A stretch of DNA of 32,514 bases from a virus: the IMG/VR virus record IMGVR_UViG_3300042450_001491, positions 1 through 32,514 of that record. One strand, written 5' to 3'. Under the pieces are notes generated by a model. The model was not told where the DNA came from, searched no databases, and saw nothing but the letters and a program-made list of their open reading frames with translations. Of the stretch, positions 1-32,514 are shown piece after piece. The stretch's first letter is position 1, and the number at the start of each line of letters is the position of its first letter. A program made the position numbers and the translations under genes.

Positions 1-127
1 ACCTCGTAGGAGTAAATCCCCTGCGGGTGGGTGTAGGTGCGTTTGGCGATGCCGGTGAACAAGCGCGTGCCCGTCCCGTCGTAGAGGCTGATCCATTGCC
101 CGTCGGCGGGAATGACTTTGCTGCGAC
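1..127. repeat. Terminal redundancy, left copy
   Basis: The first 127 bases are identical to bases 32388-32514. A single exact repeat of this size at both ends is what an assembler leaves when it closes a circular contig with a 127-base word. The true molecule is then circular, or circularly permuted, with 32,387 unique bases. A protein-coding gene reads across the join without a break, which supports real circularity. A genuine short direct terminal repeat is possible but unlikely, because it would lie inside the hub gene. Confidence 0.95.
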
Positions 128-278
128 TGCCAAGAATCTGAAACGTTAGCGTGTCAACATCCAGCGAGCGCAGCGACAGCGTCGCGTTGTAGCAGCACAA
201 GTCAGCCAGCGAAATCTGCACCGTGTCCAGCGACTTGCCAGCCTCTCCGGCGAGGTAGTAAGGGGCGGTCGGTTTCAT
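1..278 (-). CDS. Tail hub / baseplate protein, N-terminal part
   Basis: This is the start of the 599-residue hub gene that continues at the other end of the contig. The ATG at 278-276 overlaps the tape measure stop as ATGA. The reading frame, beginning MKPTAPYYLAG, runs without a stop through base 1 into base 32387. Reading the right end alone would give a false start at 32449, a TTG codon. The coupling to the tape measure gene suggests the two proteins are made in proportion. Confidence 0.8.
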   Translation of the reverse strand, partial: MKPTAPYYLAGEAGKSLDTVQISLADLCCYNATLSLRSLDVDTLTFQILGSRSKVIPADGQWISLYDGTGTRLFTGIAKRTYTHPQGIYSYE

Positions 279-1885
279 CGGGCAATCGAGAAGAGTTGGT
301 TAATCTGCGACTGCTGCTGGTTGATCCGGTTATTGATGGAGGAGATGCCAGCGGTCAGATTATTGAGTGCGGAAAGGAAGGCGTCGCCCTGCTCGGAGAG
401 TCCCTTGCCGACGTCCTGCACGGCCTTGGTGATGGCCTGCGTGTCCTGCGGGTTGGGCGTCAGCGTTTGGATCGCGGCGACCGTGGTTGTGCGTTCGCCA
501 TCGATGGCGGTTTTGACCTCGGTGGCTTTGGTGGTCGCCGCCGTGGTGACGGTTCCGACCTCGACTTTGATTTGTTCGACAGCGGCGACTGGCCCTTGGG
601 CGACAGCCTCCGTGAGCGACGCAACAACTCCATCGAACGCCTTGGTGGAGGCAGCTGTTACCTTGACCGATGAATCCGCCTCCTTTTCGCCTAGCTTGAT
701 CTCGACCTCATTTAGCAATACGCCACGTTCAGCGGTGATTCGCTGGGTCGTGTCGGCAAACTCCTGCTTGGCCGAGGCGGCGTCCTCACGGGCGGCCTCA
801 ACGCTTTTCGCGAGGTCATCTATATTCGCTTTGGGATCATGAGTGTTGATCGCCGTTTGATACGCCGAGTATGCCGCGTCGAACTTTTGTTGCGCTTGGG
901 CCGCCCCCTGCTGCGCTGCGCCTAGCTGCCCGTTGAGCGCGGCGATCCCGGTGCGCAGTTGGACGGCCAGCGCATTCGCCTCGGCCACGCCCACGTCATA
1001 TTTCTGGCCTGTTTGCGAGTTCGTTTGACCTTCACGCTGCTTGGCGATCTGAATTTCTTGGTTGGCCCGCTGCTGCTCGATATTGCCCATCTCCGTCCGC
1101 AGTTGGTTGATGCGATCGATGGCTTTGGCTTGCCGCTCTAGTGCGTCGGCCTCGCGTTTGTATGTATCCGATAGAAATTCCCGCGCCACCTCCTTTTGCA
1201 GCTCCTTCTGCTGGGAGACCATGTATTTCTTGGCTTCCGCATTGGAGCGAATCGCCTTTTCCTCCTCCTTGGTGGCGGCCGTCATGCCCTTGTAGGCTTC
1301 AGCCACGGCCCGCCCGCCGATGGCCAGCGCCGTGATGATCACGCTGACCGCCGTGAGTGGCGACAGAACTGCGGACATGATCGACCCGAGGCTGAGGGTC
1401 GCGCCCTTCAGCATGGTCAGCGCCCCGACTGCCTGCGGTGCCTGCTGGCTCATGGCGACGAGCGCGCTAGTCCCGCCCTGCACTTGCACGGCAAAGTCGG
1501 TCACTTGATAGCCGACGTTGTTAAAAACGTGGCCGAGGTTTTTAATCTCGCCCGCCTGCGCTCCGGCTGCACGAGCGGCAACGCGGGACTTGGCCTCGAC
1601 CACGTCCGCCGTCTGTTGCGCGGCTCGCGCTTCCATGTGGAGCTTGTCCACCAAGTCCTGCTCGGCCTGTTCAAGCTCGCGGGTCAGGCGGATCTGCTCC
1701 TTGCGGGCGGTGATGGCAGCGCCTGCCGTCGGGTCGTCGTATTTCACGCCCCGAGTGCGCGCATCGCGCTGCTGTTGCAGCGTTTGCTCTTCGGCCTCGA
1801 CCCGCTTGATCGACTCGACCGTTTGATCAATTCCCGCGGTATCCGCCGCGGTAGTGATCTGAATTTTGATGTCGTTGTCAGCCAT
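275..1885 (-). CDS. Tail tape measure protein
   Basis: The protein has 536 residues and is rich in Ala, Gln and Glu. Long helical or coiled-coil stretches lie at about 20-100 and 225-400. A hydrophobic segment at about 140-200 (VLSPLTAVSVIITALAIGG) is typical of tape measures, which set tail length and later insert in the membrane. The C-terminal part is repetitive and Thr/Ala/Gln-rich and ends in a heptad-like tail (INNRINQQQSQINQL). At about 0.15 nm per residue it would specify a tail of roughly 80 nm, fitting a modest siphovirus tail. Its stop overlaps the hub start. I see no overlapping frameshift tail-chaperone pair upstream, where one normally lies. Confidence 0.85.
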   Translation of the reverse strand: MADNDIKIQITTAADTAGIDQTVESIKRVEAEEQTLQQQRDARTRGVKYDDPTAGAAITARKEQIRLTRELEQAEQDLVDKLHMEARAAQQTADVVEAKSRVAARAAGAQAGEIKNLGHVFNNVGYQVTDFAVQVQGGTSALVAMSQQAPQAVGALTMLKGATLSLGSIMSAVLSPLTAVSVIITALAIGGRAVAEAYKGMTAATKEEEKAIRSNAEAKKYMVSQQKELQKEVAREFLSDTYKREADALERQAKAIDRINQLRTEMGNIEQQRANQEIQIAKQREGQTNSQTGQKYDVGVAEANALAVQLRTGIAALNGQLGAAQQGAAQAQQKFDAAYSAYQTAINTHDPKANIDDLAKSVEAAREDAASAKQEFADTTQRITAERGVLLNEVEIKLGEKEADSSVKVTAASTKAFDGVVASLTEAVAQGPVAAVEQIKVEVGTVTTAATTKATEVKTAIDGERTTTVAAIQTLTPNPQDTQAITKAVQDVGKGLSEQGDAFLSALNNLTAGISSINNRINQQQSQINQLFSIAR

Positions 1886-1905
1886 GAGGTCGGGGCTTTA
1901 GGAGA

Positions 1906-2733
1906 TCACAGAGCGGCAAGCATGAAGGCCAGCAGTTGCTCGTAGCGGATACCGTAAGCGTTGCCTGCGGCGAGGGCTGGTTTCGCCACTTTGCCGTCTT
2001 CATTGAGGATTTCTGGTGTTGCGTCCCACTCGTCGTAGCACAGCAGCGCATAGTCGGCGGCATCGAGTCCCTCAGCGGCGAAGGCGGCGACCACGTCCTG
2101 CGCGATGATGCCGATGTGAATGCGCGCCTTGTCACCCTTGGCGGTCACGGCGTCATTCATCTTGAAGGCTTTCAGCAGCGGCTTCAGCGAGATAGCCACG
2201 GCGGTTTCTGCCTCGGAAAGCGGGCGGATTTGTTGCTTTTGGCGGGCGTCCGAAGTGCTAATCGTAGTCGTGGCGGCGAAAAGTTGGCTCCAACGGTAGG
2301 CTGTTGTCCCGAGCGACTGTAAACCGTTTGATCCGGGGCGGATAGTGCCCCCTCCTTCCATTGTCATCCGCCAAACGCCGTCAATAGTAAAATTTAAATC
2401 ATTATTAGAGTTGATGAGTTCGACGAGTTTGCCGGTTGTATCGCGAAGATTTAATTTGATCACTCCATCAGATGACATATAAAACCCGGATTGATTAACA
2501 CCGTTAGTTTTAACCATGCAAAACCCCCAGCGAGCAGTAGTGCCGTCAGATGTAAAGGAGCCGGGGGAATAATAATTCAGACTGAAAACAGCTGACGTAG
2601 ATACAGCGAATGAAGTCATAGTCCCATTGCCTAGATAGACTGGGGCATAAGCATTGATATCTCCAGTCCCAATGTGGAGCAGTTGATTGTAGGTCGAGGC
2701 TGGGCTTGATCCGGTGAGGTTATTGACTGGCAT
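1906..2733 (-). CDS. Tail fibre/spike with C-terminal S74 intramolecular chaperone
   Basis: This 275-residue protein has a beta-rich N-terminal part (1-155) and a C-terminal peptidase S74 / intramolecular chaperone domain. The domain opens with SDARQK at 161-166, which matches the SDxRxK self-cleavage signature (Ser161, Asp162). It continues with a helical part that includes HIGIIAQDV, like the G-IAQ-V motif of the family. Such domains trimerise fibres or spikes and then cut themselves off. The gene sits between the tail tube and tape measure genes, which is unusual for a fibre. Its first half (about 2340-2700) is clearly more AT-rich than its neighbours, which suggests an acquired receptor-binding module. 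Confidence 0.8.
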   Translation of the reverse strand: MPVNNLTGSSPASTYNQLLHIGTGDINAYAPVYLGNGTMTSFAVSTSAVFSLNYYSPGSFTSDGTTARWGFCMVKTNGVNQSGFYMSSDGVIKLNLRDTTGKLVELINSNNDLNFTIDGVWRMTMEGGGTIRPGSNGLQSLGTTAYRWSQLFAATTTISTSDARQKQQIRPLSEAETAVAISLKPLLKAFKMNDAVTAKGDKARIHIGIIAQDVVAAFAAEGLDAADYALLCYDEWDATPEILNEDGKVAKPALAAGNAYGIRYEQLLAFMLAAL

Positions 2734-2753
2734 GGTTTGGTGGAGTTAGAATC

Positions 2754-3266
2754 TTAAAGGGCTTCCCAGTTGTTGGTCACGGCGTTCCAATTTTGAAGCA
2801 CCCAGTCGAATCGGACGCCTTGGAAAAGCGTGATCGCGGAAACCGGGGTTTTATCGCCGGATTCGGTCCGGTAGTTGGTCATGGAGGCGAAGCTGCCGCT
2901 GAACGCTTGGGTCGAAGAGCAACCGAGAATCACTGCGTCGAGAAAGTCCCACGTCTCACCATTTTGGACGGCGATGCGAAGCTTTCCGGTGGTCATGTAG
3001 GGAATGGTCGCCGGGTGCCGCATGGCATAGCTAGCGGCTTCCGCGTGGCTGGCGTGGCTTTTGCGCCGTCCCCATTCCACGGACACCCTCGCGCCCCATT
3101 TCGGGATGGCCACGCCATAGGTTGAGCCAATCGGTGCATAAGCATCCGAGGAAACCGAGACGGGAAAGGTCAGCGGGTTTTGCATCCGATCCCCATAGTC
3201 GAGCATCCGCACGGTGGCAGAGCCATCGTCCGGGATGAAGTCAATTTGATGGATCGAAGAGGTCAT
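2754..3266 (-). CDS. Minor tail protein, unknown family
   Basis: The 170-residue protein has no motif I can name with confidence. It is predicted mostly beta, with aromatic residues near the C-terminus (VRFDWVLQNWNAVTNNW). It lies in the tail block, 6 bp downstream of the 148-residue gene and 20 bp upstream of the S74 fibre gene, with no internal promoter visible. A role as a minor tail or fibre-attachment protein is inferred from position alone. Confidence 0.6.
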   Translation of the reverse strand: MTSSIHQIDFIPDDGSATVRMLDYGDRMQNPLTFPVSVSSDAYAPIGSTYGVAIPKWGARVSVEWGRRKSHASHAEAASYAMRHPATIPYMTTGKLRIAVQNGETWDFLDAVILGCSSTQAFSGSFASMTNYRTESGDKTPVSAITLFQGVRFDWVLQNWNAVTNNWEAL

Positions 3267-3272
3267 CAGCCG

Positions 3273-3719
3273 TTACGGGATGAAGACTGTGGCCGGAGCT
3301 GAGACCGTGGGCGGGGCATAGCTGGTTTTGACAAAATCCGGCCCATCAACTTGATACTGGTTAACGGATGGGCTTCCCACACCAACAGTCACTGTCCATG
3401 CGGTTAGCGGATTCGGGAAACTTTCATTTGATACTTTGGTGGCCAAGTAAGTGCTGCCAAGCGACAGCTCCCATTGGGTGCCGCTGTGACTCATGATAAC
3501 ATTGGTCGGACTTTCTGTGTGGGTGCCGTCGCTTGACCAGCTATGTTTTCCTGCGTCAGCTCCGGCATAAGTCATTGTTCCATTGACTCCAGCAGTCGTA
3601 ACTCCTGCGATCACCATGCGGATATACGGTCTGAAAACTTCGGCGAATATGATCCTCGGGGCAGTTGTTGCGGCTCCAGCAGTCGGCGGCGTGTAGATTG
3701 AAATGGGTGCGGATGGCAT
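3273..3719 (-). CDS. Tail-associated hypothetical protein
   Basis: This 148-residue protein is low in charge and rich in Thr, Ser, Pro and Gly, and looks all-beta, like a small fibre or decoration domain. It is the first gene after the hairpin that follows the tail tube gene. The start is the ATG at 3719, with an A/C-rich leader and no clear ribosome site. No family is recognised. Confidence 0.55.
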   Translation of the reverse strand: MPSAPISIYTPPTAGAATTAPRIIFAEVFRPYIRMVIAGVTTAGVNGTMTYAGADAGKHSWSSDGTHTESPTNVIMSHSGTQWELSLGSTYLATKVSNESFPNPLTAWTVTVGVGSPSVNQYQVDGPDFVKTSYAPPTVSAPATVFIP

Positions 3720-3756
3720 GGGTGGGAATCAGTGAAGGGTGACGAGGAAGGATTAA

Positions 3757-3787
3757 GCCGGGGCAGAGGGTTGGACTCTGCCCCGGC
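3757..3787 (-). terminator. Perfect hairpin after the tail tube gene
   Basis: A 12-bp perfect stem (GCCGGGGCAGAG with its complement) encloses a 7-base loop, 11 bp after the tail tube stop. On the minus strand it is followed by TTAATCC, a weak U tract. It may be a partial terminator or a 3' stabiliser for the abundant tube message. Confidence 0.65.
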
Positions 3788-3798
3788 AACGATCAAAA

Positions 3799-4353
3799 TC
3801 ACGCGTAGGTAACGAACGTGTTGAGCGTGCTTGGGCGTTGCTCAAGCGAGAACTCGACCGAAGACGTCGCTGGGCCGATGTCGCCGTCGTTGACGAGGCG
3901 CAGGCGGGACCAGACTTGAACGCGCTCGATGATCGCGCCGGACTTGTTCTGGACTTCCAGCAGCATGACGCCATCGAGGAAGTTGTCAGCCTTGACGCCG
4001 GGCGATTGGGCGGAGGCTGCGACTAGGGCGGCAGCAAGGCCGTTTTCGAGCTGCTTGAGATAGCTGTTGGTCTTGTGGGTGGTAGCCGTCCACTTGCGCA
4101 TCGTGACCATTTCCTCGATGTCCTCATAGTAGCCGCCGCCGTCGGCTGGCACGTTGAAGGTTTCACTTTTGATCGTCTTTGCGGACTTGACCGTTTCGAT
4201 GTCTTGGAACTGGTAGCTGGTCCAGTTGGTAGATGGGCTGTTGTCAGGCCACGTCGCATTGGCAACAGTGAGGCCATCGACGAGTTCGCCGGACGGGATG
4301 AAGTAAAGGCGGGCGTTCTTGAGTTCGCGGCGGATAAGGGTGGGTGCAGCCAT
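3799..4353 (-). CDS. Major tail tube protein (probable)
   Basis: The 184-residue protein starts MAAPTLIRRELKNARLYF and shows an alternating beta pattern consistent with a tail tube subunit (FNVPADGGGYYEDIEEMVTMRKW, shown here in part as the central region). It lies after the connector and terminator genes and before the fibre and tape measure genes, the standard place for the tube. A strong hairpin directly follows the gene, as after the capsid gene, which fits a highly made structural protein. The assignment rests on length, position and beta character, not on a diagnostic motif. Confidence 0.65.
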   Translation of the reverse strand: MAAPTLIRRELKNARLYFIPSGELVDGLTVANATWPDNSPSTNWTSYQFQDIETVKSAKTIKSETFNVPADGGGYYEDIEEMVTMRKWTATTHKTNSYLKQLENGLAAALVAASAQSPGVKADNFLDGVMLLEVQNKSGAIIERVQVWSRLRLVNDGDIGPATSSVEFSLEQRPSTLNTFVTYA

Positions 4354-4382
4354 AATTTAATGAGTTGGATGTTGAGGTGAGA

Positions 4383-4601
4383 TTAGAAGAGGCCGACGAT
4401 TCGGACCTTGCCGAGGGCTTCCAGTGCCTTTGCGTCGCTGGCGGTTAGCGGAAATGAGCAAGGGCCGATGCCGCAGATCGCGTTGCCGATCTTCAGCCCG
4501 TTTTCGAGGATCTGGACGGCGACATTCCGTGCTTCTGGCGCGGCCTCGACAGCGGCCTCGACAGTAGCAGGTTCGGCGGGTGGTGCGGTATTTTTAGCCA
4601 T
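4383..4601 (-). CDS. Small head-tail region protein
   Basis: This 72-residue protein has an Ala/Glu/Pro-rich N-terminal half and a small C-terminal domain (LTASDAKALEALGKVRIVG). Short proteins of this style are common between the tail terminator and tail tube genes of Mu-like phages. It lies 3 bp after the preceding gene. Function unknown. Confidence 0.55.
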   Translation of the reverse strand: MAKNTAPPAEPATVEAAVEAAPEARNVAVQILENGLKIGNAICGIGPCSFPLTASDAKALEALGKVRIVGLF

Positions 4602-4604
4602 GAG

Positions 4605-5033
4605 TCAGAGTTGGGATGGAGTGGTGAGTTTGATTTGATGGGCGAGCAAATCGGGCACGTCGGTCGGGGTGATCTCGGTGCAAATCAATCGGTCGCTGTA
4701 AGGCGTGGCGGCAGTCTCGCGCCAGTCGTGGAGGTGGTTGGCGATGGCCTCGGCGAGATCGTCGGCGGGCGTTTCGCCGGGGCGCAGGATCGGCTTGGAA
4801 AACAGGGTGACGGAGAACCCGCTTTCGATTCGCGGGCCGTCGGCGGAGACGTCTTTGTTGGTGCCGCCCGTCCACGAAACCAAAACGAGGTTGCCGATCT
4901 GCTTGCCGATGACTTTGCGCAGGTCGCTGAGAATGTCGTGCTGACGGTCAACCACGACCCGGCAATCCGCGAGGATCGGCAGCGTCTGCAACGAGGTGCA
5001 GATTGCGTCGGCTTGTTCGTAAAAGCGGGACAT
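4605..5033 (-). CDS. Tail terminator-like protein
   Basis: The 142-residue protein contains a conserved-looking core with SWTGGTNKD and a long helix (ADDLAEAIANHLHDW). Size and position, between the gp36-like connector and the tail tube, match tail terminator or neck proteins that cap the tail end. The start is the ATG at 5033, only 2 bp after the previous stop. Family assignment is by context. Confidence 0.5.
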   Translation of the reverse strand: MSRFYEQADAICTSLQTLPILADCRVVVDRQHDILSDLRKVIGKQIGNLVLVSWTGGTNKDVSADGPRIESGFSVTLFSKPILRPGETPADDLAEAIANHLHDWRETAATPYSDRLICTEITPTDVPDLLAHQIKLTTPSQL

Positions 5034-5035
5034 GG

Positions 5036-5470
5036 TTAGAAATTAAGGAGGGTGGAGCCGCCGCTAACAGTGGTGGCCTCGGTGGATTCCGGAATGGTTC
5101 CGGCGGCGTCTTCAATCCGCACGTCGCCCTTGGCCACGGCATCGAGGAAATCATGGGCTTTGCGTAGCTCTTCCTTGCGGGTTTCGGTCGATCCTTCGGA
5201 CAGCGGCAACGATCCCACCAGCGCATCGCGGGCGATGGTGCAGGCGGCGAACAGGCACTCGTCGGGAATGGTTCCGGCCGCTCCGAGTTTGACGAGGTTT
5301 TCACGGTTGGAGGCGACCTTGCCGCGCACCATGGCCGTGACCTGGAGAATGATCTCGGCGAGCGTATCCACACCATCCGAGGCTTGATCACCTGCGTCCA
5401 CATAGCTCTCCAGCTCGTCCTTCGCAAGACGGCCTTTGATGTTGCTAGCGGTGAGGGTGATCCAAGACAT
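5036..5470 (-). CDS. Head-tail connector, Mu gp36-like (DUF1320 type)
   Basis: The 144-residue protein begins with a short helical head (MSWITLTASNIKGRLAKDEL), followed by helices and a C-terminal tail rich in Thr, Ser and Gly. This layout and the place just after the major capsid gene match the Mu gp36-like connector family, which joins portal and tail. It is the first gene after the hairpin that follows the capsid gene. Confidence 0.6.
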   Translation of the reverse strand: MSWITLTASNIKGRLAKDELESYVDAGDQASDGVDTLAEIILQVTAMVRGKVASNRENLVKLGAAGTIPDECLFAACTIARDALVGSLPLSEGSTETRKEELRKAHDFLDAVAKGDVRIEDAAGTIPESTEATTVSGGSTLLNF

Positions 5471-5483
5471 GAGGAAAAGAGAA

Positions 5484-5515
5484 CGGCCCCACCCGCGTTG
5501 ATACGAGCGGGGCCG
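5484..5515 (-). terminator. Hairpin after the major capsid gene
   Basis: CGGCCCC pairs with GGGGCCG across an 18-base interval, with possible extra pairs inside. The minus strand then reads TTCTCTTTTCC. It lies in the 67-bp gap between the capsid stop and the next start, so it may lower readthrough into the connector and tail genes. Confidence 0.6.
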
Positions 5516-5537
5516 AACTTGGGGTTTTAAGCAGCGA

Positions 5538-6455
5538 TTAGCTGAGGGTCAGGGCGAAACGAGCGGCGGCCGATGCGTTGTTCACATAGGCGGCTTCGGT
5601 CCATTCCGTGATGATCTTTTCGCCGAAATCCTTCTGGATTGCGCGAACGCCACCGAATGGGTTGGCGGAAACGCGGAAGGTTTTGAAGGCGGAAGCGTCG
5701 AACTGGTTGGCGTTGTCCGCTGCGAAGTAAATCCAGATCTCCGGAAGCGTCGCGTCGGTCAATGCGTTGTTCTTGGTGCTGGTCGTGCGGGCCGGGGTGT
5801 CGAAGGTCGCGGTGGAGACCATGCACTGCGTGTTCGGGTTAAGGAACAAGCTGCCGACGTCTTGGATCATTGGCGAAACCTTCGTTGCGTTCGGGTAGCG
5901 CGAGATGGTTTTGCTGTTGTTTTTGAAGTAGCTCCAAGCAGCGAGGGAGAAGACAACGCGGTTAGGGATCACGCCGAGGTTCTTGGCGAGGGCTTCCATT
6001 TGCGCGTCGATTTCTGCCACTGGGTCGGTGGACGAACTCCAGCTTTTCGCAGTAGCGGAAACGCCCGTGCGGAGAACCGAGAGGGTTTCACTCAGGCGGC
6101 TGTTGCCAGCTTGGGAAACGAGGTTGCGCACGCGAGCTTCGCGCAGCATCCGCGAGCCTTCGCCGGTAGTGGCAAGGTCAAGCTCGTGGTTGTCGATGAT
6201 GTCGTGCAACGCGTAGGGAGCCAGCGAGATGCTGATGCGCTCGCCGTCAGTGATCACTGCGGTGGAGTCGCCGCCGATTGCACGCTTGGCGCTTGGCACT
6301 TGGAGGCCGGAGCGTTTGGCATAGTCGATGATGCTGAACGAAGCGGCACCCGTCTGGACGACAGGAGCAAGGAAGTCAGCGAGGGGCGAAGCGGTTTCTT
6401 GGAACAGTCCTTTGGCGAACTGGTTCAGAGTGGAGATATTAGCGGGAGTGGCCAT
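5538..6455 (-). CDS. Major capsid protein
   Basis: The 305-residue protein is the likely HK97-fold shell subunit. It starts MATPANISTLNQFAKGLFQ, and includes a long central helix-rich part (MEALAKNLGVIPNRVVFSL) typical of the spine/P-domain region, then a beta-rich C-terminal part ending in PFGGVRAIQKDFG. It follows the protease-scaffold and decoration genes, the standard head order, and is followed by a hairpin. Its leader holds a three-unit phased 10-bp repeat (6472-6501). I chose the ATG at 6455; no Shine-Dalgarno motif is visible. Confidence 0.8.
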   Translation of the reverse strand: MATPANISTLNQFAKGLFQETASPLADFLAPVVQTGAASFSIIDYAKRSGLQVPSAKRAIGGDSTAVITDGERISISLAPYALHDIIDNHELDLATTGEGSRMLREARVRNLVSQAGNSRLSETLSVLRTGVSATAKSWSSSTDPVAEIDAQMEALAKNLGVIPNRVVFSLAAWSYFKNNSKTISRYPNATKVSPMIQDVGSLFLNPNTQCMVSTATFDTPARTTSTKNNALTDATLPEIWIYFAADNANQFDASAFKTFRVSANPFGGVRAIQKDFGEKIITEWTEAAYVNNASAAARFALTLS

Positions 6456-6471
6456 GGTGGTAGGTGTGTTG

Positions 6472-6503
6472 GTTTAATCTAGTTGAACCGAGTTGAACTG
6501 AGT
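6472..6503. promoter_or_regulatory. Phased 10-bp repeat element, copy 1 (capsid leader)
   Basis: Three tandem 10-bp units (GTTTAATCTA, GTTGAACCGA, GTTGAACTGA) lie 17 bp upstream of the capsid start. The same type of array occurs at 23858-23887, 24270-24299 and, less regularly, 26871-26900. Each lies just before a minus-strand gene. The one-helical-turn spacing suggests a protein-binding operator or a promoter element. Confidence 0.5.
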
Positions 6504-6512
6504 ATTTACGAA

Positions 6513-6890
6513 TTAGACGGTGACGGATGGATTGCCGAGGCAGACTTTGATCAAGTGGCCAGCAGCGGTAGCGGCTTGGAGAGCAACGCCGATACAGGAG
6601 TTGGTCGAGGTAGCAGTTGCAACGCGGCCGGTGGTGGAAGGCATCACCTTGGCACCGAGCGCGATGGCTGCGGATGCTTCAACGAATACGATGGAACCGG
6701 AGCCAAGCAGCGCGATGCTGGCGGCGTCACCGGAAGCAACGTCTTCAAGGATGATTCCAAGGCCGACGTCCGTGCCGGAAGTGCCAGCCGCGACAACAGT
6801 GCCGCTGGAAACTTTGACGTGTTGGCCTTGCGAGAGGGCGGCACCCGCTGGAAGGGTGATGATTGGCAATGCAGATGCGAGCGATGACAT
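6513..6890 (-). CDS. Capsid decoration protein, DUF2190-like
   Basis: The 125-residue protein is Ala/Gly/Ser/Val-rich and nearly all beta. Its repeated small-residue turns (ALSQGQHVKVSSGTVVAAG) are typical of head decoration or stabilising proteins such as the DUF2190 group. It lies between the protease-scaffold gene and the major capsid gene, the usual place. The start ATG is at 6890 with an A/C-rich leader. Role inferred from composition and location. Confidence 0.6.
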   Translation of the reverse strand: MSSLASALPIITLPAGAALSQGQHVKVSSGTVVAAGTSGTDVGLGIILEDVASGDAASIALLGSGSIVFVEASAAIALGAKVMPSTTGRVATATSTNSCIGVALQAATAAGHLIKVCLGNPSVTV

Positions 6891-6913
6891 GGTGGTATTT
6901 CTTAGAGTTGGAT

Positions 6914-7447
6914 TTAGTTAGCGAAAGCGGATGGATCAATTTCGGAGGCGCGATCCCAGACGCGCGAGAACGTGGCGGATTCGCCGAGTTCTGTGCGGGC
7001 TTTGACCTGCGCGGCTTCAATACGAGCGACGAGAGTTTCGGGGCGGGCTTGGCCTGCTTCGATGATCGGTTGGTCGAGGCCGTCGTGCTGTTTGACGAGG
7101 CCAGCAAGCACCGTCTGCACGAAGGTTTCGCCCGATGCCAGTTCGGCAGCGATGCGGGAGCAATAAGCCTCGTGGGTGGCGTCGTCTTTTGGGGCGAGGC
7201 GACCGTCAGCAACGGCAGCTTCGACGAGTCCCTTGGCGCGCTCTTCACGGGCGGCGGATGCTTCAGCAACAGCGGCTTCCTTCTCGCCCTTGAGTTCGGC
7301 AAGTTCGGCTTCCAGCTCGGCAATGCGGGCGGCTTTTTCGGTGTCGCTGAGGGTCATTTCGACGACGCGGTCGGCGGCGAGTTTTTCAGCATCGGGCAGG
7401 GCGGCTTCAGCGGCGGAAAGCAGGCCGCAAGTGGCGAGGATTAACAT
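6914..7447 (-). CDS. Nested in-frame scaffold protein
   Basis: An internal ATG at 7447 (Met174 of the protease) would give a 177-residue scaffold in the same frame, as in Mu I/Z and lambda C/Nu3. The bases before it read as an A/C-rich leader ending CCACAAAATG, the same style as the true starts in this genome. The product would begin MLILATCGLLSAAEAALPDA and then form the charged coiled coil. This is inference from the leader and the family habit. Confidence 0.5.
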   Translation of the reverse strand: MLILATCGLLSAAEAALPDAEKLAADRVVEMTLSDTEKAARIAELEAELAELKGEKEAAVAEASAAREERAKGLVEAAVADGRLAPKDDATHEAYCSRIAAELASGETFVQTVLAGLVKQHDGLDQPIIEAGQARPETLVARIEAAQVKARTELGESATFSRVWDRASEIDPSAFAN

Positions 7448-7966
7448 TTTGTGGGTAGTTGGTGTGGAGTTCGTCCCCGCGTCACTTGCGGCGATACGCT
7501 CAATTTCTCGGAAAGCTGGCTCGTTGACCAATGCTCCGAGTGGTCCCCGTTCTGGCAGTCCTGCCGGGCTGTGATCGTCGGCCAGGTCGAAGCGCGGCGA
7601 GAAGTAAGCGAAGTCACGTCCCTCGATGGCGGCGGCCCCTGCGCCGGACCAATCGACCGAGCAAAGCAGCCCGCGCCCGGCTTCGTAGCGGAAGCTCGTT
7701 GGGTAGCCCGAGGTGGGGCCGTCAGCCTCGTGTTTGAAATCGAGACGCGGCTTGATGTTGCCCTTGGCCAGTCGCTCCAGGTCAGATTGAAATGCAGCCG
7801 CGATGGTGTCGCCCTTCGCCGCGTCCATCTTCACGAGGATTCCGTTCGGATGGCTCTGCGGATAGATCAGGCTATCGCCCTCGGGGATATAGACGATTTC
7901 CGACGGCAGACCCTTGGCGGGCAGCGCGGAGGCGAGGGCGATGACAAGACGATTCACGCCTCGCAT
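6914..7966 (-). CDS. Mu I-like head maturation protease with C-terminal scaffold
   Basis: This 350-residue protein combines two parts. Residues 1-155 match Mu I-like proteases, with LDFKHEADG (75-83), a GLLCSVDWSGAGAAAI segment (99-114) and FAYFSPRF (119-126). Residues 174-350 form a charged helical scaffold (RIAELEAELAELKGEKEAA). Such proteases trim the scaffold and capsid inside the prohead. The N-terminal segment GDSLIYPQS (30-38) is nearly repeated at the C-terminus of the neighbouring head morphogenesis protein. The ATG at 7966 follows a GAGTGGTCCCCG element. Confidence 0.75.
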   Translation of the reverse strand: MRGVNRLVIALASALPAKGLPSEIVYIPEGDSLIYPQSHPNGILVKMDAAKGDTIAAAFQSDLERLAKGNIKPRLDFKHEADGPTSGYPTSFRYEAGRGLLCSVDWSGAGAAAIEGRDFAYFSPRFDLADDHSPAGLPERGPLGALVNEPAFREIERIAASDAGTNSTPTTHKMLILATCGLLSAAEAALPDAEKLAADRVVEMTLSDTEKAARIAELEAELAELKGEKEAAVAEASAAREERAKGLVEAAVADGRLAPKDDATHEAYCSRIAAELASGETFVQTVLAGLVKQHDGLDQPIIEAGQARPETLVARIEAAQVKARTELGESATFSRVWDRASEIDPSAFAN

Positions 7967-8000
7967 TGCACGACCAATCCACGCCCGACGCTATCCGTCG

Positions 8001-8012
8001 GAGTGGTCCCCG
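8001..8012. repeat. GAGTGGTCCCCG element, head morphogenesis/protease joint
   Basis: This copy lies 3 bp past the head morphogenesis gene stop and 34 nt upstream of the protease start. Confidence 0.65.
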
Positions 8013-8015
8013 CTC

Positions 8016-9044
8016 TTACTCGTTAGACTGCGGGTAAAGAATCGAATCGCCGCCGTCCGTGACGGGCAATCCTTGGGACGGAGCAAGCCGCTCGTTGAGG
8101 TCCGCGATAGCCTTGCGGTATTTCTCTATCTTGCCCACCTTGCCGCTGAGAATGGCATCTTGCAGCCCTTCATTGAGTTGGGCGGCGCGGACCTTAGCGA
8201 CAGCTTCGCGGGCCGCTTCCTGAGGGCTACGTGGCTTCGGGGCGGCTTGCAGCTCGGCGATGAGCGCGGCCTTGATGTCCGGGTCCATCGCTTTGACTGA
8301 TGCGAAAAGCCCGTCGCTGAATTTCGGTTGCGGCTTGGCCTCGGCAGTCTTGTCACCCGTTAGCCCGAGCGCGGCGGCATCCTCTTTGGAGACGTCCTCT
8401 TGATTGCACCCTGAGCTGTAACCATACGGCCCCCACGGCACCTGAAATCCGCCGATGTCTTTTGCGTTGTGAAAGTCGGCCCAGCGCGGATCGGTCTTGA
8501 GAAGCACTTCGCCAAGGTTGTCTTGGTGGCGCTGGCGTGGTTCTTGCACTCCGCGCTCGCGGATCAATCGGGCGGCTGGGAATGCGTCCAGCGCGGCGGG
8601 TGTCATTCCCTGCTTCCACTGGCCGTAGCCGTATGCCTGGCGGATGTTGGTGTCAAAAATCAACCGCAGCCGCGCTTCGCTTTTGATGTCGGTGATGCTG
8701 CTTTGATCCGTGTCGAAAAACTCCTGCTTGGTCGCCATTCCTTCGGCGATCATGAACTCGCGCATCTTCCGCACGAAGTGGGCACGGTCGAAGACGCTGA
8801 GGGCTTCGGATTGCACGCCGTCCGGGTTGGTGACGGTTTCCTTGACTCCGGCCATGTAGTCGAAAATCAGCGAATGCGCACGGTCGAGGAAGCGGGCGTT
8901 TTCAACTCGCGCCGAGAAGAACGCGCGGCTGCGAAACTCCGGCTCGTGCGTCGCCCAGCTTGACGAATCCCACTCCGCTGGGAGTTGTTCCTTGTCGGCG
9001 AGAAAGCTGATGGCTTCCTTGAAGGGCATGGGTTCGTCGATCAT
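8016..9044 (-). CDS. Head morphogenesis protein, Mu gpF-like
   Basis: The 342-residue protein has the Mu F / SPP1 gp7-like layout: a helical N-terminal half with KSEARLRLIFDTNIRQAYGYG at about its middle (a typical gpF-like segment, longer in full), then RHQDNLGEVLLKTDPRW and a Pro/Ala-rich C-terminal part. These minor head proteins bind the portal and help prohead assembly or ejection. It overlaps the gpG-like gene by 4 bp (ATGA at 9041-9044). The last residues, GDSILYPQSNE, echo the protease N-terminal segment. A GAGTGGTCCCCG element follows the stop by 3 bp. Confidence 0.75.
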   Translation of the reverse strand: MIDEPMPFKEAISFLADKEQLPAEWDSSSWATHEPEFRSRAFFSARVENARFLDRAHSLIFDYMAGVKETVTNPDGVQSEALSVFDRAHFVRKMREFMIAEGMATKQEFFDTDQSSITDIKSEARLRLIFDTNIRQAYGYGQWKQGMTPAALDAFPAARLIRERGVQEPRQRHQDNLGEVLLKTDPRWADFHNAKDIGGFQVPWGPYGYSSGCNQEDVSKEDAAALGLTGDKTAEAKPQPKFSDGLFASVKAMDPDIKAALIAELQAAPKPRSPQEAAREAVAKVRAAQLNEGLQDAILSGKVGKIEKYRKAIADLNERLAPSQGLPVTDGGDSILYPQSNE

Positions 9045-9703
9045 GATTGGAGGATTTCGAGCAAGCTCCGACGATACCTGTCCATGAACGCGTCGGAAAG
9101 CAAATTGTTAGGAGGCAGCGCCCCCGGCCACGGCTTATGCGTGACGCTGCGGACCAGCGCATAGACGGCACGGATTGTGTGGGATTTGATGGTCGAAGCT
9201 CCGGCTGCTGACTTGCCTTTGCCACGCTTCCCCGTCACCTCGCCACCGACTCGCTCAAACAAAGCCCGCTTGCCCTTGATCAGGAAGAGATTCGTGCGGG
9301 CGAATATCTCATAGTCCGCAGCGCGTCGGCCGCGTGCTTCTGCGATCAGCGGGATCGTGAGGAACTTCGTGCGCTTCGGAACGACGGTGCCGCCAGTTGA
9401 TTTGAATTTGAGGTGGCGGGCATCATTGGTGATCGTGGCCCCGCGCTGGTCGGCACTCTGAAAACTCCAAGCCTGCGTGACTTCCGAGCCGTAGCTAGAG
9501 CCGTCGGTGGACGGGCCGAGGTAGCGTTTCCCCTTCCATCCTCCTGCTTGGTCGAACTCGCGGTGGTAAGCGATTGCGGCGGTCACTGCTTCCCGTCCGC
9601 CTTGCTCGTTGATGGCCGAGCTGTCCGCGCCCGTCATGGCTGAAATGGCCCGCCGCAGCATCGGACTCGCGCCATCGGTTACGCTGACGCGGATCTCGAT
9701 CAT
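9041..9703 (-). CDS. Virion morphogenesis protein, Mu gpG-like
   Basis: The 220-residue protein starts MIEIRVSVTDGASPMLRRAI and contains a basic central part and SDAFMDRYRRSLLEIL at the end. This matches the Mu gpG-like / tail completion family, found between the head morphogenesis and portal genes in Mu-type head operons. Start and stop both overlap neighbours by 4 bp, so it is translationally coupled to portal and gpF-like proteins. Confidence 0.65.
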   Translation of the reverse strand: MIEIRVSVTDGASPMLRRAISAMTGADSSAINEQGGREAVTAAIAYHREFDQAGGWKGKRYLGPSTDGSSYGSEVTQAWSFQSADQRGATITNDARHLKFKSTGGTVVPKRTKFLTIPLIAEARGRRAADYEIFARTNLFLIKGKRALFERVGGEVTGKRGKGKSAAGASTIKSHTIRAVYALVRSVTHKPWPGALPPNNLLSDAFMDRYRRSLLEILQS

Positions 9704-11424
9704 GGCCGCTTGAATCGTTGCGTGCTGCCTGCGAGGGCTGCACTGCCGATAGCCTCTTCAAAGGCGGTTTGCAAAGTCTCGGTGTCGAGCGTGTCGAACA
9801 ACTCGGGCAGTTGCTTCTGCGCCTTTTCCAGCGCGGCGAGGAAATCCGCGTCGCTCACGTTCTTAGCTATCGCCAGCGCGGCGAGCCGGTCGAACATCGG
9901 ACGCACTGGGGCTAACCATTCGCGGGCAACGCCCGTCAGACCCTCCAGCACGGCGCTGGATAGTTGCTCGACGTCTGACAGTTTCGCAGGTTGATCCGCA
10001 GCGGCGGCGGTGACTGGTGATGGGTTCACGCGCCCCTTTGTTTCATGAGGTAGAACAACAACTCCCGACGCAGGATCTCCCTGCGCACCATCCGGCGACG
10101 CGTGAAAAATTTTCTCTCCATCGGCTGGCAGCGGCACACCGAGGTCTTCGTAAACGAATGCTTCCGACATCGGAAGCTTGAGGCGGGCGAGAATCTCCAT
10201 TCGTTCGGCCTTGGCCTTGGAGTCGGATGCTTCCTCTCGGCGCACCCACATTTCCGGCAAGTCCTCGCGTCCTTCGCCCCAGTTGTGCGCGACGATCGCC
10301 GGGATGAGTTGACGTGAAAGCACTTCGCCCACGAAATCCGCAAGGCCATCAACCACGGTGTCGAGCGTGTCCGCGTGGACTTCGCCGAGTGCGCGGCTCC
10401 CTTGGTTGGCGGTGCCGCTGGTCAACGTCTGGCCGAGGATGAACTTGTCGCACTGCTCGTCGGCGAGGTCGATCAACACCTTTTGCGGTAGTTGATCGCC
10501 GCCCTTGGCTGCGTCGAGAACGTTGATCTTGGTTCCCGTCTTCGTGACGATGTAACCATTGGCCCCGATGGAGTTCAATGCAGCCTCGACGCTGCGCTGG
10601 TCTTTGGAATCAGCAACCTCGGCGTGACGCCACGGGATGCCGTAGATTTGCGTGAAGCTCATCAACCACTTGAGGCCGTAGCTGCTCGCCAGCCAGTAGC
10701 CCGTGAGCGCCCGCAGCGGTGCGCCAACTAACGGGTGGCCCGTGTGGCCGGAGTTGACCGCCACTAGGAAACGATGCGCCGGAAAGTCCTGCATGGCGTA
10801 GCTGCTGCCACTGCCGGAAGCGTCCAGCATGAGGCGGTCTGACGTCGCTTCATAGGTCGGGTAGCCGTAGTAGCGGGCAGGCAACTGCTTGGTGCAGCGC
10901 GGTCGCCATGTCTTGTCCTTGTCCTGCATCCAGTGGATTTCCGAAACGGCGTGCCCGTAGTAGTAGCCGAAAACGATGTTGCGAATCGTCGCTTCCAGTC
11001 CGTTCTCGCCACGGTCCGAGGCCGAGCGCATCCGCCAGACGATGTCTTCGATCTCTGCCGCCATTTGCTCGGCCTGCGGGTCAGGGTTCTCTCCTCGCTT
11101 GGCATAGGGCACAACCTTCCATGGCGAGCAGATCACGCGGCGGGCGATCTCGTTGAGGTTCTTCTGCAAGCGCGGCCATGTGTCGAGCATCGCGTTGAAG
11201 AGCATTGCCTGCATCCGCAGATCGCCGCCCCAAGCCGAGGATAGCGTTGCCCGCACGTCGCTCGGCAACTGGTCGCGCTCGAAAAAGTCCAGCGTCCGCT
11301 CTTGCGGCGCGGGTTGAATCATCGGCGAATCGTCCCGCTCGATAGTGCGAAGGGTCGCTCCCGCTGTGATGGTATCGCGGCGGGGTGGCAAGGCAGAGCC
11401 GATGGGTCGGAAGGCGGTTTCCAT
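9700..11424 (-). CDS. Portal protein, Mu gp29-like (DUF935)
   Basis: The protein has 574 residues from the ATG at 11424; a longer frame to 11445 would need a TTG start. Sequence such as ATIRNIVFGYYYGHAVSEI, LKWLMSFTQIYGIPWRHAE and KFILGQTLTSGTANQGSRAL is characteristic of the DUF935 portal family, which forms the dodecameric DNA channel and docks terminase. The C-terminal 100 residues are helical. It lies downstream of the lysis cassette rather than directly after the large terminase. A GAGTGGTCCCCG element lies 45 nt upstream of the start. Confidence 0.85.
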   Translation of the reverse strand: METAFRPIGSALPPRRDTITAGATLRTIERDDSPMIQPAPQERTLDFFERDQLPSDVRATLSSAWGGDLRMQAMLFNAMLDTWPRLQKNLNEIARRVICSPWKVVPYAKRGENPDPQAEQMAAEIEDIVWRMRSASDRGENGLEATIRNIVFGYYYGHAVSEIHWMQDKDKTWRPRCTKQLPARYYGYPTYEATSDRLMLDASGSGSSYAMQDFPAHRFLVAVNSGHTGHPLVGAPLRALTGYWLASSYGLKWLMSFTQIYGIPWRHAEVADSKDQRSVEAALNSIGANGYIVTKTGTKINVLDAAKGGDQLPQKVLIDLADEQCDKFILGQTLTSGTANQGSRALGEVHADTLDTVVDGLADFVGEVLSRQLIPAIVAHNWGEGREDLPEMWVRREEASDSKAKAERMEILARLKLPMSEAFVYEDLGVPLPADGEKIFHASPDGAQGDPASGVVVLPHETKGRVNPSPVTAAAADQPAKLSDVEQLSSAVLEGLTGVAREWLAPVRPMFDRLAALAIAKNVSDADFLAALEKAQKQLPELFDTLDTETLQTAFEEAIGSAALAGSTQRFKRP

Positions 11425-11469
11425 GAGCGCGGATTCTGGCCGCAATCCTCGCGTGAAGTCGCGGCTTTC

Positions 11470-11482
11470 GAGTGGTCCCCCG
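11470..11482. repeat. GAGTGGTCCCCCG element, lysis/portal joint
   Basis: This copy has one extra C and abuts the holin-like gene stop, 45 nt upstream of the portal start. Confidence 0.65.
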
Positions 11483-11704
11483 TTATGATCGCCGCCACAA
11501 GCAAGCGTTGATGCCGCAGCCCTTGCTCATCCGGGCAACATCCTCTTGCAGCTTTTCAATCACCACGGTCTGGGTGGCGATGATTTTGTCTTGGGCGGCC
11601 AGCCTTGACTTCATGAATCCCCACATGATCCCGGCGAGCGTGGCGATGGCCCCGGAGAGGGTGCCGATGGTGGCGAGAATCCAAGCGATGGGTAATTCGA
11701 TCAT
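11483..11704 (-). CDS. Small membrane protein, holin- or spanin-like
   Basis: The 73-residue protein has one strong N-terminal membrane segment (about residues 4-30, IAWILATIGTLSGAIATLAG) followed by a charged coiled coil (AQDKIIATQTVVIEKLQEDV). This layout suits a small holin or an inner-membrane spanin. It follows the peptidoglycan-active-like protein by 10 bp, so a lysis role is likely. The stop abuts a GAGTGGTCCCC element. The C-terminal CGINACLWRRS is unusual, with two cysteines. Confidence 0.6.
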   Translation of the reverse strand: MIELPIAWILATIGTLSGAIATLAGIMWGFMKSRLAAQDKIIATQTVVIEKLQEDVARMSKGCGINACLWRRS

Positions 11705-11714
11705 GGTGAAAAAG

Positions 11715-12305
11715 TCAGTTGATGGGTCCTTCGACGAGGATCAGCGGGAAAGTTTTCTGGCTGGCCAGCTCAAGTGCGGCGGCGAGTTGGCCGTAGTAAG
11801 AGGGCCACTGCTCACGCGGGACGGTCACGCAGCCCTCAGAGGAGGTGCCATTGATCCCGCCTCGGTGGTTGTTGATCCCAAAGCAGCCCGTTTCCTCGCT
11901 ATGCACGGTGCCGTCGGCTTTCATTCGCTGGACGGTCACGGGCGAGTCGCCTTGTCCGAATGCCATGTAACCAGTTGGACGGCTCGGGTGGTGCTTCAGG
12001 CGGCGAAATTCCCAGCATCCGGTTTTGAGACGGGCCATGTATTTCTGTGCGCCCTCGTTCCAGCCGAAGCGGCTCGGATCGACGTTGCCGTTGTAGGCCG
12101 AGAAGCCGCAGGGCGAGACGATGAAAAACGCGTCATCATAAATTGAGATGTCGTTAAATCCGATCCGCCCCATGCTATCCCGAAAATATCCTCTCACCGC
12201 CGTGACAAAGACCGCTGGCAATGGTTTACCGTAAGCTGACAAGGCTGTCGCCGTGACGAGAGCACGCGAGGCTTTTGGTTTTGATGGGGGGACGATGGCG
12301 CTCAT
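11715..12305 (-). CDS. L,D-transpeptidase-like (YkuD-type motif) protein, possible lysis enzyme
   Basis: The protein is 196 residues from the ATG at 12305; an alternative ATG at 12344 adds 13 residues and overlaps the upstream gene. Near the middle it carries INNHRGG followed by SSEGCVTVP, which fits the His-(spacer)-Ser-x-Gly-Cys pattern of YkuD-type cysteine transpeptidases that act on peptidoglycan cross-links. There is no signal peptide. It is flanked by two small membrane proteins, so a lysis enzyme is the best guess. The family call rests on that motif, and sequence identity is not obvious elsewhere. Confidence 0.5.
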   Translation of the reverse strand: MSAIVPPSKPKASRALVTATALSAYGKPLPAVFVTAVRGYFRDSMGRIGFNDISIYDDAFFIVSPCGFSAYNGNVDPSRFGWNEGAQKYMARLKTGCWEFRRLKHHPSRPTGYMAFGQGDSPVTVQRMKADGTVHSEETGCFGINNHRGGINGTSSEGCVTVPREQWPSYYGQLAAALELASQKTFPLILVEGPIN

Positions 12306-12318
12306 GACCTGAAGCAGA

Positions 12319-12477
12319 TCAGAACTTGATCGCGTCTTGCGCATGGATCAGTGCCCAGCCCGTCGTGACGGTCGGCACCAACTCTGTGACGCTGAAGGTT
12401 CCGGTTTTAAGGTAGGATGCGACGGCGTTGCCGACAGCAAGGAGGATGGTCAGGATTCCGAGTGATGTAGTCTTCAT
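12319..12477 (-). CDS. 52-residue membrane protein, holin candidate
   Basis: This short gene starts at the ATG at 12477 and encodes a peptide beginning MKTTSLGILTILLAVGNAVA. It has an N-terminal membrane segment and a second weaker hydrophobic stretch (LVPTVTTGWALI). Its stop lies 13 bp before the transpeptidase-like start chosen here. Tiny proteins of this layout are common in phage lysis regions. It is the first gene after the large terminase and is preceded, 44 nt upstream, by a GAGTGGTCCCCG element. Confidence 0.6.
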   Translation of the reverse strand: MKTTSLGILTILLAVGNAVASYLKTGTFSVTELVPTVTTGWALIHAQDAIKF

Positions 12478-12521
12478 GCGCGGGCAAGATGCGCTGAAAC
12501 AAACGGCGACGCGAATGCCGC

Positions 12522-12533
12522 GAGTGGTCCCCG
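12522..12533. repeat. GAGTGGTCCCCG element, terminase/lysis joint
   Basis: This 12-base element lies 1 bp beyond the large terminase stop and 44 nt upstream of the next start. Near-identical copies lie at 8001-8012, 11470-11482 and 30851-30860, each at a similar joint on the minus strand. Minus-strand sequence is CGGGGACCACTC. Confidence 0.7.
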
Positions 12534-12534
12534 A

Positions 12535-13875
12535 TTAGAACCGCACGAAACTCCCCGCGAAATCATTGCCGCTCGGACTGGAAAGGATCGACCGCTCAGA
12601 CACTGCCCCGCTCATCCGCGCCCCGCAGCAAATCGCACCAAGCAGCGCGTCGGCTCGGTCGGGTGATTTAATCCCTTGTTTGCCGAGACTGTCCTTGCTC
12701 TCGATCCGCAGCCGCCCGTTATCCGTCCATTCACTCCGGCGGGTCGTAAGCTGTCGGAAAGTCATCGGGTCGAGAACGCCCACGTTGACGCGGCCCCGTT
12801 CGATCTCGCGGGTTCCAACGTGCCAAACTTCGCCGATCAGATTAGCGTATTCATCGGGATCGCTCGCGGCTTGGCCGCCGTGAAACTTGTTGATGTGGCA
12901 GCCCATCTCGGCGAGGTCGTTAATCATAACGATGCCCAGCCCGTCGGCATCACCCCACGCTTGACCGGGGCTAACCTCATGCTCGCGCAGCAGTCGCGCA
13001 AACTCGCGGCACGCTTGCACGGTGTCCTTCTCGACCCACGCCTTGATGATCCGCACTCGGTTGCCCTTGCGGATCGCCAGCACGTTCTCATCGCGCCCTG
13101 CGGCGAAGTCTAAGAAGGCGACGACCTCGCCGTCTGTAACCTCCTGCGGCTGGGCTTCAATCGCCTTGGCGAGCCTGTCAGGCGTTAGCACCATGCGCTC
13201 GACGTTCTCGGTAAATTCCGCTTCGTGCATCGAGCGGAACACCGGATGGTCAGCCCCGTATTTCTCAAGGTCACGCGCCCGTTTTTCCGGCTCGATGTGC
13301 GGGCACTCGGTGGACGGCACACGGCGCGTCCAATAGTATTTCCGATCCTTCCCAAACGAGTCGAAGAACTGGCCGCGTGGTGCGCCGGGCGAGGATACCC
13401 AAAGTTGGAACTTCCGCGTGCAGCGGTCGAATGCCTCGAAAATTGAATTGGGCACGGTCTTGGCCTCATCAACGATGATAAAAACCGGATCAGTCTCTGA
13501 GTTGACCTTCGGGTGCCAACCTTCGGCGCGACCCGGATCGTCGGTCGAAAAGCCAACCGCGAAGCCGCCCTCGGGCGTGCGAAGCTCAACTGACATAAAA
13601 GACCACGCCGGGAACAATGACTGGAACCGCCGCACGGCAGGCCAAAGTTGCTTCTCGATCTGCCGGAATGATCCACTGGTAAACACGACTTGCCCGCGTG
13701 GATGTTCATGCAGAAACCAGAGGATCAGCGGGGCGACGAGGTTAGCTGTCTTGCCGCTTCCGTTAGCCGCTACGACGGACGTGGGCCAGCCTTGCCCAAG
13801 TGACTCCATCGCTTCAAACTGCCAGCCGTAGGGACGCAGGCCGAGCACCTTGACCGCGAACTCACTTGGCGTCAT
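12535..13875 (-). CDS. terL: Terminase large subunit
   Basis: The 446-residue protein has an N-terminal packaging ATPase with Walker A AANGSGKT (36-43) and Walker B VFIIVDEA (131-138), then a C-terminal RNase H-like nuclease with VAFLDFAAGRDENV, WGDADGLG and SPDRADAL as the likely acidic sites. It pumps DNA into the prohead and cuts it. The start at 13875 overlaps the small-subunit stop (ATGA). A GAGTGGTCCCCG element follows the stop by 1 bp. The length is normal for TerL. Confidence 0.92.
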   Translation of the reverse strand: MTPSEFAVKVLGLRPYGWQFEAMESLGQGWPTSVVAANGSGKTANLVAPLILWFLHEHPRGQVVFTSGSFRQIEKQLWPAVRRFQSLFPAWSFMSVELRTPEGGFAVGFSTDDPGRAEGWHPKVNSETDPVFIIVDEAKTVPNSIFEAFDRCTRKFQLWVSSPGAPRGQFFDSFGKDRKYYWTRRVPSTECPHIEPEKRARDLEKYGADHPVFRSMHEAEFTENVERMVLTPDRLAKAIEAQPQEVTDGEVVAFLDFAAGRDENVLAIRKGNRVRIIKAWVEKDTVQACREFARLLREHEVSPGQAWGDADGLGIVMINDLAEMGCHINKFHGGQAASDPDEYANLIGEVWHVGTREIERGRVNVGVLDPMTFRQLTTRRSEWTDNGRLRIESKDSLGKQGIKSPDRADALLGAICCGARMSGAVSERSILSSPSGNDFAGSFVRF

Positions 13876-14288
13876 TGCCCCGGCGGAATCAATCCGCTGC
13901 GCAGGTTGCTGAGGTAGCCGTCGAGGGCTTCGGACTGCTCCGGCGTGAAGCCTCCTTCATTGCGAATCGTGCCGCTCAATTCGGTATGGTTGCTGATTTG
14001 ATCTGACTGCCCGAGCATCTGCTTGCCGAGCCAGATGAGCATCGTGACGTTGCCTGCTAAGGCCAGTTCGATCTGCTTCTTGCGCAGTCGGGTTTTCCCT
14101 CCGTTGCGACCTTTGTTAATATCCTCCGCAAAACGTCGCGCCAACGTATCCACTGAGACGCCAACGATGGACGCGATCTCTGAGTTAGGACAACCGATCC
14201 CGGCAAGGTTCTCGACCAGCTTTGCATCGACCACGGCCAGCGGTCTTCCGGTGGCTATCTTTGATTCGTTTTTGGGTTTGAGCTTCAT
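13872..14288 (-). CDS. terS: Terminase small subunit
   Basis: The 138-residue protein has a basic N-terminus and a helix-turn-helix (CPNSEIASIVGVSVDTLARR, about 33-52), then helices with KKQIELALAGNVTMLIWLGK that suit oligomerisation. It recognises phage DNA and recruits the large subunit. The start at 14288 overlaps the stop of the glycosyltransferase gene as ATGA, tying packaging to the modification genes. Confidence 0.8.
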   Translation of the reverse strand: MKLKPKNESKIATGRPLAVVDAKLVENLAGIGCPNSEIASIVGVSVDTLARRFAEDINKGRNGGKTRLRKKQIELALAGNVTMLIWLGKQMLGQSDQISNHTELSGTIRNEGGFTPEQSEALDGYLSNLRSGLIPPGQ

Positions 14289-15034
14289 TTTTTAACAGGG
14301 GCGAAGTGTTTCCAGTTTATCCGGCAGTCCTCGCGACCATCCGGCTTGGTGAAGGCTTCGCAAATCTCCTTGCCCCACAGTTCCTGCATCTTGCGGGACG
14401 ATGCCGCCTCCTTTCCGGCTTTTAGATATAGCGATTGAAGCCCGCCTTTGTTGCTGCCGTTTTGGGGCGCCGAGAAGGAAATCTGAGAAGCCCTCGCTGT
14501 CATCCGGCCGGATGCTAAGACTTGAAGCGTGAAATCACGGTCGAGCTTCAACGTAACGGCCTCTCGAAAACTCAAATCCATCGTGCGCTGGGTGTTGATG
14601 CAAACCGCTACGTCGCAGTAGCCGTTTAGCTTGATCGGGCTTTTCGATGACCAAGCATATTGCTGATATTCCAAGGCCGCTTGACCAAGGTTTGGGATGC
14701 CCGAAAGGATCATCTGCGCTTCAATTAAAGCGGCTTTTGCTGTAGCGCGGGAGTTTTTCTTACCGTTGGAGCGGTAGAACCCAGAGATATCGTCGTCCAG
14801 CATCCAGAACCACTTAATGCCCGCTTCCCGGCAATGAGTCAGAATGCTGTTGCGGGAATAAACCAATCCCCGGTCGTTTTCCTCAAGCCTCATCACCCTG
14901 CCTTTGCTGGCGTAATGCTCCGCCTCTTGCGGCTCGACAACGAACTCAAACGCCAAGCCGGACTCTGCTAAAAGTCGGCCCGTGCGCTGAGTTTCGGCGC
15001 GGCTCTTGCTCGGAATGAAAATCGGCCAGATCAC
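14285..15034 (-). CDS. TET-associated glycosyltransferase (TAGT-like)
   Basis: The 249-residue protein has a GT-A style fold: it opens with IWPIFIPSKSRAETQRTG, reaches MLDDDISGFY with a DxD-type metal and sugar-nucleotide site at Asp80-Asp82, and continues with AVCINTQRTM and a basic C-terminal part. This is the type of glycosyltransferase found next to phage TET/JBP genes, thought to add a sugar to 5-hydroxymethylcytosine. The start is GTG at 15034, overlapping the TET stop as GTGA. The stop overlaps the terminase small subunit start. The exact donor sugar cannot be read from sequence. Confidence 0.75.
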   Translation of the reverse strand: MIWPIFIPSKSRAETQRTGRLLAESGLAFEFVVEPQEAEHYASKGRVMRLEENDRGLVYSRNSILTHCREAGIKWFWMLDDDISGFYRSNGKKNSRATAKAALIEAQMILSGIPNLGQAALEYQQYAWSSKSPIKLNGYCDVAVCINTQRTMDLSFREAVTLKLDRDFTLQVLASGRMTARASQISFSAPQNGSNKGGLQSLYLKAGKEAASSRKMQELWGKEICEAFTKPDGREDCRINWKHFAPVKK

Positions 15035-15855
15035 TTTTTCTGCCTTTCCTTGGTGGTTTTGGACTTCTCAATCAGCGAGCGCGATGCCCGCATTTTTTCA
15101 ACTTCGTCGTGCGGCGTTTCGCAAGACCACATATTCTTGAGTGAATAGAAAACGACCGTGTAGCGGACGGAGTCGGCGTTGAGCTTGATGATTGGCGTCA
15201 CCCCATGCAGCAGGGATTGCCCATCGAACATGATCAACGATCCGTCCGCGCACTCAAATTTCATGTCTAGCTCTGGAACTGAAAGGTGCCCCCCTTTAAT
15301 GTCCCGCTTGACGGCGAACATGGCCGACCAGACTCCGACGTAGTTGCCCGTGTCGTAGTGGTATTTGAGCGGGTTGTTGTGGTTGACGATTCCGCTGGTG
15401 AACATCGACCCATTCATCCGGTAGTTTTCCTTGACGTTCTCACGGGTCATGGCGCTGTGGCGCTCGTGTAACTGTTTGTTGACCCGTTCGTATTGCTCCT
15501 CCGCAATGCAGGCGAATCGTTTTAGCACGTCGTTTTCCTTGGGTTGACTGCGGGCTAGCGAGGCCGCTCGGCAGGACAAGTTGCGGATCATGTTGCGCGG
15601 GGCGTAGCCGAAAATCTTCGATGCCGTCACCAGACCGTTGGTGCGGGTGCTATTGTCGTATTTGATTTTTTCAAGCGTCTCTAGCAACACCTTCGTTTCT
15701 TTGGACGGTTGCTTAAGGTAAACGATGATCGGCACCCCGTCCTGTGTAACCACGGTATCTTCCTTGATCAGCTCCGAACAATCGCCTTCGCCCGCTGACC
15801 TGTTGCGGAGCTCCTTTAGGTCAATCTTCTTCGGTTTGACGCTGAGAAATTGCAT
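15031..15855 (-). CDS. TET/JBP-family 2-oxoglutarate/Fe(II) dioxygenase
   Basis: This 274-residue protein carries the iron site His166-x-Asp168 (YHYDTG) and His217 (SLLHGVTP), and the 2-oxoglutarate-binding Arg231 within RYTVVFYSLKNM. That last motif matches the TET/JBP signature of Arg, hydrophobics, VFY and K-M. Enzymes of this family oxidise the methyl of 5-methylcytosine or of thymine. Residues 1-150 are a helical N-terminal extension. The gene overlaps the ParB-like gene by 35 bp and the glycosyltransferase start by 4 bp. The most likely job is to make 5-hydroxymethylcytosine, which the next enzyme glycosylates. No methyltransferase was recognised in this genome. Confidence 0.85.
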   Translation of the reverse strand: MQFLSVKPKKIDLKELRNRSAGEGDCSELIKEDTVVTQDGVPIIVYLKQPSKETKVLLETLEKIKYDNSTRTNGLVTASKIFGYAPRNMIRNLSCRAASLARSQPKENDVLKRFACIAEEQYERVNKQLHERHSAMTRENVKENYRMNGSMFTSGIVNHNNPLKYHYDTGNYVGVWSAMFAVKRDIKGGHLSVPELDMKFECADGSLIMFDGQSLLHGVTPIIKLNADSVRYTVVFYSLKNMWSCETPHDEVEKMRASRSLIEKSKTTKERQKK

Positions 15856-16486
15856 ATCCGTTGGTTTCTAGCAGGTGGTTAACGACCTCGGTGTTGTTGC
15901 TTAGGCCGTGCTGTTCAGCGTACTGGCCCATGGCTTCAATAGCGGCGTCGTATTCCGCCATGGTGTAGACTAAGATCACCTGACGGATAATGGATTCGTC
16001 GTAATTTTCAAACCTTTCGGCCATGGTTTTGTCATGGTTGACGACCTCGGCAACCTCCGGCTCAGGCGGATTCAAAAACGCCTCGATGGCGTCATTGTCG
16101 AAGCCAAGAACCCCCAAGTCGAAGTCGGCTTCGCGCAGGTCCGCTAGTTCAAGCCCAAGCATTTCCTCGTCCCATGCGCTGTTCATTGCGAGCTTGTTGT
16201 CAGCGATGACGTAGGCACGCTTTTGATTCTCGGTCAGGTGACTCAGCCGGATGCAGGGCGCGGTTTCAAGCCCGAGCTTACGGGCCGCCAAAATCCGTCC
16301 GTGCCCAGCGATGATTCCATTTTTCCCGTCGATCAGCACGGGGTTGGTGAAGCCGAACTCACGGATCGAAGCGGCCACTTGGGCCACTTGGGCATCGGAA
16401 TGCGTGCGGCTGTTGCGGGCGTATGGGATCAACGCCTCGACGGCGACTTGTTCGATTTTCGGGTCTGCTTTAGTTTGTGATTTCAT
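15821..16486 (-). CDS. ParB/Srx-fold nuclease-domain protein, associated with the modification genes
   Basis: The 221-residue protein has a ParB N-terminal domain (about 13-100), with IREFGFTNPVLID, then GIIAGHGRILAARKLGL (58-74, the ParB box II region) and HLTENQKRAYVIADNKLA. In phages this domain is often fused to or placed beside DNA methylases. Here only a short acidic C-terminal part (110-221) follows, with no methylase motifs. The gene heads the ParB-TET-glycosyltransferase run and overlaps the TET gene by 35 bp. It may target or assist modification, or have CTPase/nuclease activity; this is inference. Confidence 0.7.
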   Translation of the reverse strand: MKSQTKADPKIEQVAVEALIPYARNSRTHSDAQVAQVAASIREFGFTNPVLIDGKNGIIAGHGRILAARKLGLETAPCIRLSHLTENQKRAYVIADNKLAMNSAWDEEMLGLELADLREADFDLGVLGFDNDAIEAFLNPPEPEVAEVVNHDKTMAERFENYDESIIRQVILVYTMAEYDAAIEAMGQYAEQHGLSNNTEVVNHLLETNGYAISQRQTEED

Positions 16487-16516
16487 CTCAATTTTATTTA
16501 TCGTTGTTAGAACGGG

Positions 16517-16774
16517 TCAAATCTTGGTTGTGGTCCCTGCGGTAAATTCCAAATCCACGATCTTCCAGCCGTTGATGATCTGCGCCTTGCTCATGGCCTC
16601 GCCGACGATCTCCCGCCGCTGCCGAGCTTCGTTCTCGTCCTTGGTTCGCAGACTCATGATCACCCGCTCGCCAACATATTTCGGCCCGCGATCAACGGTA
16701 AACCGGAGCTGGAAAAGTCCGCTCGGCTTCCGGCGTAGGTGGTGATTCGGCTTTTTGAAATCAGCGGCGGACAT
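16517..16774 (-). CDS. Small protein resembling an integrase N-terminal (arm-binding) domain
   Basis: The 85-residue protein begins MSAADFKKPNHHLRRKPSG, followed by LFQLRFTVDRGPKYVGERV and SLRTKDENEARQRREIVGEA. The pattern of a short three-strand sheet with a following helix resembles the N-terminal domain of tyrosine recombinases, but there is no catalytic domain. It may be a DNA-binding regulator or a decayed integrase part. It starts 28 bp after the SSB-like gene. Confidence 0.5.
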   Translation of the reverse strand: MSAADFKKPNHHLRRKPSGLFQLRFTVDRGPKYVGERVIMSLRTKDENEARQRREIVGEAMSKAQIINGWKIVDLEFTAGTTTKI

Positions 16775-16801
16775 GGTTGCGGGGGCTGGTTGTGAAGTGG
16801 A

Positions 16802-17116
16802 TCAAAACGGGATGTCGTCATCGTCACTGGTCGCGGCGACGGTAACGACCGCCGCGCTGGCGGGCTGAGTCGCCGCCTTGCCCGTGTAGTTCGCGGCGTC
16901 GGCGCGTTTGGCGTAGCCGAGCTTGGGGCTAGTCGCTCCGGCGTCCCGCATGGACTTCGGCAGGTCTTGGGTAATCCCGCCGCAGGTGCCGTATTCGGCG
17001 TGATCTTCGTCGTCGAGCCAGAGCGTGCAGTCGGCATAAACCGCGCCGGAATTTGCTTTGAAGAACGCATCCTTGTTGAGTTTCTTCACGTCGATTTTGA
17101 GTCTGATTTTAGTCAT
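16802..17116 (-). CDS. SSB-like single-stranded DNA-binding protein (probable)
   Basis: The 104-residue protein starts at the ATG at 17116, which overlaps the preceding stop (ATGA). It begins MTKIRLKIDVKKLNKDAFF, has an aromatic and charged core (YADCTLWLDDEDHAEYGTC), and ends in DDDDIPF, the acidic tip with a terminal Phe that bacterial SSB uses to recruit partner proteins. The OB-fold itself is not obvious from the sequence. The tail is the main evidence for an SSB-like role in phage replication and recombination. Confidence 0.55.
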   Translation of the reverse strand: MTKIRLKIDVKKLNKDAFFKANSGAVYADCTLWLDDEDHAEYGTCGGITQDLPKSMRDAGATSPKLGYAKRADAANYTGKAATQPASAAVVTVAATSDDDDIPF

Positions 17117-17301
17117 GGGGTCGTTTGGTTGTTGGAGAGGGTTTGCAGCTTCCGCTCGTATTGCTGGCGAAGGTGCTCGGCGGTCGCGGTAACGGTTTGG
17201 AGTTTGATTTTCGCGTCGATTAAAACGGGGCCGCTCGGGGTGGTGATTTCCCAGCATTCGCTGCGGCTCGGCTTTTGGATTTTGAACCAGTGGTCGCTCA
17301 T
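17113..17301 (-). CDS. Small hypothetical protein
   Basis: The 62-residue protein starts MSDHWFKIQKPSRSECWEIT, with a C-terminal helix (AEHLRQQYERKLQTLSN). The start overlaps the stop of the 34-residue peptide gene by 2 bp and its stop overlaps the SSB-like start. The tight overlap on both sides supports it as a real gene. Function unknown. Confidence 0.55.
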   Translation of the reverse strand: MSDHWFKIQKPSRSECWEITTPSGPVLIDAKIKLQTVTATAEHLRQQYERKLQTLSNNQTTP

Positions 17302-17402
17302 GGTTCGGAAGGGTCGCTGAAGATGCCGGAAAAAATCACGAAGCAGGCAATGATGATCGGAAGCGAACAAGCCGAGTAATCAGCCAAGTTGTGCAAATTC
17401 AT
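17298..17402 (-). CDS. 34-residue membrane peptide
   Basis: A short frame from the ATG at 17402 encodes a peptide that begins MNLHNLADYSACSLP, has a hydrophobic stretch (IIIACFVIFSGIF) and ends FSDPSEP. The stop overlaps the next start (ATGA). It is the first gene after a terminator hairpin, so it may start a new transcript. No family is recognised and no ribosome site is clear. The coupling is the main support. Confidence 0.5.
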   Translation of the reverse strand: MNLHNLADYSACSLPIIIACFVIFSGIFSDPSEP

Positions 17403-17445
17403 ATTTGAAACATTCCGTCAGCAAGTATCGGCGAAAAGGAAAAAG

Positions 17446-17471
17446 GCGGCTCCATCGAATTATGGAACCGC
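17446..17471 (-). terminator. Intrinsic terminator after the 44-residue zinc-ribbon gene
   Basis: GCGGCTCCAT pairs with ATGGAACCGC (one mismatch) around a 6-base loop. On the minus strand it is followed by CTTTTTCCTTTTC. It lies between the stop at 17488 and the start at 17402. Confidence 0.7.
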
Positions 17472-17487
17472 GCAAAGTTTCGCCGCG

Positions 17488-17622
17488 CTATGGTTTTGTG
17501 TCAGGCGGCTCATCATCGCCCGTCACGCCGTCGTCAAAATCGCGGTGGTCTTCCTCGGGTTCCTCCCAGCAAACATAACAGCTCGGGATCGGATGAGTAG
17601 ATCGGCAGCGTGAACAGGTCAT
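17488..17622 (-). CDS. 44-residue zinc-ribbon-like protein
   Basis: The frame starts at the ATG at 17622, which overlaps the previous stop as ATGA. It carries two cysteine pairs (CSRC and CYVC) 12 residues apart, like a small zinc ribbon, then an acidic tail (EEPEEDHRDFDD). A longer upstream frame exists but would overlap the coiled-coil gene. It ends the transcript before the terminator. Confidence 0.55.
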   Translation of the reverse strand: MTCSRCRSTHPIPSCYVCWEEPEEDHRDFDDGVTGDDEPPDTKP

Positions 17623-18035
17623 TTTTCCACCTCCCGCCACCGTTCGGCCTCGGCTCGCCAGTAGTCGCGATCCTCCACGATCTTGCTGTGGCCTTGCTGC
17701 CAGATTTGGCATGATCGGACGGCCTCATCGCGCTCTTTAATCGCTCCAAGCAGACTGCCTTCAGCTACCTGCTTCCACTCATCACGCTCGCGTTCTAGCC
17801 GCTGCCTGACTAACTTCACCTCCCTTGGGATCTCTCTCAAGAAATCCACAGAACAAGTTGCCGCACAGGCTCCGCTTTCAAGAGCTTCAAGTATCTTTGG
17901 GAAGATCGCGCGTAGATCATCCCGCTCGCGTTCGAGTCTGCGTGCAACTTCGGCCATTATTTCGCTAGCCAGCCAGTTGGGCAGATGATGCTCGAACTGT
18001 TTCAAGACGGCGTCTGTTTCTGGTGTGTCGCTCAT
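17619..18035 (-). CDS. Coiled-coil protein, paralogue of the upstream gene
   Basis: The 138-residue protein starts MSDTPETDAVLKQFEHHLP, then has charged helices with repeated LERERD segments. Its N-terminus matches that of the adjacent 70-residue gene, with a matching stretch in the DNA at 18013-18035 and 18222-18244, so the two arose by duplication of at least the start. Proteins with this start and ERERD coils are common in phages but have no known function. Confidence 0.6.
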   Translation of the reverse strand: MSDTPETDAVLKQFEHHLPNWLASEIMAEVARRLERERDDLRAIFPKILEALESGACAATCSVDFLREIPREVKLVRQRLERERDEWKQVAEGSLLGAIKERDEAVRSCQIWQQGHSKIVEDRDYWRAEAERWREVEK

Positions 18036-18244
18036 TTTTTCTGGAGTTCTAGTATTGTTTTTCTCGCCTCAGCTAACTGGAGTTGTTTGATAGCATATTG
18101 CTCTAGCCTATAGGCTAAATCAGATCTTGCGGCATCCCGCTCGCGTTCTAGCTGGCGGGCAAAATCAACTAGCACTACACCGCGCCAGCCAGCTCCAGCT
18201 TTTGGCAGCAATGCTGCATGGTCTGTTTCTGGTGTGTCACTCAC
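18032..18244 (-). CDS. Small coiled-coil protein with GTG start
   Basis: The 70-residue protein starts at GTG 18244, overlapping the previous stop as GTGA. It begins VSDTPETDHAALLP and contains ARQLERERDAARSD. Choosing the GTG start gives the same SDTPETD head as the next gene, which settles the start. Its stop overlaps the next ATG. Confidence 0.55.
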   Translation of the reverse strand: MSDTPETDHAALLPKAGAGWRGVVLVDFARQLERERDAARSDLAYRLEQYAIKQLQLAEARKTILELQKK

Positions 18245-18519
18245 TTCAGCACCTCCTGCACCGTGATGCGCTCCCAATCCTCATTTTCGGCAAAGCATTC
18301 TTCGCCTTCAACAAACGGATACATTCTTCCCATTGGATTAAATAGCCACATCTCAAAAGTGCGCGGCTCGGGTTTGATGCGATAATCTTCTGGATCAAAT
18401 ACGAAGTTGGTCTCTTCACTGAGATCGATCCATCCAGCACCGGCATCGATTTGAAGCGTCTTTCCATTCGCCAGTGCTTGGACAAGCGGTAGATATTCTC
18501 GTGCGTTTTCTTTGTTCAT
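18241..18519 (-). CDS. Hypothetical phage protein
   Basis: The 92-residue protein starts MNKENAREYLPLVQALANGK, and contains a motif-like run DFVFDPEDYRIKPEPRTFE (approximate, in the centre) seen in small phage proteins of the 'EYLPLVQAL ... DYRIKPEP' type. It is likely a small accessory protein of the early region. Function unknown. Confidence 0.55.
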   Translation of the reverse strand: MNKENAREYLPLVQALANGKTLQIDAGAGWIDLSEETNFVFDPEDYRIKPEPRTFEMWLFNPMGRMYPFVEGEECFAENEDWERITVQEVLK

Positions 18520-18543
18520 GCGTCGATGAGTTTGATTGTTGCT

Positions 18544-18828
18544 TTACACCAATCGCAGAAACGTCCCTAATGACTGTTTCGGAGCCTCCATGTTGTAGTT
18601 GAGTGCCACGATGAATCCGGGCTGATTCCCTTTCTTGACCGTGATTACGTATTTCAGATTTGTTCCAGCCTCGATTATCTGCCGAGCTTGTTTGGCGAAC
18701 TCAGGCGATGCGATGCGTTGACCGAAGATGTATAGTGCTTCTTCGACGGAATCCACTTGATCCAATCCCTGTGATAAATGGATAGCGGATTGGCGGTTGA
18801 TTGGTGCTTTGTCTGGTGTGTTGTTCAT
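18544..18828 (-). CDS. Hypothetical protein
   Basis: The 94-residue protein starts MNNTPDKAPINRQSAIHLSQ, with alternating helix and strand. The start is 3 bp after the preceding stop. A short stretch of DNA near its start resembles those of the SDTPETD genes. No family is recognised. Confidence 0.5.
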   Translation of the reverse strand: MNNTPDKAPINRQSAIHLSQGLDQVDSVEEALYIFGQRIASPEFAKQARQIIEAGTNLKYVITVKKGNQPGFIVALNYNMEAPKQSLGTFLRLV

Positions 18829-18831
18829 GTT

Positions 18832-19023
18832 TTATTGTTCTTCGTGGTAGGTGGTTTCATCATGTGAGTCGTAATCGCTGCCCTCCATGCAGTCGCAGTC
18901 GCCGCATAGCAGGCAGACTTCGAGCAGCGTTTTTCGGAATATCGCGTCGTGGTTTTGGCGGTAGGTCTCGCCATCCACCTTTCGGGGCGCGTCGCCTTTT
19001 CCGGCTGAGTGTTCTCGGTTCAT
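18832..19023 (-). CDS. Small acidic protein with AGKGDAPR motif
   Basis: The 63-residue protein starts at the ATG at 19023, which overlaps the DnaA-like stop as ATGA. It carries HSAGKGDAPRKVDGETY and two cysteine pairs (CLLC and CDC). AGKGDxPR-type short proteins are common in phages, but their role is not known. The C-terminus is very acidic. Confidence 0.55.
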   Translation of the reverse strand: MNREHSAGKGDAPRKVDGETYRQNHDAIFRKTLLEVCLLCGDCDCMEGSDYDSHDETTYHEEQ

Positions 19024-19385
19024 TTTTTTAATAGGTTGTTGCATTGATCGGCGTATTTTCTGAAGTGCGGGTTGTTGATGTATTGGTTTTTATAGGCTTT
19101 CAGCGCGTGAATGATCGTGGCGTGATCCTTCCGGCCGAACTGCTTGGCAGTCTTTTCAAGCGTCCAGTATGGGTTAAGCTTCCGCGCTTGATAGATGCTG
19201 ATAAAACGGGCGAAGCTGGCCTCTTCTGTTCGCCGTTTACTGAGGATGACTTCCCCCGGAACGCCTGTGACTTGAGACACGGCCAGAACGACATCAACGA
19301 CCTTGGAACGCTCGCCCAGTGCAGCTCGGCGCTTCAGCTCTGCAATCAGTTCCGAGGTCGTGAAATTTACGATTTCGGCGATCAT
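19020..19385 (-). CDS. Stand-alone DnaA domain IV (DNA-binding) protein
   Basis: The 121-residue protein is the C-terminal part of DnaA without the ATPase. Residues 25-100 match the domain IV helix bundle: VVLAVSQVTGVPGEVILSKR, then SFARFISIYQARKL, then the signature GRKDHATIIHA (84-94) in place of GGRDHTTVLHA, with Arg85, Asp87, His88 and Thr90. Residues 1-24 are not from DnaA. It lies after the initiator and loader genes (ATGA overlap) and could bind DnaA boxes to recruit or block the host initiator. Confidence 0.8.
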   Translation of the reverse strand: MIAEIVNFTTSELIAELKRRAALGERSKVVDVVLAVSQVTGVPGEVILSKRRTEEASFARFISIYQARKLNPYWTLEKTAKQFGRKDHATIIHALKAYKNQYINNPHFRKYADQCNNLLKK

Positions 19386-20125
19386 GCTGCGCTCGCCCTC
19401 CTGAATGATTCCCAGTCAAAAACGAACGCCTTGCCGTTCTCGCGCATCCGGCTCTTGATCGAATCTCCGAGCGCATCGCGCATCTGTTCTCGGTTGTAGT
19501 TGCCGATGATAACGGTCGGCCGTTTGGCGGCGTAGCGTTTGTCAATTAGGTTCGCGATGATGCGGTTTTCCCACTCGGAACCACCTCGCTCTTGAAACTC
19601 ATCAATGACCAGAAAGCCGGGCGAAGAGAGTTTGCCAAGCACGTCCTTTTCTGAAACCTTGGAACCGCTTTTGTTGCAGTCCCGAAGGTCGAGGAAAACG
19701 TCCATCGCCCGCCGGTAAATCGCGGTTTGGTTGCGCTGCATTCTTCCGCCCGCCCCACCGATCCATTCGCCCTCGTCGAGCGGCCAATCTCCGCCGCGTG
19801 CGATCTCCGCTGCCATTTGTGTTTTTCCCGGTCCGCGACCGCCAATGAAAGCAACGAGCGCGGATTTTGAAACCAATGCTTTGGCCTCGGCAAATACCTC
19901 CAACCAGCGGTCACCCGTTAGCTCGATTGGTTTGACGTATTTCTCGCCCCAGCCATTCACCAGTTTGACGAGATTCGGCTTTGCGTCGAGGATACCCCTA
20001 GAATCGCTTTGAACGTCATCCCCCTTGATTCCCCCTACGGGAGCGGCTTCAGCCATGCTAGCGAACGTCCTAGCGAGCGTGAGGGCAAAGTCTTGCGCCT
20101 CGTTGATGTTTCGATTTGGGTTCAT
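19382..20125 (-). CDS. DnaC-like helicase loader (AAA+ ATPase)
   Basis: The 247-residue protein has Walker A GGRGPGKT (95-102) and Walker B FLVIDEF (171-177), with the AAA+ fold of DnaC/IstB-type loaders. It would place the host DnaB helicase on opened DNA at the phage origin. It overlaps the initiator stop and the DnaA-like start (ATGA both sides). N-terminal residues 1-50 are a short extension. Confidence 0.85.
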   Translation of the reverse strand: MNPNRNINEAQDFALTLARTFASMAEAAPVGGIKGDDVQSDSRGILDAKPNLVKLVNGWGEKYVKPIELTGDRWLEVFAEAKALVSKSALVAFIGGRGPGKTQMAAEIARGGDWPLDEGEWIGGAGGRMQRNQTAIYRRAMDVFLDLRDCNKSGSKVSEKDVLGKLSSPGFLVIDEFQERGGSEWENRIIANLIDKRYAAKRPTVIIGNYNREQMRDALGDSIKSRMRENGKAFVFDWESFRRASAA

Positions 20126-20907
20126 GGCAGTTCTAGGTTTTCAATCATGCCAGCGAATCGGCGGGCGGGTTGACGGTTAGCCGGGATGTCGCCACCCCGT
20201 TCCTGCTCGCGGGCCAGCCATGCGCTCAGGTAGCGCCCGACGGCTTTCTTCCGCTTGGCCGGGTTACGCTTCAGCCATTCGCCAGCGGCGGCAATTGAGC
20301 GGTCGATATTCACGGCTGGGTATGCCCGCTTCCATCCGAGTCGGTCAGCTTCCGAGATTCCCGAAAATCCAGCTTCGTCGTCGTAGGTGATCCCGACTTT
20401 TTTCGTCGGCACGGAGCAGGAACTTGTTCCGCTCAGTGCAAAAGGAGATTCATCTCCTAATTCTATTTCCTTCTTTTCTATTCTATTCCTTTCTCTTCTC
20501 TTCTCTTCCGTTGAAGCTGAGCTTGAAGGGGTGCTTGAAGCTATGCTTGAAGCATCTTCTGGAATGCCTTTGTCTACGGCGTTTTTGGCTCTTGCCTTTC
20601 CGCCTCGTTGCCCTCCTTCGCGCTTCATTCGCACCTCGTTTTCCTTCTCGACCGGGTAGCCCCAGACGGTCAGCGAATCCGCCTCCCATGTCCACAGGTC
20701 GCAGTGACTGCAAACCTCATCAGTGGTTACGCCGCACGTCTGCTGCCATCGACGTGCTTTCCACTCTCCGCACGCTGCAATCTTGCCTCCGTTTTCCTGC
20801 TCGGCGCAGTAAGCCAGCAGGCAGAGCCATGTCGCTCGTTGCTCTGGCTCGGAGCCGATAAATTCGGGCGAGCGCAGGGTTTTTGTTTCGATATTGATCC
20901 AGTTCAT
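20122..20907 (-). CDS. Replication initiator protein with internal origin
   Basis: The 261-residue protein has a winged-helix-like N-terminal half (about 1-95: FIGSEPEQRATWLCLLAYC), a Ser/Thr/Glu-rich linker (about 115-160) and a C-terminal helical part (YPAVNIDRSIAAAGEWLKR). It precedes a DnaC-like loader, as lambda O precedes P. The DNA encoding the linker holds four 12-bp iterons and an adjacent pyrimidine-rich tract, the layout of the lambda origin. A longer frame to 21096 overlaps the RuvC-like gene and is rejected. The start ATG is at 20907. Confidence 0.7.
   Translation of the reverse strand: MNWINIETKTLRSPEFIGSEPEQRATWLCLLAYCAEQENGGKIAACGEWKARRWQQTCGVTTDEVCSHCDLWTWEADSLTVWGYPVEKENEVRMKREGGQRGGKARAKNAVDKGIPEDASSIASSTPSSSASTEEKRRERNRIEKKEIELGDESPFALSGTSSCSVPTKKVGITYDDEAGFSGISEADRLGWKRAYPAVNIDRSIAAAGEWLKRNPAKRKKAVGRYLSAWLAREQERGGDIPANRQPARRFAGMIENLELP
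20441..20556. other. Putative replication origin inside the initiator gene
   Basis: Four 12-bp iterons lie in tandem at 20509-20556: CGTTGAAGCTGA, GCTTGAAGGGGT, GCTTGAAGCTAT and GCTTGAAGCATC, sharing TTGAAG in register. They abut an approximately 50-bp pyrimidine-biased, AT-leaning tract (20458-20508) that could melt. A palindrome, GGAGAT-TC-ATCTCC (20444-20457), lies on the far side. Lambda places its iterons and AT-rich tract in the same part of its initiator gene. The protein it encodes here is a flexible linker, so the DNA could be free to evolve. Confidence 0.6.
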
Positions 20908-20915
20908 TTCTGTTT

Positions 20916-21404
20916 TTATAGGCTTTTGATTCTCCCGTATTCCGCGATGAGCGCGGCATCGATCATGCCATCGTGCGGCTTCGTGCATCGCTCCGACCTC
21001 AGCCACCGTTCGTCCGGCCAAAGCTGCCTTGCCTTGGTCAGCGCGGCGGGCTTGGTGTCCCCCTTTGCGCATCCCGGCAGCATGACCTTCTGCCATATCT
21101 GCGGCGTGATGCGGTGGTGCCGGATTTCCAGCGTTTCAAGGATGCCACGGATGCAGCCGTAGCTGTCCCACATGGATGAGATTGCCAAGACTCCCGCGCT
21201 AAACTTGCCGGGCGTTTCAAGGATCGCCGTGACTTTTCCTGTGTGCCGTAGTTTGAGCAGGAAATCCCGGACGTCCAGCGCGTCCACTTCGTTGCCTGTT
21301 TTCTTGCGCCTCGTCGGCATCTCAATGCGGTCAATCAGCGATCCGGCGTAGCCAACCGCGACGAGTCCGCCTGTCAGGCCGTTGTCGATTCCAATATAGA
21401 TCAT
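20916..21404 (-). CDS. RuvC-like Holliday junction resolvase
   Basis: The 162-residue protein has an RNase H-like fold: GIDNGLTGG with Asp7, then ILETPG with Glu63, and HDGMIDAALIAEYGR with Asp145 and Asp149. This matches phage RuvC-type resolvases that cut branched DNA during replication and packaging. KGDTKPAAL and the WP-DERW segment are also typical. Its start overlaps the previous stop (ATGA). Confidence 0.8.
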   Translation of the reverse strand: MIYIGIDNGLTGGLVAVGYAGSLIDRIEMPTRRKKTGNEVDALDVRDFLLKLRHTGKVTAILETPGKFSAGVLAISSMWDSYGCIRGILETLEIRHHRITPQIWQKVMLPGCAKGDTKPAALTKARQLWPDERWLRSERCTKPHDGMIDAALIAEYGRIKSL

Positions 21405-21610
21405 TGGCGTCCCTCCCTGTTTTTGACTGAGGCCAATCCATCGTAGGTGCCGATGATTTCAGGAAATGCCCGGACGATTCGGCTAAGATTTTCGGAGTCG
21501 GCATACAGCATGGCTTCCGCCAAACAGTTGACGAACGAGCCGCCTTTTTCGCGCATCTCCCAGACGACGTCATGCAGCGGATTGGTCAGTTGAATCAGTT
21601 CTTTTCCCAT
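21401..21610 (-). CDS. Small hypothetical protein
   Basis: The 69-residue protein starts MGKELIQLTNPLHDVVWEM and looks all-helical. A longer frame to 21646 begins inside the previous gene and is not needed. It overlaps the zinc-finger gene by 16 bp and the RuvC start by 4 bp. Function unknown. Confidence 0.55.
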   Translation of the reverse strand: MGKELIQLTNPLHDVVWEMREKGGSFVNCLAEAMLYADSENLSRIVRAFPEIIGTYDGLASVKNREGRQ

Positions 21611-21834
21611 AATTCGTCGATTGGGTTGAAGTTGAAGAAATCGCACTTCGTTAGCGCACGGTCGAACGGGTCTGGGCAGCGTTTGATTTTATGCCCATAT
21701 TTGTCGTGTGTCGGAAGGATTCCTGCTTTTGCCAGGTCGATAATCTTCCGTTTTTTGGCTATCTCGCAGGTGGCGCAAAGCCCTTCCTGCTCGACGTGGG
21801 ATTCGCAGAAGTTGCACTTTAGTTTTTTATACAT
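21595..21834 (-). CDS. Small zinc-finger-like protein
   Basis: The 79-residue protein has CNFC near the start and CATC about a dozen residues later, then an additional lone cysteine, like a zinc ribbon. It overlaps the RecE-like stop by 8 bp. It belongs to the recombination and replication operon and may help DNA or protein binding. No family is recognised. Confidence 0.55.
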   Translation of the reverse strand: MYKKLKCNFCESHVEQEGLCATCEIAKKRKIIDLAKAGILPTHDKYGHKIKRCPDPFDRALTKCDFFNFNPIDELWEKN

Positions 21835-22600
21835 ACTTCGTCGGCCCCTCCAAAGCGATTAAGCCGTAATAGCTCGCAGGCCACTTGCCGCTCGCTTGGC
21901 ATTTTTTATACTCGGTCAGCACGGTTTCCAGCTTCGCCATGCCGCTTTCCATCCAATTCTCGGCGGTATAAACCGCGTTGGCATAGGGCGCGGATTTCTC
22001 GACCGCGATCCACGTCCAGAACGGGCTGGACTCAAGGTTTTTAGCCTTGCCTAACACCGAGCAATACCACGCGGCTTGTAGATCGTAGTGGTAATTCATG
22101 ATGTTCCGCCGGAATTCACGCGGTGAGGCGTCTTGGCAGGTTTTCAAATCCGAGATAACCCATTCGCCGTCCTCGTTGCTGCCGTGGCAGTCGAGCAGCG
22201 CCTTGCACTCGACACCGTGGAGGGTTGCAAAGATCGGCGTTTCGCGGTGCTGACACTGCGTCAGGAGTGAACGCGCATAGACGTTATCCTGCACCGCATG
22301 GGCCATGAGGTTAAGGTCGGTTTCCTCCTCCTCGGTTATGATCGGGAGCGTCTGCTCGGCTTTCCACGCTTTGCCATCCTTCGTCACGAATGACATTCCT
22401 TCCGGCTTGATTGCGCAAAGGTCGCCGAGCGTCTTGCCCTCAAGGATCATGGCGTGGGCGAATGTTCCGATCTGCATCGCCGAGGTCGGGGCTTTGCGCT
22501 TCTCATGGAGCGCGGCTTGGTAGTGCGCGGGCAGCTTGAGTAGTTGCTTGGCCAGCGAGAAATTGAGCGCCGGATGAGCGCGGTATTCTTCGACGGTCAT
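21827..22600 (-). CDS. RecE-like 5'-3' exonuclease (PDDEXK)
   Basis: The 257-residue protein opens with an ALNFSLAKQLLKLPAHYQA segment, then MQIGTFAHAMILEG (42-55), a hallmark of RecE-type and related exonucleases. Catalytic residues can be placed at Asp137 and Asp151-x-Lys153 (VISDLKT), and YDLQAAWY (172-179) follows. It would degrade one strand of a DNA end to give single strands for the RecT-like partner. Its start overlaps the RecT stop (ATGA). Confidence 0.85.
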   Translation of the reverse strand: MTVEEYRAHPALNFSLAKQLLKLPAHYQAALHEKRKAPTSAMQIGTFAHAMILEGKTLGDLCAIKPEGMSFVTKDGKAWKAEQTLPIITEEEETDLNLMAHAVQDNVYARSLLTQCQHRETPIFATLHGVECKALLDCHGSNEDGEWVISDLKTCQDASPREFRRNIMNYHYDLQAAWYCSVLGKAKNLESSPFWTWIAVEKSAPYANAVYTAENWMESGMAKLETVLTEYKKCQASGKWPASYYGLIALEGPTKYV

Positions 22601-23247
22601 GGCTCAATCCCTCCTTCGTTGTCTTCAGTAGCGTCTTCGATGGCGAGCGGAAGGATAAAGGATGGAGCGGCCGCGCTGACCGCTGGGCGGCGGGTGACGT
22701 TGCGAACTTCGCTGATGTCGTGGACTTCTTCCGTGGACTGCATCCCGAGGGTGATGTCGGGAGCGTAAAGGCGGCAGAAGAACGCGGCGGCTCGGTAGCG
22801 CAGCATTAACTCCGGCATGGTGATCCATTTGCTGCCGCTTTTCGTTGACCAGCCCTCCGCCTTAGCCATCGCCATAGAAATGACTGGCCCTTCGTAGCGT
22901 TCGCCTGTCTCCCGCAGCAGCGCCCATGCGTAACACTCGCGGCCCTGACCTTCGCCGCTCAAGGCGTATTGCAGCGGCGTGAACCGCTCCGACTTGTTGA
23001 GCATGGCGATCTGGAAGGTTGCCCGAAACGACGGGCGACCGTGGATGATGTCGCAATTTTGCATGACCATAAACGGGTCAGCGCAGAGACGTTTTGCGAT
23101 GTTGAATGCGATGGCGCAGTTGCTTAGATTCCCTTGGAATTCTTTCGGAACCAAGGTGGATGCTGCGAGCATTTTGGATTCGCGTTGCAGCAGCTCGAAA
23201 GCCATGGTGTCTTGCTCGACGAGCGTCAGTGTTGTTGTTGTTGTCAT
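22597..23247 (-). CDS. recT: RecT-like single-strand annealing protein
   Basis: The 216-residue protein matches the RecT family: NCAIAFNIAKRLCADPFMVM, GRPSFRATFQIAML and the core PELMLRYRAAAFFCRLYAPD followed by LGM-STEE (both typical). It anneals complementary strands with the RecE-like exonuclease encoded next. The start is ATG 23247 with five Thr codons encoded by a GTT-type run on the plus strand. The acidic C-terminus is usual for the family. Confidence 0.85.
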   Translation of the reverse strand: MTTTTTLTLVEQDTMAFELLQRESKMLAASTLVPKEFQGNLSNCAIAFNIAKRLCADPFMVMQNCDIIHGRPSFRATFQIAMLNKSERFTPLQYALSGEGQGRECYAWALLRETGERYEGPVISMAMAKAEGWSTKSGSKWITMPELMLRYRAAAFFCRLYAPDITLGMQSTEEVHDISEVRNVTRRPAVSAAAPSFILPLAIEDATEDNEGGIEP

Positions 23248-23266
23248 ATTCGTTTGGTTTTGGGAT

Positions 23267-23449
23267 TCAGTTTCTGGTTGTTTTCAGGAGTGATGCGACA
23301 AAGGCGGCTACGGATTCTGCCGCGTAAAATTTGGCGCGGGTTGCGTGGCATTGGCGGGTTCTCATCCGCCGTAGAAACTCAGTGTCCACGCTCGGGTTGT
23401 TGCCGAAACACGGCACTAGCGGACGGCGATTGATTCGGATCGGGGTCAT
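23267..23449 (-). CDS. Small basic hypothetical protein
   Basis: The 60-residue protein starts MTPIRINRRPLVPCFG and is rich in Arg, with CHATRAKFYAAESV near the middle. The start overlaps the previous stop as ATGA. Its stop lies 19 bp upstream of the RecT start. Function unknown. Confidence 0.5.
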   Translation of the reverse strand: MTPIRINRRPLVPCFGNNPSVDTEFLRRMRTRQCHATRAKFYAAESVAAFVASLLKTTRN

Positions 23450-23715
23450 GCGAATTGCGGTTGGAGTTGATAGAGAAAGTCCCGTGATTGGCTGTCGCGC
23501 TTGAGCTGCACGTCGTAGCCGCTCGCCCGCAGGTCACGCAGACGCCGGAGCGATTCGCGCTGACCGCCGACCTCGATGATCTCGCTTGCCGGGTGCCATT
23601 GCCCGTCGGACATGAGGCCAAGTATTAGGCGCTGGGCTTTCGAGAAGTCCTTGAGGTCTTGGGTGGTCAAAACGCCACCGCCGCCGAGACTTTTGATGGT
23701 TGCTTCGGCTTTCAT
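23446..23715 (-). CDS. Winged-helix DNA-binding protein
   Basis: The 89-residue protein has a winged helix from about residue 25 on: KAQRLILGLMSDGQWHPASE, ESLRRLRDLRASGYDVQLKR and YQLQPQF. Phages use such small proteins to control early genes or act as accessory replication factors. It overlaps the membrane peptide gene (ATGA) and heads toward recT. Confidence 0.6.
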   Translation of the reverse strand: MKAEATIKSLGGGGVLTTQDLKDFSKAQRLILGLMSDGQWHPASEIIEVGGQRESLRRLRDLRASGYDVQLKRDSQSRDFLYQLQPQFA

Positions 23716-23840
23716 GGTTGGATGAGTTTGACGACTTCGCGCAGAGCGATGACGGTGGTGATTCCGGCGGCTCCGAGGGCGGCGGAGAGTATGACAGCGA
23801 GCCAGTCTGGCGGGTTGATGATGATGTTCGGGATTTTCAT
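23712..23840 (-). CDS. 42-residue single-pass membrane peptide
   Basis: The ATG at 23840 begins MKIPNIIINPPDWLAV, then a hydrophobic segment (ILSAALGAAGITTVIAL) and a short charged end. The stop overlaps the next start. Its leader holds the second phased 10-bp repeat array and resembles the capsid leader, including AACACACC before the start. A regulated early membrane peptide is likely; function unknown. Confidence 0.6.
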   Translation of the reverse strand: MKIPNIIINPPDWLAVILSAALGAAGITTVIALREVVKLIQP

Positions 23841-23857
23841 TTTGTTTGGGTGTGTTT

Positions 23858-23887
23858 ATTTAATTTGGTTTAACTGCGTTTAACTGA
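23858..23887. promoter_or_regulatory. Phased 10-bp repeat element, copy 2
   Basis: Three units (ATTTAATTTG, GTTTAACTGC, GTTTAACTGA) lie 17 bp upstream of the 42-residue gene, the same distance as in the capsid leader. Confidence 0.55.
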
Positions 23888-23891
23888 GTGA

Positions 23892-24062
23892 TCAAAAAAC
23901 GAACGCCTTTCTCTCCGGCTTGAGCTGGACTTGGTCGAGGTCGTAACGGATCGGCTTGACTGGCAGGATTGGCTGAATGACTCCCGACTTGTTCCAGCGG
24001 CTGACCGTGCGCCGCGAAATCTTGAAGTGATCGGCGAACTGTTTTGGGCTGACGAGGGTCAT
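23892..24062 (-). CDS. Excisionase-like helix-turn-helix protein
   Basis: The 56-residue protein starts at the ATG at 24062 (ATGA overlap with the RHH gene) and carries VSPKQFADHFKISRRTVSRW, a MerR/excisionase-type HTH, then KSGVIQPILPVKPIRYDLDQ. Short proteins of this type direct integrase to excise the prophage or act as repressors. A longer upstream frame is not needed. Its location next to the integrase region supports a recombination-directionality role. Confidence 0.6.
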   Translation of the reverse strand: MTLVSPKQFADHFKISRRTVSRWNKSGVIQPILPVKPIRYDLDQVQLKPERKAFVF

Positions 24063-24229
24063 GGTTTTTCGGGTGTGGCAAGTCCCAAGGCGCGGCGAAG
24101 GAGGAGACGGCAAAAGGCCGACTCGCTCCGCTCTTGCGCTTTGGCGAGCTGTTTGATTTGGCCGCGCAGTTCGGGGCTGACCCGAATGGCGAGGTAGGAA
24201 TAGGTGGAGTCTGATTTTGGTTTAGGCAT
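24059..24229 (-). CDS. Ribbon-helix-helix DNA-binding protein (minus strand)
   Basis: The 56-residue protein from ATG 24229 begins MPKPKSDSTYSYLAIRVSPE, then has LRGQIKQLAKAQERSESAFC and a helix, which fits an Arc/MetJ-type RHH fold. The ORF could extend to GTG 24262, but the ATG has the A/C-rich leader usual here. It faces the plus-strand RHH gene across a 215-bp interval with repeat element 3. It may be the switch regulator. Confidence 0.55.
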   Translation of the reverse strand: MPKPKSDSTYSYLAIRVSPELRGQIKQLAKAQERSESAFCRLLLRRALGLATPEKP

Positions 24230-24443
24230 CGGTTTAGTTTTCGTTGGCTTATTTTTAAGCACGCGAAATTTTTAACTCAGTTTAATTGAGTTTAAAAGCT
24301 AAATTTTGCGAAAATTAAAAATGATTTTACTTGGTTAAAAAATCGCCTAATTTTCCTTTTAAATCACCCCCCCCCCCCCCGAAAATCCGACTTTTTGACC
24401 GCAAAACAAACAAGCTGACCAAAAACCAAGAAAACCAACCAAA
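24230..24443. other. Divergent intergenic region with promoters and a 14-C run
   Basis: This AT-rich region lies between the minus-strand RHH gene and the plus-strand RHH gene, and should hold the promoters for both directions. It contains the phased repeat (24270-24299), a run of 14 cytosines at 24367-24380, and several A/T tracts. I cannot place -35/-10 boxes with confidence. Confidence 0.5.
24270..24299. promoter_or_regulatory. Phased 10-bp repeat element, copy 3 (divergent region)
   Basis: Units TTTTAACTCA, GTTTAATTGA and GTTTAAAAGC lie in tandem in the interval between the two divergent RHH genes. The position suits an operator for a small DNA-binding protein that controls both directions. 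Confidence 0.5.
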
Positions 24444-24659
24444 ATGACTGAAAAATCACAGCCCGGCCGATCCCCCGGCAACACCATGCTCGGGGTTTCA
24501 ATGTCCACCGAATTAAAAGCGGCGATCCGAAAAGCCGCTGAGAAGGAAAATCGCACGATGGCGAATTGGTGTGCGATTTACCTGCAAGCGGCGGTCGATG
24601 AAATCAACGCCGAGAAGAAGCGCGAAGCCGGAGGAAAGCCACCAACCAAATCCGCGTAG
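24444..24659 (+). CDS. Ribbon-helix-helix-like protein (plus strand)
   Basis: The 71-residue protein has GVSMSTELKAAIRKAAEKEN and TMANWCAIYLQAAVDEI, an RHH-like strand-helix-helix pattern similar to Arc-type repressors. The charged C-terminal tail ends KPPTKSA. It is the only plus-strand gene apart from the integrase, ends 69 bp before the attP core, and may control the switch or integrase expression. It lies opposite the other RHH gene. Confidence 0.6.
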   Translation: MTEKSQPGRSPGNTMLGVSMSTELKAAIRKAAEKENRTMANWCAIYLQAAVDEINAEKKREAGGKPPTKSA

Positions 24660-24864
24660 CGTCATCTTAGAGTCAATAATTGCCCAATCAGTCCGCAAAC
24701 TCTTGTAAAATAAGGATCGCCCTGTTTCTTCGTAATGAATAGGTCGTCGGTTCAATTCCGACCAGCGGCTCTTGTTTTTCAAAGAGTTATGAGAAACGAG
24801 AAAACGGAAATTGGACAGAAATGGACACGATTGGACAGGCGTAGCGTCAATAACGTCAATAATT
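24654..24864. other. attP region: tRNA-Thr-like core with flanking arm-type repeats
   Basis: The core at about 24729-24771 reads like the 3' half of a tRNA: anticodon loop TTCGTAA (CGT, threonine), T-stem GTCGG with loop TTCAATT and CCGAC, then CAGCGGC and T for the acceptor end. On each side there is an 11-bp repeat, GCGTAGCGTCA (24654-24664 and 24839-24849), and GTCAATAATT (24672-24681 and 24855-24864). These look like integrase arm-type sites. A tyrosine integrase gene begins 16 bp after the last repeat. A 3' tRNA end as attP is common, since integration then rebuilds the host tRNA. Confidence 0.75.
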
Positions 24865-24879
24865 CTAACTGATAAAACC

Positions 24880-25938
24880 ATGCCCCGGACACCCAAAATG
24901 ATCGTCACCTCATCGCCGGATGGACACACGGTGGATATTCCCGCCTGCCTTTCCGCTGACGGTAAAAGGCACCGGAAACGGTTCGCGGCAAAGACCGAGG
25001 CGGAGAAGTTCGCGGCCCGGCTGCGGGCGGAATACGGCTCAGGCGTGCGCGGCTCGGCTTTGTCAGCCAATACAGCAGCGGATGCCGTCCGAGCGATGCA
25101 GATCCTTGCCGCCCACAAAATGACGCTTACCGAGGCCGCTAAGATCGCCGTGGCGATGGCCGAGAAGGATCACGGCGGCGAGACATTTGCCGACCGCTAC
25201 CGGCGCTGCTACGCGGATGGGAAGACGTGGTGGTCGCCGAAATATGAAAAGCAGATGGAAAAGATTCCTAAATGGGTGCCTGATTGGTTTCTGGACTCCC
25301 GCTGCGGCGCATGCGACCGAGCGACGATTGAGCGAGCCGTTCGGGAGATGAAACCGAAAGCCTCCCTGAGCTCGCTGGGTTATTATGCGACGCGGATCAA
25401 CTCAGCCCTGCATTTCGAGCGGTCGCGCCACCGTAAAAAGGCCAAGATCGTGATCCTCGATGCTGACCAGCGGCTCGCGATATTCGCGGCCTGCAAATCG
25501 CAAGCTGAGACGTTTGCAGTCGCTCTCCTGCTTTACGCGGGCATCCGGCCGGACTCTGAAAAGGGCGAAATCATGCGACTCGACTGGGCCGCGTTTTCGA
25601 AGAGCGAAATCGAAATCAGTGAATTCGTCTCGAAAACCAATCGGCCAAGAAAGATTCCGATTCTCCCCGCGCTCCGGCGGTTGATTACTGACCATCCGAC
25701 GCAGGGCCGCGTGACGCCGAAAAACTGGCCGAGAGTCTGGACGCTGCTGCGGGCTGCGGCAGGGCTGACGGACTCCGACGAATGCCGCCACACGTTCGCT
25801 AGCCACCTCCTTGCCTATCACAAGGGTCATGAGGGCAAGACAAAACTGGCCATGGGCCACACAGAGGGCAGCGCGGTCCTGTTTCGCCACTACGCAGCAG
25901 CGGTCAACATTGCCGAGGGCAAAGCGTATTTCGCGTAA
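24880..25938 (+). CDS. int: Tyrosine-type integrase
   Basis: The 352-residue protein (ATG at 24880) has an N-terminal arm-binding part (about 10-60), a core-binding helical part (about 80-180) and a C-terminal catalytic domain. Likely catalytic residues are Arg223 (YAGIRPDSEKGE), Lys252 (SKTNR), Arg303 (CRHTFASHLL), His326 (MGHTEG) and Tyr338 (FRHYAA). The box II His normally three residues before the second Arg is replaced by Asp300. It integrates the phage at the tRNA-like attP just upstream. A longer TTG frame at 24811 is rejected. Confidence 0.92.
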   Translation: MPRTPKMIVTSSPDGHTVDIPACLSADGKRHRKRFAAKTEAEKFAARLRAEYGSGVRGSALSANTAADAVRAMQILAAHKMTLTEAAKIAVAMAEKDHGGETFADRYRRCYADGKTWWSPKYEKQMEKIPKWVPDWFLDSRCGACDRATIERAVREMKPKASLSSLGYYATRINSALHFERSRHRKKAKIVILDADQRLAIFAACKSQAETFAVALLLYAGIRPDSEKGEIMRLDWAAFSKSEIEISEFVSKTNRPRKIPILPALRRLITDHPTQGRVTPKNWPRVWTLLRAAAGLTDSDECRHTFASHLLAYHKGHEGKTKLAMGHTEGSAVLFRHYAAAVNIAEGKAYFA

Positions 25939-25943
25939 TAAAA

Positions 25944-25970
25944 AAGCCCCGCCGGATCAGGGCGGGGCTT
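25944..25970 (-). terminator. Convergent intrinsic terminator between integrase and the small basic gene
   Basis: AAGCCCCGCC pairs perfectly with GGCGGGGCTT over a 7-base loop. On the minus strand TTTTTTATTA follows, so it should stop minus-strand transcription after the 114-residue gene. On the plus strand the U tract is weak (TTAT), but it may still slow integrase transcripts. Confidence 0.85.
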
Positions 25971-25990
25971 ATAGTGGTCAGGGTCGGGAT

Positions 25991-26335
25991 TCAGCGGACG
26001 ATTCCGCAGCAGCAATCTTTCATGCCGCAGAGGGCGCGGGCGATCCGTTTCATTTTTGCGGTAGCTGGCCCGGCTGCGCGGTCAGTTCCTGTGTTGGTTT
26101 CCTTCCATGCAGCGGCTTCGATGTCGCGCCATGCGTCGCGCTCCGATTCTGGAAGCTCTGGCAGGAGGATCGTGGCCTCGGTGCGGTGGAAGCTGTTGTG
26201 CAGCGTGTAGCGGTGAAATTTAGGACGGCCACCCTTCTTGCCATTGGCCGCGCTGGCGGCGTTCTGGGCGGGGCTGGGATTGACTCGGGAGAGTTTGCCG
26301 AGGGCAACGGCGGCGGGGTTCTTGGTTGTTTTCAT
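25991..26335 (-). CDS. Small basic protein with AxxANGKKGGRP motif
   Basis: The 114-residue protein starts MKTTKNPAAVALGKLSRVNP, then AANGKKGGRPKF, a basic head seen in many small mobile-element and chromosomal proteins. A middle segment (LPESERDAWRDIEAAAW) and a cysteine-rich end (CGMKDCCCGIV) follow. It may bind DNA. It ends the minus-strand transcript before the terminator. Confidence 0.55.
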   Translation of the reverse strand: MKTTKNPAAVALGKLSRVNPSPAQNAASAANGKKGGRPKFHRYTLHNSFHRTEATILLPELPESERDAWRDIEAAAWKETNTGTDRAAGPATAKMKRIARALCGMKDCCCGIVR

Positions 26336-26356
26336 GGTTGTATTTCGCTGGGTGAT

Positions 26357-26872
26357 TTAGTTCTCAAAGAAATGAAGCTCTCCCGATTCGCCCCGCTCAC
26401 ACCAGTATTCGTAGCGCAAGGAGCAGTTCCAAGTTGCCTCCCAATCGATGATAATCCAAGAAGGAAAATCAGACGGGATGGCGTCCGTTTCAAGCGCGTT
26501 GTTTTCGCTGAAATCCGCCCCGCTTTCGGCGGTTCCGGCGTACTTCTCAAGGAAGTCATCAATGCTCGGCCCTACGTTCTCGGCGTATAGCCCGAACGCC
26601 TCCTTTTGCCATTCTTCCATGTCGATCCAGTCCCAGAGAATCGCCGGAGGGGCGGAGCTTTCGGAATACCAGATTTTCGGAAACCCTTGGAAATCTTGGA
26701 ACATCAGTTCCGGGTCATGCTCGTCGGAATGCAGGGCGGCAGCGGCCTCAAGGAACTCGTCGCGGGTTGAGTATTCGCTGAGGTCAAGCCAGTCCCCGGC
26801 GATACTGCCTGAGTTGTATTTAGCGTAGGTTCCGACGTAGAGCATCGGGTGGTTTGCGTGTTGCGTTTTCAT
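26357..26872 (-). CDS. ardA: ArdA-family antirestriction protein
   Basis: The 171-residue protein begins with LYVGTYAKYNSGSIAGDWLD, a classic ArdA opening, and contains the acidic MFQDFQGFPKIWYSESS. The protein is very acidic overall, as expected for a DNA mimic that blocks Type I restriction enzymes. Residues ILWDWIDMEEWQKEAFGLY and DWEATWNCSLRYEYW follow the family pattern. Its start codon overlaps the fourth phased 10-bp repeat. It would protect entering phage DNA. Confidence 0.85.
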   Translation of the reverse strand: MKTQHANHPMLYVGTYAKYNSGSIAGDWLDLSEYSTRDEFLEAAAALHSDEHDPELMFQDFQGFPKIWYSESSAPPAILWDWIDMEEWQKEAFGLYAENVGPSIDDFLEKYAGTAESGADFSENNALETDAIPSDFPSWIIIDWEATWNCSLRYEYWCERGESGELHFFEN

Positions 26873-26900
26873 TTAATTGGTTTGAATGGAGTTTAACGAG
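26871..26900. promoter_or_regulatory. Phased 10-bp repeat element, copy 4 (ardA leader)
   Basis: Units ATTTAATTG, GTTTGAATGGA and GTTTAACGAG lie directly upstream of and overlapping the ardA start, spaced 9 to 11 bp. It is a less regular relative of the arrays before the capsid, membrane peptide and RHH genes. Confidence 0.4.
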
Positions 26901-26915
26901 AGAGTCAAAAAAGAA

Positions 26916-26934
26916 CCGGGGGATCGAACCCCGG
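26916..26934 (-). terminator. Terminator hairpin with a tRNA-like T-loop
   Basis: CCGGGG pairs with CCCCGG around a 7-base loop reading TTCGATC on the minus strand, followed by TTCTTTTTT. This closes the RMF-like gene transcript. The loop and stem look like a tRNA T-arm, but no other tRNA parts are present. Confidence 0.75.
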
Positions 26935-26942
26935 CGATTGGC

Positions 26943-27083
26943 TTATCGGCCTTCGTTAAATGCTTTTGCTTCGGAATATCCAAGGTCCCACTCGTTGACC
27001 CATTCGGGCTTTGTGTATGGGTTCTCCTCTTGGTTGTTTTCGCAATAGGCGTTCCAGCCTTGACTGTATTGTGGTGTCTTCAT
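26943..27083 (-). CDS. Small RMF-like protein
   Basis: A 46-residue frame from ATG 27083 begins MKTPQYSQGWNAYCENNQEE and goes on with NPYTKPEWVNEWDLGYSEAK. The G-x-x-AY ... NPY ... W-x-x-G-x-x-A pattern resembles ribosome modulation factor-type peptides found in many phages. It could act on host ribosomes, but that is inference. It stands alone between two terminators. Confidence 0.6.
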   Translation of the reverse strand: MKTPQYSQGWNAYCENNQEENPYTKPEWVNEWDLGYSEAKAFNEGR

Positions 27084-27113
27084 TTTCTTAGGTTGGTTGG
27101 TTGGTGTTTCGTT

Positions 27114-27129
27114 GTCAGCGTCGGCTGAC
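27114..27129. promoter_or_regulatory. Palindrome upstream of the RMF-like gene
   Basis: GTCAGC and GCTGAC form a perfect inverted repeat around GTCG, 31 bp upstream of the RMF-like start. It may be an operator or a leader hairpin. Confidence 0.35.
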
Positions 27130-27202
27130 TGAAAAGAAACTAACCTACCCGCTCAGGTTTGTAAATACCCTTTTTTCGATTATTTTTCACGACACGAAAA
27201 AG

Positions 27203-27220
27203 CCCTTTATTCCAAAAGGG
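27203..27220 (-). terminator. Terminator after the 84-residue winged-helix gene
   Basis: CCCTTT pairs with AAAGGG over a 6-base loop, followed on the minus strand by CTTTTTCG. It ends the long structural transcript (metallophosphoesterase and winged-helix genes). Confidence 0.7.
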
Positions 27221-27250
27221 TTGCGCGGGCAAAAAGAATTAGATTCCGCG

Positions 27251-27505
27251 TCAGGCTTTTCGATAAAGCCACGTCCGCTTGCCGAGATTTCGCGCGTTGC
27301 GAACGGTTAGCTTGCCCTCATCGACGAGCTTTTTGAGCGAGTCTGACGCCTTGGAATAGCTCATGCCGCTGCCGCTTTTTTCGAGTCCGGCGATGAACTC
27401 CCGGATGGTGAATTCGTCGTCGGCTTTCGGCTGTTCGACCGTCGCGCGGATGGCGAATTCTAAGCCGCTGAGTGCCGAGGCAGTTGCTTGGTTGACCTTG
27501 GCCAT
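27251..27505 (-). CDS. Small winged-helix-like protein
   Basis: The 84-residue protein starts at the ATG at 27505. A helix-rich part (FTIREFIAGLEKSGSGMSYS) is followed by DSLKKLVDEGKLTVRN and RTWLYRK, which fits a winged helix. It starts 2 bp after the metallophosphoesterase stop. A longer frame to 27871 covers that gene and is rejected. Confidence 0.55.
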   Translation of the reverse strand: MAKVNQATASALSGLEFAIRATVEQPKADDEFTIREFIAGLEKSGSGMSYSKASDSLKKLVDEGKLTVRNARNLGKRTWLYRKA

Positions 27506-27507
27506 GG

Positions 27508-28236
27508 TCAGAGCTTGCCAAGGGGTGAAAGCCAGTCGTCGCCGTCGCGCAGGATCGTCCACGTCTTGAACGATCCGGTCTTTTCGTTGAGCGTGCCCAT
27601 CGTCCAACCGTTTCGCCACTGATTGCGGCCTGCGCTCCGGTCGGCGTAGCTCATCTTGGAGAAATCCGCCATCGCTGGAACGTTGACGCTGCCGCCGCCG
27701 TTGATGTTTTCGGTGGAGTGCTCGGCGTAGGTGTGGGTGTGGCCGAACATACAAGCGCCGTAAACCGCGTGCATATTCTTGACCGCGCTTGGCCCCGTCT
27801 TGAATCCGTGGATGAACGCCGGACCACCCTCGGGCATCCGCAGGAATTTCGACGCGTGGTATGGCACCCACGTTATTTTTCGGCGCTTGAACTCCTCGGT
27901 GGCAGCGGCGACTAGTTGCTCACCTTTTTCGCGCAAGACTCCGTTCGGCGACGCCATCAAATCCCAATATCTGGCGTCGTGATTGCCGAGCGTCAGGATG
28001 TTCGGTCGGTAGTTATCGAGGAATTCTAGCCCAGCGACCCAGTCGGCTTGGAGCCCCTCCATGCGCTCCGAGTCAGAGGCGGATTTGCGAATCGGGGCGG
28101 CGTCCCAAAGGTCGCCGAGATGGATGCGGTGGCGTGGCTTGTAGTCGGCGCAGAACTCAACCAGTTTGCGGCTGGCGACCTCATCGACGAGGTGGCCGTG
28201 GTTGTCGGTTGCGACTACGAATTTGATGAGTGCCAT
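27508..28236 (-). CDS. Calcineurin-like metallophosphoesterase
   Basis: The 242-residue protein starts at ATG 28236 with ALIKFVVATDNHGH (Asp11 and His13), then HLGDLWD (GD 41-42), GNHD (84-87), a His near 143 (IHGF) and GHTH (165-168), the complete metal site of the calcineurin-like family. It could cleave nucleic acid ends, nucleotides or signals; the substrate is not known. It lies at the end of the tail gene run, where phages often carry accessory genes. Confidence 0.85.
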   Translation of the reverse strand: MALIKFVVATDNHGHLVDEVASRKLVEFCADYKPRHRIHLGDLWDAAPIRKSASDSERMEGLQADWVAGLEFLDNYRPNILTLGNHDARYWDLMASPNGVLREKGEQLVAAATEEFKRRKITWVPYHASKFLRMPEGGPAFIHGFKTGPSAVKNMHAVYGACMFGHTHTYAEHSTENINGGGSVNVPAMADFSKMSYADRSAGRNQWRNGWTMGTLNEKTGSFKTWTILRDGDDWLSPLGKL

Positions 28237-28246
28237 GGCGAAGGAT

Positions 28247-28558
28247 TCATGCCCAGAACACGTTTGGCGCGGTGATGTCGTCCGCGTCGATCTCGACTCG
28301 CGCACTGAGGCCGCCGAGTGCAGCAATGATTTGCGCGAACTCGGGGAAATCTCTCGGACTCATTACCGGCGATCCTAGCAACGGCGTGCCCATGATCGCG
28401 TCATCGCAGGGGATGAAGGTTTCGCCCGCATGCGCGCCGCTAAATATAGGGCATAATCCGGGCAGCCAAAAAACGGGAAGTCCGCGATCAATCTGCGCTT
28501 GTGCCACGGCGGCGTTCGCGGCCTCGGCTTGCTCTTGAGTTGTGACAAATCCGATCAT
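28247..28558 (-). CDS. Hypothetical tail-region protein
   Basis: The 103-residue protein starts MIGFVTTQEQAEAANAAVAQ and has a beta-rich, Cys-containing middle part and a helical end. Its start overlaps the 273-residue gene stop (ATGA). It is likely a small tail fibre partner or assembly factor; no motif is recognised. Confidence 0.5.
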   Translation of the reverse strand: MIGFVTTQEQAEAANAAVAQAQIDRGLPVFWLPGLCPIFSGAHAGETFIPCDDAIMGTPLLGSPVMSPRDFPEFAQIIAALGGLSARVEIDADDITAPNVFWA

Positions 28559-29376
28559 GGTAAAGTCAGTCCGGTGCAGGTTTCCCAGAGGGTTTTGAGG
28601 CTGAGGGTTTGTTCATTGGCTCCTGCCAAATCTATTCCGACTGCGACCCCGAAAACTCCAAATCGTCCATTGTGGTGCAGATCCCTCACACCAGCAGCGT
28701 TTCGCGCCATACAAGCCAAGGCGGCGGATGCGGCAAAGACGGAGTTTGAGGTCGTGTTCACTGCGGACGCCACGCCGCCGGATGATCTTCGTAAAATAAA
28801 CCTGTTAGCCCTGTCCGCCAAGCTGGCCCCATGGAAAATACCCGTGCGGGAGCCACTCACATCAAGGCGGGCCGAAAACGTCCTCGCGCCGACCGAGCTG
28901 GAGCCGTCGAACTGCTCGATACTGCCACTGTCGCCGCCATTTACGGCCCCCATGTGAATGCGTCTATCAGAACGCGAATCAGCTTGATGGCAAAGGCAGA
29001 AAATTGAGCCGACCACGGGATCTCCCGCTGCGCCAAACATGGTCCTCATGTTGACGCCTGTGTCGAAATACCCCGTTGATCCATCACCCTGCACAAATCC
29101 CGCGCCGTGCGTTACGCCACCGACGAACGTGCCGCTGCTGCGACTAACCATACAGATCGCATTAGCTGCGGCGTTGCCCCAGATCGGCAGGTAAAGGCGC
29201 TTGTGCAAACCCCATCTCGACGCGGCCTTTTCCGCCTTGATGAAATCACTGATCGCTTGCCGCTGCGTGGCAGTCGCCGCCGTGCCGAGTGCGTTTTCGA
29301 CAAGTCCCAGATAGAGTCTCGCGTCTGGATCATACTGCCGCCGCTGGCTCCCAATGCTGGCGTAAAGAACGGACAT
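28555..29376 (-). CDS. Concanavalin-like fibre or spike protein (probable)
   Basis: The 273-residue protein has a helical N-terminus (about 1-60: DARLYLGLVENALGTAATAT) and then an all-beta part with GFVQGDGSTGYFDTGVNMR, typical of lectin-like domains in phage fibres (LamG/concanavalin-like). It follows the collagen-like fibre gene and is probably part of host recognition. Exact family is not certain. Confidence 0.6.
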   Translation of the reverse strand: MSVLYASIGSQRRQYDPDARLYLGLVENALGTAATATQRQAISDFIKAEKAASRWGLHKRLYLPIWGNAAANAICMVSRSSGTFVGGVTHGAGFVQGDGSTGYFDTGVNMRTMFGAAGDPVVGSIFCLCHQADSRSDRRIHMGAVNGGDSGSIEQFDGSSSVGARTFSARLDVSGSRTGIFHGASLADRANRFILRRSSGGVASAVNTTSNSVFAASAALACMARNAAGVRDLHHNGRFGVFGVAVGIDLAGANEQTLSLKTLWETCTGLTLP

Positions 29377-29378
29377 AC

Positions 29379-30800
29379 TTAGATGAAATCGAATGTGTTT
29401 GCTGCGACCTGATGAAGCGCGAACTCCTCGCCCGCAAGGACTCCCGAAATGCCGTTGATCGTGATGCCGGTGTTATTGAACGTCAGCGCACCCGCACCCG
29501 TGACGCGGCGGAAATAAACAATCTGTCCCGCTGTCCACGCGCCGGATGCGTCCGGTTGAATCGTGATCGCGCACCCAGCTGCATTCGTGAAACGGAATTT
29601 TACACCGGCAGCGGCGGGGGTGATGGTTTTGGTCGTGTCGCTGACGGTTTCAAAAAGGATGATGGCCGGATAGCCTGCGGGTCCGGTGGCTCCTGCTGAT
29701 CCTGTCTCGCCTGTCACTCCGACGTCGCCCCGTGGGATCGTGAAATCGAAAACCGCCGCGCCCGTTGTCCCGGTGTTAGTGATTGCGACGCTTGACCCAG
29801 CTGCACCTGTCGCGACGTTGCCGAGTGCGACAGTGGCCGCAGCTCCGGTTGCTCCTGTCTCCCCCACGTTGCCACGCGGGATTGAAAACGCCAGCACGGC
29901 GGCGGCGCTAGTGCCGGTGTTTGAAACGGTTGCGCTTGATCCTGCCACGCCTGTTGAGACGGTCCCGACTGTTACGGTGGCGGCGTCGCCCTTGTCACCT
30001 TTGGGGATCGCAAACGTCAGCGTCTGACTTGGTGAGGTTCCGCCGATGGTGACTGCTGCGGCCGATCCTGCTGCGCCTGTGGTCACGCCTGCGACGCTTA
30101 GGGTGTTGGCGGGTCCGGTCGGGCCGGTTACTCCAACATCACCTCGCGGGATCGTGAAATTCAAGGTGGCCGCGCTTGCGCTGCCGCTGTTCGTGATCGC
30201 CACGTTTGATCCTGCCGGACCTGTTGAGACAGAGCCGACGGAAAGCGTGCCCGTGTCGCCTTTTTCGCCCTTGTCCCCTTGCGGGAGGGTGAAAGCGAGT
30301 GTCTGGCTTGGCGCGGTGCCGCCAACCGAAACGCTCGCCGAGCTTCCAGCCGCGCCTGTCGTGACGCCCGCGATAGACAAGCTGTTCGCGGGTCCAGTTG
30401 CTCCGGTCGGGCCGATGGGAACGCCGGGGGCGGCGGTGACGACGGGAATGCTGGTCGTGGTCGAGCGGGTCACGTCGCGGTCAATCCGCAGGCGGAAGAA
30501 TGCCACGGTGGCCACGGCTCCGGTCGTTAGGTTTTGCGCTTGGATGTCACAGAAAAGGTTTTCGCGGGCGAGGCTTGCCGTGTCCTGGGGCACTAGGTCA
30601 ATCGTTGCGGTGGTGCCGCTGACAGTTAAGCCCGTGCCCGTGACTTTTTGAATCAACGCCTTGGAGTCGTCGTCGGTGACGGATTTCTTGGCCGTGAAAA
30701 TCAGCAGGAAACCGGACGGATTGAAAGCCGAGCCGTCGAGAGTCAGCGGGATCGTCAGCGTTTTCGAGTCGCCGGAATAGAGGGAAAAAGTGCTGCTCAT
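29379..30800 (-). CDS. Tail fibre with BppU-like N-terminus and collagen-like repeats
   Basis: The 473-residue protein opens with about 120 residues like BppU N-terminal domains (LTIPLTLDGSAFNPSGFLLI), which dock on the baseplate. Residues about 130-380 hold about five copies of a roughly 45-residue module with GVTTGAAGSSA, FTIPRGD and GxTGPTGP, giving collagen-like triplets. The C-terminal 80 residues form a beta-rich tip (TKTITPAAAGVKFRFTNAAG). It is a long elastic fibre. The DNA shows the same repeats at about 135-bp spacing. A GTGGTCCCCG element lies upstream at 30851-30860. Confidence 0.8.
   Translation of the reverse strand: MSSTFSLYSGDSKTLTIPLTLDGSAFNPSGFLLIFTAKKSVTDDDSKALIQKVTGTGLTVSGTTATIDLVPQDTASLARENLFCDIQAQNLTTGAVATVAFFRLRIDRDVTRSTTTSIPVVTAAPGVPIGPTGATGPANSLSIAGVTTGAAGSSASVSVGGTAPSQTLAFTLPQGDKGEKGDTGTLSVGSVSTGPAGSNVAITNSGSASAATLNFTIPRGDVGVTGPTGPANTLSVAGVTTGAAGSAAAVTIGGTSPSQTLTFAIPKGDKGDAATVTVGTVSTGVAGSSATVSNTGTSAAAVLAFSIPRGNVGETGATGAAATVALGNVATGAAGSSVAITNTGTTGAAVFDFTIPRGDVGVTGETGSAGATGPAGYPAIILFETVSDTTKTITPAAAGVKFRFTNAAGCAITIQPDASGAWTAGQIVYFRRVTGAGALTFNNTGITINGISGVLAGEEFALHQVAANTFDFI
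29690..30430. repeat. Internal tandem repeats in the fibre gene
   Basis: The collagen-like modules repeat at roughly 135-bp intervals, with the segment coding IPRGDVG-TGPTGP recurring. Such repeats can gain or lose units by recombination and so change fibre length. Confidence 0.65.
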
Positions 30801-30850
30801 GGGTCGGGTGGGATTAAGCGCGGGATCGGGATCGGCGGCGAGGGTTGGCG

Positions 30851-30860
30851 GTGGTCCCCG
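30851..30860. repeat. GTGGTCCCCG element, hub/fibre joint
   Basis: This copy matches the core of the element and lies 5 bp past the hub stop and 50 nt upstream of the fibre start. A further match at 7538-7549 falls inside the protease gene. Confidence 0.6.
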
Positions 30861-30865
30861 CTGCG

Positions 30866-32514
30866 CTAGCCTGCTTGATAATTGTCTTCGACGGGGATGC
30901 GGAGGCGGTCAATCAGGCTTTGGAAATCCATGCGCGGACTTGGGCCGATTCTGACTTCCGCCGCTCCGGTCGAGAGGTCGATGGACAGCTCCGAAACGGG
31001 CGCGGCCATGCTCGCCCACTCGGCAGGGGTCGTGTCTGCCGCGATGTTGAGGTAGTCGCCCGGCTCAGGGAAATCGGCGGCTTTCGGGTCAAGCGACAAG
31101 CTGCCCTTGTAAGGCGTCCAGTCTTGGCGCGCGAAGTAGTTGGTAGCGAGGTCTGCCGGGGCTGGGTTGAACTCGGCGCGGTCGATCAACGCCGAGTTAC
31201 CAACGGCAGCGGTCACGGTCGAGTTCGCTTGTGTGGCCGCTGCGTTCGCTTCAAGCGCGGCACGGATGACCGACGGGGCTTTGCTGAGGACATTGACAGC
31301 TACATTGACGTAACGATAGACATAGCTCCGATAGCCAGCATTGGCTAATGACAGAGTCAGGTAATAGCCTTGAGTGTAACCATAGATATAATTCTGAAAC
31401 CCACGGGTGCCAAGTCCATCTCCGATGTATGCAATAACGTTGCCGTAAAGAGTTGCGGCGCTCTGTGTTGCACCCGCAATGGCGAGCTGTGCTGCTGTAA
31501 ATGGTGACCCACTGACTAGCCAGCCTCCCACCGTGGAGTATACCGGCGGCAAGCTGACAGTTTGCTTATAGGTGCTAGAGGTCCCTAATCCAACGCCGGG
31601 GCTAGGATAAAGAGTGATTGAATAGGCAGCTTGCCAGCCAAGACTTGGATAAGCCGCCAAGGCTGAATCCTTTTGAATGACGTAGGCAAGCCAGTTGAAC
31701 GTATCTGAAACCGTCGGGATTGCAGCCAGTGCTGCTTGGTAGTTTGCATTGATCTGCGCGTTAACGGCTGTCACGGCAGCATTAGCAGCGACGAGCGACG
31801 TGTTGGCGATTTCGCGGGCGATGGTCGAGGTTGAGACCGCTTCAGAAACCATCATGTCCGTCCGCTCATGGCCGGAGAGGTAAACGCTCAATTTGCGCCG
31901 CGCCTCGGCAGTGTCGTCGCCTGCCTGCTGCACGCGGTAATTCACAACCGTGTCGCCGTCGCGCTCGGCGTAAACAAACGCCACGGAGAGTGCCCGCGCT
32001 TCGGGCCACGCGGCGAGCTGGACAGCAGTGGCGTGGTGGTTGGGGCCGTCGAGGTTGATCGTTGTCGAGCTGCTGGCGGTGCGGGCGTAGAACCGCAGCG
32101 TCGGCGGGCTGGTCGCGTAGTCCATCCGCGTCGTGACATCCGGTGCCCACTTGAGCGCGTCCTCCAATGCTCCGGCCAGCGACGAAGCTCGGAAGGACAT
32201 TTTCGGGACCGTGAACATCACAGGAGTGGATGCCAGCGTCGGGGCTTGGATCGGCAACCCCTCCGCCGTGGCTGCGGCGAGGATCGACAGCAGACTCGTC
32301 CGCAGGTCGCCTTGGTCATAGGTGACGTAGGGGCGACCGTTTGCACTCAGCAAACTGGTTTGGGACAGCCCGAGGTAGACGTTGGACACCTCGTAGGAGT
32401 AAATCCCCTGCGGGTGGGTGTAGGTGCGTTTGGCGATGCCGGTGAACAAGCGCGTGCCCGTCCCGTCGTAGAGGCTGATCCATTGCCCGTCGGCGGGAAT
32501 GACTTTGCTGCGAC
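30866..32514 (-). CDS. Tail hub / baseplate protein, main part (gene crosses the contig ends)
   Basis: This is the C-terminal part of a 599-residue protein whose first codons lie at 278-1. Joined through the circle, the gene is complement(30866..32387 plus 1..278). It directly follows the tape measure gene, the usual place of the distal tail or hub protein. The last 60 residues (GDYLNI, then a beta-rich stretch with RIGPSPR) resemble hub-type tail proteins by general style. Residues of roughly 290-470 form an Ala/Tyr/Gly-rich segment with repeated aromatic motifs such as YIYGYTQGYY; its DNA is less GC-rich, so it looks like an inserted receptor-facing domain. Exact family not recognised; the hub role is inferred mostly from position. 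Confidence 0.65.
   Translation of the reverse strand, partial: RSKVIPADGQWISLYDGTGTRLFTGIAKRTYTHPQGIYSYEVSNVYLGLSQTSLLSANGRPYVTYDQGDLRTSLLSILAAATAEGLPIQAPTLASTPVMFTVPKMSFRASSLAGALEDALKWAPDVTTRMDYATSPPTLRFYARTASSSTTINLDGPNHHATAVQLAAWPEARALSVAFVYAERDGDTVVNYRVQQAGDDTAEARRKLSVYLSGHERTDMMVSEAVSTSTIAREIANTSLVAANAAVTAVNAQINANYQAALAAIPTVSDTFNWLAYVIQKDSALAAYPSLGWQAAYSITLYPSPGVGLGTSSTYKQTVSLPPVYSTVGGWLVSGSPFTAAQLAIAGATQSAATLYGNVIAYIGDGLGTRGFQNYIYGYTQGYYLTLSLANAGYRSYVYRYVNVAVNVLSKAPSVIRAALEANAAATQANSTVTAAVGNSALIDRAEFNPAPADLATNYFARQDWTPYKGSLSLDPKAADFPEPGDYLNIAADTTPAEWASMAAPVSELSIDLSTGAAEVRIGPSPRMDFQSLIDRLRIPVEDNYQAG
32388..32514. repeat. Terminal redundancy, right copy
   Basis: This is the exact copy of bases 1-127. 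It codes for part of the N-terminal region of the tail hub protein, whose true start lies at base 278 once the circle is closed. Confidence 0.95.

Follow-up and report, generated by a model that had tools for sequence, protein, structure and literature searches.

Does the gene for the replication initiator of this phage also contain the phage's replication origin? The earlier note had answered that it does: it read the DNA encoding the flexible linker of the initiator as a lambda-style origin, with four tandem repeats, a pyrimidine-rich tract and a small palindrome. The window analysed here, i.e. the whole stretch of DNA, is the entire 32,514-bp IMG/VR virus record. It belongs to a tailed phage whose portal is of the Mu type and whose integrase gives a weak match. 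Since its closest annotated relatives are Akkermansia phages, and contigs of Akkermansia and Opitutaceae genomes contain relatives, the host is likely a Verrucomicrobiota bacterium.

The initiator and its gene neighbourhood

The early genes lie on the minus strand in the order RecT-like annealing protein, exonuclease VIII-like protein, Holliday junction resolvase, initiator, DnaC-like loader and DnaA domain IV protein. The features used below are as follows.

20122..20907, minus strand: initiator gene, 261 aa, comprising a winged-helix-like domain at the N terminus (up to about residue 112; AlphaFold2 model), a linker and a C-terminal domain (phrog_3926)
20545..20553, minus strand: iteron 1, GCTTCAAGC
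20533..20541, minus strand: iteron 2, GCTTCAAGC
20521..20529, minus strand: iteron 3, CCTTCAAGC (GCTTCAAGC in the close relative L002)
20509..20517, minus strand: iteron 4, GCTTCAACG, continuing into the purine tract
20449..20509, minus strand: AT-rich homopurine tract, candidate unwinding region, with the purines in the coding strand (run score, permutation, relatives)
20443..20458, no strand: small palindrome AGGAGATTCATCTCCT, present, not significant (p=0.09), not conserved
19382..20125, minus strand: gene for a DnaC-like helicase loader (phrog_50, E=5e-29; phrog_3277, E=3e-18)
19020..19385, minus strand: gene for a protein of 121 aa with DnaA domain IV and little else (Bac_DnaA_C, E=1.6e-14)

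The DnaC-like loader that had been said to follow the initiator is indeed encoded directly downstream, with a 4-bp overlap between the two genes and a clear profile match (phrog_50, E=5e-29); because the genes are on the minus strand, "following" means at lower coordinates. The DnaA domain IV gene comes directly after the loader gene in the window, and likewise in the relatives L002, L039 and L041. Its product is possibly an accessory replication protein or initiator, or a competitor of host DnaA. No DnaA boxes were found in the window. Elsewhere on the minus strand (14285-16486), consecutive genes encode a TET/JBP-type oxygenase (1.7e-11), a TET-associated glycosyltransferase (1.9e-20) and a ParB-like protein, a row of probable phage cytosine hypermodification genes judging by these matches.

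The full-length initiator matches the phrog_3926 replication initiation protein profile with E=6.5e-4, and 15 of 41 members of the initiator family match the same profile, weakly but consistently. The N-terminal domain was modelled by AlphaFold2 with a pLDDT of 93. The model has three helices, two strands and a long C-terminal helix, a fold that we read as winged-helix-like. The viral proteins closest to it in structure are HTH proteins, replisome organizers and DUF1376 proteins; the resemblance to several DUF1376 models is weak, and the initiator has no match to Pfam PF07120, the profile for DUF1376 / YdaU-type phage replication proteins. Solved structures give weak matches as well (best Foldseek E-value 0.46; best VIA-align Z 4.5, with plant NLR chains on top), RepA_N plasmid initiator structures among them (VIA-align Z 3.3-3.9), so we claim no fold family beyond winged-helix-like. 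We also looked for homology of the initiator to lambda O and found none: the N-terminal domain does not match Phage_rep_O (PF04492) up to a limit of E=10, a profile to which lambda O itself scores 5.7e-36, and BLASTP detected no similarity between the initiator and lambda O.

Iterons and a homopurine tract in the linker DNA

The four copies sharing TTGAAG on the plus strand, noticed earlier, are present at an exact 12-bp step. They are part of a fuller 9-bp unit, the odd palindrome GCTT(C/G)AAGC, of which there are four sites within 20509-20553 on the coding (minus) strand. Because the unit is an odd palindrome, both strands offer identical half-sites. A second 4-copy array of identical 6-mers with a period of 8-24 was found neither in the window nor in 100 Markov-1 simulations of it. 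The tract, described before as pyrimidine-rich and roughly 50 bp long, extends over 61 bp (20449-20509); on the coding strand it reads GGAAGAGAAGAGAAGAGAAAGGAATAGAATAGAAAAGAAGGAAATAGAATTAGGAGATGAA, consists almost only of purines and abuts the iterons. It is 67% AT and the strongest purine/pyrimidine run in the window, with a score of 40 compared with a maximum of 29 in 200 simulations. Iterons and tract together (20449-20553) lie inside the initiator gene (20122-20907), in its linker DNA, as had been proposed.

To separate DNA-level signals from what the protein requires, synonymous codons were permuted within the gene, keeping protein and codon usage. The 12-bp repeat exceeded the protein requirement with p=0.002, which is the lowest value that the test can give; the tract reached the same value.

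The small palindrome fared differently. It exists at 20443-20458, with p=0.09, and only 2 of 52 relatives have a palindrome at the matching place at p<0.05; it was therefore rejected as a conserved origin element and is probably not part of the origin. GC skew in the window has a shallow local minimum near 22 kb, which is confounded by gene direction and gives no clear origin signal, and an origin call from skew was rejected as uninformative.

Conservation of the DNA rather than the peptide

Relatives were collected in two successive scans, the first with the initiator protein and the second with an N-terminal domain profile, which yielded 73 initiator genes, 54 of them non-redundant. A homopurine run (counted from a score of at least 20) occurs in 52 of the 54, compared with 20 of 402 gene-sized flanking chunks, and in 26 of 28 after clustering of the N-terminal domain at 85% identity. 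It is found on the coding strand, immediately after the DNA for the N-terminal domain. The two relatives in which the long tract is missing are L067, which has a short gene, and L058, with a score of 17. The tracts average 0.59 AT compared with 0.45 for the genes, and in 43 of 54 relatives they exceed the synonymous permutation at p<0.05.

Upstream of the tract, the best repeat lag in bp (n=52) was 12 in 25 genes, 24 in 9, 11 in 7, 25 in 6 and 23 in 2. With the protein held fixed, the repeats pass p<0.05 in 34 of 52 genes; many Akkermansia-type repeats are not above the protein-fixed expectation (e.g., L006, L052), and L041, L060 and L061 have no significant repeat by synonymous permutation. 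The check proposed in the earlier note, conservation of the repeats in related phages, thus turned out positive, and the corresponding refuting condition did not apply: a repeat of 11-12 or 23-25 bp and a strand-asymmetric tract occupy the same place in most relatives.

The iteron sequence itself differs between subgroups: GCTTSAAGC, AACCCAAGC, AACCCAACG, ACCNACGTNGGT, AACCANNTGGTT and GAACCGAACGGTTC. Long palindromic classes tend to be spaced by about 24 bp and simple ones by 11-12 bp, a pattern that is consistent with one half-site per 11-12 bp. In most relatives, and across several iteron classes, a boundary sequence, CAACGGAA or GAACGGAAAGG, links the last iteron to the tract. The gene downstream of the initiator varies, too: it encodes a DnaC-like protein in the window and in L002, L015, L039, L041 and L051, and a DnaB-type helicase in many others.

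The strongest evidence that conservation acts on the DNA is its independence of the reading frame. GCTTSAAGC is read as ASSx in the window and L120, as xLEA in L013, L100 and L142, and as QLQA in L157, and L188 has it in all three frames inside one gene (ASSK, QLQA, SFKL). In the AACCCAAGC class, the period of 11 bp places successive identical iterons in different frames, where they read NPSK, KTQA, KPKQ or EPKL. We conclude from the identical iteron in three frames and from the 11-bp arrays that the conserved thing is the DNA and not the peptide. In addition, the window and L002 differ synonymously at 2 of 30 sites within the proposed origin, compared with 40 of 152 over the remainder of the gene (Fisher p=0.018). 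A search with DNA only, for GCTTCAAGC-N3-GCTTCAAGC, found 92 viral stretches compared with 13 for a reversed-sequence control. A purine run adjoins 13 of the 50 non-redundant matches (background 2%; control 0/9), and 9 of these 13 fall in a homologue of the window initiator.

Some individual loci bear on how the sites are read and exchanged. The N-terminal domains of L098 and L012 are 89% identical, and their iterons are GCTTSAAGC and AACCCAAGC, respectively, with AAGC common to both. Closely similar domains thus go with different iterons, and specificity is therefore no simple function of the N-terminal domain, which may recognise the AAGC half or tolerate variation in the site. In L151, a different N-terminal domain with GCTTGAAGC iterons is joined to the C-terminal end found in L003, which looks like a domain exchange at the origin/linker junction. 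L094 has, near 12515, four GCTTCAAGC-like sites at a 12-bp step in linker DNA, with a purine run downstream; the N-terminal part of this phage protein does not match the initiator family of the window, and it is perhaps an unrelated initiator using the same site.

A predicted origin working like ori-lambda

The origin of lambda consists of four 18-bp iterons and a 38-bp AT-rich sequence within gene O (PMC3349717), and nearly all purines of the region are in one strand (PMC5043065). In lambda gene O, AAAAGAAAAAAGAAAAGA (39138-39155) comes after the annotated iterons (39034-39118) on the coding strand. The lambda-like layout is thus real, as iterons and purine run match in order and strand inside the initiator gene. 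Common to both systems are an origin site inside the initiator gene (predicted here, experimentally mapped in lambda), four iterons followed by an AT-rich purine run on the coding strand, and, as the next gene downstream, one for a helicase loader (lambda P; DnaC-like in the window). They differ in the iterons, which in lambda are 18 bp long with starts 20-24 bp apart and in the window are 9-bp odd palindromes every 12 bp, and in the palindrome, which in lambda comes after the purine run and has no conserved counterpart in the window family. Also unlike lambda, the window initiator has no detectable sequence relation to O. Of the lambda-style reading, the layout and the conservation of the period therefore stand, the palindrome falls away, and homology to lambda O was not detected; for this last reason we propose an origin that works like ori-lambda and claim no family membership.

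Directly established are the anatomy of the locus, its non-chance nature, the constraint at the DNA level, the fixed position and polarity, and the adjacent genes for initiator and loader or helicase. From this anatomy and from the lambda parallel, we consider it highly probable that iterons and tract form a phage theta-replication origin inside the initiator gene that works like ori-lambda. Iteron binding, tract melting, helicase loading and origin activity are what the ori-lambda paradigm would predict here. The winged-helix-like N-terminal domain would bind the 9-bp sites, about one per helical turn, and the assembled initiator array would open the adjoining AT-rich homopurine tract by straining it. 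Through its C-terminal domain, the initiator would then recruit the DnaC-like loader (in many relatives, a phage DnaB-type helicase), and the recruited loader would put the replicative helicase on the exposed strand. The tract might also be more than a passive melting region, namely a loading signal read by sequence, recognised in single-stranded form by the initiator or by the phage DnaA domain IV protein, much as bacterial origins have their DnaA-trio. Such a role would account for the purine asymmetry of almost all members, yet we regard it as rather unlikely.

Could the pattern have no function as DNA and be a by-product of a flexible, low-complexity, charged linker (Ser/Ala, then Glu/Lys/Arg)? 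The peptide is linker-like, purine-only codons give just K, E, R and G, and in some Akkermansia-type members the repeat does not rise above the protein-based expectation. In the window, however, repeat and tract each reach p=0.002 under synonymous permutation, and the reading of one iteron in three frames as unrelated peptides, together with the 11-bp periods, already contradicts this explanation, to which we give hardly any credence. Equally implausible in our view is an origin of repeats and tract by replication slippage, or their use as a joint at which N- and C-terminal domains are exchanged by recombination. Some tracts, for instance GGAGAA repeats, do look slippage-grown, C-terminal domains vary among relatives with like N-terminal domains, and L151 combines an L003-type C-terminal end with another iteron class. 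Slippage by itself, however, does not account for polarity, position and phasing that persist through turnover of the repeat sequence, or for one 9-bp site in several frames, and recombination at the junction can itself result from a shared origin.

Iterons also serve regulation (autorepression, copy control, titration) in plasmids and phages, and the evidence presented here is of constraint at the DNA level only. The array might accordingly be a regulatory binding site of the initiator with such a role, and the origin might lie elsewhere. We consider this improbable: the array is located mid-gene, away from the gene start, its invariant purine- and AT-rich neighbour is a hallmark of an unwinding region, the same layout in lambda is a mapped origin, and the window has no other iteron array of such quality.

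Related arrangements are found in known phages. Akkermansia phages Chantilly, Chambord and DTMo-2021a have a homologous N-terminal domain (42-50% identity), and their linker DNA, too, carries repeats and a purine tract; they differ in their iterons, which are of the AACC..GGTT type, and in their C-terminal domains, and in Chantilly and Chambord the initiator gene is followed by a DnaB-type helicase gene and not by one for a DnaC-like loader. In two annotated Akkermansia phage records the protein is named hypothetical, and no origin is marked in the stretch examined. The replisome organizer (gp42) of Ruminococcus phage phiRgIBDN1 (L009, 1572-2390) has a C-terminal domain related to that of the window initiator (28% identity), and its linker DNA contains repeated GTCAACC followed by a purine-biased stretch. 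Its N-terminal domain and iteron are different and no comparably strong homopurine run is present there. The repeats and the purine-biased stretch suggest that the layout extends beyond the initiator family of the window. E. coli Rac ydaU has a modest purine run (score 19), and Lactococcus phage TP901-1 rep has no comparable purine tract. Iteron plasmid origins have helix-phased arrays of initiator sites beside an AT-rich region (PMC5043065), a feature that the window shares with them, including those of RepA_N plasmids; no sequence relation was found, and a location in linker DNA next to a homopurine tract is not known for the plasmid arrays. A literature search on the replication initiation protein of Akkermansia phages and prophages found nothing, and no paper on the initiator family of the window appeared in the titles and abstracts searched, a search outside which most subscription literature lies.

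The principle of an origin inside the initiator gene is already known; new is the family-level variant. With it, the origin can be predicted precisely, at the level of sequence, in dozens of phages, among them Akkermansia phages in which the initiator is annotated as hypothetical. The variant also indicates that a layout like that of ori-lambda recurs with an initiator domain that has no detectable relation to lambda O. Purines in one strand at origins have been called paradoxical in a review, as they stiffen the DNA (PMC5043065). As subgroups differ in their iteron but agree in phasing, polarity and purine tract, the initiator family is a natural experiment on how initiators read repeats and on why the purines of origins are confined to one strand.
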